From positions 530,945-594,944 of the forward strand of contig NZ_KB903430.1 of NCBI RefSeq assembly GCF_000379765.1: DNA of 64,000 bases. Reading direction: 5' to 3'. A model generated the notes under the pieces. The model ran no database searches and had not been told where the DNA came from. It saw nothing but the letters and a program-made list of their open reading frames with translations. The stretch is from Flexithrix dorotheae DSM 6795 (GTDB lineage Bacteria > Bacteroidota > Bacteroidia > Cytophagales > Flammeovirgaceae). The translations under genes were made by a program, and so were the position numbers. Below are positions 1 through 64,000 of the stretch, piece by piece (position 1 is the stretch's first letter; the number at the start of each line of letters is the position of its first letter).

Positions 1-373
1 GAATTTCATTTGATTTTAATTTCCCAGTTTCGTGAAGTTGTTCAACTACATTTAGCCGGGCATCTGGCATTTCCTTACTTTTGGAAACCATATTACTTTT
101 ATATCCATCCACGGATACTTTTTCGTTTTTCCACAGCAGTTCATTTTCATGAAATGCAATTTTCTCCTCCACCCCAAATTCCGAGGGTAAGGAAAACAAA
201 ACCACAGATAATATGGCCACTGAAAATAGTTTGATTCCCTTAATAAAAGGCCCTGGCCCGGCTATATTTCCCTTTATATTAGCCCAACTATCAGGGGAAA
301 AATCTCCCTCCAGATCATGCAATCTGTTTTTCAACAGCTCATCAAAGCTCCGATTATCCGATTTGTTTTTCAT
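1..373 (-). CDS. Putative anti-sigma factor or membrane protein (3' end beyond window)
   Basis: Open frame on the minus strand beginning MKNKSDNRSFDELLKNRL and running off the window edge after about 124 residues. It has a short soluble N-terminus, one hydrophobic segment at about residues 44-60 (LFSVAILSVVLFSLP), and a polar part after it. It overlaps the end of the ECF sigma gene by 20 bases, so the two are probably translationally coupled. A one-membrane-segment protein directly after an ECF sigma gene is a common arrangement for anti-sigma factors in Bacteroidota. The N-terminal stretch with DLEGDFSPDSWANI resembles proteins in that position. The anti-sigma role is inferred from position and topology; no family domain is recognised with certainty. 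Confidence 0.7.
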   Translation of the reverse strand, partial: MKNKSDNRSFDELLKNRLHDLEGDFSPDSWANIKGNIAGPGPFIKGIKLFSVAILSVVLFSLPSEFGVEEKIAFHENELLWKNEKVSVDGYKSNMVSKSKEMPDARLNVVEQLHETGKLKSNEI

Positions 374-911
374 ATTTCAGAAAACCTAATGATTTCAGTT
401 TTTTCATTAATAACCTCCTTCCTTTCAATAACTGAGATTTGGAGGTGCTAGTCGTAATTTTAAGCATTTTGGCAATTTCCTTATGCGCATATCCTTCTAT
501 CACATAAAGATTAAAAACCATTTTATATCCTTCAGGTAATTCATCGATTACCGACAGAATCTGATCTGTAGAAAGTTTCTCTATGGCTTCATCTGCATAC
601 CCATCCGGCTCATCCAGATCTATCACATCAAAATGCCCATGATGCTTTTTGTGTTTGTGGTAATAGTTAATCGCTACATTTATGGTAACTCTTCTAATCC
701 AGGGAAATAGAGGCGTATCCTTTTTCAATTTATGGATTTGACTAAACACCATGCAAAAAGCTTCCTGAAACATATCATCTGCTTCAGCCTTACAATTGGA
801 GTATCGTATACAAATACCCATCACCCTTTTCCCAAACACCTGGAAAAGCGTCTTCTGGTATTTCTCTTTACCCGCTTTGCAACCTTTTACAAGCTCTATT
901 TCATTAATCAT
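354..911 (-). CDS. RNA polymerase ECF-type sigma factor
   Basis: An extracytoplasmic-function sigma-70 family factor of about 185 residues that directs RNA polymerase to a dedicated set of promoters. Region 2 covers roughly residues 20-90 and contains ADDMFQEAFCMVF and the FPWIRRVTINVAINYY block. Region 4 covers roughly residues 125-180 and contains LPEGYKMVFNLYVIEGYAHKE, which matches the usual 'LP..yR.vf.L...eG.s..EIA' helix-turn-helix. The start chosen is the ATG at 911; a TTG four codons upstream is open but less likely. It lies 52 bases after the cysteine-rich repeat lipoprotein on the same strand and overlaps the next gene, which suggests a lipoprotein-sigma-anti-sigma unit. Confidence 0.93.
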   Translation of the reverse strand: MINEIELVKGCKAGKEKYQKTLFQVFGKRVMGICIRYSNCKAEADDMFQEAFCMVFSQIHKLKKDTPLFPWIRRVTINVAINYYHKHKKHHGHFDVIDLDEPDGYADEAIEKLSTDQILSVIDELPEGYKMVFNLYVIEGYAHKEIAKMLKITTSTSKSQLLKGRRLLMKKLKSLGFLKYEKQIG

Positions 912-963
912 ATATAGAAGCAACCCTGCATTTTTCTGGTCAATCCCGTTTCATTATTATTTA

Positions 964-3504
964 TTATTCCTGTTTTACCTTAATATAAAGTCGTGCCTCC
1001 TTACACCTTCCATCTGTAAGGCATATTTTATAAGCCAATTTATCCACTCCTTCAAATCCTTCTTTAGGCAGGTAATAGATCACGCCATCCTCAACTACCG
1101 CTTTACCATGTCCAGGCTCAACACTAATTTCAAAATCTACATCTACATCACAAAGTCTGTCATTTTTCAACACATCAAACTTTTGCTGCTCAGGTTCGCT
1201 GCCCTTTTTGTAAGTCACTACAAATTCGTCATCCTTGGGAATAAAAATGCAATCATCAGGTTCACCAAGTCTGCCAAACACCTTTATAAATACTTCCTTA
1301 CAATTGCCGTCCTTTAAACATAACTTGAAGCCAAATTTGTCCAAGAAAGTGGAATCAGATTTGGTGATATAAATTAATTTGTGGGCTTCCACAGAAACCT
1401 CACCCTGCTCAGGCTTTTGGGTAATTTCAAGGGTAGACCAGTCTACCGAATCCTTGCAAACTTTGTTGTACTCCAGAATATCATAAACAATTTCCTGAAT
1501 TTCTTTTTCCCTATTTATTTTCCAATTCAACACCATATCCTCCAACATTAAGCAGTCCCTGTCTTCCCAGTGCCTGTCAACTTTCACTTTAACTTCACCT
1601 TCCTTACATTCTCCGTTTTTCAAACACAATTCATATTTAAAATAGTCCTCTCCACTAAAACCGGATTCTGGTTTATAAAAGATCACCCCTTCTAAAATTT
1701 TTATCTCCCCATGTGCTGGCTCGGAAGTTATTTTTAGCGATTCCCAATTGATGGAATCATTACAGACTCTGAGGCGTTTGATCAGGTTAATCTCACCATA
1801 AGGATTCCTCCAGGGACTAACTTCCATTGAAATTGGCATAAGTTCAAACTTACACTCCTCATCAGGACGACCATCGTAAACAAGAATTTTTATTTTTCCT
1901 ACCTGGCAATCACCATTCTGATAACAAACCTGATAAGTAAAATAATCCTCTCCGGTAAATCCTTCAGCTGGCTCATATAAGATTGTTCCATCTTTAATTT
2001 CTACGTCCCCATTTGCGGGTTCATCCACTACTTTAAATTCTTCCCAATTAATTGAATCTTTACACAACCGGTTAAACTCCAATATGTCGAATTTCAACAA
2101 ATGAGATTCTTTCAGATTTAGTTTAGCTACTTTATCCTCCAGATTTAGTTTACATTCCTTTTCTCTCTTGAAAACATAGATTTCCAGACTTCCTGTTTTA
2201 CATTCCCCATTTTTGTAGCATATCTCATAAGTGAGTTTATCTTCCCCTTTATAACCTTCCTCCGGAGTATAAATAATGGAAGACTCAACAATCTCTGCTT
2301 TTCCATGCATGGGTTCGTCCACAATCCTGAATTTATCCCAGACTACAGAATCCTCACATAAATCATTATCCCTCAATACATTAAACGCTACCGAATCATG
2401 TTCATTCAGGTTCAATTTAAGGAAAGCATGCTTCAGTTCAATTCTGCATTTATCTTCATCTATTCTGTCTTTTAAAATAATATAGAGGGTCATTTCAAAG
2501 CATTTTCCATCTCCATTACAAATCTTGAATGTCAGTTTATCCGCCTCCGGGCTGTCCATTTTAGGATAATAATAGATTTTTCCATCCTCCCATTTCACTT
2601 CCCCGTATTCAGGCATTTTAGTCAATTCAAAGGAATCCCATTTCACACTATCTCCACATAATTTAAGGACATTTCTCAACTGGTACTCAAAAATTCCGTC
2701 AGCATTTCTTTCAAATTTTGCCCTGATTTCATTTTTAGGCACAAACTTGTCACAATCGTCCTTATCATCTTTAATGTTATCCCTAATGAAAATATGCATG
2801 ATTCCAGGTAGTGTTTTCCCATTTTCTTCATCCACTAATTCATACACAATTCTGTCCTTGCCTTTAAAATCAGGATCGTTTGGCGAATAATTTATCAGCA
2901 GTTCCTCCACCTCAATATCTCCATATTTGGGTGATTCAATAATATTCAGGGTTAAATCCCCAATTTCATCTTCATCACACCTTAATTTTCCCAACAGTTT
3001 CTCTACATCAATTTGAAGAGAAGCTTCATAACTAATGGCATAATGGCTGAAAAGTCTTTTTTGATTACACGGAATTTGAGTGGAGTCCTTAGTAACCCGG
3101 CATAAAATTCTGCTCAACCTACAGGTTTTACCATTAATACAGAGATCGATGCCTATGGAATCAATCCCTTCCAGAAAGGTAGAATCCGGAGAATAAATAA
3201 TAAATCCGTTTTTCAGTAATTCGGCTGTGCCCTTTTCCGGTGGGGTAACTATTGAAATAGAAGCCCCTGCATTTAGATTTTTTTTATCCAGAATATTGAT
3301 GGCCGTGGCCTCATTGGGTAAAATCAAAATATCATCTTCTCCCTCAGGAACTGTAAGTATTTTGGAATTATCGGCTAAATCATCTTCCACAAAATTATCA
3401 CAGCCTGCCAGCAACAGGAAAAAGGGCAGAATCCATAAAAAACCATGACCGGGAAATGATCTTTTGGGACCTTGAGGAAAGGATGAAGTAAAGGTGCGTT
3501 GCAT
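964..3504 (-). CDS. Lipoprotein with eight cysteine-patterned Ig/cadherin-like repeats
   Basis: An exported lipoprotein of about 846 residues. The ATG at 3504 (MQRTFTSSFPQ) puts a signal peptide ending in the lipobox LLLAGC at the N-terminus; an upstream in-frame ATG at 3537 would lengthen it by 11 residues. The mature part consists of eight tandem repeats of about 95-105 residues. They have the 'P..G...I.YtP..gf.G.D.f.Y..C' signature of tandem-95/cadherin-like (Big_9-type) beta domains. Repeats 3-8 also share four cysteines: one at the repeat start, one in the LCxDSvxW motif, and a pair in the final hairpin (IC.kNGeCK). Nothing enzymatic is visible, so an adhesive or structural surface role is the likely reading. 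The ECF sigma gene follows on the same strand. Confidence 0.8.
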   Translation of the reverse strand: MQRTFTSSFPQGPKRSFPGHGFLWILPFFLLLAGCDNFVEDDLADNSKILTVPEGEDDILILPNEATAINILDKKNLNAGASISIVTPPEKGTAELLKNGFIIYSPDSTFLEGIDSIGIDLCINGKTCRLSRILCRVTKDSTQIPCNQKRLFSHYAISYEASLQIDVEKLLGKLRCDEDEIGDLTLNIIESPKYGDIEVEELLINYSPNDPDFKGKDRIVYELVDEENGKTLPGIMHIFIRDNIKDDKDDCDKFVPKNEIRAKFERNADGIFEYQLRNVLKLCGDSVKWDSFELTKMPEYGEVKWEDGKIYYYPKMDSPEADKLTFKICNGDGKCFEMTLYIILKDRIDEDKCRIELKHAFLKLNLNEHDSVAFNVLRDNDLCEDSVVWDKFRIVDEPMHGKAEIVESSIIYTPEEGYKGEDKLTYEICYKNGECKTGSLEIYVFKREKECKLNLEDKVAKLNLKESHLLKFDILEFNRLCKDSINWEEFKVVDEPANGDVEIKDGTILYEPAEGFTGEDYFTYQVCYQNGDCQVGKIKILVYDGRPDEECKFELMPISMEVSPWRNPYGEINLIKRLRVCNDSINWESLKITSEPAHGEIKILEGVIFYKPESGFSGEDYFKYELCLKNGECKEGEVKVKVDRHWEDRDCLMLEDMVLNWKINREKEIQEIVYDILEYNKVCKDSVDWSTLEITQKPEQGEVSVEAHKLIYITKSDSTFLDKFGFKLCLKDGNCKEVFIKVFGRLGEPDDCIFIPKDDEFVVTYKKGSEPEQQKFDVLKNDRLCDVDVDFEISVEPGHGKAVVEDGVIYYLPKEGFEGVDKLAYKICLTDGRCKEARLYIKVKQE

Positions 3505-3674
3505 TATATATCTCAGTTTTAAAAAATCTTCTTTCAAAAAAATTAAAGACGGGGTAAGAAAAAAATAAAGTTGATGGATCCATAAAAAGGCTTCCTACCC
3601 CTCTATAAAAGCAATACAAGAAGAATTACAAAAAGGCTGCCTGTGTTAATTTTTTTTTGAAAAACTTTGAATTA

Positions 3675-3705
3675 TTGATGAGTGGGGAATTATGAATTAC
3701 ATTTG
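3675..3705 (+). promoter_or_regulatory. Candidate promoter for the outer-membrane barrel gene at 3764
   Basis: TTG at 3675-3677, 20 bases, then TACATTTG at 3698-3705. This fits the Bacteroidota TAnnTTTG minus-7 element and its minus-33 partner. It lies 58 bases before the start codon. Confidence 0.55.
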
Positions 3706-3763
3706 CCGCCAATTAAAATTTCAACTTAAAAATTAAATCATTCATTAACCAATCAAATTAACT

Positions 3764-4255
3764 ATGGATTTTCAAACCAAAAACTATATTTTGTCTAAAA
3801 ACCAATTCATTAAATCCGCACTGGTTTTATTGCTGGCCATACTTTTGAAAAGTAGTGCCTTTGCACAAAAGCCAGGCCTGGGTTTAGGGGTAATGATTGG
3901 TGAACCTACTGGTATTAGCTTCAAAAAATGGACTGGTGGTTCTTCTGCTATTGGAGGAGGTGTGGCCTGGTCGTTTTATGGAGAAGGTTCATTACATATT
4001 CATGTAGATTATTTAAAACATTTCATGAATACCGTAAGCGTAACTAAAGGACAATTACCTTTATATATTGGTTTAGGAGGAAAAATAAATTTTGCCAGTG
4101 AAACCCAATTGGGTGTCAGGGTACCATTTGGTGCGAATTATATTTTTGACGATGCCCCATTTGATGTTTTTATGGAGGTGGTACCTATCCTCAACCTGGC
4201 CCCCGCAACCGATTTTGACCTGGGGGCTGCCTTAGGAGCACGCTTTTATTTCTAG
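3764..4255 (+). CDS. Small outer-membrane beta-barrel protein
   Basis: A 163-residue protein with an N-terminal hydrophobic signal at about residues 16-35 (ALVLLLAILLKSSAFAQ), ending at a plausible cleavage site A-F-A-Q. The mature part is built of short alternating glycine- and aromatic-rich strands (GLGLGVMIGEPTGISFKKW, GAALGARFYF) and ends in phenylalanine, as outer-membrane barrels do. The opening strand resembles the BAPKO_0422-like small barrel family, a resemblance judged by eye. It stands alone, with its own promoter upstream and a terminator downstream. Confidence 0.7.
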   Translation: MDFQTKNYILSKNQFIKSALVLLLAILLKSSAFAQKPGLGLGVMIGEPTGISFKKWTGGSSAIGGGVAWSFYGEGSLHIHVDYLKHFMNTVSVTKGQLPLYIGLGGKINFASETQLGVRVPFGANYIFDDAPFDVFMEVVPILNLAPATDFDLGAALGARFYF

Positions 4256-4379
4256 TGCGATCATCAAGAAATAGACATGAAATAAAATGGTGTTATTCAA
4301 CTGATTATCAATACCAAATTGCTTTTACGTGATTAGTGTCTGTGGCACTAGCAAAGAGCCTGAGTTACTCCGGTTTTGC

Positions 4380-4407
4380 AGCCAATCCGAATGGATTGGC
4401 TTTTTTT
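4380..4407 (+). terminator. Rho-independent terminator after the barrel gene
   Basis: A 9-bp perfect stem (4380-4388 with 4393-4401), four-base loop GAAT and a T-run to 4407. It ends transcription from the gene at 3764. Confidence 0.85.
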
Positions 4408-4439
4408 ATCAAATTATTAAAATCACTTCTCATTTAATA

Positions 4440-4470
4440 TTTGTTATCTTAAGTAATTTCATTAATTTTG
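4440..4470 (+). promoter_or_regulatory. Promoter for rpmE2
   Basis: TTTG at 4440-4443, exactly 19 bases, then TAATTTTG at 4463-4470. This is a full match to the Bacteroidota housekeeping promoter. Transcription would begin near 4477, giving a leader of about 45 bases. Confidence 0.75.
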
Positions 4471-4521
4471 CAAATTCAAATTTACAGCGACTTATTTGCT
4501 AGTTTATAGATTTATTATATT

Positions 4522-4773
4522 ATGAAAAAAGATATTCATCCGGATTACAAATCTGTTATATTTTATGATATAACAAGCGGTTATAAGTTTTTAACCAAAT
4601 CAACAATGAATTCTCAGGAAACTGAGGAGTGGGAAGACGGTAATTCTTATCCATTAATTAAAGTGGAAATCAGTTCAGAATCTCACCCTTTCTACACTGG
4701 AAAAACCAACTTTGTAAGTAAAGCTGGTAGGGTTGAAAGATTTAACCAAAAATATAAGAAAGCAGCAAAATAA
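4522..4773 (+). CDS. rpmE2: 50S ribosomal protein L31 type B
   Basis: An 83-residue ribosomal protein of the large subunit. [16 protein letters not shown] at the start, the [12 protein letters not shown] motif in the middle and [12 protein letters not shown] near the end are diagnostic of L31. It lacks the four zinc-binding cysteines of type A, so it is the zinc-independent type B. It is a single-gene unit with a strong promoter upstream and a terminator downstream. Confidence 0.97.
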
Positions 4774-4846
4774 GACTGCTTGTTGGAGTAGATAGATTTC
4801 CCGGCAATGTGCTTTTGTCCGGATATTATATCAGGCTATTAAGAGA

Positions 4847-4876
4847 CCACTGTTTAAAAAAAAGCAGTGGTTTTTT
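4847..4876 (+). terminator. Rho-independent terminator after rpmE2
   Basis: Stem CCACTG (4847-4852) with CAGTGG (4865-4870), an A-rich 12-base loop and six T. It lies 73 bases past the rpmE2 stop codon. Confidence 0.75.
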
Positions 4877-5034
4877 GTGTTTTTCACCAAATCATTATTC
4901 TAATCCTTTTTCTATTCACCAGCTGATAGCAGGAATAAAAAAAATCGATACGCAGGTACCGATTCCATCACTAATTTCCTCTGGGCATATTTATCCTATC
5001 CGATTCTGGCGGTTAATCAACTTCTCAGGAGACT

Positions 5035-5697
5035 TTAAGCTACTTGTTCAATCAGATTATTGGCAAATGCAATGTTGATCAATTCCACTACATTTTTCAC
5101 GCTCAGTTTCTTCATGATGTTAAATCTATGTACCTGAACGGTTCGGATACTGGTATTGATCTGCGCAGAGATTTCCCTGGAACTCATGCCGTTGGCAATT
5201 AACTGCAAAACCTCCAATTCCCTTTTAGTCAGGTCAAAATCTTTTATTGTTTTTGATTCCTTAGGATTCCTGATTTTCAGGTAATTATTCACCAAAATCC
5301 CGGAAATAATGCTGCTGAAATATTTTTGCCCTTCATTCACCCGCTTAATTGCTTCTATCAATTCCCCTTCATTAGCATCCTTTAACAGATACCCTTCAGC
5401 CCCTGAATCAATAGATTGCATTACATAATCTTCAGATTTATAAGTAGTTAAAATTAAAGATTTGGTTTGATCGGAATATTCCGGGACCTTTTTAGTCACC
5501 TCAATTCCGTTAGGATTGGATAACTCAATAGCTAACACCAATACATCTGGCTGAAGAGCTTTCACTTTCTCCAAAGCTTCATCTCCATTGGAAGCCTCAC
5601 CAACTATATATATTTCTTTCTCTTCTTTCAAAAGAGATTTTATTCCGTTTCTAACTAAAATTTGTCCATCAGCCAACAAGACTTTTATGATACCCAT
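5035..5697 (-). CDS. NarL/FixJ-family response regulator with degenerate receiver
   Basis: A 220-residue protein with a CheY-like receiver (residues 1-120) and a LuxR-type helix-turn-helix (about 150-215, LTKRELEVLQLIANGMSSREI). The receiver keeps the first acidic residue D10, the switch threonine in LILTTY and the lysine in YLLKDA. However, D11 is replaced by G, and the phospho-acceptor Asp expected at position 56 is Ala (PDVLVLAIELSNPNG). It therefore cannot be phosphorylated in the usual way and is probably constitutive or controlled by another signal. No histidine kinase lies next to it. DNA targets are unknown. Confidence 0.9.
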   Translation of the reverse strand: MGIIKVLLADGQILVRNGIKSLLKEEKEIYIVGEASNGDEALEKVKALQPDVLVLAIELSNPNGIEVTKKVPEYSDQTKSLILTTYKSEDYVMQSIDSGAEGYLLKDANEGELIEAIKRVNEGQKYFSSIISGILVNNYLKIRNPKESKTIKDFDLTKRELEVLQLIANGMSSREISAQINTSIRTVQVHRFNIMKKLSVKNVVELINIAFANNLIEQVA

Positions 5698-5793
5698 AGT
5701 TTTAAACTATTCAAAATTTAATGGTTGAATACAAAATCATTGTTCTTTAGTTATAAACCTCTCTTGTAAATGGTAATAATGTGTGCTTCCCCC

Positions 5794-6456
5794 CTACCAA
5801 TCAACCTGATCAACAACAACCGGCTTTTGGTTTTTATTGACTTCGATGTTACTCATAGGCTTTTCCAGCATTTTTAATTTCAGGCTGGTAATCAGCCCGT
5901 TAATTTTTTCCTCTGTCGCTAACTTGTGCTTATTCCAGTTTTTATTTCCTTCGTAAGGAGGCCCTTCAAGGGGCTTGTAAATTCCTGAAACAGCAGTATA
6001 TTTTCCATACCTGTTTAAGGAATAAGGCTGGAAAATAAAGTTGGTGAAAATATATCTATACCTGCCTTCCTTTACTTCAATTGTGAGATTATAGGAAATC
6101 TCCCCGTCTGCATGTTTGGCATATTCTCCCTTATATACTTTAAAAGCATACCTGGACTGAACTTTTCCGACTGCAGAATCTAATTCAATTGGCAATCCTG
6201 CTATTTTTTTGTCAATCTTTTTGGGATTTTTTTTCTTCTTATGTGTGGCATTCAATTCTGGTAAATGTAGCCCTGCCAAATATTGAAAAGCATTATTTAA
6301 TAATACCTCTTTTTTAACAGAATCCACTTCCACAACTTCGTAAAATGTGATTTTACCTGTTTCACTTAAAGGCAAACCGGCTTGTTGGGCATTGAGATTT
6401 AAGCAAGAGATAAAAGCTAAAATGCTTATTAATATTGATCTGGTTAAGGAATGCAT
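5794..6456 (-). CDS. Exported DUF4468-like protein
   Basis: A 220-residue protein with a signal peptide (ISILAFISCLNLNAQQ) and an N-terminal domain beginning LPLSETGKITFYEVVEVDS. This resembles the DUF4468 (TBP-like fold) family found in many exported Bacteroidota proteins. A lysine-rich linker (KKKKNPKKIDKK) is followed by a beta-rich region with YRYIFTNFIFQPYSLNRYG. The molecular function of the family is not known. It follows the porin gene on the same strand, but a strong terminator separates them, so it probably has its own promoter. Confidence 0.7.
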   Translation of the reverse strand: MHSLTRSILISILAFISCLNLNAQQAGLPLSETGKITFYEVVEVDSVKKEVLLNNAFQYLAGLHLPELNATHKKKKNPKKIDKKIAGLPIELDSAVGKVQSRYAFKVYKGEYAKHADGEISYNLTIEVKEGRYRYIFTNFIFQPYSLNRYGKYTAVSGIYKPLEGPPYEGNKNWNKHKLATEEKINGLITSLKLKMLEKPMSNIEVNKNQKPVVVDQVDW

Positions 6457-6484
6457 AGTGCAGATAGTAAAAAGAATATAACAG

Positions 6485-6520
6485 GAAAAACCCTACCTTT
6501 AAGCGAAGGTAAGGTTTTTC
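6485..6520 (-). terminator. Terminator after the porin gene
   Basis: An interrupted stem of 8 bp plus 6 bp (6485-6492 with 6513-6520; 6494-6499 with 6506-6511), one mismatch and a six-base loop. On the minus strand the stem ends in a T-run. It is 14 bases past the porin stop codon. Confidence 0.75.
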
Positions 6521-6533
6521 TTTGAAATGATAC

Positions 6534-7583
6534 TTAAAAAGCAAATACTGCAGCCATCAGGAATTGTACAGCACTTCCTGTAGCAGCGCCATCGCCATCA
6601 ACAAAAATATCTTTTTCTGCAGAATCTAATCTTAATTCAGGGATGAATTTAAGTGGTCCTGAACCAATATTTGCAGATACTGTAAATGCAGTAACAGAAC
6701 TTTTTTCACCTTCCATTAGAATATTTAATTTATCATCAGAGAAATACTCACCTCTGAATCCCAATGCAAAAGCATCTGAAAGAGCATAGTTTACATATAA
6801 AGCACCTCCGGCAAAACCTCCGCCATCAGTTTCAGAACCATCGCCATTATCAATTTTAGGAGCAGAGTAAGAAGCCGCATTTAATCCTAGTAATAATGCA
6901 TCTGAAACCTGATAAGTAGTGGTTAAATCAATTTCATTACCGTTATTTTCACCAGTTACAAAGTTGATGTAGGCATCCCATCCATCAACAGGAGACAGAT
7001 ATAATTGAGCACCAAATGAATTTACATCCATATTTCCGGCAGCATCATTCATGGTATATACGTTCCAGTCATTGAAAACACCTACCATCAAAGCAACTCT
7101 GTCAGAAACAGCATAGTCAAACTTCAAACCTGCATTTTGGAATGGACCGTTAGTGAACAGGTAAGAAGTAGAGTAGTTGAAGTTTGCAGTCGGAGAAATT
7201 ACCTCATAACCGACAAATGTACCCATATACCCACCAGTTACACTTAATTTATCAGTAAGGGCATAAGAAACATATAAATTTTGAATATGAAAATCAGCAT
7301 TTGGAATAGAACCATTACTTCTTGGTCCGAATGATAAGTCAGCTACGAAAGATGCTTTTCCCACTTCTTTAGAGGCAATTAAGTTTGCCATACCAATAGA
7401 GAATGAGTTCTGATCTTCTCCAAAGCTTGTTCCAATATTTGGATTTCCTGAAAAATCATACTTATAATAAGTATCAACTGAACCTGAAAGCGACAATGGA
7501 GCTTCTTCTTCTTCCTGAGCCTGAGCCACCATTACATTTGTAAAAATGAAAGAAAGTAAAATGATTAGATACTTGTTTTTCAT
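6534..7583 (-). CDS. Outer-membrane porin, bbp2/OmpL-like beta-barrel
   Basis: A 349-residue outer-membrane protein. A signal peptide (IILLSFIFTNVMVAQAQ) is followed by an acidic linker and then a barrel opening with LSGSVDTYYKYDF. A long series of amphipathic strands ends in VFAF with terminal phenylalanine. The SFSIGMANLIASKEVGK and GGYMGTFVGYEVISP blocks are characteristic of the putative beta-barrel porin-2 family. It follows amt on the same strand 220 bases downstream, so it may supply the outer-membrane pore for ammonium or other small nitrogen compounds. That role is inferred from position. Confidence 0.85.
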   Translation of the reverse strand: MKNKYLIILLSFIFTNVMVAQAQEEEEAPLSLSGSVDTYYKYDFSGNPNIGTSFGEDQNSFSIGMANLIASKEVGKASFVADLSFGPRSNGSIPNADFHIQNLYVSYALTDKLSVTGGYMGTFVGYEVISPTANFNYSTSYLFTNGPFQNAGLKFDYAVSDRVALMVGVFNDWNVYTMNDAAGNMDVNSFGAQLYLSPVDGWDAYINFVTGENNGNEIDLTTTYQVSDALLLGLNAASYSAPKIDNGDGSETDGGGFAGGALYVNYALSDAFALGFRGEYFSDDKLNILMEGEKSSVTAFTVSANIGSGPLKFIPELRLDSAEKDIFVDGDGAATGSAVQFLMAAVFAF

Positions 7584-7750
7584 AAGTCTTTAGATTAAAA
7601 TAAAATGTTTGAGTTAATAAAAATCCTCTCTGAATAGAATAAAAAATCTCCACCATGCTTTTGGATTAGAAAGCAAAATCAGGTACGCTGAAAATTAGGT
7701 GAAGTGAAATTATTAAGGGTGCACTTTGTTGTAGTGCTGTATTTTTAGGG

Positions 7751-7777
7751 AGAGGCAGGATTTAAAATCCTACCTCT
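7751..7777 (-). other. Strong hairpin between amt and the porin gene
   Basis: A 27-base stem-loop with 5-bp outer and 7-bp inner arms. The single C/A mismatch on the plus strand becomes a G/U wobble in minus-strand RNA. No clean T-run follows on either side, so it could be a weak terminator, a processing site or an mRNA-stabilising structure that sets the amt to porin ratio. Confidence 0.55.
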
Positions 7778-7803
7778 TTAAGTTTATAAGTTATTGCTCT
7801 GGA

Positions 7804-9147
7804 CTATTCATCAAAAGTAATAGTGTAACCTCTGATTCCGTGCTCATGGCTATCCATACCAGCCTTCTCATGCTCAGCACTTACTCTCAATCCGAAAGTT
7901 TTGTCTAGTACGAAGAAGATGATGAAAGCAGAACCAAATGCAGCAACACCACAGGCAGCAACACCAATTAACTGAGTAATGAACTGCTCTACACCAGCCA
8001 TAGCACCGAACATTCCTACAGCTAAAGTTCCGAATACACCACAAGTTAAGTGAACAGATACTGCTCCCACACAATCATCAAGTTTTAATTTGTCTAATCC
8101 TACAGCTGAAAGTACTACTAAACCACCAGCGATTAAACCGATAACCATTGCAGCAGTTGGAGACATTTGGTCAGCACCAGCAGTAATACCTACTAAACCG
8201 GCAAGAATACCGTTCAATGCCATTCCAAGATCTAATCTTTTGAACACTACAAAAGCCATCAATACTCCACCAATAGCACCAGCAGCGGCAGCTAAGGAAG
8301 TAGTAACCAATACTAAAGAAACTAATGCAGGATCAGCAGAAAGGACAGAACCTCCGTTGAAACCGAACCATCCTAACCATAGTAAGAATACCCCCATAGT
8401 AGCCAAAGGCACGGAAGAACCTGGGAAGTCGTTTACTTTTCCGTTTACATATTTTCCAATTCTTGGACCTAATACGATGATACCTGCTAAGGCTCCCCAT
8501 CCACCAACAGAGTGAACTAAAGTAGAACCAGCAAAATCATAGAATCCCATACCATCAAGGAATCCACCTCCCCATTTCCAACTACCGATGATAGGATAAA
8601 CAATTCCTACAAAGAAGAAAGTAAAAATAAAGTAACCTGAAATTTTAATTCTTTCAGCTACAGCACCTGAAACAATAGTAGCAGCCGTAGCAGCAAACAT
8701 TCCCTGAAATAAGAAATCAGTCCACCAGGTATACCCAGCATCTGCATATTCGGCAGTCATTCCATTTTCTGGAGGAGCGATACCAAAACCAGCAAAAGCA
8801 AAAATACCTGCGCTTCCTTCTGCAAAACCAGGGTACATTAAGTTAAAACCAAAAAATGCATAGGTCAAAAGCCCTATTGCAGGAGTTAAAGTATTCTTAA
8901 ACAGGATGTTAACAGTGTTTTTGGCTTGTGTAAATCCAGCCTCAACACCCGCAAATCCTAAGTGCATGATGAATACTAATGCAGTTGACAACATCATCCA
9001 GATGTTATTTGCAGTGAGCGTAAGGGTAGTAATTTGAGTAGCTACCTCAGCCTCAGCGCCTTCAAGAGTAGATGCTGTGCTTGCCATTTCTGGAACCATA
9101 CCCAAGCTTGAAACATCAAGTAAAAGGTTTGTAAAAACGTTCTCCAT
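7804..9147 (-). CDS. amt: Ammonium transporter
   Basis: A 447-residue Amt/MEP/Rh-family channel that moves ammonium across the inner membrane, with about eleven membrane segments. Family motifs seen are ALVFIMHLGFAGVEAGF in the first helix, the twin pore histidines in STLVHSVGGWGALAG and VSVHLTCGVFGTLAVG, and a short cytosolic tail ending GIRGYTITFDE. The N-terminal 45 residues before the first helix are longer than in many Amt proteins. No GlnK/PII gene lies beside it; a porin gene is downstream instead. The leader is long and contains inverted repeats. Confidence 0.97.
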   Translation of the reverse strand: MENVFTNLLLDVSSLGMVPEMASTASTLEGAEAEVATQITTLTLTANNIWMMLSTALVFIMHLGFAGVEAGFTQAKNTVNILFKNTLTPAIGLLTYAFFGFNLMYPGFAEGSAGIFAFAGFGIAPPENGMTAEYADAGYTWWTDFLFQGMFAATAATIVSGAVAERIKISGYFIFTFFFVGIVYPIIGSWKWGGGFLDGMGFYDFAGSTLVHSVGGWGALAGIIVLGPRIGKYVNGKVNDFPGSSVPLATMGVFLLWLGWFGFNGGSVLSADPALVSLVLVTTSLAAAAGAIGGVLMAFVVFKRLDLGMALNGILAGLVGITAGADQMSPTAAMVIGLIAGGLVVLSAVGLDKLKLDDCVGAVSVHLTCGVFGTLAVGMFGAMAGVEQFITQLIGVAACGVAAFGSAFIIFFVLDKTFGLRVSAEHEKAGMDSHEHGIRGYTITFDE

Positions 9148-9213
9148 AATACGGTATTAATTAAAAATTAAGTGAATTGTGAATAATCTAGTTAATAAAA
9201 ATAGTAGTAGGGA

Positions 9214-9234
9214 TTGAAGGAGCTGACCCTTCAA
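9214..9234 (-). other. Short stem-loop in the amt leader
   Basis: A perfect 7-bp inverted repeat (9214-9220 with 9228-9234) around a seven-base loop, about 70 bases before the amt start codon. It would form in the amt leader RNA. Its function is unknown. Confidence 0.4.
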
Positions 9235-9354
9235 CTCTATTGTTGAAAATCTTTGTGTGTTGTATCGAATGTGATTGGTAAGGGTTGGGATAATCCCAAA
9301 TAATAATTATGAAACGGTTAGTTGAAGGATGAAAGTTACTTTGGCCTAATAAGC

Positions 9355-9379
9355 AGTACTTAATTTAACTTTAAGTACT
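9355..9379 (-). promoter_or_regulatory. Inverted repeat just downstream of the amt promoter
   Basis: Perfect 9-bp arms AGTACTTAA and TTAAGTACT around seven bases, followed by one more GTACTT copy at 9381-9386. It sits about 15-40 bases into the predicted transcript. That suits a repressor operator or a leader hairpin. The regulator is not identified. Confidence 0.45.
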
Positions 9380-9400
9380 TGTACTTACATAATTATAAAG

Positions 9401-9430
9401 CAAATATAAATTCAAATTTTTAATAAACAA
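9401..9430 (-). promoter_or_regulatory. Promoter for amt
   Basis: On the minus strand, TTG (9428-9430), exactly 19 bases, then TATATTTG (9401-9408). Transcription would begin near 9394, giving a leader of about 245 bases. From 9431 to 9759 I see only AT-rich sequence without a convincing gene. Confidence 0.65.
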
Positions 9431-9759
9431 TAAACTAGGTAAAAAAAATACCAAATTTTTTAAATTTTATGTTTTTACATGTTTTCAAATCAAAAAAACA
9501 CCCATATCATTAACAATTCACAAATTTTTTAATTTTCTAAGATAATTTATCAACTATATCATTAAAATAAGTACAATTAACTAATAAGGGGTTAATTTTT
9601 ACTACCATTCTTTCATTTTTCCTGTATTTGCCTGTTTTTCGGTTGAATGATCTCATTTTTACCCAAATCCCCGGAATTCCCGTACTTTTTGGTTTTATGC
9701 TTACATTTTATTAGCTATTCTCCCATAAAACTCTCCAGGATTTCCTGAAGATTACATTA

Positions 9760-10338
9760 ATGGTTAAATTGGGCGTATTACTTTTAATCATTTTTATGCA
9801 AACCACAACCCTATTAATAGAAGGTATATTTAATAATACCTTCAATCTCCTGATTATAGTCCTGGCCGGATTAAACACGTATTTCTTTTTTAAAGCCAAC
9901 CATGAAATTCTCCAGTTAAAAAATGATATACTGGCTGGAGAAGATTCTCTACTGGAAAAACTTATTCAAAAAAGAGTAGGGATTCAGGAAGACATTGAGA
10001 AGAGAATAGGCACGAGTTTTAGTAAATGGGAAAATAAATACCAGCAGTCTACCACCTGGTATTATTTATTTAGTAATACCATCAGCATTTTTCCCCTCAT
10101 GGGGATTGCCGGAACAATTTTAGGGATTATTCCTGCCCTAACTGATTTTTCTACTGTAAAGCCTGCCTTCTCTCTGGCACTAACTTCTACCCTGCTGGGC
10201 GTATTTTTTTCTATTGTATTTAAATTATTTGAAGGGAAAGTTTCAGCTAACTATGCATTGGTATCGGAAAGGATGAGCACTTTAACCAAGGATGTAGCCA
10301 GATATCTTATTGAAAAGGAAAGGCCTACAATAGAGTAA
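9760..10338 (+). CDS. MotA/TolQ/ExbB-like inner-membrane proton-channel protein
   Basis: A 192-residue membrane protein with four predicted membrane segments at about residues 3-20, 28-45, 103-126 and 136-157. The polar cytoplasmic loop between segments 2 and 3 contains LEKLIQKRVGIQEDIEKRIG. Segment 3 (FPLMGIAGTILGIIPAL) and segment 4 (AFSLALTSTLLGVFFSIVF) carry the pattern of the ion-channel half of TolQ/ExbB/MotA stators, 'PLLGLLGTV.G' followed by 'AL.tTl.Gl..ai'. The next gene, 59 bases on, is the matching ExbD/MotB-type partner, so the two should form an ion-driven motor unit. It is shorter than ordinary ExbB, and no TonB, Pal or flagellar gene is nearby. Confidence 0.72.
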   Translation: MVKLGVLLLIIFMQTTTLLIEGIFNNTFNLLIIVLAGLNTYFFFKANHEILQLKNDILAGEDSLLEKLIQKRVGIQEDIEKRIGTSFSKWENKYQQSTTWYYLFSNTISIFPLMGIAGTILGIIPALTDFSTVKPAFSLALTSTLLGVFFSIVFKLFEGKVSANYALVSERMSTLTKDVARYLIEKERPTIE

Positions 10339-10397
10339 TTTCTGCTGCATCAACCTTCACTACCATACAATTTTTACTTTTCCGAATCAAAAAGCTG

Positions 10398-11219
10398 ATG
10401 AAATTAAAAAATTTACTTGAACTCACTCCTTTAATAGATGTTTTCCTTATTCTCCTTTTTGTATTTATGATTAATCAAAAGGAAGGAGAGCAAGCCTTTG
10501 AAACAGAAAAAAACCAAATAGAGGGTGAATTAAAAGCCTCTTTGGAAAAACTTGCCGATCAACAACAAAAAAGCCTGGCCTATGAAAGTTCTTTGGACGA
10601 ATCGGAAAGAAAAATAAAAATGTATGAACAGGAACTACTTGCCCAAAAAGAATTGCTGGAAAAAAGTACTGCGGAGATTTCCAGAAAACTTATGGATTTA
10701 TTTGGGCAAACTTCCTACAGCCTTGAAAATAAAGTACTGGATGGTGAACTCACTCCCGATTTTTATTACCAATACCTGGATCAGTTGCAAAACACCGATA
10801 TCGTGGATAGCACTAAAATAATTCAGCAAATTATGGTGCTTGGGGAATTGAAAGCATACTCCACTATTATTAATATATATGTAAATAATAACAACCAGGT
10901 TTTAATCAATGGAAAAACACTTTCCATTTCCTTGGGAGAATTTGATGAAAATACAGGCGACTTTGCACCGGAGATGAAAGAAAGTTTTGAAACAGGACTG
11001 AAAAATGAACTAGAAAACCATTATGAAGTTCAGAAAAAAAGCAGGGAAAAGTTGGGGGAAATAGTAATGATTACATTCGGGCATGCTGAAAAGACCCTTA
11101 CCGGGGTCATCAAATTAACCGATTCAATCAGCAGGGCGTTTTATAGTGAAACCCGACAAATTGAAGGCAATTCCAAAAAGATATTTTACAGTAATTTAGG
11201 TTACTTTCCCTTTCTGTAA
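10398..11219 (+). CDS. ExbD/TolR/MotB-like stator partner with long coiled coil
   Basis: A 273-residue protein with a single membrane segment right at the N-terminus (LTPLIDVFLILLFVFMI). The segment includes the aspartate D14 that ExbD, TolR and MotB use as the ion-carrying residue. A charged coiled coil of about 70 residues (roughly 35-105) follows, then an alpha/beta periplasmic domain with IINIYVNNNNQVLINGKTLS and EIVMITFGHAEKTL. No OmpA-like peptidoglycan-binding domain is evident, which separates it from MotB and from ZorB of the Zorya defence system. It is paired with the MotA/ExbB-like gene before it. What it pushes or pulls is unknown. Confidence 0.7.
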   Translation: MKLKNLLELTPLIDVFLILLFVFMINQKEGEQAFETEKNQIEGELKASLEKLADQQQKSLAYESSLDESERKIKMYEQELLAQKELLEKSTAEISRKLMDLFGQTSYSLENKVLDGELTPDFYYQYLDQLQNTDIVDSTKIIQQIMVLGELKAYSTIINIYVNNNNQVLINGKTLSISLGEFDENTGDFAPEMKESFETGLKNELENHYEVQKKSREKLGEIVMITFGHAEKTLTGVIKLTDSISRAFYSETRQIEGNSKKIFYSNLGYFPFL

Positions 11220-11456
11220 ATTCGTCTTTCCGCTATGGCCAAACAATGAAAGAATCCTTTTGCATGCTTAAACCCGGAACTAACTCTATTTCTGATATTT
11301 ACAGTTGTCATGAGACTTGATTATAATTGTTAAAAAATGCAAAAAACATTTTACTTCATCTTATTGACTGTAAATTTCCAATTTAGAATCCAGCACTTAC
11401 TTTTGTAGCATAATAATAAATGGAATTCTGACACTTATTTTTTTAATTAATATAAA

Positions 11457-12446
11457 ATGGAGAATTACGAATATTCGGAAGGTACCCAGTCACTTCATGA
11501 AAAAATCCATCAGGTCATCTCAGAAGTTGGGAAAGTTGTTGTTGGTCAGGAATATATGATCAATAGATTGTTGGTTGGTCTTTTTACCAATGGGCACGTG
11601 TTGCTGGAGGGTGTACCAGGTCTGGCTAAAACACTTACCGTAAATACCCTGGCCAGAGTGATTCAGTCAGATTTCCAAAGAATTCAGTTTACTCCAGACC
11701 TGCTCCCTGCCGATTTGATCGGTACTATGATTTACAACCAGAAATTTGGGGAGTTTGAGGTAAAAAAAGGGCCCATTTTCGCCAATCTTATCCTTGCAGA
11801 TGAAATTAACCGTTCTCCGGCAAAAGTTCAGGCCGCTCTTCTGGAAGCCATGCAGGAGCGACAAGTAACCATTGGAGAAACTACATTTAAGCTGGACAAA
11901 CCTTTTTTGGTACTGGCCACTCAAAACCCTGTAGATCAGGAAGGAACTTATCCACTTCCAGAAGCCCAGGTAGACAGGTTTATGTTAAAAATTTTCATTG
12001 ACTATCCGAAAAGAGAGGCTGAACTGGAGGTGATGAGAAGAATGTCCAACCTTGCTTTTAATTCTGAGGTTCGCCAATTACTTACCAAGCAGGACATTTT
12101 CGATATCCGTGATGCCATTAATCAGGTTAGCATTTCCGAGAGCCTTGAAAAATATATAATTGAATTAGTATTTGCCACCAGGTTTCCTAAAGAATTTGGT
12201 TTGGATCAACTCTCTGAATATATACAGTTTGGAGCTTCTCCAAGGGCAAGTATTAACCTCAACAGGGCATCCAAAGCCATTGCTTTTCTCGATGGCAGAG
12301 ATTATGTACTACCAGAAGATATTAAAGAAGTGGCTTATGATGTGTTTAATCACAGAATTTTGTTGAATTACGAAGCTGAAGCCGATGGAATCTCTTCCAA
12401 ATTTATCATCGAAACGATTTTGAATAAAATCGAAATCAGTCACTAA
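11457..12446 (+). CDS. MoxR-family AAA+ ATPase
   Basis: A 329-residue AAA_3 ATPase thought to act as a chaperone for assembling protein complexes. Walker A is LLEGVPGLAKT (about residues 43-53) and Walker B LILADEINRSP (about 110-120). Sensor 1 is VLATQNPVDQEGTYPLPEAQ, and an AAA_lid domain with ASPRASINLNRASKA occupies the C-terminus. MoxR genes normally sit before DUF58 and VWA-domain genes. Here the next gene, scpA, is convergent and overlaps by 4 bases, so this MoxR is alone unless it serves the motor pair 237 bases upstream. A partial promoter (TACTTTTG at 11398-11405, without a good minus-33 element) suggests its own transcript. Confidence 0.95.
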   Translation: MENYEYSEGTQSLHEKIHQVISEVGKVVVGQEYMINRLLVGLFTNGHVLLEGVPGLAKTLTVNTLARVIQSDFQRIQFTPDLLPADLIGTMIYNQKFGEFEVKKGPIFANLILADEINRSPAKVQAALLEAMQERQVTIGETTFKLDKPFLVLATQNPVDQEGTYPLPEAQVDRFMLKIFIDYPKREAELEVMRRMSNLAFNSEVRQLLTKQDIFDIRDAINQVSISESLEKYIIELVFATRFPKEFGLDQLSEYIQFGASPRASINLNRASKAIAFLDGRDYVLPEDIKEVAYDVFNHRILLNYEAEADGISSKFIIETILNKIEISH

Positions 12447-13228
12447 TCATTTTCAGAAGGCACAGGATCAGTATTTTGGGGAGCTTCCTCATTTTTACTG
12501 ATCCAAAAATTATTGTAGCCCAACCCCAGGCTTATCGTTATCTTACTGATAGCCAGTAGCTCTAATATTGACAGGAAGTTAAAAATTACCGCAATTTTAT
12601 TCCTGTCCTCATTAATTAACTCTTCAAAAGATAGTTTTTCCTGAAAGGCAAGTTTCCCCAAAATTAAAGTTTTCTGTTCCTCTACTTTATAGGGATACGG
12701 AGTCACCTTATGTCTGGGCTGCTCTCTTTGTCCCTCCTCAAATTTTTTGAGTGTCTTCTGAAATACCTTTAATAACTTATACAAATCAATATCCTGAAGC
12801 TCGACTTCTACATTATTTACCGAAGCCAGGGATTTTAACTCTTTAAGGATATTTCCCCGCTTCTCGTGCTGTAGCATTTTGTCTTCCCAGTCAGCCAATT
12901 GACCTACAACCGATTTATATTTTTTATATTCCAGCAGGTGCCTTACCAATTCTTCCCTGGGGTCAATCTCATTTCCTTCTTCATCCTTTTCTACGCGTGG
13001 CAAAAGCATTTTGGCCTTAATCCTCATCAAAGTAGAAGCCACCAAAATAAATTCGCTGGCAACCTCCATGTTCATTTTTTCCAATTGGTGTAAATAATCA
13101 AGGAAGTCTTTGGTAATTTTTGAAATGGGAATATCATGAATATCCAGCTCATCCCTTTTGATAAAAAATAATAAAAGGTCAAAAGGACCTTCAAAAAGTG
13201 GAATTTTTACTTCAAAATGTTCTTCCAT
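12443..13228 (-). CDS. scpA: Segregation and condensation protein A
   Basis: A 261-residue kleisin subunit of the SMC-ScpAB complex, which compacts and separates chromosomes. The N-terminal VKIPLFEGPFDLLLFFIKR and DELDIHDIPISKITKDFL motifs are diagnostic, followed by LILVASTLMRIKAKMLLP-type sequence at about residues 63-80. The C-terminal winged-helix part contains KIAVIFNFLSILELLA. It ends 4 bases inside the 3' end of the moxR gene on the other strand. scpB is not in the window. Confidence 0.96.
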   Translation of the reverse strand: MEEHFEVKIPLFEGPFDLLLFFIKRDELDIHDIPISKITKDFLDYLHQLEKMNMEVASEFILVASTLMRIKAKMLLPRVEKDEEGNEIDPREELVRHLLEYKKYKSVVGQLADWEDKMLQHEKRGNILKELKSLASVNNVEVELQDIDLYKLLKVFQKTLKKFEEGQREQPRHKVTPYPYKVEEQKTLILGKLAFQEKLSFEELINEDRNKIAVIFNFLSILELLAISKITISLGLGYNNFWISKNEEAPQNTDPVPSEND

Positions 13229-13433
13229 GTATTGGGGCTTCTACCTAAAATTTCGCAGTTGGTAAAATTATAGTATTGCAACCAAGCAGACAAACTTAAA
13301 AACAGAGAATTTTTTAGATGATCAAATGGAAAACTTTTACAACTGAAATTTCATAAGTTAATAATTATACTGGTGTCAATTTCCTTTCGGAATTGCTTAC
13401 ATTTATCCTTGTGATTTTTAATACCCGACCACT

Positions 13434-14441
13434 ATGCTAAAAGGCGTAAAATATAATAAGATATTCATTCTGGGTGCTGGATTTTCAAAGTCAGTATCCA
13501 CCAATAATCCTACACTTAGTGACCTGACAAATGCCTTAATTCTGGAAAAAGACAAGCACTTGTATTACGATCTGATCCAATTTGTTTCTTCCTTGAATGA
13601 ATTGTCAAATGGGTCGGAAGAAATAATGGAAATTGAAAAAATTGCCACGGTAATTTTATCCAAGAGGCTATTTTATAATAATGAGGAAAAACTACTTTAT
13701 GACAAATTAAGGCATCAGTTACTGGATTGGATTTACAACAAAATAGAGGAAAATTCGCCAAAGGTAGATGATGACAAAAAAGAATTGCTTACCCGGTTTC
13801 TGGATCAGGCCAGTTTTTTAAACAACTCGGAAACACATGCCTCTCCTTCCCTTATGATGACCTTCAATTATGACTTATTATTGGAGCGATTACTGTTTGA
13901 GTTTCAGCAAGAAGACTGGACAATTGATTACATCATCAGGCTGAATAATTACCTGAACAGCTACCCGTCCAATATCGATCTTTCTACCAAAAAAGTATTG
14001 GAATACCTGAAATTACACGGTTCATTCAATTGGTTTGCCGTACCAGGTGCACAGAAAATAGATTTAAGCAATGTCTATCTGGTTTCGGAAAATGATCCCT
14101 CCAGAAATTTAATTCACCAAAGTGATATCCCTGTTTATATTCCCATGGCATTTTCGAAAATGCAATTCCTGAGTGGTTCACTTTATAATGTCATCTGGAA
14201 TATAGCCCAAAGCTATCTGGAAGAGGCATCAGAAATTTACTTTATTGGCTACGGATTTCCACAAACTGATATCGATAACCTGATTTTTTTCCTGAAGTTT
14301 AAATCAAAAATTAAGGATATTGTCATTTATGAGCCACCCGAATCGGAAAAGCTAAAACGACTGAATAAACTTTTCCCAGATTCTAATATTATCAATCAGG
14401 ATGCTTTTCAGTACATTGTAGAGAATCATTTGGGGGAATAA
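13434..14441 (+). CDS. SIR2-like domain protein (possible NADase)
   Basis: A 335-residue cytosolic protein. The NAD-binding motifs of the SIR2-like superfamily are recognisable: FILGAGFSKS at residues 11-20 (the GAGxS loop), TFNYDLLLERL at about 143-153 (the TxNYD motif), LKLHGSFNWF at about 192-201 (the HG motif) and FIGYGFPQTD at about 270-279. The zinc-binding cysteines of true sirtuin deacetylases are absent. SIR2-like proteins of this type include NAD-consuming effectors of anti-phage systems and single-gene proteins of unknown role. No partner gene (TIR, Argonaute, HerA or STAND) is adjacent; scpA is divergent upstream and a Dabb gene convergent downstream. A defence role is possible but unproven. 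Confidence 0.8.
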   Translation: MLKGVKYNKIFILGAGFSKSVSTNNPTLSDLTNALILEKDKHLYYDLIQFVSSLNELSNGSEEIMEIEKIATVILSKRLFYNNEEKLLYDKLRHQLLDWIYNKIEENSPKVDDDKKELLTRFLDQASFLNNSETHASPSLMMTFNYDLLLERLLFEFQQEDWTIDYIIRLNNYLNSYPSNIDLSTKKVLEYLKLHGSFNWFAVPGAQKIDLSNVYLVSENDPSRNLIHQSDIPVYIPMAFSKMQFLSGSLYNVIWNIAQSYLEEASEIYFIGYGFPQTDIDNLIFFLKFKSKIKDIVIYEPPESEKLKRLNKLFPDSNIINQDAFQYIVENHLGE

Positions 14442-14472
14442 GTTTAGCCCTTCCTTAGAAAGAGCTAAACTT
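14440..14472. other. Stem-loop between convergent genes
   Basis: Nine-bp arms AAGTTTAGC (14440-14448) and GCTAAACTT (14464-14472) around 15 bases, lying directly at the end of the SIR2-like gene and before the convergent Dabb gene. There is no T-run, so it is a doubtful terminator. Confidence 0.45.
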
Positions 14473-14483
14473 ACTGTGGTCAA

Positions 14484-14921
14484 TTAATTTTTAGTAAAAT
14501 AATCTACCACACAAACCTTATCAATACTTGGAGAAGCCAGATCAACAAATGCCTTATGCGCAGGATGAGGGAGGTAAATATCACGTGCTTTAGCATCTTT
14601 AAAGGTCACAAAAAAGCAATGAGTGAAGCCTTGCTGAAGGTTTTCAGGACTCACATCAGTTCCCCATTCAAAATCGTGAATTTCTTTAATTTTGGAAGGC
14701 AACTCCCCGAAGGCATCTGTTATGGCCTTCAATTGTTCCTCAGTAGTATCATCCTTAAATTTCATTAATACCACATGCCTCAATAGTTTTTGAGGTTTTA
14801 ATTCGGTGGTTGAATTAGCTTCAGTGTTTGTGTCAGTTCCCATATTTTTTAGTGAAAAGGCAGATATTAAAAAGACAAAACCAAGGGCAATTAGGATAGA
14901 TTGTAAATTAATTTTCTTCAT
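14484..14921 (-). CDS. Exported Dabb-domain (stress-responsive A/B barrel) protein
   Basis: A 145-residue protein with an N-terminal hydrophobic segment (SILIALGFVFLISAFSL) acting as signal peptide or anchor, then a Thr/Asn-rich linker. A Dabb domain runs from about residue 47 to the end. It has the typical LRHVVLMKFKDDTTEEQL start and the PHPAHKAFVDL and CVVDYF elements. Dabb domains form dimeric ferredoxin-like barrels; most have no assigned substrate, and a few are cyclases or decarboxylases. The export signal is less usual for the family but common in Bacteroidota members. It is a single gene on its strand. Confidence 0.88.
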   Translation of the reverse strand: MKKINLQSILIALGFVFLISAFSLKNMGTDTNTEANSTTELKPQKLLRHVVLMKFKDDTTEEQLKAITDAFGELPSKIKEIHDFEWGTDVSPENLQQGFTHCFFVTFKDAKARDIYLPHPAHKAFVDLASPSIDKVCVVDYFTKN

Positions 14922-15089
14922 ATGAATTAAAATAAAAATTGGAAAAATTAAATATATTCAATTTTGCCCAACTCTGTGAAAATGAAATGATTTATATCCA
15001 TTTTAATGGTCATTTTTACTTCTTCTGTAAATTAAAACTGTATCCAGGTTTCATAGAAAAGTTGTGGTATTCTCATTATCCCAGCATTT

Positions 15090-15929
15090 TTAGTTGTTAG
15101 TTTTTTTCGACTTCCTCCACCTATTTATTCCCCAGACAACCAAAATGATGAGGATCAGAAATGGCCAGATATTTACCAACCCAATAAAAACAAAACCCAA
15201 ATTCTCCCATCCATTTGAAAAACCATCTTTTATCTGAGAGAAAAATCCCTCACCACCTGAAACAGTCTGATAAAAGCTTACCGTAAGAGTGGAAAAATTA
15301 ACCTGATTAGAAAGGTATTTTAATCGTCCTTCTACCGATTCTATTTCTTCTCTGATTTTGCCTAATTCTCGTTCAATTTCTAAAATTTCCGTAACCTTTT
15401 TGGCCTCTTTCAACAGATCAAGGTATCGGTTTTCAAGTTCCTTTTTTGTTTTGATTCTGGCGGTAATATCCAAAAACTCCTCTGTCACATCCTGAATTTG
15501 AATATTTCGCTGATCGAAATGTCCTACTCCTTCGGCTATGGCAGCCAGTAAACTATCAAAATTTTGGGAGGGAACTCTTATGGTTAAAGTCTGACGGATA
15601 CTTGTGTCATAATTATAGGAATTTTCACTTGCCAGGTATGCCTTATATTTTTTAATGGCAACATTTATTCTGGTTTTGGTGTGTTCAAGGTCATCAGTCT
15701 CAAAAGAAATATTTCCTTCTTTTATTAATTTTCGTTCCATTACTTCGCCCTCAATCTCACTTTCATTTTGAGGCATTTCCCCCTCTTCATATTCTTCATC
15801 CAATACCATGTCTGAAGAAACTACACTTTCTTTATAAGCCTGATTGCTTTGGCAAGCGGCAGCCATAATCAGAAATACAAATAAAATTTTGGGAAAGAAG
15901 TTTAATTTCATTTTGGTTAAAAATTTCAT
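15090..15929 (-). CDS. DUF4349 lipoprotein
   Basis: A 279-residue envelope protein. The signal peptide ends in a lipobox-like MAAACQS (Cys at about residue 26). After an acidic linker comes a DUF4349 domain (about residues 70-250) with a beta segment and a long coiled coil (TKKELENRYLDLLKEAKKV, ILEIERELGKIREEIESVE). A C-terminal membrane helix follows (WPFLILIILVVWGI) and ends in a basic tail. The family is common in Gram-negative and Gram-positive bacteria, without known function. It starts 18 bases after tag and is probably co-transcribed with it. Confidence 0.85.
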   Translation of the reverse strand: MKFLTKMKLNFFPKILFVFLIMAAACQSNQAYKESVVSSDMVLDEEYEEGEMPQNESEIEGEVMERKLIKEGNISFETDDLEHTKTRINVAIKKYKAYLASENSYNYDTSIRQTLTIRVPSQNFDSLLAAIAEGVGHFDQRNIQIQDVTEEFLDITARIKTKKELENRYLDLLKEAKKVTEILEIERELGKIREEIESVEGRLKYLSNQVNFSTLTVSFYQTVSGGEGFFSQIKDGFSNGWENLGFVFIGLVNIWPFLILIILVVWGINRWRKSKKTNN

Positions 15930-15947
15930 AAAAACCTGGTGTATTTT

Positions 15948-16511
15948 TTAATCCAATCTTTTCCAACAAGAAAGCAAATGGTCGTTTACCATTCCGGTGG
16001 CCTGCATAAATGCATAACAAATAGTGGACCCCACAAACTTAAACCCTCTTTTCTTAAGTGCTTTGCTCATCTCATCAGATTGCGGAGTTTTAGCCGGTAC
16101 TTCTGAAAGTGATTCAAATTGATTTACAATGGTTTGGTGGTTGGTAAATTGCCAAATGTACTGATCGAAGCTGCCAAACTCTTCTTTTATTTTCAGATAG
16201 GCTTTCGCATTGGAAATGACTGCATTTATTTTCAGTCTGTTCCGTATAATTCCGGGATTTTGCAGTAATTCCATGATTTTGGCCTCATCATAATAAATTA
16301 TTTTTGTGGCATCCCAATTATCAAAAGCCTTCCTGTAATTTTCCTTTTTCACCAAAACGGTATACCAACTTAATCCGGCCTGTGCACCTTCTAAATTGAT
16401 AAATTCAAATAGCTTTTGATCATCATGCTGAGGTTCCCCCCAAATTTCATCATGATAGGCTTTATAAATATCATCTTTGAGACACCAGGAACATCTAGGT
16501 TTATTTTCCAT
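15948..16511 (-). CDS. tag: DNA-3-methyladenine glycosylase I
   Basis: A 187-residue base-excision repair enzyme that removes 3-methyladenine from alkylated DNA. The N-terminal RCSWC and YHDEIWGEPQHDD match the Tag family, including the zinc ligands Cys7 and His20. The C-terminal NDHLLSCW holds the other zinc pair (His and Cys). The LEGAQAGLSWYTVLVKKENY block and FKFVGSTICYAFMQATGMV complete the family pattern. Its length is normal for Tag. The DUF4349 lipoprotein gene follows 18 bases downstream. Confidence 0.97.
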   Translation of the reverse strand: MENKPRCSWCLKDDIYKAYHDEIWGEPQHDDQKLFEFINLEGAQAGLSWYTVLVKKENYRKAFDNWDATKIIYYDEAKIMELLQNPGIIRNRLKINAVISNAKAYLKIKEEFGSFDQYIWQFTNHQTIVNQFESLSEVPAKTPQSDEMSKALKKRGFKFVGSTICYAFMQATGMVNDHLLSCWKRLD

Positions 16512-16651
16512 TAAAAAGTCTTTGCTTTTAAGGTGAAAATTACCCTGATATTAGAAAAAAATAAAGGAATAGACAAAAAATCAGAATATTCATTCTATCT
16601 ATTTTTGCTATTCCTCAAAAGGAAATAGGATCCCCTAACTGTCCAAAAAAA

Positions 16652-16894
16652 TTAATGCTCGCAAGATACTCCTGCCATTATAATTTTACCATCAGGGGAA
16701 TATTGAATTTTTCCTTTCATTTCCAGAAAAGAGATCACTTCATTAATACGGATATAGGGAATAGTACAACTGGAAAACATAACGTCTATTCCAAATTTTG
16801 AAGCCAACTGTTCCTCAAAGTTAGCTTTGGTAAGTTTGCCCTGTTCTTCCGTAATAAAATCGAGCGTATCGTGGATATGATATGTATTTGCCAT
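16652..16894 (-). CDS. YecH-like small metal-binding protein (DUF2492)
   Basis: An 80-residue cytosolic protein. It starts MANTYHIHDTLDFI, has KANFEEQLASKFG and FSSCTIPYIRINEVISFLE in the middle, and ends GVSCEH. The N-terminal histidines and the C-terminal C-x-H, with one more Cys in the centre, match the YecH/TIGR03853 family of probable metal-binding proteins. The family has no established function. It is a single gene. Confidence 0.8.
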   Translation of the reverse strand: MANTYHIHDTLDFITEEQGKLTKANFEEQLASKFGIDVMFSSCTIPYIRINEVISFLEMKGKIQYSPDGKIIMAGVSCEH

Positions 16895-17484
16895 TTTTCA
16901 AAAATTTAATTTCAATCAAAAATCAGCATTTAACCGGCTTTAAATTATGATGTGGATCATAGAGAAAAGATATTATTTGGAAAAGAATTGACTCTGTATT
17001 AAAATGAAATTTGGAAAATAATTCTTGATTTGAAATGGCAATATTATTGTCCTTATTAACCATTATTTGAATGAAAGGCTTAATTTATTCAATATTTTTT
17101 ATTACCTTTTTAAAGTATTAATATGAATAATTTAATATTATTCTATACTTTTTCAAGATTAGTACTAACCAACAACATTATCCAATTCACCTTGCATTAA
17201 ATTGAAAAATTTAAAATACTGGAACAAATTGTTTTTGTATCTTGAGATTTTTCAGTATTTATCCAAGAGTTCAATTGTCTGTCCATCTTTTTTCAGGTAA
17301 TCAGTTTGTTTGAAAAATAAAGACAATGAAGAGGTTTACCCATATTTCTTTTTACTGGGTTGTGCACGGCAGTGTCTTCCTGGTTCATGAACCTCAATTC
17401 GAAGAGACCGTTAACTGAACATTTTCGCTTTCAGGCAAGGAACTTAAATTACTTCAATATTTTTTAAGATATTAAACAAGGAAA
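16895..17484. other. Gene-poor region before the sulfatase-fold gene
   Basis: A 590-base AT-rich interval between divergent genes. I see no tRNA, repeat or convincing terminator. The only coding-like item is a 30-codon frame at 17326-17418 starting MKRFTHISFYWVVHG, in a patch slightly richer in G and C. It has no recognisable family and may be chance or a remnant. The promoters of both flanking genes must lie here, but no full TTTG-N19-TAnnTTTG match was found. Confidence 0.5.
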
Positions 17485-19257
17485 ATGAAAAAGACCACGA
17501 TCCTTTTGCTGAAGATAATGATATTATTTTCCTTATTTTCATGCAATAAAAATGAAATTGAGACTGAACGAAAAATTCCAATGCAGCAAAAATGGAATAT
17601 ACTCTGGATTCTTGCAGATGACATGAGCCAGAATCTCAGCTGCTACGGAGATACCATTATCAATACTCCCCATATTGATAAACTGGCTAAAGAAGGTTTA
17701 ATATTCAAAAATGCCTTCACCAATGCGCCTTATGATGGTACCTCTGAATCCGTTTTGTTTACTGGAATGTACCCACAAACAATAGGAGCGCAACATCAGA
17801 AAACTGAGGAAAAAGGTTATTATGCTGTTCCGCCTCCCGAAGTGAAAATTTTCACTGAATACCTTCGGGCCTCGGGATATTATTGTTCTATAAAAGGGGA
17901 GGCAAATTACCAATTCGGTGAAATCCCTACCGCATGGGATGATCACCAAAAGGACATCAGTGATGAAGATTACAGGCCTCTTTGGAAAAAAAGAAAAAAC
18001 GATCAACCATTTTTTAGTGTGATTAAACTCAATCAATCTCACGAATCAAGGAGCCTGCCCAATGAAGATTTGATAGATTTTTTACTACTTAAGGATAGTA
18101 CCCTTTCAAGAAAGCAATTAAGCATTGAGTTGAAACATCTTGATTCTACCCGTTTCGCCCAATCCAATTTAAACCTTGATAAAATAAAGGTTTCACCTTA
18201 TTTGCCCAGCACAAAGGAGCTCAAACAGGATTTGGCCAAAATGTACTCCAATATTTCCAGGGTTGATGTTCAGGTTGGAAAAATAATAGAACAATTGGAG
18301 CAGGATACGCTTCATCATAAAACTATAGTAATGTTTTTCAGTGATAATGGCCAGGGATTATTCAGAAGCAAAAATTGGTTGTATGACTCAGGAACCAAGG
18401 TCCCCTTAATTGTAAGATGGCCATTACAACATCATCCTGAAAACCAGATAGACGATCTTGTAAGTTTTGTGGATTTTGCCCCAACAATGCTGTCATTTGC
18501 CGGTGTAAAACCTCCAAAACACCTCCAGGGAAAGGTTTTTATGGGCAAACTGAAAGGCTCTACTCCTAAAGAATATGTATTCCTTTCAAGAGACCGAAGT
18601 GGAGGTGTGGATGAAAAAATAAGAGGAGTAAGGGACAAACAATATAAGTATATTAAAAATTATAAGACCAATCTACCCTATTCCGCTCCAATGGTTTTAA
18701 GGGATAAATTAACCTCAACTGAAAAGGTGCTTGCAACTAAAGGAATGGCCAATAAAACACTCCAATTAGAGTATTTTTTCTCACAAAAAAAACCAAAAGA
18801 AGAGTTGTATGATTTATTGCACGATCCTTTTGAGATGCACAATCTTGCCAAACGGACATACTTTTCGGAAGACTTGGCAAGGTTACAGGAAGCCTTAAAA
18901 AACTGGGAAGCCAGCCTGGGTGAATATAATGTAATTTCGGAAAAGGAAATGATTACTAAAATGTATCCTGAGGGATTTCAACCTGATACGGAAATTCCTG
19001 AATTTTCAGTTAAAGGTGGGACATTTACAGCTCCTGTAAAGGTCAGTTTGTCCTGCAATACCGAAGGAGCCTCCATTACTTTTGCTATCCTTCCAGATGG
19101 TGAATCCAAAATTCAATGGCAACTTTACACCGGGCCATTTGAAGTAAACACCAACAGCACTGTACTTGCCAAGGCAGTAAGATATGGGTATAAGGTTAGC
19201 CAGACCAGGTCGGCTGGATTTTCTTTTGGGAAGGAAGTGAAAGATTTAGAAATGTGA
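17485..19257 (+). CDS. Sulfatase-fold lipoprotein lacking the formylglycine residue
   Basis: A 590-residue alkaline-phosphatase-superfamily protein. The signal peptide ends in lipobox LFSLFSC (Cys20). The sulfatase domain spans about residues 36-480, with the metal-binding DD pair at 45-46 (WILADDMSQN), TPHIDKLAKEGLIF, FSDNGQG at about 285-291 and SGTKVPLIVRWP. A C-terminal chitobiase-like beta domain (about 510-585) begins GGTFTAPVKVSLSC. In sulfatases the stretch after 'AP' reads C-x-P-S-R, with Cys or Ser converted to formylglycine. Here it reads A-P-Y-D-G-T-S-E-S, so the nucleophile position is Asp84. It is therefore probably not a classical sulfatase. The membrane methyltransferase gene follows 21 bases on. 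Confidence 0.85.
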   Translation: MKKTTILLLKIMILFSLFSCNKNEIETERKIPMQQKWNILWILADDMSQNLSCYGDTIINTPHIDKLAKEGLIFKNAFTNAPYDGTSESVLFTGMYPQTIGAQHQKTEEKGYYAVPPPEVKIFTEYLRASGYYCSIKGEANYQFGEIPTAWDDHQKDISDEDYRPLWKKRKNDQPFFSVIKLNQSHESRSLPNEDLIDFLLLKDSTLSRKQLSIELKHLDSTRFAQSNLNLDKIKVSPYLPSTKELKQDLAKMYSNISRVDVQVGKIIEQLEQDTLHHKTIVMFFSDNGQGLFRSKNWLYDSGTKVPLIVRWPLQHHPENQIDDLVSFVDFAPTMLSFAGVKPPKHLQGKVFMGKLKGSTPKEYVFLSRDRSGGVDEKIRGVRDKQYKYIKNYKTNLPYSAPMVLRDKLTSTEKVLATKGMANKTLQLEYFFSQKKPKEELYDLLHDPFEMHNLAKRTYFSEDLARLQEALKNWEASLGEYNVISEKEMITKMYPEGFQPDTEIPEFSVKGGTFTAPVKVSLSCNTEGASITFAILPDGESKIQWQLYTGPFEVNTNSTVLAKAVRYGYKVSQTRSAGFSFGKEVKDLEM

Positions 19258-19278
19258 TCACAATTTAAACCTTTCCAC

Positions 19279-19872
19279 GTGCCAGTAAATAATTATTTTT
19301 TTCTCATCCTATTTTGGGGTATATACTTCTTATTTCATAGCCTTCTGGCTTCCGATAAGGTAAAAGAAAGACTGTCTTTTGTAGGCAAATACTACAGGGT
19401 ATGCTATAATTTAATTGCTACAGGAGGGTTGTTGTTTATTCTTTTTTATGCTGCACTAATACCACCAATCAAGTTTTACGAAACCACTGATCTAACGAAA
19501 TTCCTTAGTTTAATCCCGGCAACCTATGGAATTTTGGTGATTAAATCGGCTTTTAGAATTTACAGTCTTAGGGAATTTATCGGGATTAACCAATTGAAAG
19601 ATTCTGATTCGATGGAGGAATTCAAAAAAGAGGGGATATTAAAAAAAGTGCGCCATCCGCTTTATTCAGGAAGCATATTAATCCTTTTGGGTTTTATCAT
19701 CTTTTCCCCAAGCCTGGGAAATTTCATCAATTTCACCTGTATATTGATTTACATTTTTATAGGAATAAAATTAGAAGAGAAAAAATTGGTGAAGATTTAC
19801 GGTCAGAAATACGCTGAATATAAAACAAAAGTTCCTATGCTCATTCCAAAACTGAATTTCAAAAACAGATAA
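19279..19872 (+). CDS. Membrane methyltransferase, isoprenylcysteine methyltransferase-like
   Basis: A 197-residue polytopic protein with about five membrane segments. The C-terminal half has KKVRHPLYSGSILILLGF and LEEKKLVKIYGQKYAEY, the RHPxYxG and E-E-x-x-L...Y.eY motifs of the ICMT/PEMT/NnrU group of S-adenosylmethionine-dependent membrane methyltransferases. The substrate is unknown. The start chosen is GTG at 19279; no ATG lies before the first membrane segment. It is 21 bases after the sulfatase-fold gene and probably transcribed with it. Confidence 0.8.
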   Translation: MPVNNYFFLILFWGIYFLFHSLLASDKVKERLSFVGKYYRVCYNLIATGGLLFILFYAALIPPIKFYETTDLTKFLSLIPATYGILVIKSAFRIYSLREFIGINQLKDSDSMEEFKKEGILKKVRHPLYSGSILILLGFIIFSPSLGNFINFTCILIYIFIGIKLEEKKLVKIYGQKYAEYKTKVPMLIPKLNFKNR

Positions 19873-19903
19873 AAAAAGGCCTTGTAATTTCTTACAAGGC
19901 CTT
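19871..19903 (-). terminator. Terminator of the str operon
   Basis: Perfect 12-bp stem (19876-19887 with 19892-19903) and a TTTC loop. On the minus strand it is followed by seven T, which suits rpsJ 20 bases away. The plus-strand side has no good T-run. Confidence 0.85.
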
Positions 19904-19923
19904 CTTAATAATATTTTCTCTTA

Positions 19924-20229
19924 TCACACCTTAATTTCAACATCAACTCCACTTGGTAACTCAAGTTTCATTAAAGCATCAACAGTTTTTGCAGAAGAAG
20001 AATAAATATCAACTAGTCTTTTATAAGTACAAAGCTGAAATTGCTCCCTTGATTTTTTGTTTACGTGAGGAGATCTCAATACTGTAAATTTTTCCTTAAC
20101 AGTCGGTAATGGAATAGGACCACTAACTACAGCACCTGTTGCCTTTACAGCTCTCACAATTTTCTCAGATGATTTATCAACCAAATTGTGATCGTACGAT
20201 TTTAATTTAATTCTTATTTTCTGATTCAT
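19924..20229 (-). CDS. rpsJ: 30S ribosomal protein S10
   Basis: A 101-residue ribosomal protein (also NusE, a partner in transcription antitermination). It starts [20 protein letters not shown] and contains [20 protein letters not shown] and [18 protein letters not shown], the classical S10 pattern. It is the last gene of the rpsL-rpsG-fusA-rpsJ unit. In many Bacteroidota rplC and the rest of the S10 cluster follow; here a strong terminator follows instead. Confidence 0.98.
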
Positions 20230-20315
20230 GTTTTTTTTATTAGCCGTCTGCCAATACTTTTTTATGGTTTATCCGGGAGAAAAATTTCTCCCGGATTAAT
20301 GTTTAATTTTTAAAA

Positions 20316-22451
20316 TTAAGCCTTTGAAGCTGCGATTACTTCATCAGCAATGTTCTTTGGAACTGGATCATAGTGTGAGAAAGTCAATGATGCAGAAGCC
20401 CTTCCTGAAGTAATAGTTCTCAAATCAGTTACATATCCAAATAGTGAAGATAAAGGAACATCAGCCTTAATTACCACAGCACCACCTTTCACTTCCTGAC
20501 CTTTTGGAAGTCCCCTTCTTTTATTCAGGTCACCAATCACACTACCAGTATATTCATCTGGAGTAACAATTTCAACAGCCATAACAGGCTCCATCAAGGT
20601 AGGTGAACATTTTTTAGCAGCCTCCTTAAAGCCCATTTTAGCAGCCATTTCAAAAGATAAACTATCTGAATCGACATCATGGTAAGAACCAAAGAATAAT
20701 CTTGCTCTCATAGATTCCACTGGGAAACCTGCAAGTACACCATTCTTCATTGCCTCTTCAAATCCTTTCTGAACAGCAGGAATGTATTCCTTAGGAATCA
20801 CACCACCTTTAATTTCATCCACAAACTCAAGTCCTAACTTCACGTTTCCATCCTCATCAGGAGTAGCAGGGCCTAATTCAAACTGAATGTCGGCAAATTT
20901 ACCTCTACCACCAGACTGTTTCTTAAATAACTCTCTATGTTCAGCTGAAGATTGAAGAGCTTCTTTATAAGCAACCTGAGGAGCACCCTGGTTGATTTCA
21001 ACCTTAAACTCTCTTTTCAATCTATCGATGATAATTTCAAGGTGAAGTTCTCCCATACCTCTCAATACCGTCTGACCAGTTTCATGATCAGTTTTTACAG
21101 TTAAGGTAGGATCTTCCTCCACTAACTTAGCAATTGCAGCACCTAATTTATCAACATCAGCCTGTTTCTTCGGTTCGATGGCATATCCAATTACTGGCTC
21201 AGGGAAAGTCATTTCCTCTAAAACAATAGGCTTACCAACCTCTACCAAAGTATCTCCAGTCTTAATATCTTTAAAACCTACACCAGCACAAATATCACCC
21301 GCATCTACCTTTTCGATAGGATTCTGCTTATTAGAGTGCATTTGTAGTAATCTGGAAATACGCTCTTTCTTTCCAGTTCTCATATTGTAAACATAAGAAC
21401 CTGAAGGTAAGCTTCCAGAATAAGCTCTCATAAAGCACAGTCTACCTACGAATGGGTCAGTAGCAATTTTAAATGCTAATGCTGAAAATGGCTCACTGGT
21501 TTCTGGCTTTCTCACTTCTTCTTTTTCAGTATCAGGGTTAATTCCTGTTACCGGAGGAAGATCTAAAGGAGAGGGAAGGAATGCTGCAACAGCATCCAAT
21601 ACAGCCTGAACACCTTTATTTTTGAAAGCAGATCCACATAATACAGGAGACATTGACATATCAATAACTGCTTTTCGAATAGCAGCCATCATTTCCTCCT
21701 TAGTAATTGATTCTGGATCATCAAAGAATTTCTCTAATAAAACCTCATCATACTCTGCTACTGCCTCTACAAGGTTTTGTCTCCATTCTTCCACAGTATC
21801 CACCAATTCCTCAGGAATATCAACAACTTTATAAGTCATTCCTCTATCCTCCTCATTCCAGATAATTCCCTGGTTGGTAATTAAATCAACCACACCTCTA
21901 AAGCCTTCTTCCGCACCAATTGGAATTTGAAGAGGAACTGGATTCGCACCTAACTTTTCTCTAATTTCTGTAACTGCCTTAAAGAAATCAGCACCTGATC
22001 TGTCCATTTTATTCACGAAACAGATTCTTGGTACTTTATATTTATCAGCTTGTCTCCAAACTGTTTCAGATTGTGGCTCTACACCGGATACAGCACAAAA
22101 AAGAGCTACAGCACCATCAAGTACCCTTAGCGATCTTTCTACCTCAACTGTAAAATCCACGTGACCAGGAGTATCAATGATATTTACCCGGTATTCTTCA
22201 GTTTCGTCAACTGGTTGCCCCTGAACTGTTGGATAGTTCCAGAAGGTTGTAGTCGCAGCAGAAGTAATGGTAATACCTCTTTCCTGCTCCTGCTCCATCC
22301 AGTCCATAGTAGCGGCACCTTCATGTACCTCTCCTATTTTATGACTTAGACCGGTGTAATATAAAATTCTTTCTGTTGTAGTGGTTTTACCGGCATCAAT
22401 GTGCGCCATAATACCGATATTCCGCTGTAATCTTAAATCTTTGGTAGCCAC
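20316..22451 (-). CDS. fusA: Elongation factor G
   Basis: A 711-residue translational GTPase that drives ribosomal translocation. G1 is [19 protein letters not shown] (residues 16-34), G3 [11 protein letters not shown] and G4 VNKMDR, followed by domains II to V ending in [18 protein letters not shown]. It starts with GTG at 22449-22451, five bases after the rpsG stop. Its length and sequence fit the canonical EF-G rather than a ribosome-recycling paralogue. The next gene is rpsJ, 86 bases on; tuf, which follows fusA in many bacteria, is not here. Confidence 0.98.
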
Positions 22452-22456
22452 TTTTA

Positions 22457-22939
22457 TTAAAATCTAAAATGTGAAAATGCTTTATTTGCTTCTGCCATTC
22501 TATGGGTATCATCCTTTTTCTTCACTGCTGCTCCTTCACCTTTGGATGCGGCAATAATCTCTCCTGCCAACCTCTCTTTCATGGTCTTCTCATTTCTTTT
22601 CAAAGAAAAGTTGATCATCCATTTAATTCCCAATGATACTTTTCTTTCAGGTCTAACTTCAGTTGGAACCTGAAATGTTGCACCACCAACCCTTCTACTC
22701 TTCACCTCTACCCCTGGCATAATATTATTAAGAGCTTTTTTCCATACTTCTAATCCATTCACAGAAGGATCATCTTTCCCTAATCGCTCTTCAACAATAT
22801 CAAGGGCATTATAAAATATGCCATAAGCCAAACTTTTTTTGCCTGATATCATCAAACTATTAACAAACTTAGTAACAAGAGTGTCACCGAATTTTGGATC
22901 AGGCAACACATAGCGCTTTTTAGGCTTACTCTTTCTCAT
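22457..22939 (-). CDS. rpsG: 30S ribosomal protein S7
   Basis: A 160-residue primary 16S rRNA-binding protein. It starts [19 protein letters not shown], contains [19 protein letters not shown] and ends [12 protein letters not shown], all diagnostic of S7. It is second in the str operon, 24 bases after rpsL and 5 bases before fusA. Confidence 0.98.
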
Positions 22940-22963
22940 TTCACCTTATTATTTATATAATTT

Positions 22964-23347
22964 TTATTTCTTAGCATCTTTAGGTCTCTTCGCTCCATAT
23001 TTGGATCTCCTTTGAGTTCTACCGTTTACACCAGCAGTATCAAGAGCTCCTCTGATAATATGGTATCTTACACCAGGTAAATCTTTTACCCTTCCACCTC
23101 TGATTAGCACAATAGAGTGCTCCTGAAGGTTATGTCCCTCTCCAGGGATATAGGCGTTAACCTCTTTTCCATTTGTCAATCTTACCCTGGCCACTTTTCT
23201 CATTGCTGAGTTTGGCTTCTTTGGAGTAGTGGTATACACCCTCGTACAAACTCCTCTTCTCTGAGGACATGAATCTAATGCGGGAGACTTTGATTTTGAT
23301 AATAAATTCTTTCGTCCCTTCCTTACTAGTTGTTGAATAGTAGGCAT
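22964..23347 (-). CDS. rpsL: 30S ribosomal protein S12
   Basis: A 127-residue decoding-centre protein. [14 protein letters not shown] at the start, [20 protein letters not shown] and [19 protein letters not shown] in the middle and [18 protein letters not shown] at the end are diagnostic. The PKKPNS loop keeps the lysine whose change gives streptomycin resistance, so this is the sensitive form. It is first in the operon, with a strong promoter 42 bases upstream of the ATG. Confidence 0.98.
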
Positions 23348-23388
23348 TTATATACTATTTATTTTACGTAACTCAATTTTTAGAACTG

Positions 23389-23419
23389 CAAAGGTAGAAA
23401 TTATGTAAACTATTACAAA
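23389..23419 (-). promoter_or_regulatory. Promoter of the str operon (rpsL-rpsG-fusA-rpsJ)
   Basis: On the minus strand, TTTG (23416-23419), exactly 19 bases, then TACCTTTG (23389-23396). This is a full match to the Bacteroidota consensus. Transcription would start near 23382, with a leader of about 35 bases. Confidence 0.8.
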
Positions 23420-23450
23420 ATAGAGTTGTAAATATTTTTTCAACTCTATT
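23419..23450. promoter_or_regulatory. Inverted repeat abutting the str promoter
   Basis: Perfect 10-bp arms AATAGAGTTG (23419-23428) and CAACTCTATT (23441-23450) separated by 12 AT-only bases, directly upstream of the minus-33 element. It could be an operator or the terminator-like remnant of upstream transcription; no T-run of note. Beyond it to 23694 nothing else was recognised. Confidence 0.45.
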
Positions 23451-23694
23451 TGAATTTATAAGTAACATTTCTACAAGGCCCTAAACACCCCCTCTATCTC
23501 TCTCTAAAAGCCTTTTTTAAGGAGCATTTAACATAAAATGTGACTTTATTTTTTATGTTAATTTTTTTTCCTGAATAAACTACAAGAATATTCTCTTTAA
23601 GATTCCCAATCTTGCTTAAAGAATTTAATTTAGTATTTTCTTACCCTTATCAAACTATCACTATTTTTTTTCCTCTAGATTTTCAAGCTTTCAA

Positions 23695-25098
23695 ATGAAC
23701 AACTTCTTTAAACTAAAGGCAAACAAGACTGATTTTAAAACAGAAGTCATAGCTGGTATTACCACTTTTTTTACTATGGCTTATATCATTTTTGTAAATC
23801 CGGCTATACTGTCAAAAGCAGGAATGGATTTCAATAGTGTAATGCTGGCCACCTGTATTTCTGCGGGTATTGGAACATTAATTATGGGACTAATGGCCAA
23901 TTACCCTTTTGCCCAGGCTCCCGGAATGGGATTAAATGCTTTTTTTACATTTTCCGTGGTACTCACCATGGGATATACCTGGCAGGAAGGTCTTGCAGCA
24001 GTTTTTATTTCCGGGATTATTTTTATTATCCTTACCTTTTCAGGGTTCCGAAAAACAATTGTAGAAGCTATTCCCGATACCATTCGAAATGCCATTCCTG
24101 CAGGAATTGGTTTATTTATCGCTTTTATTGGATTAAATAATGCTGGGATTGTAAAGGTGAACCAGGGACCAATATTAGATATCATTTATGGCGCTGAAAC
24201 CCTCGAGAAAAATCAGTTGGCAAACCAGGTACTAAATGCCCCTTCCCAGGTATTAGAATTTGGTAATTTAGGCCAGCCCGATATTTTGCTGGCCCTCATT
24301 GGATTCTTTATCCTTGTTATATTAATGGTCTTGAAAGTCAGGGCAGCATTGCTATTGGGAATTATTCTAACGGTTATAGCCGGCATCCCTTTGGGAGTAA
24401 CCCAAATTCCAGAAGCATTTACCCTTGATTCATTTAGCATTACCCCTACATTTCTTCAACTCGATATTCCCGGATTATTCAAAAATGGCACTGGAGATCA
24501 TTCCCTTTTTGATTTAGTGATTGCCATTATAACCATTATCATTTCCTTCACACTAGTGGATTTATTTGACACCATGGGCACCCTGATGGGAACTGCTGCA
24601 AAAGGAGGATTTCTGGATAAAGAAGGGAAACTTCCCAGAATTGAAAAAGCTCTCATGGCGGATGCATTTGCAACTACAATTGGTGCTTTATTGGGTACTT
24701 CTTCAGTAACTACCTATATAGAAAGTGGTTCTGGAATTGTAGCAGGAGGGAAAACCGGACTGACTGCGGTAGTTGTTGCGGTTTTATTCTTTCTCTCCAT
24801 TTTTCTGGCACCCATTGCCGGCATCATTCCAGCGGCTGCCACTTCACCTGCACTCATTTTGGTTGGGGTATTAATGATGGGAACTTTAAAAAACATCAAC
24901 TTTGAAAATCTTGAAGAAGCCGTACCCGCATTTATGATTATTGCCATTATGCCATTTTCCTATAGCATAGCCAATGGCATAGGGGCTGGCCTGATTTTTT
25001 ATACCTTAATTAAAATGGTAAAGGGAGAATTTAAAAATATTCATCCGGTAGTTTATGGAATTACCTCCTTGTTCATTATCCGTTTTGCCATGGTTTAG
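23695..25098 (+). CDS. NCS2-family purine (guanine/hypoxanthine/adenine) permease
   Basis: A 467-residue polytopic permease of the AzgA/PbuG/GhxP-like branch of nucleobase-ascorbate transporters. It has about 12-14 membrane segments. TEVIAGITTFFTMAYIIFVN, ANYPFAQAPGMGLNAFF, LVDLFDTMGTLMGTAAKGG and GTSSVTTYIESGSGI are the family's substrate-site motifs. It imports purine bases by proton symport. The precise base cannot be read from the sequence. It is convergent with the SBF-family transporter, and both stop codons lie in one palindrome. Confidence 0.95.
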   Translation: MNNFFKLKANKTDFKTEVIAGITTFFTMAYIIFVNPAILSKAGMDFNSVMLATCISAGIGTLIMGLMANYPFAQAPGMGLNAFFTFSVVLTMGYTWQEGLAAVFISGIIFIILTFSGFRKTIVEAIPDTIRNAIPAGIGLFIAFIGLNNAGIVKVNQGPILDIIYGAETLEKNQLANQVLNAPSQVLEFGNLGQPDILLALIGFFILVILMVLKVRAALLLGIILTVIAGIPLGVTQIPEAFTLDSFSITPTFLQLDIPGLFKNGTGDHSLFDLVIAIITIIISFTLVDLFDTMGTLMGTAAKGGFLDKEGKLPRIEKALMADAFATTIGALLGTSSVTTYIESGSGIVAGGKTGLTAVVVAVLFFLSIFLAPIAGIIPAAATSPALILVGVLMMGTLKNINFENLEEAVPAFMIIAIMPFSYSIANGIGAGLIFYTLIKMVKGEFKNIHPVVYGITSLFIIRFAMV

Positions 25099-25113
25099 GC
25101 AATTGCCTAAACC
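25092..25113. terminator. Palindromic terminator shared by two convergent genes
   Basis: A perfect 22-base palindrome (11-bp arms 25092-25102 and 25103-25113). The TAG of the purine permease (25096-25098) and the TAG of the SBF transporter (25107-25109) are both inside it. A T-rich tract (TTTAGCTTTTT) follows on the plus strand. Confidence 0.65.
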
Positions 25114-25979
25114 TTTAGCTTTTTCTTCTGGCCTAATCTATAAATCTGATAAGAATTATAAAGGTTATGCCAAAGAATATAAAACATGGGACCAAGTGCT
25201 GCTAATGGACTGAGGTATGTCAAGGCAATCCAAATGGAAAACATGGTATTTTTCCTTCCAAGGGCCTGCCTGGATTCTTCCGGATTCGTGTTTTTCCCAA
25301 TCCATTTCCCTATTGCAAAACTGGTTACACATATGAATAAAGCCATAATGGCAATCCAGTTTAGTATAGTAATAGCGCTTGAACCTTCCATTATAAATCT
25401 TGTGGCGGTAGAAGTAGCAATATAAATGTTAAGGTTAAACATAATAAAAGATAACCCTTTTATTTTCAATAAATGGGGTTGTACCACAGGCAAAAATCTT
25501 TTCACCATCCATGATAATAATAAAGGAATAAAAACCACTGACAATACCGGAGCCAGTATATCCAATACATTAAGGGAAATATCTCCGGAAACCATGGAGG
25601 GCAAAACAAAAGGAATAATCAGGGCGATTACACTATTGGTAAGCACTACCGAAAATGTTACAAAAGCCACTTTTCCCTCTAAATAACTGATTATGGCCGG
25701 AGCTGCTGCTGCAGTTGGCATTATCCCTGTGATAAAAGCAATTACTGCTAATTCCGGGTTAAATGGGAGAAATATAAAATAGAAAACAAATGCTATTAAT
25801 ATATTGGCTAAAAGGATTAGAAAGTGACTTTTGGTTATGATATTTCGGGAAATTTTAATATCCAGATAGGCAAAAAATAACATCCCCATTACCAGATACC
25901 TCACCATAAAAGTAAGCTGATCACCAAAAGGGAGCACCACCCCAATGAGCATCGACAGAATTAACGCAGCATGTTTCAT
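25107..25979 (-). CDS. SBF-family (bile acid:sodium symporter-like) transporter
   Basis: A 290-residue polytopic protein with about 8-9 membrane segments. TGIMPTAAAAPAIISYLEG, in the middle of the first half, matches the crossover motif of the sodium/bile acid symporter and arsenite permease-like BART superfamily. The substrate is unknown; free-living Bacteroidota members probably carry organic anions rather than bile acids. It is on the minus strand downstream of larB, 67 bases past it, and could be transcribed with the lar unit. Confidence 0.78.
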   Translation of the reverse strand: MKHAALILSMLIGVVLPFGDQLTFMVRYLVMGMLFFAYLDIKISRNIITKSHFLILLANILIAFVFYFIFLPFNPELAVIAFITGIMPTAAAAPAIISYLEGKVAFVTFSVVLTNSVIALIIPFVLPSMVSGDISLNVLDILAPVLSVVFIPLLLSWMVKRFLPVVQPHLLKIKGLSFIMFNLNIYIATSTATRFIMEGSSAITILNWIAIMALFICVTSFAIGKWIGKNTNPEESRQALGRKNTMFSIWIALTYLSPLAALGPMFYILWHNLYNSYQIYRLGQKKKLKV

Positions 25980-26046
25980 AGTGCGAAAATACCCATTCCT
26001 CAGGCAAATACAAGAAAGGCTATTGTCATTAAAGCAAAAATTTTTG

Positions 26047-26796
26047 CTACTTATTAATCATGGCGGCAAAATATCCAGCCCCAAAACCATTGTCAATATT
26101 CACCACTGTGATTCCGGGGGAACAGGCGTTGAGCATGGAAAGTAAAGGTCCGACTCCCTGAAAACTCGCCCCATATCCCACAGAAGTTGGAACTGCTATT
26201 ACAGGTTTATCTACCAGTCCTGAAACCACAGATGGCAATGCCCCATCCATTCCTGCCACTACTACTATTACATTAGCAGCATCAATTTTATCCATATTAT
26301 TGAAAAGCCTGTGAATTCCGGCAACTCCCACATCATACAAACTTTCCACTGTTTGTCCCATGCTTTTTGCTGTCACCACCGCCTCTTCAGCCACAGGCAG
26401 ATCTGAAGTACCGGCACTACAAATCAGGATTTTTTTGTGAGGATCCGGCTCTACTTTTTTTTCAGGATGCGTGATTAAAAAGGTACGGGCAAGTTCATTG
26501 ATTTGGGCCTGGGGAAACTTTTCTTTAATGGCTCCAAGCATCTCATTCGTAGCCCTTGTGGCCAAAACAGTTGAATTTACCAGCATTGACTGGGCAATCG
26601 CCAATACTTGCTCCGTAGTTTTGTTCTGACAAAAAATTACTTCAGGATATCCCCTTCTTATGGTCCTGTGATGATCGATATTAGCAAAGCCAAGGTTTTC
26701 AAAAGGCAATTTGGTAAGTTGTTGAAAGGCTTGTTCAATAGGTAATTTATCTTCTTTTACAGCCTGTAAAAGTGCTTTTAGTTTATCCTGATACAT
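26047..26796 (-). CDS. larB: Nickel-pincer cofactor biosynthesis protein LarB
   Basis: A 249-residue carboxylase/hydrolase that adds CO2 to the pyridinium ring of nicotinic acid adenine dinucleotide, the first step of nickel-pincer nucleotide synthesis. The C-terminal PurE-like domain has ILICSAGTSDLPVAEEA, YDVGVAGIHRLF, VVVAGMDGALPSVVSGL and VPTSVGYGASFQG, all diagnostic. The N-terminal part has NIDHHRTIRRGYPEVIF. It follows larE by 14 bases. Confidence 0.95.
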   Translation of the reverse strand: MYQDKLKALLQAVKEDKLPIEQAFQQLTKLPFENLGFANIDHHRTIRRGYPEVIFCQNKTTEQVLAIAQSMLVNSTVLATRATNEMLGAIKEKFPQAQINELARTFLITHPEKKVEPDPHKKILICSAGTSDLPVAEEAVVTAKSMGQTVESLYDVGVAGIHRLFNNMDKIDAANVIVVVAGMDGALPSVVSGLVDKPVIAVPTSVGYGASFQGVGPLLSMLNACSPGITVVNIDNGFGAGYFAAMINK

Positions 26797-26810
26797 GTGT
26801 TAATAAGGAT

Positions 26811-27620
26811 TTAATCTTTTAAATCTTTTATTAAGGCATTTAGCGCCCCACTTTTAAATTGTTTCCATTCCGTATTTTCAAACCCAAGCTTTTTAAAATA
26901 ATTCGAAATGGCTTCGAAATGATTTTCTATCGTAGGCAAATCAGTTCTTGGAGTTTCGATTCTGGCGGTTCCTCCAAAATGTCTCACCCTTAATTCTTTT
27001 AAGCCGTAGGCTTTCAGAAAAACTTCTGCTTTTTCTACCATGGCAAGTTTTTCAGGTGTGACGGTGTTTCCATAAGGAATTCTTGAAGCCAGGCAGGGGC
27101 TGGCAGACTTATCCCAAATCTTTAAACCCAATTTTTTGGCTAAAGTCCTTACATCAGCTTTATTTAAGCCAGCTTCTTTTAAAGGGCTCACCACCTGAAA
27201 TTCTTTTGCAGCTTCCAGTCCCGGCCGATAATCACCCAAATCATCCAGATTAGTTCCATTAGCTACAACCTTGATTCCCTCTTTCCTAGCCACATGGATT
27301 AAATGTGAATACAGTTCAAATTTGCAGTAATAGCATCGGTTAACGGGATTTTGGGAGTAATTATCGTTTTCAATTTCATTGGTCGCCACCAATATATGCC
27401 TGGCCCCGATTGATTCGGCAATAGATTTTGACTCCTCAATTTCAACTCTTGGAACTGAAGGAGAATCAGCGGTCACTCCAATAGCTTTTTTGCCAAGCAC
27501 TTCAGTAGCTACTTTTAACACAAGAGCACTATCCACCCCACCGGAATATGCCACCACCAGTGCACCCAGCTCACCGATGTAGTCTTTTAAATTTTCATAT
27601 TTACGGTCAATAGCTTCCAT
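26811..27620 (-). CDS. larE: ATP-dependent sacrificial sulfur transferase LarE
   Basis: A 269-residue PP-loop ATPase of the nickel-pincer pathway that thiolates the cofactor precursor. The PP-loop is VVAYSGGVDSALVLKV (about residues 22-37). RCYYCKFELY and the SASPCLASRIPYGN block follow; the Cys in PCLASR corresponds to the residue that gives up its sulfur in Lactiplantibacillus LarE. So this is the sacrificial-cysteine type rather than the iron-sulfur type. It sits between the nickel transporter and larB on the same strand. Confidence 0.95.
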   Translation of the reverse strand: MEAIDRKYENLKDYIGELGALVVAYSGGVDSALVLKVATEVLGKKAIGVTADSPSVPRVEIEESKSIAESIGARHILVATNEIENDNYSQNPVNRCYYCKFELYSHLIHVARKEGIKVVANGTNLDDLGDYRPGLEAAKEFQVVSPLKEAGLNKADVRTLAKKLGLKIWDKSASPCLASRIPYGNTVTPEKLAMVEKAEVFLKAYGLKELRVRHFGGTARIETPRTDLPTIENHFEAISNYFKKLGFENTEWKQFKSGALNALIKDLKD

Positions 27621-27678
27621 AAAACATTAATTTTTTAAGAATTATTAGAGCTTATTCCAATCGAATTAAAAAAATATG

Positions 27679-28314
27679 CTAAAACACCCAGTTTTCCCGA
27701 ATTACATGGACTCCAATTCCGATAGAAATTAAAGCAATTATGATCAGATAAGCATTCCCAAACCGCTTATATCTCTGCGTTAAAAGGAATGAATACCCGA
27801 TAATTGTCCCACTCACCATCATTCCCAAAATAGTTCCGACTCCAAAACAAAGCAAAAAAAGCAATCCATCCATCATAGAATCAATGCTAGACAATACCAG
27901 CAGCATCACAGCAGCACTTCCTGCCAGTCCATGAAGAATTCCTATAAAAAAGGATTTGTGAATATGCTGATGTCTTGGATTGGCCTCTCCGGGCATCACC
28001 GACTGATCCTTTTTCAAATAATAACTTCTCAACATAGCCAGACCCAAATAAACCAGGAGCACCCCAACTGCCACATCAAAATACTGAGATATGATATCAG
28101 GCAAAGTGATTTTAAAAACTAATACCAAAACCCCAATGGCTAATAAGGACAGGGAATGCCCAAACCCCCAGTAGGCACCGACCATTGCCGATTTCCTCAG
28201 GTTTTTATTTTTAGTAGCAATAGTTGAAACTGCTGCTACATGATCTGCGTCAAAACTGTGTTGTATTCCAAGAAAAAAACCGGTGGTTAACAAACCAAAG
28301 AGCTGAAAAAACAT
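27679..28314 (-). CDS. Nickel transporter of the UreH/HupE/NicO type
   Basis: A 211-residue inner-membrane protein with six membrane segments. FLGIQHSFDADHVAAVSTI (residues 15-33), the H-x4-D-H motif of nickel/cobalt permeases, is followed by GAYWGFGHSLSL, FFIGILHGLAGSAAVMLL and CFGVGTILGMM. It lies 58 bases before larE on the same strand and heads the unit, so it probably supplies nickel for the pincer cofactor. An export or sulfite role (related TauE-like families) cannot be excluded from sequence alone. Confidence 0.85.
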   Translation of the reverse strand: MFFQLFGLLTTGFFLGIQHSFDADHVAAVSTIATKNKNLRKSAMVGAYWGFGHSLSLLAIGVLVLVFKITLPDIISQYFDVAVGVLLVYLGLAMLRSYYLKKDQSVMPGEANPRHQHIHKSFFIGILHGLAGSAAVMLLVLSSIDSMMDGLLFLLCFGVGTILGMMVSGTIIGYSFLLTQRYKRFGNAYLIIIALISIGIGVHVIRENWVF

Positions 28315-28365
28315 TTATAAATCAGTTTGAAATTTTTCAAAGATCAAGATAACCATAATATTTAT

Positions 28366-28396
28366 CAAATCTACTGATGGATTACTAAAGGTTCAA
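28366..28396 (-). promoter_or_regulatory. Candidate promoter of the nickel transporter-larE-larB unit
   Basis: On the minus strand, TTG (28394-28396), 20 bases, then TAGATTTG (28366-28373). It lies 51 bases before the start codon of the nickel transporter gene. Confidence 0.6.
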
Positions 28397-28488
28397 TTAA
28401 AAATTGGTTGAGTAAACCAAAAACTTCTAACAAAGGAAATGAGGGGATTTGACCGGGAAAGGATTACTTTGAATTGTGCGTTTAATTA

Positions 28489-28665
28489 TCAGTGAGGAAT
28501 TTTCCCGGTTCTGTAAACCCTTTTTTGTGTCAGAATTTTATAGGTAAGAATAAGTAAGCTTATACCAACCACCGACATTAAAATGATTAAGACCCAATTA
28601 ATCAAAATGGCATCGGGTTCTTTCACTAATCCATCTATTAGTAAAAAATAGCTCAGAAGTATCAT
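28489..28665 (-). CDS. Small two-helix membrane protein, 58 residues
   Basis: An uninterrupted frame with ATG at 28665 and TGA at 28489-28491, starting MILLSYFLLIDGLVKEPDA. It has a short hydrophobic start and a strong second membrane helix (ILINWVLIILMSVVGISLL, about residues 20-38). The tail is basic (YKILTQKRVYRTGKIPH), which places it in the cytoplasm under the positive-inside rule. No family is recognised. It lies between the PhoB-like regulator and the nickel transporter, on the same strand as both. The mix of hydrophobic and basic residues looks like a real protein rather than chance. Confidence 0.55.
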   Translation of the reverse strand: MILLSYFLLIDGLVKEPDAILINWVLIILMSVVGISLLILTYKILTQKRVYRTGKIPH

Positions 28666-28833
28666 GGTTTTAGGGGTTGATGTGAAAAATACTGGTACTA
28701 AATCTAAAACCCCGATTTTAACCGAAATGTTTAAATTTTCCGGGCAGATAATTCAGGCATTATTTTCATCAAGAAATGCTCCTCATTTTTATTCCCAAAA
28801 CCCGGTCCGGTCACAGTTAATTTTTCATTTTGC

Positions 28834-28875
28834 AAAAAAGGCCTGTTTCCCAATGGCTAGGAAAACAGGCCTTTT
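28834..28875 (-). terminator. Terminator after the PhoB-like regulator gene
   Basis: A 13-bp stem (28836-28848 with 28863-28875) with a 14-base loop, followed on the minus strand by a run of T. It lies 21 bases past the regulator's stop codon. Confidence 0.8.
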
Positions 28876-28895
28876 CTTATTTAATACCAGAAAGA

Positions 28896-29594
28896 TTAAA
28901 CCTGATCTGCCATATCAAATTTATATCCAACTCCTTTTACCGTCTTAATATATTGACTTCCGATTTTTTCCCTTACTCTTCGGATATGTACATCTACCGT
29001 TCTTGCTAAAACATAGACATCCGATCCCCAAATACTTGCCAGTAACTCATCTCTTCCATAAACTTTATTGGGAGATTCAGCAAGGAAATAAAGTAATTCA
29101 AATTCTTTTTTGGGCAGGTTTACCTGAAGATCTTCGATATGGAGGGTATAACTGGATCGGTCAATTATGAATTTCCCGATTTTGATAATATCCTCTTCGT
29201 TTTCTTTATTTTTTAATTCTCTTCTGAAGTGTGCATTAATCCGGCTCATTAAAGCCCTGGGTTTAATTGGCTTTATGATGTAATCATCTGCTCCAACATC
29301 AAATGCCGCTACCTCAGAATATTCCTCAGCTCTTGCGGTTAAGAAAATAATATAGGCAGATTTCATTTCAGGAATATCTCTTATCTGCCGGCAAGACTCC
29401 ACTCCATCCATTACCGGCATCATAATATCCATCAGCACCAATTCAGGAAGAAATTTTTTAGCTATTTCAAGACCTTTCTTTCCATCATTAGCTGTTTTCA
29501 CCTCATATCCTTCCTTTTCAAGATTATAGCGCAGTATTTCAACAATATCCTGTTCGTCATCAACTACTAAAACTTTATGCTTTTTCTTACCCAT
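28896..29594 (-). CDS. OmpR/PhoB-family response regulator
   Basis: A 232-residue two-component regulator. The receiver (residues 1-125) has VLVVDDEQDIVEIL, the phospho-acceptor Asp in LVLMDIMMPVMDG, Thr in IIFLTAR and Lys in YIIKPIKP, so it is fully equipped for phosphorylation. The C-terminal winged helix (about 135-230) has LPKKEFELLYFLAESPNKVYGR and RTVDVHIRRVREKIG. It resembles PhoB/PhoP-like regulators. No histidine kinase gene is in the window. Confidence 0.93.
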   Translation of the reverse strand: MGKKKHKVLVVDDEQDIVEILRYNLEKEGYEVKTANDGKKGLEIAKKFLPELVLMDIMMPVMDGVESCRQIRDIPEMKSAYIIFLTARAEEYSEVAAFDVGADDYIIKPIKPRALMSRINAHFRRELKNKENEEDIIKIGKFIIDRSSYTLHIEDLQVNLPKKEFELLYFLAESPNKVYGRDELLASIWGSDVYVLARTVDVHIRRVREKIGSQYIKTVKGVGYKFDMADQV

Positions 29595-29786
29595 TTTTAT
29601 TATTTTAGTTTACCAAGGTTATCCAAAATTAAATGATAAGCTTATTTAAATAAGGCTTCACTTAATTTATTGATAAAATGTAAATAATAATGTAACAATT
29701 GGGTAACATTAAAAATTGATACCATTACCGTTAAAATAAGGCAAAAACACCGTCAATACCCAATTACAATAATTTAATATAAAAAA

Positions 29787-32072
29787 TTATTTCCGGATAA
29801 GCTCTTGTAAGGTCGAATTATTTACCGTTACCTTATATTTTTCCCTGAGATTTTCCAGCCATTTTTTTTCAATATAATTCTGATAATCTGATATCACCTG
29901 ACCTCTTGTTTCATCAAGTTGCTTCGGTCCCGGGGGTAAAATTTCGAGCACATTTACCTGAATTACCCTTTCATCATTTTCAATTCTGTGGTTCCCTATT
30001 TCCCAGGGGATATCATCCACAAGTTCACTTTCCCCTTGTTCAAATAACCTTTCAGTAATTTTTAAGGCAAGAGGATCCTCTTCATTCATCTTTTTCTCTA
30101 AAATTTCAAGGTTTTTCGAGAAATATTTGATGGTCACCCTACCTCCTACAAGCGTATCTGAAACGGCCAACTTTAACTTGCCTCCATTTTCATAACCCAA
30201 CACTCTGGTAGAATCACATCCCTTAGCATCCAAATAGGCTTTTATTTTTATCAGTCTTTTTTCAGCCAGATCTTTCTTTTCCTTTTTGGTATAAAAAGCC
30301 TTTACACTAACCAGATAATCCGGATTTGCCTGTAATTTTTTAATTACCTCATCTATCTGATTTAATATAGTATCTCCCCAGCTGTTTTTATTGTGAGGAT
30401 AGAAGCATTCCACCGTTGGCTCCTTATCCAGTTCAAACATGGAATCTTTTAAAGCCACAATTGCCTTATCCAGTACTTCCTTATTTTTGGCATCAATTAC
30501 AATAGCCTTTACTCGTTCATCCCACTGATAATTTTCCTTATTTTCTTCAAAGAATCGGGCAATCCCGGAAGTATCCTTCACTGCAGGGTTCCAGACTTTT
30601 TCTTCCATTATTTTAAATAAAAGCAACCCCTCTCTATATTCCTTAACCAGGTTTTTGTATTCTGGATACTTATCAGCAAGTTGGGTTTCTTCAAAAGCAA
30701 TACAGGATTCGCTTTTAAATTTTTCATACAATTCTTCCCCATATTCCAAAAGTGTCATGTTATTCCTTTTCGCCTGATTTTTCATCACATAGGATAAAAA
30801 AGATTTTGCAGAAAATTGCTGACCACCAATTGAAAACATAGGTGTTTCAAATGATTTATTCAGGGTATCAGTTTCCCAGTTTCCCTCTAAAAGTTTGTCA
30901 TTAAATTGTTGAAAAGCCAGTTTTATCCCCTTCGGGTACTCCATAAAATTATTTTCTTTTTTAATTTTCTCCAGGAAAACCTTTTGAGTAATTTCTGCTC
31001 TGGCATCTCTTTCTACTTTTCTTTTGAGTTCTGGTGCCATCTTTTCAAATGGTTCAATACCTTTTCTTTCCAGTAATTTAATAATATGCCAGCCAAAAGC
31101 AGTCTTCACCGGTGGGGTAATATCTCCCGGGTTTTGAAGCTTAAAGGCAGCCTCGGCAAAATCTTCAACCATTGTGCCCGCAGAAAACCATTTCAATTCC
31201 CCTCCATTATCCTTACTGCCTCTGTCGTCCGAAAAGGTTTTGCACAAATGATCCCAATCCTCACCATCTTGAAGTTTTTTATAAATTTCCTCCGCCTTTT
31301 TATAAGCACTAATTGAATCCTCCCGGGGTAACCCATCAGGGGCTTTTATCATAATATGAGCGGCATGTACGGAACCATTGGAAGGTCTCTTATCTTGTAT
31401 TTTTATGATATGATAACCAAATCTGGTCCTTATAGGGTCGGTAATGTCATTAATTTCACCATTGTACACCGCATCCTCAAACTCATGTACCATTTGCAGG
31501 GAAGTAAAGTAGCCTAATGATCCCTTGTTAGTTTTGGCAGAAGGATCATCTGAATATTGCACAGCCAGCATTCCAAAATCTGCCCCGTTTAGTGCCTTAT
31601 TTTTAATTTCCAGTGCTTTTTTAAATGCTTTTAAGGTATCTTCAGGAGAAGCTTTCTGATCTGCTTTTATTAATATATGAGAGGCTTTTACTTCAGTTTT
31701 CAATCTTTCATAGGAAGCTTTAACCAAATCTTCAATTCCTTTTTCGTCCGTCAGATATGGTTTTGCCAATTGTTTTCGATAAGTTTCAAATTCATTTATA
31801 AATTCAGGATCCTTATCATAATTCAGTGCGAAAGCCTCTGTTACTTTTAATTTGAAATTGATAAATAAATCAAGGTAATCTTCCAGACTCTCTTTGGTAA
31901 AGGCATTTACAGAATCATTATGATTTTTACTGTATAAATACACAAATTCCTCAGCCGAAACATTATTCGAATCAATTTCAATAATATACTTTTCTTCCTT
32001 TTGTTGAGCCACTGATTGAAAAAAGGAATGAAACAAAAACAAATAACAAATGATCAATCGATAAGCTTTCAT
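29787..32072 (-). CDS. SurA-like periplasmic peptidyl-prolyl isomerase with two PpiC domains
   Basis: A 761-residue exported foldase. The signal peptide is LIICYLFLFHSFFQSVAQQ. A helical region (40-125) precedes two parvulin domains, at about 129-230 (VKASHILIKADQ ... FGYHIIKIQDKRP) and 236-345 (AAHIMIKAPDG ... FGWHIIKLLERKG). A long C-terminal half, probably alpha/beta, includes another partial rotamase-like stretch (KNSWGDTILNQIDEVIKKL) and VIQVNVLEILPPGPKQLDE. It assists folding of outer-membrane proteins. It is larger than E. coli SurA, as is usual for the Bacteroidota version. Confidence 0.9.
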   Translation of the reverse strand: MKAYRLIICYLFLFHSFFQSVAQQKEEKYIIEIDSNNVSAEEFVYLYSKNHNDSVNAFTKESLEDYLDLFINFKLKVTEAFALNYDKDPEFINEFETYRKQLAKPYLTDEKGIEDLVKASYERLKTEVKASHILIKADQKASPEDTLKAFKKALEIKNKALNGADFGMLAVQYSDDPSAKTNKGSLGYFTSLQMVHEFEDAVYNGEINDITDPIRTRFGYHIIKIQDKRPSNGSVHAAHIMIKAPDGLPREDSISAYKKAEEIYKKLQDGEDWDHLCKTFSDDRGSKDNGGELKWFSAGTMVEDFAEAAFKLQNPGDITPPVKTAFGWHIIKLLERKGIEPFEKMAPELKRKVERDARAEITQKVFLEKIKKENNFMEYPKGIKLAFQQFNDKLLEGNWETDTLNKSFETPMFSIGGQQFSAKSFLSYVMKNQAKRNNMTLLEYGEELYEKFKSESCIAFEETQLADKYPEYKNLVKEYREGLLLFKIMEEKVWNPAVKDTSGIARFFEENKENYQWDERVKAIVIDAKNKEVLDKAIVALKDSMFELDKEPTVECFYPHNKNSWGDTILNQIDEVIKKLQANPDYLVSVKAFYTKKEKKDLAEKRLIKIKAYLDAKGCDSTRVLGYENGGKLKLAVSDTLVGGRVTIKYFSKNLEILEKKMNEEDPLALKITERLFEQGESELVDDIPWEIGNHRIENDERVIQVNVLEILPPGPKQLDETRGQVISDYQNYIEKKWLENLREKYKVTVNNSTLQELIRK

Positions 32073-32233
32073 AATTAATTTATATGTATTTTAAGCTCAG
32101 AGCCTGTTTTAATTTTATTGTATTAACCGCAAACAACAACAGCTATTTCTATCTGGTTTTGGGAGCCTGTAGCTGATAAAATTTTAAGTGGTCCGCTATT
32201 TCGGAAATATCAAAACTTAAACCAGCTCCTAAT

Positions 32234-32264
32234 AAAAAAAGTCACCAATGCTAATTAGTGACTT
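32234..32264 (-). terminator. Terminator of the rimP-nusA-infB operon
   Basis: Stem AAGTCAC (32239-32245) with GTGACTT (32258-32264), AT-rich loop, and seven T following on the minus strand. It is about 80 bases past the infB stop codon. Confidence 0.7.
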
Positions 32265-32345
32265 ATTCATTATATATTTCCCAGTATCAATTCTTTACTG
32301 AATTCAAGACCTTAGTCTGATTTTTCCTTTCTGCCTGAAGGATCA

Positions 32346-35300
32346 TTATTTAAGCGTTCGTTTAATTTCTTTTTCTTCGTACGCTTCAATCACATCCCCA
32401 ACCTTCAGGTCATTGTAATTTTTAATACTAATACCACATTCAAAGCTTTGTTTCACTTCAGAAACATCATCTTTAAATCGTTTTAGTGCTTGTATTTCTC
32501 CACCTGTTTCTCCTCCATAAATTACAATACCATCCCTAATCAGCCTGATCTTAGAATTTCTCTTAATGTATCCTTCTGTTACATAACATCCGGCCACAGT
32601 ACCCACTTTGCTAATTTTATAAACTTCCCTTACCTCTACCGTTCCTACGATTTCCTCTTCAATATCAGCAGACAACAGTCCTTCCATTGCAGCTTTCACT
32701 TCTTCAATAGCATGGTAAATTACAGAGTACAACCTGATCTCTACATCTTCTCTTTCAGCCAGTCTTCGAGTATTTGGTGTAGGCCTTACCTGGAAACCAA
32801 TCACAATTGCTTCGGAAGCCGATGCTAAAAGGATATCATTATCAGAGATAGGTCCTACAGCTTTATGGATAATATTAACTTCCACTTCATCAGCCGAAAG
32901 TTTTTGAAGCGAATCAGAAAGTGCTTCCACAGAACCATCCACATCACCTTTAATAATCACATTAAGCTGCTGGAAATTACCCATGGCAATTCGTTTTCCA
33001 ATATCACTCAGGGTGGTTCGCTTAGTAGCTCTAATACTTTGCTCTCTAAGAATTTGTTCCCTTTTATTGGAAATCTCTCTGGCTTCTCGCTCAGATTCCA
33101 TCACATTCATCTTATCTCCAGCCTGTGGGGCACCATTTAAACCAAGTACCTGCACTGGTGTGGAAGGGCCGGCTTTTTTAAGCCGTTTACCCCAGGAATC
33201 TGTCATGGCCTTTACTCTTCCATAATGATGGCCTGCCAACATTATACTTCCAATTTTCAATTCACCTGATTGCACAAGGATTGTAGTCACATAGCCTCTA
33301 CCTTTATCAAGAGAAGCTTCTACAACAGTTCCGATGGCCTTTTTATTTGGATTAGCTCTTAACTCAAGTATATCAGCTTCCAGCACAACCATTTCCAGCA
33401 AATCGTCAATGCCAAGCCCGGATTTTGCCGAAACTTCCTGACACTGCACTTTTCCACCCCACTCTTCTACTAATATGTTCATTTGCGACAATTCCTCTTT
33501 TATTTTATGAGAATTTGCCCCTGGTTTATCTATTTTGTTGATCGCAATTACAATTGGAACACCTGCAACCTGTGCGTGGTTAATCGCTTCTACCGTTTGA
33601 GGCATTACGCTATCATCAGCCGCAATTACAATAATGGCTACATCCGTCAATTTAGCACCCCTTGCCCTCATCGCGGTAAAGGCTTCGTGACCAGGTGTAT
33701 CCAGGAAGACGATGTCTTTGCCACTTTCAGTTTTCACCTTGTATGCCCCAATGTGCTGGGTAATTCCCCCTGCTTCAGCATCAGCTACTTTCGAATTTCT
33801 GATGTAATCAAGAAGAGAAGTTTTACCGTGGTCAACGTGCCCCATAATGGTAACAATCGGAGCCCTTGGTTCTAAATCTTCTTCTTTATCCTCCTCTTCT
33901 AGAACCAATTCTATTTCTTCTTCAGCACTTGTGAATTCCACACTAAAGCCGAATTCATCCGCCAACATGGTAATGCTATCTGCATCCAGCCTTTGATTAA
34001 TGGAAACAAACATTCCCAGCTTCATGGCATTGGCTATTATTTCATTTACACTAACTTCCATTAGTGTGGCCAAATCATTCGTAGAAATGAATTCTGTTAC
34101 TCTTAATAAGGTATGATCTACTGCTTCTTCCTGCTCTTGTTCCTTTGCAGCAATAGCATCTCTTTTCTCTTTCCTGTACTTACTTTTTGAGGACTTTCCA
34201 GAGCTTGACCCACTCATCCGGGCCATAGTCTCTTTGTACTTCTCCTGTACTTCTTTTTGGGAAACTTCTTCTTTCTTAAATGGCGTTCGTTTATTCTTCC
34301 CTCTTCGATCATCTCGGCCATCTCTGTCCCTGCCTTGATTCCCATCAAAATCTTTCCCTCCGGAAGGCTTATCATGTCTTTTACCTCCTTTGTCTCCTCC
34401 GGAAGTTTTATCATAATTCTTGTTTACCGTGTCCTTTTCATTCTCTTTAGAAATACGAACACGTTTCCTCTTCCTTTTCTTCTTATCCCGTTGATCATCC
34501 GAAGAAGCAACAGGTTTGGCTTTCTTCTTATCCTTACTTGGTAAATCAATTTTACCTAAAACAGTAAGCCCTTGTAATTTATCAGCTTTGGCCTCAATTA
34601 CTTTTGCTGGTTTACTTTCCTCTTCTTGCTCATCAACTTCTTCTTCAACCTCTGCCTCAGGTGTTTCTACATCTTCAATAATATCTTTCTTAGTTTGTTC
34701 TTCAACTACTTTTTCTACTTTACTTTCAGTTTTTTCTTCTTCAGCCTTTTCTTCTTTCTTCACCTCAGCAACAGGTTTTTCCACAACAGGAGGCTGCTCT
34801 ATTTCCACCTTAGCCTCAACAGGCTTCTCTTCCTCCTCCACTTTTTCCACAGAACTTTCTTCCTGTTTCTCCTCTTTTTCTACTTCAGCAACAGGTTCCT
34901 CTTCTTTTACAGGTTCTTCCTTCACTTCTTCTATTGGAGGTTCTTCCTGCTTCACCTCAGCAACAGCAGGCTCTTCTTTCACTTCTTCTACTGGTTCCTT
35001 TTCAACAGGCTTGCTTTTAACTGGTCTTCCTTTAGCATCCAATTCTATTTTATCCAGAACTGTTAGTCCTTTTAATTTGGATGCCTTTTCAACCTGATCG
35101 GGTTCCTCCTCCGCTTTTGGCTCTTCAACTTCTGGAACAGGAGCCTCCTCAATTTCATTTTTAGCAACGGAAACAGGCTCTTCTTTTTTCTCTTCCTCTA
35201 CAGCAGGCTCCGCTTTAGGGGCCGATTCATTCCCGGACTGGTCAAGAATAAAAATTTCGTCATCTTCTGACTCATCCGCTCCTTCTGGTTTCAAATCAGA

Positions 35301-35519
35301 TTTAATAATCACATCTTCGTGACTTGAACCTATATTAATCCCGGCAGCTTTTCGCTTTATGGCCATGGACGACTCGAATTCTTTTTCCAAAACCTCATAC
35401 TCCTCAGGAGTAATTTTGGCATTAGGTTTAGCATCTACACTAAACCCTTTGGAAGCAAGCAATTCTGCAATCCTAGCTATTCCAACATTAAATTTTCTTG
35501 CTGCCTGACTTAATCTCAT
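32346..35519 (-). CDS. infB: Translation initiation factor IF-2
   Basis: A 1057-residue GTPase that places initiator tRNA on the ribosome. The N-terminal helical domain ([20 protein letters not shown]) is followed by a very acidic, Glu/Val/Pro/Lys-rich low-complexity arm (about residues 60-330) and a basic Arg/Lys/Gly-rich stretch (about 335-440). The core carries G1 [10 protein letters not shown] near residue 561, DTPGHEAF and INKIDKPG, then domains II-IV ending [18 protein letters not shown]. The acidic arm holds two copies of a KLxGLTVLxKIxL motif, at about 148-160 and 313-326. It is the last gene of the rimP-nusA-infB unit. A lone TATCTTTG at 35623-35630 may allow extra transcription. Confidence 0.98.
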
Positions 35520-35684
35520 ATTTAATTATCTACTGAACTAATGAAATTTAATAGACCACAAAAATGGAAAATCAATCCCAATTTATGGCCTGTGAACTCA
35601 TATGATTTTATAAAAATTTATGCAAAGATAGAATATTGTTTTAATTTCTTTTAAAGAATAGATTTATTATGACCACATAAAACA

Positions 35685-36932
35685 TCAATCGAACTCTTTT
35701 CTGAGCGTTTCTCTGATAAAATCTATGGATTCTTCCTCCAATTCGGTCCTTCTCAGCAAATCCTGAGGACTAATCGCCAACACCGTTTTTGCGGTATCAA
35801 GACCAATTCTCCTCAACTCATCTATCATCCATTCATCTATCACATCCACAAACTCCCTTAATTCCACATCTTCTTCGTCATCTTCAAAATCTCCGAGTTC
35901 TCTGAATACATCTATTTCCATTCCTACCAGTTTACTGGCAAGCTTAATATTCTGTCCTCCCTTACCTATAGCAAGTGACACCTGATCTCTGTCAAGAAAA
36001 ACCGAAACCCTCCCATTATCCGCATCTACCTTAATGTTATTGATTTTGGCTGGGCTTAATGCTCTTGCTATGTATAAATCGATGTTATCAGTATAATTGA
36101 TCACATCAATATTTTCATTTTGTAATTCTCTTACAATACTGTGAATTCTTGATCCCTTCATCCCCACACACGCTCCTACCGGATCAATTCTGTCATCATA
36201 GGATTCTACGGCTACTTTTGCCCTTTCTCCCGGTTCTCTCACCACTTTCTTGATGGTAATTAACCCATCAAATACTTCGGGAACTTCACCCTCAAATAAC
36301 CTTTCAAGGAAAACAGGAGAAGTTCTAGATAAAATAATCTTAGGATTATTATTTACCATTTCCACACGGTGGATAATCGCCCTCACATTATCTCCTTTCC
36401 TAAATCTGTCTTTATAGATTTGTTCTGTTTTAGGTAGAGATAATTCATTTTTCTCACTATCAATTAAAATTAATTCTCTACTTAAAACCTGGTATACCTC
36501 ACAAGTTACCATCTCTCCAACCAAATCCTTATATTTTTGAAAAAGGATATCTTTTTCTAAGTCTTTTACTTTTTGAATAAGAGTTTGTCTGGCTGTTTGA
36601 ACCTGCCTTCTGCCAAAGTCAAGAATTTTTACTTCTTCGGCCACTTCCTCTCCCACTTCAAAGTCAGCTTCAATCTTTTTAGCCTGAGAAAGCCGAATAG
36701 TAAGATTTTCATCTTCTACTTCAGCATCATCCTCAACAATCTCCCGATACCTCCATATTTCCAAATCACCCTTATCCACGTTGATAATCACATCAAAATT
36801 TTGGTCGGTACCAAACTTCCTTCTTACCATTGTCCTGAAGACATCTTCCAGGATTCTGATCATTGTAGGACGGTCAATGTTTTTGAGCTTTGCAAAATCG
36901 GCAAAACTTTCAATAAGAATAGAACTGTTCAT
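35685..36932 (-). CDS. nusA: Transcription termination/antitermination factor NusA
   Basis: A 415-residue RNA polymerase-binding factor. The N-terminal domain (1-125) has RPTMIRILEDVFRTMVRRK and the S1 domain spans about 130-205. Two KH domains follow (about 230-345), with DPVGACVGMKGSRIHSIVRE and VSLAIGKGGQNIKLASKLVG. A short acidic C-terminal helical domain completes it. The length is that of the standard Bacteroidota form without the repeated acidic domains of E. coli NusA. rimP precedes it by 39 bases and infB follows by 165. Confidence 0.97.
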   Translation of the reverse strand: MNSSILIESFADFAKLKNIDRPTMIRILEDVFRTMVRRKFGTDQNFDVIINVDKGDLEIWRYREIVEDDAEVEDENLTIRLSQAKKIEADFEVGEEVAEEVKILDFGRRQVQTARQTLIQKVKDLEKDILFQKYKDLVGEMVTCEVYQVLSRELILIDSEKNELSLPKTEQIYKDRFRKGDNVRAIIHRVEMVNNNPKIILSRTSPVFLERLFEGEVPEVFDGLITIKKVVREPGERAKVAVESYDDRIDPVGACVGMKGSRIHSIVRELQNENIDVINYTDNIDLYIARALSPAKINNIKVDADNGRVSVFLDRDQVSLAIGKGGQNIKLASKLVGMEIDVFRELGDFEDDEEDVELREFVDVIDEWMIDELRRIGLDTAKTVLAISPQDLLRRTELEEESIDFIRETLRKEFD

Positions 36933-36971
36933 TGTTCACCTCGTTTTAAAATCTTATTACTTATCAGCAGA

Positions 36972-37442
36972 TTATTTGAATGAAACTAAAACCTTAGCTT
37001 CCTTTATATTTTCAAAATTTAATTCTACTCCTTTTACAAATTTAACTTTCTTCTTTTTTTCAGCTATTTCCTGCTCTATTACCACTTTATCTTCCGAAAC
37101 TTCTTCCAGTTTACCAACAGCCTTTTTTCCATCGTTTAACTGGAATTCAAGTTTCCTTCCAATGTTACTCTTATATTGTCGTAACATTTTTAGTGGCTGG
37201 CCAATTCCCGGAGAGGACACATCTAAGGTATAGGCTTCTTTAATCAGGTCATTTTCTTCCAGGTAATTTCCCAATTTTCTGTTCACCCTGACACATTTAT
37301 CAATCCCAACTCCATTATCGCCATCAATTATTACATTGATTTTCTTCTTGTCAATTCCACTAATTTCGATATCTACAATAAAAAGTGAAGTATCTGGCAA
37401 CACACTTTCTACAATCTCCCGAATCAATTTTTCTGTTTCCAC
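36972..37442 (-). CDS. rimP: Ribosome maturation factor RimP
   Basis: A 156-residue factor for 30S subunit maturation. The N-terminal half has VLPDTSLFIVDIEISG and VNVIIDGDNGVGIDKCVRVNR-type sequence; YTLDVSSPGIGQPL is the signature motif. The C-terminal SH3-like domain ends with ENIKEAKVLVSF. The start codon is GTG at 37440-37442. It heads the rimP-nusA-infB operon behind a leader with a terminator-like hairpin. Confidence 0.95.
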   Translation of the reverse strand: METEKLIREIVESVLPDTSLFIVDIEISGIDKKKINVIIDGDNGVGIDKCVRVNRKLGNYLEENDLIKEAYTLDVSSPGIGQPLKMLRQYKSNIGRKLEFQLNDGKKAVGKLEEVSEDKVVIEQEIAEKKKKVKFVKGVELNFENIKEAKVLVSFK

Positions 37443-37458
37443 TTTTATTTATTTAGCT

Positions 37459-37486
37459 AAAAAAAATAGGGAGCGAAGCCCCCTAT
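37459..37486 (-). terminator. Terminator-like hairpin in the rimP-nusA-infB leader
   Basis: On the minus strand, AUAGGGGGC-UUC-GCUCCCUAU forms a 9-bp stem (37466-37486, with one G-U pair), followed by eight U (37459-37466). It begins about 20 bases after the predicted transcription start and ends 17 bases before the rimP GTG. The pairing is complete only in minus-strand RNA; the plus strand has an A/C mismatch and no T-run. It could be an attenuator for the operon. Confidence 0.7.
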
Positions 37487-37512
37487 ATCTTTCAATCTCA
37501 AAATATTTCTTA

Positions 37513-37543
37513 CAAAAATAAATCTTTTTTGAATGAAACCAAA
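37513..37543 (-). promoter_or_regulatory. Promoter of the rimP-nusA-infB operon
   Basis: On the minus strand, TTTG (37540-37543), exactly 19 bases, then TATTTTTG (37513-37520). The start would be near 37506, upstream of the leader hairpin. Confidence 0.7.
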
Positions 37544-37634
37544 AAAAACAGTCCTTTCCCTAATATATTTTTAAAAGTGTGCCTAATTGTACACCAACCG
37601 ACTATCCTCTCCAAAAAAATACTTATCCAATTTG

Positions 37635-37667
37635 TTGGAAAAAAAAATTCAGCTTCCCCTATATTTG
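37635..37667 (+). promoter_or_regulatory. Candidate promoter of the GMC oxidoreductase gene
   Basis: TTG at 37635-37637, 22 bases, then TATATTTG at 37660-37667. The spacing is slightly long. It lies 37 bases before the start codon. Confidence 0.45.
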
Positions 37668-37704
37668 AAGCACAAAAAGTAACTAAAATAAACCGACAAC
37701 ACAT

Positions 37705-39423
37705 ATGCAAGTAAATAACCAGACAACCCAGGAAATGGATAATACCTTCGATGCCATAGTAATTGGCTCAGGAATAAGTGGAGGCTGGGCCGCGAAAGAA
37801 CTATGTGAAAAGGGATTAAAAACGCTTGTTTTGGAAAGGGGCCGCCCTGTAAAACATATGGCCGATTATCCCACCGCCATGAAAAACCCCTGGGATTTTA
37901 AATACCGGGGAGATTTATCCAAACAAGTGAAGGAAAATGATCCGATTGTTGACAAATGCTATGCCTATGAAGAGGCTACTGAACACTTTTTTGTGAAAGA
38001 TCACGAACACCCTTATGTCCAGGAAAAACCTTTTGACTGGATAAAAGGCTATCAGGAAGGAGGGAAATCTTTAATCTGGGCCCGACAAACCCAACGGTGG
38101 AGTGATTTTGAATTTGAGGCGCCCAAGAGAGATGGATTTGCCGTGGACTGGCCAATCAGATATAAAGACCTGGAAAAATGGTATAGCCATGTGGAAGAAT
38201 TTGTGGGCATTAGCGGAAATAAAGATGGCATAGCCAATCTGCCCGATAGTGAAGTGCTTCCGCCTTTCGAATTGAATTGTGTTGAGAAAGCAATTCAGGA
38301 AAAAGTAAAGGAAAATTATGAAAACAGGCATGTAATTATCGGCCGGTGTGCGCACTTAACCGAACCTAAAGAGATTCATATCCAACAAGGAAGAGGTAAG
38401 TGTCAGGCCAGACACCTATGCTACCGGGGTTGCCCCTTTGGTGCCTATTTTAGTTCTAATTCCTCTACCCTGCCCTGGGCCGAAAAAACCGGAAATTTAA
38501 CCATAAGAACAAATTCAGTTGTCCATTCTATTATTTATGATGAAACCCAAAAAAAAGCAATTGGGGTAAAAGTTATTGATACAGAAACAAAAGCGGAAAC
38601 TGAGTTTTATGCCAAAATCATTTTTGTGAATGCTGCAACGCTTAATACCAACCTGATTTTGTTAAATTCTAAATCGGAAAGATTTCCCAATGGCTTGGGC
38701 AATGACAATGGTTTGTTAGGGAAATATGTGGGGTTTCACAATTATAGAGGAAATATCCTGGCGGATTACGATGGTTTTGAAGATCAATATTATTATGGCC
38801 GAAGACCCACCACAGCCTTTATACCCTCTTTCAAAAATGTGTTCAAACAAGACTCAGATTTTTTAAGAGGTTATATGGTAGCCTTTGGAGCATCCAGAAA
38901 AAACTGGGGACAGGGAAATGGAAAAGAAGGTTTTGGAGCTGATTTTAAAAATGACCTGACCAAACCGGGAGGCTGGCAGGTTTTCATGATGATACAGGGA
39001 GAAACCATTCCGAAAGAAGCAAATCATGTTCGGCTTAGCGAAACGGAAAAAGATGATTGGGGAATCCCTCAACTGGTTACTTCCATTGAATATGATGACA
39101 ATGACGAAAAAATGCTTCAGGATTTCTTTAAAGAAGGAGAAGAAATGCTGGCTAAATCGGGCTGTACCAACATCAGGCCATGGGATACCAAACAGGCTCC
39201 CGGGCTGGATATTCACGAAATGGGTGGGGTAAGAATGGGACACGACCCGAAAACCTCCCTTTTAAACAAGCACAATCAATTGCATAATTGTAAGAATGTT
39301 TTTGTGACCGATGGGGCCTGTATGACTTCCATGGGAAACCAAAATCCTTCCCTCACTTTCATGGCTATCACGGCCAGAGCAGCGAATTTTGCTGCTGAGG
39401 AAATAAAAAAGGGGAATCTTTAA
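37705..39423 (+). CDS. GMC-family FAD-dependent oxidoreductase
   Basis: A 572-residue flavoprotein of the glucose-methanol-choline family. The FAD-binding Rossmann motif is DAIVIGSGISGGWAAKELCE (residues 16-35). A mid-region holds GGKSLIWARQTQRW and a Cys-rich CQARHLCYRGCPFGAYF. The C-terminal GMC_oxred_C domain has HEMGGVRMGHDP and GNQNPSLTFMAITARAA, with the catalytic His and Asn. It oxidises an alcohol or sugar; the substrate is unknown. Such enzymes often pair with a gluconate-dehydrogenase-like small subunit, which is absent here. An internal ATG at 37735 is another possible start. Confidence 0.92.
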   Translation: MQVNNQTTQEMDNTFDAIVIGSGISGGWAAKELCEKGLKTLVLERGRPVKHMADYPTAMKNPWDFKYRGDLSKQVKENDPIVDKCYAYEEATEHFFVKDHEHPYVQEKPFDWIKGYQEGGKSLIWARQTQRWSDFEFEAPKRDGFAVDWPIRYKDLEKWYSHVEEFVGISGNKDGIANLPDSEVLPPFELNCVEKAIQEKVKENYENRHVIIGRCAHLTEPKEIHIQQGRGKCQARHLCYRGCPFGAYFSSNSSTLPWAEKTGNLTIRTNSVVHSIIYDETQKKAIGVKVIDTETKAETEFYAKIIFVNAATLNTNLILLNSKSERFPNGLGNDNGLLGKYVGFHNYRGNILADYDGFEDQYYYGRRPTTAFIPSFKNVFKQDSDFLRGYMVAFGASRKNWGQGNGKEGFGADFKNDLTKPGGWQVFMMIQGETIPKEANHVRLSETEKDDWGIPQLVTSIEYDDNDEKMLQDFFKEGEEMLAKSGCTNIRPWDTKQAPGLDIHEMGGVRMGHDPKTSLLNKHNQLHNCKNVFVTDGACMTSMGNQNPSLTFMAITARAANFAAEEIKKGNL

Positions 39424-39553
39424 ATTTATTTAACCTATAATACCAAATTGTGAATCTTTTAAAGGAATCGAACAAAAGGTTATGATTTTATCATCCTTAA
39501 TGCGACTTTTGCGAAAATTTTAAAAGCATTTGGCAAGGAAAAACTTATTACTA

Positions 39554-40414
39554 ATGAATTCAACAGTACGTCTCGCAGTTCAAAAATCAGGAAGATTAAG
39601 TGAAGGATCAATGAAACTGATAAGTTCCTGCGGGATTCATGTTTCCAATGGGAAAGGGAAATTAAAAGCCATGGCGAGCAACTTCCCTATAGAGTTTTTA
39701 TTTTTAAGAGATGATGACATTCCGGGTTATGTAGCCGATGGTGTAGCAGATTTGGGGATTGTTGGAGAGAATGTGGTGGCTGAAAAAGACAAGGATGTTA
39801 AAGCTATTAAGAAATTAGGGTTTTCCAGGTGCAGACTTTCCATAGCCATTGAAAAGTCAAAACCATATAAGGGTATTCAGGATTTGGAAGGAAAAAATAT
39901 TGCGACTTCCTACCCTAAAATTTTAGGCGACTATTTATCTAAAAACGGGGTAAAAGCTGATATCCATGAGATTAGTGGATCGGTGGAAATTGCGCCAAGC
40001 ATTGGGCTTGCTGAAGCCGTTTGTGATATTGTTAGCTCAGGCAGTACGCTTTTCACCAATGGCCTGAAAGAAGTTGAAACCATTTACAGGTCTGAAGCGG
40101 TTATGATTGCCAATCATAATCTTGATGCTGAAAAGGAAGAAATTATCAACAAACTACTTTTCAGAATTGAAGCCCTTCAGTCGGCTCAAAACAATAAGTA
40201 TATTTTATTAAATGCTCCTGAACAATCATTGGATAAAATCATTTCCCTTTTACCGGGAATGAGAAGCCCTACCGTGTTACCCCTTGCGGAAAAAGGTTGG
40301 GTTTCAGTTCATTCGGTGATTAATGAAAATGATTTCTGGGAGAAAATTGAAGGATTAAGAGAAGCAGGAGCCGAAGGCATATTGGTAGTGCCTATTGAAA
40401 AAATGATCCTATAA
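39554..40414 (+). CDS. hisG: ATP phosphoribosyltransferase, long form
   Basis: A 286-residue enzyme for the first step of histidine synthesis, joining ATP and PRPP. RLAVQKSGRLSEGSMKLI starts the catalytic part, with DIPGYVADGVADLGIVGEN following. SGSVEIAPSIGLAEAVCDIV and SSGSTLFTNGLKEVE form the PRPP loop. A C-terminal ACT-like regulatory domain (about 210-286) shows this is the long, histidine-inhibited form. The ATG at 39554 is preferred over an upstream in-frame TTG at 39530. It is first of hisGDC. Confidence 0.97.
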   Translation: MNSTVRLAVQKSGRLSEGSMKLISSCGIHVSNGKGKLKAMASNFPIEFLFLRDDDIPGYVADGVADLGIVGENVVAEKDKDVKAIKKLGFSRCRLSIAIEKSKPYKGIQDLEGKNIATSYPKILGDYLSKNGVKADIHEISGSVEIAPSIGLAEAVCDIVSSGSTLFTNGLKEVETIYRSEAVMIANHNLDAEKEEIINKLLFRIEALQSAQNNKYILLNAPEQSLDKIISLLPGMRSPTVLPLAEKGWVSVHSVINENDFWEKIEGLREAGAEGILVVPIEKMIL

Positions 40415-40552
40415 AAAGAGAGGACTTAGTTTAGCCATATCAATCGCATTGAAAGATATAACTACCTATTAATTTTGCCATAACTAATTGATATTGAGAT
40501 AAAGTTGCTCAATATCAAAAAAGTATGGGACTTACTAATTAGCGGAAAGGAC

Positions 40553-41860
40553 ATGGAATTAATTAAATTTCCACCAAAGGAAGATTGGAATAAGTTACTG
40601 GAAAGGCCGGTAATGAATTTTGAAGAAATTGAAGATCGGGTAAAACCAATTTTAACAAGAGTTGCAGAGGAAGGGGATAAAGCATTAAAAGCTTTCACTG
40701 CCACTTACGATAAGGTTGAAATCGAAGAACTTTTAGTTTCAAAATATGAAATAAAAGAGGCGGAGAAGAAAGTTGATAAAGACCTCCAAACGGCTATAAA
40801 AATAGCGAAAAGTAATATTGAAAAATTCCATGTAGTTCAAAAAGAACTGGTGAGGAAGGTAGAGACTATGCCTGGGGTGACCTGTTGGCGAAAAAGCATT
40901 CCCATTGACAAAGTTGGTTTGTATATCCCCGGTGGAACTGCACCTCTTTTCTCTACAGTATTGATGTTAGGCATTCCTGCAGTTTTGGCTGGTTGTAAGG
41001 AAGTGATACTATGTACTCCTCCAGACAAAAATGGAGAAATTCACCCTGCCATCCTTTACACTGCCAGTTTAATTGGAATTGACAAAATATTTAAAGTTGG
41101 TGGAGCACAGGGAGTAGCTGCGATGGCTTTTGGCACTGAATCAGTCCCCAAAGTGAACAAAATTTTTGGTCCCGGAAATCAGTACGTAACTGCCGCCAAA
41201 CAACTGGTAACCAAAACAGGTGTAGCCATAGATATGCCTGCTGGCCCATCTGAAGTCGCTGTTATTGCAGATGCTTCGGCCAATCCCGATTTTATTGCCT
41301 CTGATCTTTTATCGCAGGCTGAACACGGTGTTGACAGTCAGGTGTTATTGGTCACTAATGATAAGAAATTACCTAAAAAAGTGGTAAAATCCCTAAATGA
41401 GCAGCTAGAGGATTTGCCCAGAAAGGAATTCGCCATAAAAGCACTGGAAAACAGCAAAACTATCCTGATGAAGGACATGGAGGGAATTTTAGAATTAATC
41501 AACCAATATGCTCCGGAACATTTGATTATATCCACAGAAAATGCCGAAGAACTTGGCGAGCAAATCACCAATGCCGGTTCGGTATTTTTAGGTCATTTAA
41601 CTCCGGAATCTGTGGGAGATTATGCCTCAGGCACCAATCACACCCTTCCTACCAATGGTTATGCCAATGTATATAGCGGTGTTTCACTGGATAGTTTCTT
41701 CAAAAAAGTAACCTTCCAAAAGATTACCGAAAAAGGTCTGGAAAATATTGGAAAAGCGGTGGAACTTATGGCTGAAGCAGAAAGTCTTCATGCCCATAAA
41801 AATGCAGTGACTTTAAGATTGAAAAAGATTAAGGAGGATAAAATTAAAGATAAGATTTAA
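40553..41860 (+). CDS. hisD: Histidinol dehydrogenase
   Basis: A 435-residue zinc enzyme for the last two oxidations to L-histidine. GLYIPGGTAPLFSTVLMLG, VGGAQGVAAMAFGTESVP, FGPGNQYVTAAKQLV and LLSQAEHGVDSQ are diagnostic and include active-site residues; AGSVFLGHLTPESVGDYASG lies near the end. The ATG at 40553 gives the family's usual N-terminus; a TTG at 40505 would add 16 residues. It lies 138 bases after hisG and 63 before hisC. Confidence 0.97.
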   Translation: MELIKFPPKEDWNKLLERPVMNFEEIEDRVKPILTRVAEEGDKALKAFTATYDKVEIEELLVSKYEIKEAEKKVDKDLQTAIKIAKSNIEKFHVVQKELVRKVETMPGVTCWRKSIPIDKVGLYIPGGTAPLFSTVLMLGIPAVLAGCKEVILCTPPDKNGEIHPAILYTASLIGIDKIFKVGGAQGVAAMAFGTESVPKVNKIFGPGNQYVTAAKQLVTKTGVAIDMPAGPSEVAVIADASANPDFIASDLLSQAEHGVDSQVLLVTNDKKLPKKVVKSLNEQLEDLPRKEFAIKALENSKTILMKDMEGILELINQYAPEHLIISTENAEELGEQITNAGSVFLGHLTPESVGDYASGTNHTLPTNGYANVYSGVSLDSFFKKVTFQKITEKGLENIGKAVELMAEAESLHAHKNAVTLRLKKIKEDKIKDKI

Positions 41861-41923
41861 TTTAAAATCACTGGACGCTATTCATTATCTATTCACAAAT
41901 TTCCAAATAACTCTTCCTGAGGT

Positions 41924-42976
41924 ATGAAATCCATTGATATAACAAAATTTGCCCGACCTCATATTCTGAATTTAAAGCCCTATTCTTCTGCAAGAGATGA
42001 ATATACTGGGGTGGCAGGCACTTTCTTGGATGCCAACGAAAATCCATTAGGTTCAGCCACTGATGAAAATTTTAATCGCTATCCGGATCCTTATCAATGG
42101 GAAGTAAAAAAAGCTTTATCTCCCATAAAAGGAGTCAATCCGGAGAATACATTTTTGGGAAATGGAAGCGATGAAGCCATTGATTTGTTGTTTCGGGCTT
42201 TTTGTGAACCCAAAGCTGATAATGTGATTACCCTGCCACCAACTTATGGCATGTATCAGGTCTGTGCAGACATTAATTTGGTGGATGTGATTACTGTTCC
42301 GCTCACTACTGATTTTCAATTAGATGTGGATGGAATTCTTGAAGCTGTTACCCCGTCCACCAAGCTTATATTTATTTGTAATCCGAATAATCCTACTGGG
42401 AATAAATTAGATGAAAAGGCAATTTTAAAAATTTTGGATGAATTCAATGGATTGGTTGTAATTGATGAAGCCTATATTGACTTCTCAGACCATACCAGCT
42501 TTACCAACCTTCTTTCCGAGTACCAAAACCTGGTTGTACTTCAGACATTCTCAAAAGCATGGGGATTGGCTGCTTTAAGGATTGGGATGGCCTTTGCTTC
42601 AAAAGAAATTATTACCCTGCTCAACAAGATCAAATACCCTTACAACATCAACCAACTGACTCAGGAAAAAGCACTTGAAAGCCTTAAAAATGTAAGGAAG
42701 AAGGAACAAATGGTAAGGGAAATTCTTCAGGAAAGAGCTGAACTTATTAAAGTATTTGAACAGCTGCCTCTGGTGAAACATATTTATCCAAGCCATGCCA
42801 ACTTTCTTTTAATTAAGGTTGATGAACCCGTAAAAATTTATCAATTCCTGATAGATAAATTAATTATTGTAAGAGACAGATCGAAAGTCATGTTATGTGA
42901 AGGTTGTTTGAGAATTACGGTGGGAACTGCCAAAGAAAATAAGGATTTAATTGAAGCGCTGAAGGCTTTTCAATAA
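41924..42976 (+). CDS. hisC: Histidinol-phosphate aminotransferase
   Basis: A 350-residue class I/II PLP aminotransferase. YSSARDEYTGVAGTFLDANE opens the protein. FLGNGSDEAIDLLFRAF, IFICNPNNPTGNKLD, VVIDEAYIDFS and the PLP-lysine segment QTFSKAWGLAALRIG are characteristic of HisC, and the C-terminal arginine motif is CLRITVGTAKEN. hisB, which follows hisC in many Bacteroidota, is not found after it. Confidence 0.96.
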   Translation: MKSIDITKFARPHILNLKPYSSARDEYTGVAGTFLDANENPLGSATDENFNRYPDPYQWEVKKALSPIKGVNPENTFLGNGSDEAIDLLFRAFCEPKADNVITLPPTYGMYQVCADINLVDVITVPLTTDFQLDVDGILEAVTPSTKLIFICNPNNPTGNKLDEKAILKILDEFNGLVVIDEAYIDFSDHTSFTNLLSEYQNLVVLQTFSKAWGLAALRIGMAFASKEIITLLNKIKYPYNINQLTQEKALESLKNVRKKEQMVREILQERAELIKVFEQLPLVKHIYPSHANFLLIKVDEPVKIYQFLIDKLIIVRDRSKVMLCEGCLRITVGTAKENKDLIEALKAFQ

Positions 42977-43341
42977 AAATAAAGAAGTTATTACCTGTTC
43001 CGATGCCTTTTAATTCTATTTTCAGTGGGAAACATAAAATCAAACCTGATTTGAGGGAAATTTTACTTAAACTTCAAAAAAAAACTGATCTCTGTATAAT
43101 TTTTACACTAAAAATTGGATTATTAGAAGAATAAGCCTTTAATTTAAAGTAAAATTACTGTTATAATATTAATTATCGGTGATTTAGCAACAAACTAAAA
43201 CAAACACTTCCTCAGAATAGAAAGATAACTAACCTTGTTTTTTCAACAACATTTTTTTTAACTGGGAAATTTTCATTCACATTTTTTTATAGCTGAAATT
43301 CTTTCAATTTAAATTTCCCCATTACCTAAAACCAAATCAAA
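42977..43341 (+). other. Gene-free interval between hisC and the thioredoxin-SPOR gene
   Basis: 365 AT-rich bases. A 43-codon frame at 43003-43134 (start MPFNSIFSGKHKIKPD) has no recognised family and no clear start signal. No terminator with a good T-run and no full promoter match was found. Confidence 0.5.
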
Positions 43342-44124
43342 ATGAGAAAATTAATTCTTTCAATAATTACTTCATTTCTTATTCTTTCAGGATTTTCAGG
43401 ATACTCTCAATCAGATAAATTTTATTTTTTTGATGGAAGCTATAAACAATTACAAACCAGGGCCTTGAATTCTAACAAGCCGTATTTTATATACTTTTAT
43501 GCCAATTGGAGTAGGATTGCCAAAAAGATGAATGATGAAGTGTTTGCCAGCAGTTCATTTGTAAACTATGCGGAGCCAAAATACCTGGGTTTAAAAGTAG
43601 ATGGGGAATCTATTATTGATGAAGGAGAAGCCCTTGCCACACAATATGGTGTTTTGTATTTTCCAAGTATCCTCATCTTCACTCCTGAAGGTAAACTGAT
43701 GGACAGGATTTCAGGGTTTCAATCTGCTGATAAAGTAATTGCCAAATTGAAACAATATGAAAATGCCACCGGAGCACCTGAACCTTCCATTAGTGAATCG
43801 GAAATCCAGTCCGTTTCCAATGAAAAACCAGGCGAGCATCTATTTAAAATTTCAGCCAAAAGACAAGCCCGAAGCGGTTTTGGTGTTCAGGTAGCTACTT
43901 ATAGTAATTACCGCAATGCTTTCACCAAACTTTTAGAATTGGAAAATGAAAAATTCCACAAAAATGTATTGGTATTCATCAAAGAATCCGATCCGCAAAA
44001 TCTGCAATATAAAGTCGTTTTAGGCCCTTTTATTAACCAGGAGCAAGCCGATGCTTACCTGAAAATATTACAAAAACAACCCTATTACAAAGGAACTGTT
44101 TTAGTGGAGCTTAGTGATTTGTAA
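43342..44124 (+). CDS. Periplasmic thioredoxin-like protein without CXXC, fused to a SPOR domain
   Basis: A 260-residue protein with a signal peptide (ITSFLILSGFSGYSQ). A thioredoxin-like domain (about 25-140) contains YFYANWSRIAKKMNDEVF, where related proteins have W-C-x-x-C-K. Both cysteines are replaced (Ser57 and Ala60), while the cis-proline loop is kept (YFPSILIF). A SPOR domain occupies about 175-258 (FGVQVATYSNYRNAF ... YKVVLGPFINQEQADAYL); SPOR binds glycan strands stripped of peptide at the division septum. It cannot be a redox enzyme of the usual kind. A single-gene unit with a terminator shared with the convergent gene downstream. Confidence 0.85.
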   Translation: MRKLILSIITSFLILSGFSGYSQSDKFYFFDGSYKQLQTRALNSNKPYFIYFYANWSRIAKKMNDEVFASSSFVNYAEPKYLGLKVDGESIIDEGEALATQYGVLYFPSILIFTPEGKLMDRISGFQSADKVIAKLKQYENATGAPEPSISESEIQSVSNEKPGEHLFKISAKRQARSGFGVQVATYSNYRNAFTKLLELENEKFHKNVLVFIKESDPQNLQYKVVLGPFINQEQADAYLKILQKQPYYKGTVLVELSDL

Positions 44125-44140
44125 GAAAAATAATAAAGAA

Positions 44141-44176
44141 AAAAAAGTCCTTCTGGTTATTCAGAAGGACTTTTTT
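44141..44176. terminator. Bidirectional terminator
   Basis: A run of A, GTCCTTCTG, six-base loop, CAGAAGGAC and six T: a 15-bp stem (44141-44155 with 44162-44176). It serves the thioredoxin-SPOR gene and the convergent surface protein gene. Confidence 0.88.
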
Positions 44177-44193
44177 GATTAGACAAAAATAAA

Positions 44194-45414
44194 CTAAGGG
44201 CAGGTGATTTGGTTTTTCACAAAGTCCCCATTATCATCAATAGTAACCCTCCAGCAATTTCCATTTGGTGATTTCATAATAATTCCCTTATCAATATTTT
44301 CAATATATATATCTCCATCAGTTACCTGAAGTTTAGCCTGAGGAGACATAGTACCAATTCCCAAATTTCCATCATTAGATAAACGCATCCATTCGTAAGA
44401 TTCTGGTCCATTTATACCTGTTTGAAAACTAAGGATGCCATTTGTAGAGTAAGCCCTTAAAATCAACCCTTTTCCAGTCGACATTACTTGGCCAAAATCT
44501 GCCAGACTTAAATTTCCATAAGAAGAAGAATGATGTCCTAAAACTGTTGTACTTCCACTACTTCCGGAATGCAATTTAACACCAACTGCCGATCCATAAT
44601 CAATTGATTTATTATCCAGTGTAATAAAATATCGATTAGAATCTAACCCTGTGGTATTATCTTCAATATGAAGACGGCTTGACGGAGAAGCGGTTCCTAA
44701 ACCTAATTTTCTATTCAAAGTAAAAATGATATCTTGATTTTTATAATGCCAAAATGAATCAGGCTGTGGAAATAAAATCGAGTTCCCTTTTGAAAGGCTT
44801 AATCGATTATTTTCATAACTGAGATATTGAATTTCATTAGTAGAATCAATATCACTTGTAACTATTGAATCCTTTGTATAAATATTAAAATATGGATAAC
44901 TTCCTGAAACCTCAGTAGATCCACTTCCGGTTATTTGAATTTCCTGATCTGGAAGTGAATTTATTAAAGAATCACCATCAAGCTTAATCCCTTTTCCTGC
45001 AATTAAATTATTTTTTGTTTTTTCAGCATATAAGGCATAAGGAACACTCAAAAACTGAGTAACTCCAAGCAATTTATAGTTTTGTCTTCCACTTTTATCA
45101 ATTTCTAATTTTAAGAATTTAGGAGCTTTCCCCCATTCTATTTGAGAAAAATCACCATTTTGACTTTCTCCTTTCCCTATGGTTAAATTGAATAATCCAA
45201 AAGAACTGGTTTCAACTTGATGTTGTTCAGCATAGATGGTTGCCCCTTCAATAGAGCTTGTTAAAATGCTAATCCTAATCCCAATTTCTTTATTTCTAAT
45301 AGGTTTCTCTTCTTCATCCAAAGCAAGACCCTGATAATTAATACCCATAGGTGCCTGACCATACACTGAATAACTGAATAAAAGCAGTAAAATTAAATAG
45401 GTAGTTTTTTTCAT
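44194..45414 (-). CDS. Exported surface protein of the 'GINYQG' / tail-fibre-like type
   Basis: A 406-residue protein with a signal peptide (YLILLLLFSYSVYGQ). An N-terminal domain begins APMGINYQGLALDEEEKPI and ends FLSVPYALYAEKT, a pattern widespread in Bacteroidota exported proteins. The rest is beta-repeat-like, with two copies of the LGxGTxSPxxxLxxxD motif (LGLGTASPSSRLHIEDN and LGIGTMSPQAKLQVTDG) reminiscent of phage tail fibres. There is no C-terminal chaperone peptidase domain and no T9SS signal. It begins 2 bases after the stop of the T9SS gene upstream, so the two are co-transcribed. Confidence 0.8.
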   Translation of the reverse strand: MKKTTYLILLLLFSYSVYGQAPMGINYQGLALDEEEKPIRNKEIGIRISILTSSIEGATIYAEQHQVETSSFGLFNLTIGKGESQNGDFSQIEWGKAPKFLKLEIDKSGRQNYKLLGVTQFLSVPYALYAEKTKNNLIAGKGIKLDGDSLINSLPDQEIQITGSGSTEVSGSYPYFNIYTKDSIVTSDIDSTNEIQYLSYENNRLSLSKGNSILFPQPDSFWHYKNQDIIFTLNRKLGLGTASPSSRLHIEDNTTGLDSNRYFITLDNKSIDYGSAVGVKLHSGSSGSTTVLGHHSSSYGNLSLADFGQVMSTGKGLILRAYSTNGILSFQTGINGPESYEWMRLSNDGNLGIGTMSPQAKLQVTDGDIYIENIDKGIIMKSPNGNCWRVTIDDNGDFVKNQITCP

Positions 45415-45416
45415 TA

Positions 45417-45893
45417 TTAATTTTTTAATATTGAAGCTGATTGAATTATTTTATTATCATTTCCCATTAAAAGAATTTTATAAATGCCAGACGGTAACCT
45501 TTCAAGATTTATGCTGTTTCCATTCATTTTTTTACTTTCGAAAACCATGTTTCCCATTAAATCGAAAATTATAACACTTGAAATGACTTCTGTTCCCTGA
45601 TTAAAATATAGGTCTGAGTTTATTGGATTTGGGTAAAGGGTATACTGATCAGAGCTTGATTCATTTAATCCTGTTATAATGGACACCTCTTGAGAAATTA
45701 CAAGGCCTGAAATAAATTCTGGGTCAGAAGAATCGTGAGGAATACCAAGGGGGTTCCCGACTGTGGAAATAAAAGAATCTTCTCCATCGGTAAACTCAAA
45801 TTGAATACTAGAAATAGAATAGTGCATTTGACTAAAAACTGGAGGCGAAATGAACATTAATATCAATAACCATTTAAAATTAAATATATTCAT
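45417..45893 (-). CDS. Small T9SS-exported protein with C-terminal sorting domain
   Basis: A 158-residue protein. The start at 45893 gives a signal peptide (FKWLLILMFISPPVFSQ); an upstream frame to 45989 would bury it. A short N-terminal region without known domain is followed by a type A sorting domain (about 85-158) with YTLYPNPINSDLYF, VIIFDLMGNMVFESK and LPSGIYKILLMG, the signature of type IX secretion cargo. Two bases separate it from the surface protein gene that follows, so the pair may act together at the cell surface. Confidence 0.85.
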   Translation of the reverse strand: MNIFNFKWLLILMFISPPVFSQMHYSISSIQFEFTDGEDSFISTVGNPLGIPHDSSDPEFISGLVISQEVSIITGLNESSSDQYTLYPNPINSDLYFNQGTEVISSVIIFDLMGNMVFESKKMNGNSINLERLPSGIYKILLMGNDNKIIQSASILKN

Positions 45894-46074
45894 AAATATA
45901 ATTTTTGTGGAAATTACAAATGATGGGTCAGGGGAATTTTCCCCACTCCTTTTATTGAAATAACTCATAAAAATATATGAATATTTCAATTTTTTATTAA
46001 ATATTTCATCTTTCTAATTCTTCGTTTTTTTATTTAAAATTGAAATTAACTTTATAGCTCCCCCTTTACTCCTG

Positions 46075-47499
46075 ATGAGTAGCAAAAAAAATTTCTTTAA
46101 AAACCTTTTAACAGTTGGCTCCTATAATCAGATTGCATTACTGATCGGATTTTTCACCTCTTTTATTGTCCAAAGATTAGTTTCTCCCGAAGCTTATGGT
46201 ACCATCGCTTTAATAACTGTATTTTCCGGATTTATAGCCATATTTTCAAATGCAGGATTTAGCTTCGCTGTGATAAAAAATGATTATAGCAGTGCTTTTC
46301 TCAATCAACTTTCTTCACTTTGCACCTTAACAGGATTTATCCTTTGCATGATTTTATGTGCGCTGGCTTACCCGATTTCATTGTTTTACAATAATGCAGT
46401 TTTAATTCCTATTGTTTTTGTAGTTGCCTCTAATTTCATTGTTCAGGCAATATCCATTATTCCCAAGGCCAAGCTTCAAAAGCAACACCAGTACGGGTAC
46501 ATTGGTAAAATATTATTGATTGGCCAATTATTTAATACCGGGTTTTCAATTGTTTTGGCCTACCTGGGATTTTCCTATTGGGCTATTATTATTCCCCAAA
46601 TTATTTCATTTGCGGTACAATCTTATTTCCTGATTAATAAAACCAGTATACTCCCCGGTTTCTATTCTATGAGTACAATCCGGGAAACATTTAAAGAAAT
46701 AAAATCACTTTTTGGCAATATTTCAGGTTTCAATATTCTTAATTATTGGGCAAGAAATGCAGATAACCTACTCATTGGAAAATTATATTCGGAAGCTCAA
46801 TTGGGGATTTATAACAGAGCCTATTTTCTATTGACCCTGCCCCTGAATACCCTTAGCAATGTTATTGGCCAGGTACTACTCCCTACATTCAAGGAACTAA
46901 AAGATAAAGAAAATACTATTGAGCCTCAGCTTACCTATTTATTAGGTATGCTCAGTATTTTGGTTTTCCCCATATCCGTTGTACTTATTACTGTCCCAGA
47001 TTTACTCATATCCATCATTTGGGGGAAAGACTGGCTTGATGTAGCCATTTATCTGCCTTTTCTTGGAATAGTACTTTTTGTACAGGCCATGTTATCCCCG
47101 GCCGGGCAAATTTTTATTTTACATAATGAGGAAAAAACGCTCTTTAAAATGGGAATCGTAAATAGCTTTATACTTGTTGCCTCAATCGCCTTTGGTGCAA
47201 TTTACTCCATCAGGCATATTGTATTGTTTTATACAATTTCGAATATTTTACTTACGACACCCATCATAATAATTGTTGGGTTCAAAAACACTTTCCATTT
47301 TGGAAATAGCAACCTCATAAAATTCTGGATACCCAAACTTTTTCTACTATTTTCAATATGCCTATCAGTCTGGTACAACATTACTTATTTAAAAGTATTA
47401 TTTTTGGGCCTTTTAAGTATCCATTTACTTCTTTCTGAATGGCAAAGGTTGGGTTCATTTAAGGAAATGGTCATAAATATTATTAGCAAAAAGAAATAA
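46075..47499 (+). CDS. Polysaccharide flippase (Wzx-like)
   Basis: A 474-residue membrane protein of the MOP/MVF superfamily with about 12-14 membrane segments. GFFTSFIVQRLVSPEAYGTI, NYWARNADNLLIGKLYSEAQ and LGIYNRAYFLLTLPLNTLSN are typical of the WzxC-like 'lipopolysaccharide biosynthesis' flippases, which turn lipid-linked glycans across the inner membrane. It is the first gene of a four-gene glycan cluster (46075-50226), all on the same strand with short gaps. Confidence 0.93.
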   Translation: MSSKKNFFKNLLTVGSYNQIALLIGFFTSFIVQRLVSPEAYGTIALITVFSGFIAIFSNAGFSFAVIKNDYSSAFLNQLSSLCTLTGFILCMILCALAYPISLFYNNAVLIPIVFVVASNFIVQAISIIPKAKLQKQHQYGYIGKILLIGQLFNTGFSIVLAYLGFSYWAIIIPQIISFAVQSYFLINKTSILPGFYSMSTIRETFKEIKSLFGNISGFNILNYWARNADNLLIGKLYSEAQLGIYNRAYFLLTLPLNTLSNVIGQVLLPTFKELKDKENTIEPQLTYLLGMLSILVFPISVVLITVPDLLISIIWGKDWLDVAIYLPFLGIVLFVQAMLSPAGQIFILHNEEKTLFKMGIVNSFILVASIAFGAIYSIRHIVLFYTISNILLTTPIIIIVGFKNTFHFGNSNLIKFWIPKLFLLFSICLSVWYNITYLKVLFLGLLSIHLLLSEWQRLGSFKEMVINIISKKK

Positions 47500-47561
47500 A
47501 ACATCAGGAAGCTATTTCTTTTTAGTAAACATCTCAAATTATAGGTTTTCGGGAAAATTTT

Positions 47562-48284
47562 ATGCAGAACAAAGACAACTGGAAGGAAACAAAGTATTTT
47601 TTAAATAATGGAAAAATCAAACTTAATTTAAAACACATCAATAGCCGGTCGGTTTTTCTAAATTTCACCATTTTAAAGGCCTATCACAGGATTATTAACA
47701 AATATTCCTCAGGGCTGTTGTTAGATTGCGGTTGTGGACATGTTCCCTATTATTCCATGTATAAAAACCTGGTAAAAGATAATTACTGCGTGGATTGGGA
47801 TACAAGCAGCAATAAAAATCAATATCTCGATAAAATCGCCAACCTTAACGAATCTATCCCCTATCAGGACGATATGTTTGACACAGTGCTGCTGACTGAT
47901 GTTTTAGAACATATTTCCAACCCCAAAAATCTCGTTTCCGAAATAAACAGGGTCCTTAAAAAAGGAGGAAAAGTTATTATAACGGTACCTTTCTTTTACT
48001 GGATTCATGAACCACCTCATGATTTTTTCAGGTATACTGAATTTTCTTTGACCAACTTTTGTGAGGAAAATAACCTAAAGATAATTGAACTCGAATCTTA
48101 TGGTGGACTTCCCGATGTTATGCTGGATTTATTTAATAAAGCTTTCATCAGCAACCCCCATATTGCCAAACTTTACTTGTCTTTTTGTAAAATAATTTCA
48201 GGTACATTTTTTTACAAAAGATTTAGGAAGAACACACTTCGATCTTTCCCCCTTGGATATTATTTGGTGGCCGAAAAAATGTAA
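47562..48284 (+). CDS. Class I SAM-dependent methyltransferase
   Basis: A 240-residue methyltransferase. The SAM-binding motif I is GLLLDCGCGHVPYYSMY; FDTVLLTDVLEHISNPKNLV and INRVLKKGGKVIITVPF follow as motifs II-III of the Methyltransf_11 fold. Probably methylates a sugar or lipid-linked intermediate, judging by its position between the flippase and the glycosyltransferase. Exact substrate unknown. Confidence 0.9.
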   Translation: MQNKDNWKETKYFLNNGKIKLNLKHINSRSVFLNFTILKAYHRIINKYSSGLLLDCGCGHVPYYSMYKNLVKDNYCVDWDTSSNKNQYLDKIANLNESIPYQDDMFDTVLLTDVLEHISNPKNLVSEINRVLKKGGKVIITVPFFYWIHEPPHDFFRYTEFSLTNFCEENNLKIIELESYGGLPDVMLDLFNKAFISNPHIAKLYLSFCKIISGTFFYKRFRKNTLRSFPLGYYLVAEKM

Positions 48285-48290
48285 TAACTA

Positions 48291-49454
48291 ATGAGCAGAC
48301 TAACAGTAGTTACCGATTATTATCCCTACTTAACAGAAACCTTTATCTCCAGGCAGATTAATTATCTCCAGCCAATTGTAATTTCAAAAAGAATAGATAA
48401 TCATATTTTTAGCAAATTCCATCCTAACTACAAACCTGAATATATAGCCCTGGAAAAAGGGGAACCTTCTTTCCAGAAAAAAGTATTAGATTTTCTGAAT
48501 CTCCTTCAATGGAAATTTTTAAATAAACCTGTATTTTATTGGAATAAAGATTTAAAGAAAAATTTATGCAGAAACCTGAAAAGGATAAATCCGGATGTAT
48601 TACTTGCACATTATGGTACAACAGGGATTAATTGTATGGAAACCTGCAAAACGCTTAAAATTCCATTAGCTGTCCACTTTAATGGTGTTGACGCATCTTC
48701 TTTACTGGACAATCCATATTATTCCCAGGATTTAAAAAAACTTTTTCAGAATGCTGAAAAGTTGATTGTGGTAAATAGTGTAATGAAGAAAGAATTTTTA
48801 AGATTAGGTTGTGCTCAGGAAAAAATAGAAATAATTCCATATGGAATACCATTGCAAGAATTCCCATACCTCAAAAGAAATTTTAATGGCACTTTTGAAT
48901 TTATTGCGGTAGGTAGGTTAGTTCCAAAAAAATCCCCGGTTAGCCTTGTAAAAGCCTTTGAAATTTGTGCCTTAGCAAATCCAAATGTTAAACTTACCAT
49001 TATTGGAGGAGGAATATTAGAAGAGGAACTACGCTCCTACGTAGGAAAAAGTATTTATAAGGAAAAAATTGACATTCTTGGAGCACAACCCCTTGAAGTC
49101 ATCAAATCAGAATTAGCCAAAGCTCATACCTTTTTACAACATTCTGTTACACCCAAAAATAAGGACAAGGAAGGTTGGCCACTGGCAATAGCAGAGGCAT
49201 GTGCCAGTGGCTTACCCGTTATTTCTACCAATCATACAGGAATAAAGGATCAAATTATTCATGGAAAAACAGGATTCCTGGTGGATGAATATGATTATAA
49301 ATCTATGGGTAAATTTATGATTGAAATTTCGAGTAGTTTTGAAAAAGCAATGGAAATGGGGCAAAGATCAATGGAAAATATCCACCTGAATGGAAATTTT
49401 ACCACCCAAATTCAAGCATTAGAGGAAGTATTAAGTAAGATTGCAAAAAATTGA
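48291..49454 (+). CDS. GT4-family glycosyltransferase
   Basis: A 387-residue retaining glycosyltransferase with two Rossmann domains (GT-B). FIAVGRLVPKKSPVSLVKAF marks the start of the C-terminal domain, and EGWPLAIAEACASGLPVIST is the nucleotide-sugar E-x7-E motif. The N-terminal domain has DVLLAHYGTTGIN and HFNGVDASSLLDN. It begins 6 bases after the methyltransferase and ends 4 bases before the next start. The donor and acceptor sugars cannot be read from sequence. Confidence 0.95.
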   Translation: MSRLTVVTDYYPYLTETFISRQINYLQPIVISKRIDNHIFSKFHPNYKPEYIALEKGEPSFQKKVLDFLNLLQWKFLNKPVFYWNKDLKKNLCRNLKRINPDVLLAHYGTTGINCMETCKTLKIPLAVHFNGVDASSLLDNPYYSQDLKKLFQNAEKLIVVNSVMKKEFLRLGCAQEKIEIIPYGIPLQEFPYLKRNFNGTFEFIAVGRLVPKKSPVSLVKAFEICALANPNVKLTIIGGGILEEELRSYVGKSIYKEKIDILGAQPLEVIKSELAKAHTFLQHSVTPKNKDKEGWPLAIAEACASGLPVISTNHTGIKDQIIHGKTGFLVDEYDYKSMGKFMIEISSSFEKAMEMGQRSMENIHLNGNFTTQIQALEEVLSKIAKN

Positions 49455-49458
49455 TCAA

Positions 49459-50226
49459 ATGAAAAAATTAATAGCCAACATATTAAGTAGTTTAGGATAT
49501 GAAATCATCAAGAAATCTCATTTCTTAAATTTAAAGAAAACACCACCTGACATAGAATCGGATGAGGAATTTATGGAAATTTATGCGAAATGCTACCCAT
49601 TTACCATGTCCTCAATTCCAAGAATGTATTCCCTTTATCAGGCAGTAAAGTATACTGTGGCTAAAAATATTCCTGGTGACTTTGTAGAATGTGGGGTGTG
49701 GAAAGGTGGTAGTTCAATGATCATCGCCCATACGTTAATGAAACTGGGCATAAACAATCGAAAAATTTATTTGTACGATACATTCGATGGTATGAGCGAA
49801 CCTACTCAAAAGGACATAACTGTAAGAGGAGAGGATGCAGATCAACTTTTAAAATCGGCTGAAAAAGAAAGTGATTATTCTGTATGGGCTTATTCCCCAA
49901 TTGAAGAAGTAAAAAATAATTTATTTGAAACGTCTTACCCTAAAGAAAATCTTGTGTTCGTAAAAGGAAAAGTAGAAGAGACTATACCACAAACAATCCC
50001 TCCTAAAATTGCCTTATTAAGGTTAGACACTGACTGGTATGAATCCACTTATCACGAATTAGTCCATTTATACCCTATTCTAGAAGAGAAAGGGGCATTA
50101 ATTATTGATGACTATGGCCATTGGCAAGGGGCACGAGAAGCAGTTGATACCTATTTCAAAGAAAATGGAATTATTCCAATGCTGAATAGAATTGATTATA
50201 CTGGTAGGATTTTTATTAAAAATTAA
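49459..50226 (+). CDS. TylF/MycF-family O-methyltransferase
   Basis: A 255-residue enzyme. GDFVECGVWKGGSSMIIAHT is motif I of the TylF (macrocin O-methyltransferase) family; IYLYDTFDGMSEPTQKD, LRLDTDWYESTYHEL and GALIIDDYGHWQGAREAVD follow with the metal-binding aspartates. Such enzymes methylate sugar hydroxyls in glycans. ATG at 49459, just after the GT4 stop, is preferred to TTG at 49441. Last gene of the glycan cluster. Confidence 0.92.
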   Translation: MKKLIANILSSLGYEIIKKSHFLNLKKTPPDIESDEEFMEIYAKCYPFTMSSIPRMYSLYQAVKYTVAKNIPGDFVECGVWKGGSSMIIAHTLMKLGINNRKIYLYDTFDGMSEPTQKDITVRGEDADQLLKSAEKESDYSVWAYSPIEEVKNNLFETSYPKENLVFVKGKVEETIPQTIPPKIALLRLDTDWYESTYHELVHLYPILEEKGALIIDDYGHWQGAREAVDTYFKENGIIPMLNRIDYTGRIFIKN

Positions 50227-50422
50227 TGCATTAAGGTAAAATAATCAATTGTAGATTAGGGGTATCGTGTAATTTATCTGTAATATTAAAAGAAACCTTA
50301 TTGGAGTTTTTAGAATTATTTCAAGAAATTCTATAAAGTTTTCTTTTCTTTTAAATAGAATACATTTTTCAAATATTATATAGATTAAAATCACTACTAC
50401 CTAACTTCAATTATATTTTATT

Positions 50423-51088
50423 TTGGCAAGATTACTACCTTTTCCAATTTCAAAATATTTCAGAGTCCTGTTTTTTACAGTCTTTTTCGGCTGTTGGCAA
50501 AATCTTGTGGCACAGGAAAACGATACAATTCCAAAAGATAATGAGGTCCAAAACTTTTTATCTCAGACCAGGCAGGGAAAGGGATATTTGGGTTTTAACT
50601 TTGGTATTGGTTTAGGTTTTAGAAATGAAAACCTTACTTTTTCAAATAGCACTGTTTTGGTGGAAGTGAATTTTATGCCCACCATTGGAATTTTTGTGTT
50701 CAATGGTCTTCTTATTGGAGCCAGTTATGACAATTTCAACTCTGTCGCCAGTTTCGGATACCAGGATTTTTACGCGCTTTATCTTCAGAATATCAATTTT
50801 ACCACCAGGTATTATACAAAAGGAGGATTATTTTTGGAAGGTCAACTAGGTGTTGGTCAGGGCAATGAAAATTTCAAAAGATTCAATAATGAAACTATCA
50901 ATGAATTTGATTCCAAAAAAATTGCTTTCGGAATAGGGCTGGCCAACTTCTGGACAAGAAAATTCAACTTTGAATTAATGCTAAAATATTCTGTGATGGA
51001 TGCAGAGTATAATTCCATCTCTGATGATTTTTCATTAAATGGATTAAGACTTTCGGCAGGGATTTCCTATTCATTAGGAAAATATTAA
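50423..51088 (+). CDS. Outer-membrane beta-barrel protein
   Basis: A 221-residue protein with a signal peptide (YFRVLFFTVFFGCWQNLVAQ) and a mature part of amphipathic strands. GYLGFNFGIGLGFRNENL, TRYYTKGGLFLEGQLGVGQG and the end LRLSAGISYSLGKY are typical of porin-family barrels of the OmpW/PF13568 kind. The only start that includes the signal peptide is TTG at 50423. Function unknown. It stands 197 bases after the glycan cluster. Confidence 0.8.
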   Translation: MARLLPFPISKYFRVLFFTVFFGCWQNLVAQENDTIPKDNEVQNFLSQTRQGKGYLGFNFGIGLGFRNENLTFSNSTVLVEVNFMPTIGIFVFNGLLIGASYDNFNSVASFGYQDFYALYLQNINFTTRYYTKGGLFLEGQLGVGQGNENFKRFNNETINEFDSKKIAFGIGLANFWTRKFNFELMLKYSVMDAEYNSISDDFSLNGLRLSAGISYSLGKY

Positions 51089-51355
51089 CCCCCAACTTCT
51101 TCTTTTGGCTACATTAACTTAGGTTGTTTGGAATTGCATGATAAACAATCCATATTTTCTATTGTTTTATTTCTTTAAATTGCTTGTTTTTAATTTTTGA
51201 TACTTATATTTATACAGTATTGGCTTCTTATCTCTGCTGGTACACAACTCACAATTCACTGGTATTCAAGCATAAAACCAAATTACTAATTTTAGTATCA
51301 ATTATTTTTAAAACATTTTTTACTTTATCTTCAATAATTAACAGGAGCATTGACT

Positions 51356-51871
51356 ATGCAATCAAGGAGACAAAAAGTTCTTATCCTCAATGGCGATTAC
51401 CGTGCTTTATCCATTTGTAGTGTTTATAAAGCATTTCTCCTTGTTTATCTCAATAAGGCTGAAATTGTACATAAAGCTAAAAATGCTTATCTCCATACCG
51501 TAAATAAAGCATACGAAATTCCCTCGGTTATCCGGCTTCATAAATATGTAGCCATTCCTTATAAAGGAGTAATGATGAGCCGGCAAAATATCTTCAAAAG
51601 AGATGGAATGAAATGCGTTTATTGTTCCTCGAAAGACGATCTTACCCTTGATCATGTGTTACCCAGATCCAGAGGTGGAGGTACCAACTGGAATAACCTT
51701 GTGACCGCTTGTAAAAACTGTAATGCAAGAAAGGGTGATTATCTGCCTGATGAAATAGGAATGGAACTTCCTTATAAACCTTATAAACCTTCTTTTATCA
51801 TGTTCTTAAGGGATTTCTCTGGGATAAGTGATGAAAGCTGGAAGCCCTTTCTTCAGATTAACAGGAATTAA
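51356..51871 (+). CDS. HNH endonuclease family protein
   Basis: A 171-residue protein. An N-terminal domain (VLILNGDYRALSICSVYKAF) precedes an HNH domain (about 85-135) with two zinc cysteine pairs (CVYC and CKNC) and the catalytic LTLDHVLPRSRGG and NNLVTACKNCNARKGD motifs. This architecture is widespread in Bacteroidota and cyanobacteria as a lone housekeeping-like gene. ATG at 51356 is preceded by AGGAG at 51343-51347, one of the few Shine-Dalgarno-like sites in the window. Confidence 0.93.
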   Translation: MQSRRQKVLILNGDYRALSICSVYKAFLLVYLNKAEIVHKAKNAYLHTVNKAYEIPSVIRLHKYVAIPYKGVMMSRQNIFKRDGMKCVYCSSKDDLTLDHVLPRSRGGGTNWNNLVTACKNCNARKGDYLPDEIGMELPYKPYKPSFIMFLRDFSGISDESWKPFLQINRN

Positions 51872-52092
51872 TTTTTCGTACAATTCAGGAACTATTTATG
51901 CCATCCAGCCTTGCTTCAATAACCTTATCCCAGTTTTTTTAATAAAAAATTGAAATTTCTAATATAATTAATCCCCCTTCACTATAATTTTACGTGGACG
52001 ATTTTTCCATAACAACAACTATAAAATTAATACTGGCTCACAACTCCCTATGCCTAATTAGTGAGGGAAACCAGTGATCAAACACAAAAACA

Positions 52093-53133
52093 TTGAAAAA
52101 CAGACGACACTTTTTAAAAAAAGCAGGAATCCTTACCACCGGCCTGACAATGGCAGGGCAACTTGGGTTTCCGGCAAATGAACACAAACAAATTATTAAA
52201 CCACAGCCACTAAAAAAGGGAGATACCATTGGAATTGTAGCTCCGGCTTCTGCTGTTCCAGATCCTGAAAGGGTTAAAGAATTTGTTTCTTTTTTAGAAT
52301 CCAAAGGGTACAAGGTTATGATCGGAGAGCATGTATTCGAAAGATTTGGGTATCTGGCGGGTACAGACGAGCAAAGAGCCTCTGATATTAACAAAATGTT
52401 CGAAAATCCAGAAGTGAAGGCCATTATTGCCGCCAGAGGAGGATGGGGAGGTGCCCGGTTGCTGGAACTAATAGATTATGAGCTGATCAAAAATAACCCT
52501 AAAATTATTATGGGTTATAGTGATGTTACTTCCTTGTTATTAGGCATTAATCATAAAACTGACCTGATTACATTTCATGGCCCTGTAGGCATTTCGGACT
52601 GGAACAAATTCACCCTGAAAAATTTCACCAAACTGGCCATTAAAAATAAAACGATAAAACTGAAAGGCCACAAAAAAGATGAAGAAGACCTTGAAAAAGG
52701 CCGGTTTATGATTAATGGAGGAAAAGCTACAGGAAAATTGTATGGAGGTAACCTGACCGTATTATGCACCATGATAGGTTCCGAATATCTACCCGATTTT
52801 AGCGGAAGTATATTGTTAATTGAAGATGTAGGGGAAAGAGTTTACAAGGTGGACAGGTATCTGGTACAATTAAAACTTGCCGGAGTTTTAGATAAGGTAG
52901 CCGGAATAGTTTTTAGTTCCTGTAATAGCTGCGACCCGGAGGAAATTCCCGAGAAAGGATTTTCCCTCAAACAAATCCTGCAACAAAATATTGAGCCATT
53001 GGGTATTCCAGCATTTTTTGGAACCATGATAGGTCATATCGATGAGCAGTACACGCTTCCCATAGGAATGGAGGTGGAAATTAATGCAGATAAGGGTAAA
53101 ATTAAATTATTGGAACACGCCCTGAAAGATTAA
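52093..53133 (+). CDS. LD-carboxypeptidase (S66 family) with Tat-type signal
   Basis: A 346-residue peptidase of the LdcA/MccF family, which removes D-alanine from murein tetrapeptides. The N-terminus KNRRHFLKKAGILTTGL carries a twin-arginine motif (RRxFLK), suggesting export, whereas E. coli LdcA is cytoplasmic. The S66 domain starts LKKGDTIGIVAPASAVPD; IIAARGGWGGARLLELID, IIMGYSDVTSLLLGI (nucleophile Ser), LIEDVGERVYKVDR (Glu) and MIGHIDEQYTLPIG (His) complete the catalytic set. Start codon TTG. Confidence 0.92.
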   Translation: MKNRRHFLKKAGILTTGLTMAGQLGFPANEHKQIIKPQPLKKGDTIGIVAPASAVPDPERVKEFVSFLESKGYKVMIGEHVFERFGYLAGTDEQRASDINKMFENPEVKAIIAARGGWGGARLLELIDYELIKNNPKIIMGYSDVTSLLLGINHKTDLITFHGPVGISDWNKFTLKNFTKLAIKNKTIKLKGHKKDEEDLEKGRFMINGGKATGKLYGGNLTVLCTMIGSEYLPDFSGSILLIEDVGERVYKVDRYLVQLKLAGVLDKVAGIVFSSCNSCDPEEIPEKGFSLKQILQQNIEPLGIPAFFGTMIGHIDEQYTLPIGMEVEINADKGKIKLLEHALKD

Positions 53134-53149
53134 AGCATCAAAAAAATAA

Positions 53150-53192
53150 TGGTACCAACCTCAAGGAATTATTTGAAGTTGGTACCAATTTT
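53150..53192. terminator. Terminator between convergent genes
   Basis: 10-bp arms (53150-53159 with 53178-53187) that include the GGTACC palindrome, with a further TCAA/TTGA pair inside, followed by a T-rich tract. It separates the LD-carboxypeptidase and metallophosphatase genes. Confidence 0.6.
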
Positions 53193-53213
53193 ATTTATCA
53201 CGAAAAGGATGGA

Positions 53214-53975
53214 TCAATTAAAATCGATATTTTCCTGTTCGTGTAATTCCATTGTATCTAAATCCAGGCAAAGCAACTTTCCCATAGCTTCTATCTCGCC
53301 AGCATATACACAGCCATTATCCAATGGAATAATGTGGCTATTAGTGTCTATAGCATTTTTAATGAATTCATATTCTACAGGCGTGTGGCCATGAACCACC
53401 TTTTTGCCCAACTCTATTTTATCTGCCCAGAAACCCCTCATCCAAATCATGTCTTCGTAATTCTTAAAAGGCTTTTTGGAATTGAAGTTAAATCCTGCAT
53501 GAACCAGGTAATAATCATCAAGGATATAATAGTAAGGCAATTTTTTACAGAACTCAATATATTTCTGTCGGATGTGGCCTTCACCACACATCAGGTCAGA
53601 AGCATTATTTTTTTCTAAACTCCATCTTACCAGATTTTCATCCTGAATAGCCAGTTCAATAAGCATTTGCTCGTGATTTCCCCTTAGCGGAAACACCTGG
53701 AATTCATTTTTTAATAAAGAGAAAATAACGTTAAAGACACCACTACTGTTCGGTCCTCTGTCTACAAAGTCTCCAAGTAGAAAAAGCTGGTCTTCTTTTC
53801 TTAATTCAATTTTCTTTATTAAGGCCTTAAAGCTTTGATAACATCCATGTATATCTGCTATTACAAACCTTCTGCCTGTTTCTGGTTTGGGAATATGAAA
53901 ATAATATGGGAAAGAATTGTTATTTGAGCTCCTATACAATTTCCCAATTACCGATTTTAATTTTTCTAATGCCAA
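53214..53975 (-). CDS. Calcineurin-like serine/threonine phosphatase
   Basis: A 253-residue metallophosphoesterase of the PPP/ApaH group. FVIADIHGCYQSF, LLGDFVDRGPNSSG and LRGNHEQMLIEL give the three metal-binding motifs (GDxHG variant, GDxVDRG, GNHE), and VVHGHTPVEYEF holds the last histidines. It could be a protein phosphatase or Ap4A hydrolase. TTG at 53975 is the only start before the first motif. Single-gene unit. Confidence 0.93.
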   Translation of the reverse strand: MALEKLKSVIGKLYRSSNNNSFPYYFHIPKPETGRRFVIADIHGCYQSFKALIKKIELRKEDQLFLLGDFVDRGPNSSGVFNVIFSLLKNEFQVFPLRGNHEQMLIELAIQDENLVRWSLEKNNASDLMCGEGHIRQKYIEFCKKLPYYYILDDYYLVHAGFNFNSKKPFKNYEDMIWMRGFWADKIELGKKVVHGHTPVEYEFIKNAIDTNSHIIPLDNGCVYAGEIEAMGKLLCLDLDTMELHEQENIDFN

Positions 53976-54328
53976 TAGTTTATAAGTTATAGTTGTTAGT
54001 AATAATGTCAGTTGTGTACCGGGTAATAATTGGATATTGGCAACAATAATTCAGCCTATTTATTACCTGTATACACTTTTTAACAAAATGCGATAAAAAT
54101 AAACTGATGCTAGTAATCTTAGTGTGAAGTCAGATTTTATTTTTTAGCAAAAAAAACAGCCCTGGCTTTTGGATAATAGCAATTTGTGGGTTTTTCCTTA
54201 AATTTCCTTCCCTTAATGTAGGTATTTTTTCTCTAATTTCCACAATTGATTGCCTTAATTTCAAAATTGGATTTTATTCCAATTTTGAAAAAAAAGTAAA
54301 AATCTTGATCAAAAATTACATTCCCAAT
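53976..54328. other. Gene-free interval with one stem-loop
   Basis: 353 AT-rich bases between two minus-strand genes. The only structure noticed is the inverted repeat at 54261-54288, listed separately. Confidence 0.5.
54261..54288. other. Perfect 11-bp stem-loop downstream of a small lipoprotein gene
   Basis: Arms 54261-54271 and 54278-54288 around a six-base loop. No T-run follows on the minus strand, so it is at best a weak terminator; it may stabilise the lipoprotein mRNA. Confidence 0.45.
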
Positions 54329-54592
54329 TTACATATTTTCATAGTCCAATGTGGCGCATTCATTGCATCCGGCCACAGGCGTCCAGATTACATTATCATA
54401 GGTAATTCCCAAAAAAGTATTTCCTGAAACAGCATATTCCTGCCTGGTAATACAGCCAATAAAAACACGATTGTTACTTCCGGGATATAACCCTGATAAA
54501 CAACCAAAACTTTCTACTCCTGCATTTTCACTACAAGCGGAAAACATCAGCAACATAATGAAAAAAAATATCAGTCTTTTAAAAAGTATCAT
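54329..54592 (-). CDS. Small hypothetical lipoprotein
   Basis: An 87-residue protein starting MILFKRLIFFFIMLLMFSAC, a signal peptide ending in the lipobox FSAC. The mature part is about 65 residues with cysteines in pairs (FGCLSG, FIGCIT, AGCNECATLDY), which suggests disulfides or metal binding. No family recognised. The ATG at 54592 is preferred to a TTG two codons upstream. It lies alone. Confidence 0.7.
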   Translation of the reverse strand: MILFKRLIFFFIMLLMFSACSENAGVESFGCLSGLYPGSNNRVFIGCITRQEYAVSGNTFLGITYDNVIWTPVAGCNECATLDYENM

Positions 54593-54871
54593 ATGCAATC
54601 CTCTGATTATTAATGCCTTTTAACAGGCTCTCTTAAAGTCTTGTAAAATTAAGCTACCGGGAATTGATAAAAAGATAATTATGAAAAAATTTCGAACTCG
54701 TCTCAATTGAAAGTTTAAAATAAGTTAAATTGCAACCTTTTTCAGTCCTTTTACAGGATAAAAACGGCAGATTTTGAATTCAAAAAAATGCAATAAATCA
54801 ACCCCAATTGTATTTTTTTTCCAATATTTGCGACAATTTTTATAAACCGTGGAAATCAAACCATAATAATA

Positions 54872-56200
54872 ATGAAAGTTTTAAAATTTGGAGGAACATC
54901 AGTTGGATCTCCAAGCAGGGTGAAGCATGTGGCGAACCTTATTACAAATGGTGAAAAGAAAATTGTAGTACTATCAGCAGTATCGGGCACTACGAATAGC
55001 CTGGTTGCCCTTTGTGAAGCTTATCAGAAAGGAGATACAGCAGAAAGTGAAAAAATAATACTACAATTCCGGGAAAAATATACGGGATTTATAAATGAAT
55101 TATACGCTGGAGCTGATGAGAAATATGCAAAAAAAGCCAGCGAAAAAATTAATGAGATCATTGATCTGTTAGCCTCATTTTCCATTGAGAAATTCTCCAA
55201 TAAAACAGAAAGAATTATTCTGGCTCAGGGAGAACTTATGTCAACCCAATTAATGCAGTTTTACCTTGAATCTACCGGGGAAAACTCTGTTTTGTTGCCA
55301 GCGCTGGAGTTTATGAAAACTACAGAAGAGGAACCAGATGATGAATTCATAAAAGAAAATTTGCAAAAGCAACTTACTCAATATTCAGATTGCCCTCTTT
55401 TTATCACTCAAGGGTATATTTGCAAAAATGAGTTTGGTGAAATTGACAATTTAAAAAGGGGGGGAAGTGATTACACTGCTTCAATCATTGGAAAGGCTGC
55501 CGGTTCCAGCGAAATCCAGATCTGGACTGATATTGATGGTATGCACAACAATGACCCAAGAATTGTGGATAAGACATTCCCTGTTCGTGAATTAACGTTT
55601 GAAGAAGCTGCCGAGCTGGCTTATTTTGGTGCAAAAATTCTGCATCCATCCAGTATTTTACCTGCACAAAAAGCCAATATTCCGGTAAAGCTGCTAAATA
55701 CAATGGAACCGGAAAAAGAAGGAACCAAAATTTCTTCCGAGGTAAAACGAGAACGGAAAATTGCTGCTGTTGCAGCAAAAGATGGGATTGTAGCCATAAA
55801 AATCAAGTCTTCAAGAATGCTTTTTGCTTATGGTTTTTTGAGGAAAGTTTTTGAAGTTTTTGAACAATTTAAAACTCCAATTGATGTCATTACTACCTCA
55901 GAGGTAGCCGTTTCTGTTACCATAGACAAAACAAATCATTTGGAAGAAATCTTAACTGAACTAAAGATTTTTGGCGAAGTAGAATTTGATCAGGACCATA
56001 CCATTATTTGTGTAGTGGGCAAATTTCTTCAAAAAGATACAAGAATTGCCGCACAGGTAATTTCTGTGTTGAAGGATATTCCAATCCGGATGATTTCTTA
56101 CGGTGGAAGTAAAAATAACATCACTATTTTAATTCATAAAGACTATAAAGTTCAGGCACTGAAGGCACTGAATGAAGAAATCTTTTTAATTGAAGAATAA
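54872..56200 (+). CDS. lysC: Aspartate kinase
   Basis: A 442-residue enzyme phosphorylating L-aspartate, the first step to lysine, threonine and methionine. It starts MKVLKFGGTSVGSPSRV (kinase motif KFGGTS); IQIWTDIDGMHNNDPRIV and FGAKILHPSSILPAQKA are the catalytic and family motifs. Two ACT domains fill the C-terminus (about 295-442), including DVITTSEVAVSVTID. It is the monofunctional form, not fused to homoserine dehydrogenase. Regulation by lysine or another amino acid is likely through the ACT domains. Confidence 0.95.
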   Translation: MKVLKFGGTSVGSPSRVKHVANLITNGEKKIVVLSAVSGTTNSLVALCEAYQKGDTAESEKIILQFREKYTGFINELYAGADEKYAKKASEKINEIIDLLASFSIEKFSNKTERIILAQGELMSTQLMQFYLESTGENSVLLPALEFMKTTEEEPDDEFIKENLQKQLTQYSDCPLFITQGYICKNEFGEIDNLKRGGSDYTASIIGKAAGSSEIQIWTDIDGMHNNDPRIVDKTFPVRELTFEEAAELAYFGAKILHPSSILPAQKANIPVKLLNTMEPEKEGTKISSEVKRERKIAAVAAKDGIVAIKIKSSRMLFAYGFLRKVFEVFEQFKTPIDVITTSEVAVSVTIDKTNHLEEILTELKIFGEVEFDQDHTIICVVGKFLQKDTRIAAQVISVLKDIPIRMISYGGSKNNITILIHKDYKVQALKALNEEIFLIEE

Positions 56201-56212
56201 AAAGGACTTGGG

Positions 56213-56602
56213 CTAATCCCACAGCCCAGGCTCCACAATTTCAATACAATGGTGGTCAGGATCTCTAAAATAGAATGATTTGGTACCATTTCCCCAAAGG
56301 TGCTCGTGCTCAATGGATATTCCGGAGTCGAGCACTTTCGCTTTATAAGCCTCATAATCCTTTTTCTCACACTCAAATGCCAAATGCAAATTTCCAGAAC
56401 CAAAATGAGGGGGAATCTCTTTCTCATTTTTGGTGGATTCTGAATTAAAACAAAGAAAAACCGATGTTCCCGCCCTGAAAAATACATGCCTTCCTGGAAC
56501 AAAAGATATCATTTTCAAACCCAGTTTTTCAGTATAAAATGCCTTGGTAATTTCCAGGTCATTTACATACAAACAGGTTTCCTTTATTTGTGTAAAATTC
56601 AT
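56213..56602 (-). CDS. VOC (glyoxalase/bleomycin resistance-like) protein
   Basis: A 129-residue vicinal-oxygen-chelate protein. IKETCLYVNDLEITKAFYTE and LGLKMISFVPGRHVFFRAG form the first half; LHLAFECEKKDYEAYKAKV and KSFYFRDPDHHCIEIVEPG the second, with the usual metal ligands (His and Glu). The reaction is unknown: glyoxalase, thiol transferase and dioxygenase families share the fold. ATG at 56602 gives the normal N-terminus; the frame is open 16 codons further. Confidence 0.88.
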   Translation of the reverse strand: MNFTQIKETCLYVNDLEITKAFYTEKLGLKMISFVPGRHVFFRAGTSVFLCFNSESTKNEKEIPPHFGSGNLHLAFECEKKDYEAYKAKVLDSGISIEHEHLWGNGTKSFYFRDPDHHCIEIVEPGLWD

Positions 56603-56757
56603 AATCGTTTTATTTATTAATAATGAAAATTTTAAGGGCATTTTTTGCAAAGATCCCCAGAAAAGTGATGAATGGTATGATAAATTTAGATGGTAATACC
56701 TAAATTTGATTTTTCTTATATACTCATTACCAATTCATCCAAAATTATTAGAATCGC

Positions 56758-57114
56758 TTGAAAACACTAGTTAGGTTTATCTTTTCAGCATTGGCTATAT
56801 TAGTAGCCTCTTATCTCCTTGAAGACTTTGGCGTACATGTCAATAATTTTACAACCGCTGTTGTAGGGGCAATTGTTCTCTCTTTACTTAATTTTTTCAT
56901 TAAACCTATTATCACCATTCTCACCATTCCTCTTACCATCCTTACTTTAGGATTATTTTTATTTATCATCAATGCCCTGATTATTTACATGGCAAGCGGG
57001 CTTGTAGGAGGATTTGAAGTAGAAAATATATGGAGTGCCCTGTTATTCAGTATTGTATACTCCATTACCATGTCCTTTTTCGATTTTCTATTGGGATATA
57101 ACAAAAATGATTAA
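56758..57114 (+). CDS. Phage-holin-like family (PF04020) membrane protein
   Basis: A 118-residue protein with four membrane segments. FIFSALAILVASYLLEDFGV, VGAIVLSLLNFFIKPI, LTILTIPLTILTLGLFLFII and SGLVGGFEVENIWSALLFS match the Membrane_4_Phage-type family (YvlD-like). Despite the name it is chromosomal and of unknown function. Start codon TTG at 56758. Confidence 0.88.
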   Translation: MKTLVRFIFSALAILVASYLLEDFGVHVNNFTTAVVGAIVLSLLNFFIKPIITILTIPLTILTLGLFLFIINALIIYMASGLVGGFEVENIWSALLFSIVYSITMSFFDFLLGYNKND

Positions 57115-57252
57115 TCTACGATAATACCAGCAGAAAGTCTGTCCAAACAAAATTCATAAGGTTTATAGTTGAATTTACATTCTGATCGAACGCTCATGCT
57201 ACTCTTAATTATTTAATGAATATGATACTGGACTTTTGGGGAGGGAAAGCAG

Positions 57253-58053
57253 CTAAATATGCTTTGCTCTTTCCCAATATTCATCCATTTCTGCCAATGT
57301 CATTTCCCCCATTGACTTCCCATCTTTTTTAGATTCTGATTCCAGAAAGTTAAATCTTTTAATGAATTTCTTATTCGTTTTCTCCAAAGCCGTTTCCGGG
57401 TTTATCCCTACAAACCGGGCATAATTAACCAATGAAAAAAGCAAATCTCCAAACTCGGATTCCGCTTTTTCTTTATCAATTTCTTCGTTTTTGGCCACAT
57501 TAAATTCTGCTTTAAATTCCTGCATCTCCTCTTCCACCTTCTCCCAGACTTGTTCTTTTTTCTCCCAGTCAAAACCTACTCCCCTGGCTTTTTCCTGAAC
57601 CCTAATGGCTTTCACCATGGCTGGCAATGATTTGGGCACTCCGCCCAGAATGGTTTTATTTCCTCCTTTTTCTTTTAATTTTAATAATTCCCAATTCTGT
57701 TTTACTTCCTTTTCTGAATTTACAGTTTGATCACCAAAAACATGTGGATGCCTGGAAATCAACTTATCACAAATCCCAAACAACACATCAGCGATATCAA
57801 AATCATTGGTTTCTGAAGCTATTTTGGCATAAAAAACCATGTGCAGCATCAAATCTCCCAGTTCCTTTTTTATTTCGGGAAGATTTTTTTCCAAAATAGC
57901 ATCTGACAATTCATAGGTTTCTTCAATGGTGAGGTAGCGAATGGACTCCATGGTTTGTTTCCGGTCCCAGGGACATTTTTCCCTGATTTCGTCCATAATG
58001 TACAATAGTTTTTGGAAGGCTTCCGACTTTTGTGCTTTCGTAGAATTTGGCAT
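57253..58053 (-). CDS. mazG: Nucleoside triphosphate pyrophosphohydrolase MazG
   Basis: A 266-residue enzyme with two MazG domains that cleaves (d)NTPs to monophosphates and PPi. First domain: EIREKCPWDRKQTMESI and LTIEETYELSDAILEKN with ELGDLMLHMVFYAKIA. Second: RVQEKARGVGFDWEKKEQVW, ESEFGDLLFSLVNYARFV. The EExxE and ExxD metal-binding motifs are intact. ATG at 58053 is preferred to TTG at 58065. Single-gene unit. Confidence 0.96.
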   Translation of the reverse strand: MPNSTKAQKSEAFQKLLYIMDEIREKCPWDRKQTMESIRYLTIEETYELSDAILEKNLPEIKKELGDLMLHMVFYAKIASETNDFDIADVLFGICDKLISRHPHVFGDQTVNSEKEVKQNWELLKLKEKGGNKTILGGVPKSLPAMVKAIRVQEKARGVGFDWEKKEQVWEKVEEEMQEFKAEFNVAKNEEIDKEKAESEFGDLLFSLVNYARFVGINPETALEKTNKKFIKRFNFLESESKKDGKSMGEMTLAEMDEYWERAKHI

Positions 58054-58338
58054 GCTTAATTTCAATAAGAATTATTAGAAGCCCAAATTTAGAAGTTTTG
58101 AATTTGGATTTTTAGCTCCACAGCTAAATTTTTAGGGTTGTAATATATATCTGATCAGACATGGGAACTTTAAATTTAAATACTACGCCAATTCAGTTCA
58201 TTTAATAATTCAGAAAAGAAAATTTTAATTACCTGTAATCACCACTGGTTGATTTTATACTCAATTTGGTAGAAAATTCCTGGATTAAATAAATTCAATT
58301 CTTAATTTTCCAGTATAAAGCATTTTTAAAATTTCAAT

Positions 58339-59178
58339 ATGAGAAGATTAATTATAGCCGCCATTTTTCTGGGAAGTTTTCAGTTTTCAATTGCCCAGAA
58401 AAATCAATCCATAAAAAAAAGTAAAACCGCACCTGTAATCGATGGGAATATTTCCGATTGGGAGTTCGACTGGCAGGGGGATGAAAAGCTCGCCTACACC
58501 ATTTGCGAACATGAGAATGTTTTTTATGTCAGGTTAAAACCTTTGGACGAAACTACCGAAAGGAAAATAATCATGTTTGGATTAACTCTAATGCTGGATG
58601 GCAGAGGCAAAGAGGAAGGAGAATTTGGCATAACTTTCCCAACCAGTAACCAGGAAAGAATGATGCAGTACCGCCAAAATAACAGACAAAATAATGCAAA
58701 TAGCCGCCAAAGGACGAGATCTGGTGCACCTAATGAGGAAGAAAGGGCACAAAGGCAACTTGTTATTAAACAAAAATTAGTGGAAACTTCCAAGGAATTT
58801 ATCATTTCTGGGCTTACTGACAATCCTATAGTGGGTAATATTGAAAATGAAAATAGTGGAATCGAACTTGCCCTTGGCCTGGATGAAAACAATATGGTTG
58901 TATATGAAGCCAGAATCCCCAGAGAGGTGATTAAAATAAAAGAAAAGAAAACCGGATCTGAACTGGCTATAGGCTTTGAAACTGGCTTTTTGGACGTAGA
59001 AGCCATGAATGCAGCCAGGGCACAAAAGGCAGATGAAAGAAGATCCAGGGCAGGACAGAACCCCACTGCAGAAGGGGCTCCCAGAACTGGAAGACCTCAG
59101 GGAGGGGGAAGAAATGGAATGAATACCGAAGAATTATCTGTCCCTACTGTAGTCTGGGAAACAGTTACGTTAGAATAA
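58339..59178 (+). CDS. Exported CBM9/DOMON-like protein
   Basis: A 279-residue protein with a signal peptide (LIIAAIFLGSFQFSIAQ). After it, KTAPVIDGNISDWEFDW opens a beta domain like the CBM9-type 'ID G ... W' start also seen in the gene at 60367, with YTICEHENVFYVRLK and MFGLTLMLDGRGK. In the middle is a Gln/Asn/Arg-rich low-complexity stretch (about 112-150) and the C-terminus has an Arg/Gly-rich segment (about 235-265). No catalytic motif is seen. It probably binds a sugar or another ligand in the envelope; function not established. Confidence 0.6.
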   Translation: MRRLIIAAIFLGSFQFSIAQKNQSIKKSKTAPVIDGNISDWEFDWQGDEKLAYTICEHENVFYVRLKPLDETTERKIIMFGLTLMLDGRGKEEGEFGITFPTSNQERMMQYRQNNRQNNANSRQRTRSGAPNEEERAQRQLVIKQKLVETSKEFIISGLTDNPIVGNIENENSGIELALGLDENNMVVYEARIPREVIKIKEKKTGSELAIGFETGFLDVEAMNAARAQKADERRSRAGQNPTAEGAPRTGRPQGGGRNGMNTEELSVPTVVWETVTLE

Positions 59179-59195
59179 AATTTTCAACCCAAAGG

Positions 59196-59234
59196 AAAAC
59201 TCAGATTGGTATAAATCCAATCTGAGTTTTTTTT
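59196..59234. terminator. Bidirectional terminator
   Basis: A 14-bp stem (59196-59209 with 59217-59230) with seven-base loop and T-run on the plus side, A-run on the other. It serves the CBM9-like gene and the convergent GHL10 gene whose stop begins at 59236. Confidence 0.88.
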
Positions 59235-59235
59235 C

Positions 59236-60363
59236 TTATGAAAGTAGTTTTTCCATAACCTCCCAATGTTCATCTTTCAGGGAATAAAGATCGAAGAGGG
59301 CAACTCCACTTCCACCTGATTTTAAAGAAATCTGATAAGCTTTTTTCAACTCTTTAGGTGAAAGAGAAGGCACAAACAAACCAGAATAGATCGGCTGGTT
59401 ATTGTTTACAAAAGCAACTTCCTCTTTGGTTTTTTCCCCAACCCAGCTCAGTTTTTCATTGTAGAAATTATGATAAAGCATGGGAAGGAAAGCATCCAGA
59501 TTCCAGGTTTTCCATTCCTGACGAACTGCGGGCCAGTTCGGAAAAACTGCAGCAGTTACCATTTTATTTTGCTTTCTGGCTTCAGGGGCAAGTTTTCCAT
59601 TAACCAGATTGGAAACACTATCCTGACGGAACTGCTTCCACTCTACATTGGCTGATGGATCTTTCAAATCTTTTAATGGATCAATACCTGTTTGGGCTTT
59701 AAAAGCTTTTCTGCAATGCTCGGAGTAAGAATAATCGTATTGGGGATATTCCTTATCCTGCACGATGTTGTATTTTGGTTGTAGCGCCTCTGCAAGAATA
59801 ACATCGGGTAACCTTACATAATCCAGATGAACGCCATCCAGGCCTTCTACTTTTGCCAGGTTCTCTACATTTTCTCTGATAAATTCCTGAGCCTCAGGGT
59901 GGCAGGGACACAAAAATTTGTAATACCCTACATAAGCCGGTTTAGTGGCAGCAGATTCACCCAGACCATTTACCGCATACCACTCAGGATGCTCTTTCAC
60001 GATTTTTTCGTTGGTGCATGGCATAGTCCACATCCAGCCATGCATTTCCAGACCAATTTCCTTACAGATAGGAATTAGCTTTTCCAGCAAAGCCTCTTTT
60101 ACGGGAAATTTACTATTCTCAAAATAAGTCACATTTCCATTATACACTTCCAGTAAAACAGCATCAAAACCCGTCTTTTTTACCTTCTCCAGGTCCCTTT
60201 TCCAGGCCTCAATAGATTGCTCTTTTGGCCTCGCCCAAATCCAGTTTTTAGTGTTTTTTTTTGCCAATGGGTTAAAAGCGGTATTTTCCATTAAATAGGG
60301 ACTGGCTAATAAACCAAGGCTGGTTTTCCCAGCCATTTCAAGAAATTTTCTTTTGTTCATCAT
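59236..60363 (-). CDS. Glycoside-hydrolase-like GHL10 (DUF187) family protein, Tat-type signal
   Basis: A 375-residue protein with an N-terminal MMNKRKFLEMAGKTSLGLL signal of twin-basic Tat-like type. The catalytic barrel (about 40-370) has DAVLLEVYNGNVTYFENSK, EMHGWMWTMPCTNEKI, LDGVHLDYVRLPDVILAEA and FLPMLYHNFY, which match the GHL10 putative glycosidases, including the acidic residue after LDGVHLD. It is likely a periplasmic or surface glycosidase of unknown substrate. It lies 3 bases after the CBM9-like gene and is co-transcribed. Confidence 0.85.
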   Translation of the reverse strand: MMNKRKFLEMAGKTSLGLLASPYLMENTAFNPLAKKNTKNWIWARPKEQSIEAWKRDLEKVKKTGFDAVLLEVYNGNVTYFENSKFPVKEALLEKLIPICKEIGLEMHGWMWTMPCTNEKIVKEHPEWYAVNGLGESAATKPAYVGYYKFLCPCHPEAQEFIRENVENLAKVEGLDGVHLDYVRLPDVILAEALQPKYNIVQDKEYPQYDYSYSEHCRKAFKAQTGIDPLKDLKDPSANVEWKQFRQDSVSNLVNGKLAPEARKQNKMVTAAVFPNWPAVRQEWKTWNLDAFLPMLYHNFYNEKLSWVGEKTKEEVAFVNNNQPIYSGLFVPSLSPKELKKAYQISLKSGGSGVALFDLYSLKDEHWEVMEKLLS

Positions 60364-60366
60364 GTA

Positions 60367-61464
60367 TTATTTTTTTAATGTTGTATCCCAGCATTTTCCA
60401 TCTTCCCGGATATGCCAGACTTTCTGTTGGTCTATTATTGGAAATTTAATTTCAAATTTTGAAGCAGTAGCCTCCATTTTTAAATCTTCTGAGAAACGCC
60501 ATTCCGATTCTTTTTGGAGGGTGGTCAGATCCTCACTATACTTTTTATGCTTTTTGAAATAGGCTTTTTGCAGGTAATAAAGCTGCCGCAATTCCCATTT
60601 CACTTTTTCTTCTGCTTTCTCCACAAAGTCCGCTGGGCCCTCTCCTGCCACTATTTTAGAAAATTGCACAAATCCCCACATCTCGGGTTTGTGCATGGCA
60701 ATTGCCCCCTGAGGCGCCCAAACCCAATTGTATTCCGGAAGATTTTTTCCCGTTTCCGGATCTGTCTTTTTGATGTATTGCCCTTCTTTCCACTCTGTAT
60801 CCCAATGCACTCTTGAGAAATTCACGCGCCATTGTTCTCCATTTTCAGGGCTTTTTTTGTTTGAGTAAAAATCATTAAAAGCTTTCCACGGGATAGCCAG
60901 TTCTACCGTCCATTTTTCATCAATATCTTCCCCATTATTTAAAGTCCCATCCAGGTGGATTCCTTTTTTCAATCCATCAATATCCCAGGAAGAATCGGCC
61001 GGACCTCCATCCCTGTAAGGTTTCTTTAAGATCAAATCCCAAACAGTTCCCAATGCATTGATTTCAATTTCATAATAATGGTGTGTATCTCCATCAGGAT
61101 CTATAAATACCTCAAAATCATTTTCATGAAAAATCACTGCATCTCTTTTAGTGATTTCACTCCAAAGATTTGGTTCTTCCAATTCTGCAGCTATATAGAA
61201 ATATTTCTTGTCCCAAAGCATTTTCACCCTTGTGCTGAACTTTGGAGCAGGATGGTCCCTGCCAATTATATTAATAAAATCTGAGGTCCAGGCAACCTTC
61301 CCCCATTCTTTTTCTTCCAGTTTTCCGTCAATTGATATGGAGGAGGCAGGCTGGTAGGCCACATAATGGCTATTTGGCATTTTCTCCTGTGCACTTAAAA
61401 AGCAGGGAAGGAACATCCCAAAAGTAATGATGAAGTAAATAAATGGATTCCTGTTTTTAATCAT
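60367..61464 (-). CDS. CBM9-like carbohydrate-binding protein
   Basis: A 365-residue exported protein with a signal peptide (YFIITFGMFLPCFLSAQ). ASSISIDGKLEEKEWGKVAW begins a CBM9-like domain; YFYIAAELEEPNLWSEITK, HENDFEVFIDPDGDTHHYYE and WTVELAIPWKAFND are characteristic of the family, which binds reducing ends of sugars. A C-terminal helical section (about 265-340) follows. With the GHL10 gene directly after, it probably forms a two-gene polysaccharide-handling unit. Confidence 0.85.
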   Translation of the reverse strand: MIKNRNPFIYFIITFGMFLPCFLSAQEKMPNSHYVAYQPASSISIDGKLEEKEWGKVAWTSDFINIIGRDHPAPKFSTRVKMLWDKKYFYIAAELEEPNLWSEITKRDAVIFHENDFEVFIDPDGDTHHYYEIEINALGTVWDLILKKPYRDGGPADSSWDIDGLKKGIHLDGTLNNGEDIDEKWTVELAIPWKAFNDFYSNKKSPENGEQWRVNFSRVHWDTEWKEGQYIKKTDPETGKNLPEYNWVWAPQGAIAMHKPEMWGFVQFSKIVAGEGPADFVEKAEEKVKWELRQLYYLQKAYFKKHKKYSEDLTTLQKESEWRFSEDLKMEATASKFEIKFPIIDQQKVWHIREDGKCWDTTLKK

Positions 61465-61576
61465 ACTTATTTGATTTACGAAAATTCATGCAATAAACCG
61501 CTGATTTATTGTCCAAAAATAGCATAATTTTAATTTAATATGCTTGTATGATCAGAATTTACCTTGTTGTAGCCAT

Positions 61577-61602
61577 AAAAAAAGCATCCCAATCGGATGC
61601 TT
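61577..61602 (-). terminator. Terminator after the coiled-coil lipoprotein gene
   Basis: Stem AAGCATCC (61582-61589) with GGATGCTT (61595-61602), five-base loop and T-run on the minus strand. Confidence 0.8.
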
Positions 61603-61630
61603 CCTCAATTCTTAAGATAAAAATCTCTCT

Positions 61631-62395
61631 TTATAATTTATCTTCCAAAGCCTCCATTTTGGCAAAGGCTTCCGTTTTGCCCAACTCAAATGATTTCTTA
61701 TAAAGATCGTAAGCCTCTTGCAAAGCTTCCTTTTTCTTTTTTGGCGCCAGTTTTATTTTTGAGGCCACTTCTTCGGTTTTTTCGGCTCTGGCAAAATAAG
61801 AATCTGCCTCTTTTTTAACAGCTTCCTCACCCAATGCTTCTATTTTTTCCTCCAGGGTCATCAACTCTTCTTGCTTTTTCTGAATAGCAAGTTCCTGCTC
61901 TGCCAGTTGCTGTTTTTGCAACTCCACGGTAGAAATTAGACCATCATTTTCTGTTTTAAATCTTTCCACCTGTGCACTTAATTCCACAATATTTTTTTCT
62001 TTTTCATCCAAAGATTTTCTCAACTTGTTGATCATACCAGAAAGTGTCTGATTTTTTCCATCACTTTTGGCCAGTTGATCCTCTAATTCTTTTAACCTGC
62101 TCTTCGTATTTTCAATATTACTATTGATATTGTTCAGTCGATCAGTATAATCTTCATAAGTGGTACCTAATTCAAGATTGAAATTAAGCACATCCTGAGA
62201 CGATTCTATGGAATCAAGCATAATATCGATTTCCCCAAATTGATCGAGCATAGTCGTATTTGCTACATTCGTACTGTCCAGAGCGGCCTGGGCCTTAGCC
62301 AATTCAGCTTTCAACCTCTCTTTTTCACCACAGGAATTTAATAAAAACAAAAAAGGTAAAAATGTAAGTATCAGGAATTTAGATTGATTTTTCAT
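61631..62395 (-). CDS. Coiled-coil lipoprotein
   Basis: A 254-residue protein with a signal peptide ending LFLLNSC (Cys22), then a long alpha-helical coiled coil from about 25 to 200 (ERLKAELAKAQAALDS, KSRLKELEDQLAKS, EKEKNIVELSAQVERFK). A C-terminal helical repeat-like stretch (about 200-254) has ADSYFARAEKTEEVA and KKSFELGKTEAFAKME. No enzymatic domain. It is an outer-membrane-anchored spacer or scaffold by appearance; function unknown. Confidence 0.75.
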   Translation of the reverse strand: MKNQSKFLILTFLPFLFLLNSCGEKERLKAELAKAQAALDSTNVANTTMLDQFGEIDIMLDSIESSQDVLNFNLELGTTYEDYTDRLNNINSNIENTKSRLKELEDQLAKSDGKNQTLSGMINKLRKSLDEKEKNIVELSAQVERFKTENDGLISTVELQKQQLAEQELAIQKKQEELMTLEEKIEALGEEAVKKEADSYFARAEKTEEVASKIKLAPKKKKEALQEAYDLYKKSFELGKTEAFAKMEALEDKL

Positions 62396-62518
62396 GGGTT
62401 TTATTTTTGATGTTAGAAGTCAGAAATTAAAAATTGGATTTAAAAGTAATGTGCTGCAATTTCTTATTTTTTAAGAACCCTGCAAAAGATTTATGTATTT
62501 TTCGAATTACCTGGATAC

Positions 62519-62547
62519 AAAAAAAGGCCGGAAACCTTCCGACCTTT
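62519..62547 (-). terminator. Terminator after aconitase
   Basis: A stem of 5 and 5 bp with one G/U pair on the minus strand (62523-62533 with 62537-62547), three-base loop and T-run. 26 bases past the aconitase stop. Confidence 0.8.
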
Positions 62548-62573
62548 ATATTTTTTTGAATCTGATAATTTAA

Positions 62574-64000
62574 TTATCCTTTATTCTGAAGTTTAATCAA
62601 ATTCAATGCAGATCCTGCTTTAAACCACTCAATTTGTTGCGCATTATAAGTATGGTTCAATTTGATGCTATCTTTCGATCCATCCGCATGAACAACCTCT
62701 AATGTCAATTGTTTTCCTGGCGCAAACTGATCCAAATCAAGGAAATTGAAGGTATCATCTTCCTGGATTTTATCATAATCAGCTTCATCATCAAAAGTTA
62801 AACCCAACATTCCCTGCTTCTTTAGGTTGGTTTCGTGAATTCTGGCAAAAGATTTCACAATTACCGCTCTAACTCCTAAATGCCTTGGTTCCATAGCTGC
62901 ATGCTCTCTGGAAGAACCTTCACCGTAGTTATGATCGCCCACAACTATCGTTGGAATACCAGCAGCTTTGTATGCTCTCTGAGTAGCAGGAACTTCACCA
63001 TACTCTCCAGACAATTGGCTTTTAACTTTATTAGTTTCCTGATTATAGGCATTTACAGCACCAATCAGACAGTTATCGGAAATATTATCCAAATGTCCTC
63101 TAAACCTTAACCAAGGACCAGCCATTGAGATATGGTCGGTAGTACATTTTCCATGAGCTTTAATTAATAATTTAGCTCCGGTAATATTTTTACCATCCCA
63201 GGCGGCAAAAGGCTCTAATAACTGAAGTCTTTTTGAATCAGGTTTTACCACTACTTCAATTCCACTTCCATCCTCTGCAGGAGCCTGATAACCAGGATCT
63301 TCTACGTCAAATCCTTTTGGAGGCAATTCCCAACCAGTAGGTGCGTCTAACTTCACTTGTTCTCCCTTATCATTGGTAAGGGTATCAGTCATAGGGTTAA
63401 ATCCTAAATCACCTGCAATAGCCACAGCAGCAACAATTTCCGGAGAGGAAACGAAAGCGTGTGTATTAGGGTTACCATCAGCTCTTTTTGAGAAGTTTCT
63501 GTTAAAAGAGTGGATAATGGTATTTTTCTCCTGCTTTTCAGCACCAGCCCTTGCCCACTGACCAATACATGGTCCACAAGCATTGGTAAATATTTTAGTG
63601 CCTAATTTTTCGAAAGTCTCAATAAAACCATCTCTTTCAATCGTAAATCTCACCTGCTCCGAACCAGGGTTGATGCCAAATTCAGCTTTGGGTACCAAAC
63701 CTTTTTCTACAGCTTGTTTGGCAATAGAAGCAGCTCTGGAAATATCCTCATAAGAAGAGTTAGTACAAGAACCAATTAATCCCCACTCCACTTTTTCTGG
63801 CCAATCGTTAGACTGTGCCTCTTTCCTCATTTCCGAAATAGGGGTAGCTCTATCCGGAGTAAACGGACCGTTCACATGTGGTTCCAGTTCAGAAAGATTA
63901 ATTTCAATTACCTGATCAAAATACTTTTCTGGTTCAGCATAAACTTCAGGGTCACCAGTAAGGTGATCAGCTACCTTATCGGCAAGATCTACAATATCAG
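62574..64000 (-). CDS. acn: Aconitate hydratase (5' end beyond window)
   Basis: The last about 475 codons of an aconitase, interconverting citrate and isocitrate in the TCA cycle with a [4Fe-4S] cluster. The frame is open to the window edge (upstream residues read [14 protein letters not shown]), so the GTG at 63875 is internal and not the start. [15 protein letters not shown] and [13 protein letters not shown] supply cluster cysteines; [17 protein letters not shown] and [18 protein letters not shown] belong to the C-terminal swivel domain. The Bacteroidota enzyme is about 750 residues, so roughly 280 residues are outside. Confidence 0.95.

Follow-up and report, generated by a model that had tools for sequence, protein, structure and literature searches.

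A lineage-restricted MotA/TolQ/ExbB-type gene pair of Flexithrix dorotheae as a candidate ion-driven motor, with a possible third part encoded elsewhere

A stretch of 64,000 nucleotides from Flexithrix dorotheae DSM 6795 (the window) carries two neighbouring genes, here called A and B, which a preliminary description had read as an ion-motor pair outside any known Tol, Exb, Mot, Gld or Zorya setting, and perhaps as a new type of stator unit. The locus raises two questions: whether A and B indeed encode the channel and axle subunits of one motor, and whether such a motor would stand outside the known kinds. In the established model of the 5:2 class, five channel subunits surround two axle helices and rotation is driven by protonation (reviewed in PMC9389320). 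We compared the genome of the window (G000) with a second genome of the same genus (G001) and with a genome of another genus of the same family (G002), within a survey of 291 genomes of the order. The features discussed below are listed in Table 1.

Table 1. Positions of the two genes, of their predicted parts and of protein C (window coordinates, except for the last line)
Feature	Position	Strand	Description
Gene A	9796..10338	+	Channel subunit (MotA/TolQ/ExbB family); 180 aa when read from the likely start at 9796
Last two membrane helices of A	10066..10221	+	Channel threonines Thr119 and Thr144
Gene B	10398-11219	+	ExbD/TolR-like axle subunit, 273 aa; ExbD motif below cut-off; orthologues in three genomes
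Ion-carrying membrane helix of B	10416..10472	+	Residues 7-25, LELTPLIDVFLILLFVFMI; Asp14 codon 10437-10439
Long predicted helix / coiled coil of B	10476..10739	+	Residues 27-114, AlphaFold2, low confidence
C-terminal periplasmic domain of B	10857..11216	+	Residues 154-273, candidate ExbD/TolR-like fold
Protein C in G000	C1:747709-748206 (L061:9710-10207)	-	Outside the window, adjoins purA

The open reading frame of gene A spans 9760-10338 and encodes 192 residues when counted from the first ATG at 9760, which is the numbering used here. Since Met13 matches the first residue of the same-genus orthologue, and homology sets in at this point as well, translation probably starts at 9796, in which case the first 12 residues of the frame would not be translated. 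The protein passed the Pfam model MotA_ExbB (PF01618; E 5e-11, 42.9 bits against a cut-off of 22.9 bits), and its hydropathy indicated three membrane segments (approximately residues 28-46, 103-126 and 136-154), which is the layout of TolQ and ExbB. The channel motifs that had been noticed in the last two helices were confirmed: Thr119 (codon 10114-10116) and Thr144 (codon 10189-10191) are located in GT-x-x-G and T-x-x-G motifs, both residues were invariant among the three A orthologues, and in an alignment the TolQ-like and ExbB-like paralogues encoded in G000 had both columns in common with A. When the profile of A was compared with solved structures, the best matches were MotA chains (E 7e-6), although A has three membrane segments and not four as in MotA; the match to ZorA was weak (E 0.15), as were the tolR and tolQ profile matches obtained for the pair. 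In its core, A is an ordinary member of the MotA/TolQ/ExbB family.

Gene B lies on the same strand, 59 bases after A, and the gap is kept at 59-61 bases in both genomes of the genus. Its product starts with MKLKNLLELTPLIDVFLILLFVFMI, which corresponds to the ion helix of ExbD and TolR with Asp14, as the preliminary description had recognised; this aspartate was invariant in the three orthologues, and B has one hydrophobic region. The match to Pfam ExbD (PF02472, E 8.8e-4) covered residues 7-28 only and reached 19.8 bits, short of the cut-off of 25.4, and none of the three B orthologues gave a full-length match above it (19.8, 21.9 and 22.7 bits). The helix motif was also found in solved ExbD and TolR helices, weakly (E 0.16-0.4). 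B gave no OmpA match up to an E value of 1, in line with the earlier remark that an OmpA-like domain is missing; the same holds for GldM at that limit, and a search of Zorya profiles with B returned no match.

The AlphaFold2 model of B was built from a three-row alignment and is weak (mean pLDDT 52.5). It contains helices at residues 7-56 and 67-114, both predicted with low confidence; residues 27-114 (88 aa) would extend over about 13 nm if they formed one straight helix, at 0.15 nm per residue. The coiled coil proposed earlier is therefore retained in part: a long helix is predicted over residues 7-114, but heptad periodicity was significant in the G002 orthologue only (p 0.0015; p 0.09 and 0.27 in the other two). 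The periplasmic domain, previously described as unassigned, now has a candidate fold. Residues 155-256 were modelled as strand-strand-helix-strand-helix, mostly at pLDDT 57-84 per ten-residue block and at 41-52 towards the end. Foldseek listed ExbD periplasmic domains for this region (8p9r_A, probability 0.93, TM 0.65 of the target), and VIA superposed the weak model on ExbD 8p9r_B (Z 6.5, rmsd 2.4, 69/73 residues), a score equalled by ribosomal S11 and by other folds. In hhalign, the C-terminal domains of B and of protein C (see below) did not reach significance against ExbD, the alignments being very shallow (3-4 rows, Neff ~1.6-2.0). The modelled domain of B is probably ExbD/TolR-like, being consistent with that fold rather than proof of it.

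Full-length A and B were present in the same three of the 291 genomes (G000, G001 and G002), and the co-occurrence spans two genera. Full-length relatives were well set apart (E 1.1e-98 or better for A, 3e-133 or better for B), with the remaining matches weaker by many orders of magnitude. Identity to the second-genus orthologue was 46-48% for A and 37-38% for B, and dN/dS between G000 and G001 was approximately 0.03 for A and 0.05 for B, rough values with dS saturated that point to purifying selection. Both open reading frames of the preliminary description are thus borne out, since conservation in a second genus and low dN/dS argue against chance ORFs. In G002, where the contig measures 7,664,104 bases, the position of A is 7,170,772 and that of B 1,122,261, which puts ~1.6-1.7 Mb between them on a circular contig and ~6 Mb on a linear one. 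Both genes were kept in this genome though separated, which argues for a joint function. The same separation could also mean that A and B work apart, each with another partner, and that their adjacency in one genus is due to chance, all the more as other stator parts of the genome could pair with either. We consider this improbable, because both genes occur in the same 3/291 genomes and lie side by side with a nearly constant gap in two genomes of one genus, and because one channel subunit and one axle subunit are the usual complement.

On these grounds (the family of A, the channel threonines, the invariant Asp14, the co-occurrence despite separation and the purifying selection) we estimate at roughly 0.7 the probability that A and B form a small, lineage-restricted ion-driven motor of the 5:2 class, a figure that does not include protein C. 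The score of B under the Pfam ExbD cut-off, the tie of its fold match with unrelated folds, the non-significant hhalign comparison with ExbD and the limitation of the co-occurrence to two genera count against this reading. Five A subunits would enclose two B helices as a ring within the inner membrane, and the path of protons (or sodium ions) would lead via Asp14 of B and Thr119/Thr144 of A; protonation of Asp14 against the ring of threonines could then cause rotation, and B would be turned or flexed. The long periplasmic helix of B may carry the ExbD/TolR-like domain outward, towards the cell wall or the outer membrane.

Beyond the three genomes, relatives of the pair were scarce. A profile scan of genome contigs with B retrieved only a MAG of the same genus, recorded as Flammeovirgaceae bacterium MAG.050, and no relatives of B were found in plasmids and viral contigs, nor of A in phages. 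In a survey of the phylum (395 genomes), the matches of B outside its own genome were all partial and N-terminal, and those inspected were mostly ExbD-like; a weak match within G000 (C7) was rejected as a relative, being a two-component sensor. The class survey for A yielded weak matches in one genus only, and the two loci inspected were ExbB genes in ExbB-ExbD-ExbD clusters. MoxR identity to genus g1 is higher for genus g8 (86%) than for genus g2 (78%), which places g8 nearer to g1, yet A and B were undetected in g8. The pair is in this sense patchy, which may reflect loss or transfer of the genes, or the incompleteness of some genomes.

The claim that the pair stands outside the settings of known motors agreed with our analysis of the neighbourhood. 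In Pfam scans that covered 40 other window proteins, no component of the Ton (TonB), Tol-Pal (TolA, TolB, Pal), Gld, flagellar or Zorya systems was named; no Zorya-type helicase or nuclease lies next to the pair, and no ZorC or ZorD was found. Beside the A and B orthologues, no tolB/pal or gld genes were recognised when the neighbourhoods were read by eye, and A itself falls in the motor family and not in an unrelated one.

Of the known systems, ExbB-ExbD of the Ton system is similar in having a three-helix channel subunit with an Asp-bearing single-helix partner, and its periplasmic fold is probably common to B. A and B could be taken for an additional energiser of the TonB type, in which a diverged ExbB-ExbD pair would power TonB-dependent import with the help of a TonB whose gene lies elsewhere; the model of the B C-terminal domain is compatible with an ExbD domain, the canonical ExbB-ExbD-ExbD set of the genome is separate from A and B, and in G002 the gene of a SusC-like TonB-dependent receptor precedes B on the same strand. 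We regard this as unlikely. The receptor is 328 bases from B and is absent beside the pair in G000 and G001, no TonB was found among the scanned window proteins, and the long helix of B is unlike the short ExbD linker. B also has about twice the length of ExbD and scores below the Pfam ExbD cut-off, and the two genes are split in G002. TolQ-TolR has the same architecture and ion motif, but no tolA, tolB or pal was found near A and B, and another TolQR-like pair is present in the genome. GldL-GldM of the T9SS and gliding machinery is likewise an ion motor of Bacteroidota whose periplasmic axle is long, from which the present pair differs in the lack of a GldM domain match in B and of any named gld gene in the window, as it differs from MotA-MotB in the lack of an OmpA-like domain match. 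ZorA-ZorB is also a motor-type pair, but the resemblance stops at the weak ZorA match.

The preliminary description had also drawn attention to a MoxR ATPase gene, which does begin 237 bases downstream of B on the same strand, with the spacing kept in the second genome of the genus. This arrangement would suit an operon-like unit of A, B and MoxR, with MoxR as a chaperone or assembly ATPase. Such a unit is very improbable, because a MoxR orthologue is present in 18/18 family genomes, whereas the pair is present in 3, the G002 MoxR lies at 2.96 Mb, apart from A and B, and the g8 MoxR has other neighbours; in addition, there is a promoter-like match between B and MoxR, found near the chance rate. 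On distribution and neighbourhood, MoxR was rejected as a third component and is a bystander, not part of the motor system. In G002, we also noticed a gene for an ArsA/Get3-family ATPase 12 bases upstream of A (locus L054:7582-9321), possibly in one operon with it in that genome only; it was not retained as a companion of A, as A has no such neighbour in G000 or G001.

Another candidate for a third part came from G002, where a gene for a protein of 184 aa, here called C, starts 226 bases after B on the same strand. Its orthologues of 165-166 aa adjoin purA in G000 and G001. C consists of one membrane helix, a linker that the model leaves unstructured, and a domain (residues 99-165) with pLDDT of ~90. 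This domain matched ExbD with a Foldseek probability of 1.00 and a VIA Z of 10.6 (rmsd 1.6, 67 residues); the VIA list was headed by seven ExbD/TolR rows (Z 10.6 to 7.6), followed by the next unrelated row at 6.7. The periplasmic domain of C, as confidently modelled, is of the ExbD/TolR fold. The membrane helix contained no aspartate in the three complete orthologues, and thus C has a periplasmic domain of the axle type but not the ion site. NCBIfam gave C no name, Pfam matches were at chance level only, and dN/dS between G000 and G001 (~0.11, rough, with dS saturated) pointed to purifying selection.

C was present in 4/291 genomes of the order, namely the three that carry A and B, and G008. 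C is linked to the pair by its fold, by its place next to B in one genome and by co-occurrence across two genera, and we put the odds that it is their partner at about even, since many genes may be specific to these genera and C occurs in G008, where neither A nor B was detected (there C lies at a contig end, in a genome that is 92% complete and in 650 contigs). That C is unrelated, using the TolQ or ExbB of the genome or no channel at all, has in our view somewhat less than an even chance: its place beside purA in two genomes and its occurrence in G008 fit this explanation, but its place beside B in G002 and its confinement to so few genomes, three of them the A/B genomes, do not. If C is a partner of A and B, it could contribute to a mixed axle bearing a single ion site, or act as a force receiver or anchor at the edge of the ring. 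The fuller proposal, a motor of three parts scattered over the genome, with A as a minimal ExbB-like ring, B as a long-shafted axle and the Asp-less C as mixed axle or force receiver, is tentative and we lean against it. In G000 we also observed the T9SS genes porV (~4.5 kb away) and porU (~6 kb away) in the vicinity of C; a connection with PorU/PorV was dropped, as several genes intervene there and C is not beside PorU/PorV in G002.

With regard to the second question, the term "new type of stator unit" proved too strong. The core of A is ordinary, and PMC12505986 and PMC12204202, in the portions available to us, already describe diverse non-flagellar TolQR-like pairs with extra domains, among them generic ion transporters and vWA force-transducer motors, although no DUF or vWA domain was found in A or B. 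PMC12505986 treats non-flagellar motors with varied appendages as a diverse group with largely unknown roles, and PMC12204202, a recent study of envelope force transducers, states that further systems driven by 5:2 motors are still to be found. A and B are a new lineage-restricted variant among the known non-flagellar motors, not a new category. An Asp-less protein with an ExbD domain, such as C, is not described in these portions of the two papers. Together with C, the pair offers a testable Bacteroidota case in which rare genes are kept together across genomes even where they lie far apart; if C pairs with B, it would allow a test of whether both axle strands need the aspartate, and the three-part proposal, if true, would describe an ion motor whose parts persist together after gene separation.

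Other stators are encoded elsewhere in the F. dorotheae genome, and A and B would therefore be an additional motor. These are a TolQR-like pair (C2) and the canonical ExbB-ExbD-ExbD set (C91), beside which an ExbD-like stretch (C91:134592-134855, minus strand) was observed in a multi-helix membrane protein of ~520 aa. Further stator parts were found on C47 (L145:2961-5138), where a 432-aa MotA-like protein with a weak ZorA2 match precedes a 274-aa protein whose start resembles an ion helix and no ZorC/D genes were seen alongside, and on C42 (L147:36-3374), where a MotA-like gene lies within a gene cluster. The latter cluster presumably resembles a cobaltochelatase-like/DUF2149 arrangement. Within the window itself, positions 13434-14441 encode a stand-alone SIR2-like domain protein with 93% identity in the same-genus genome.
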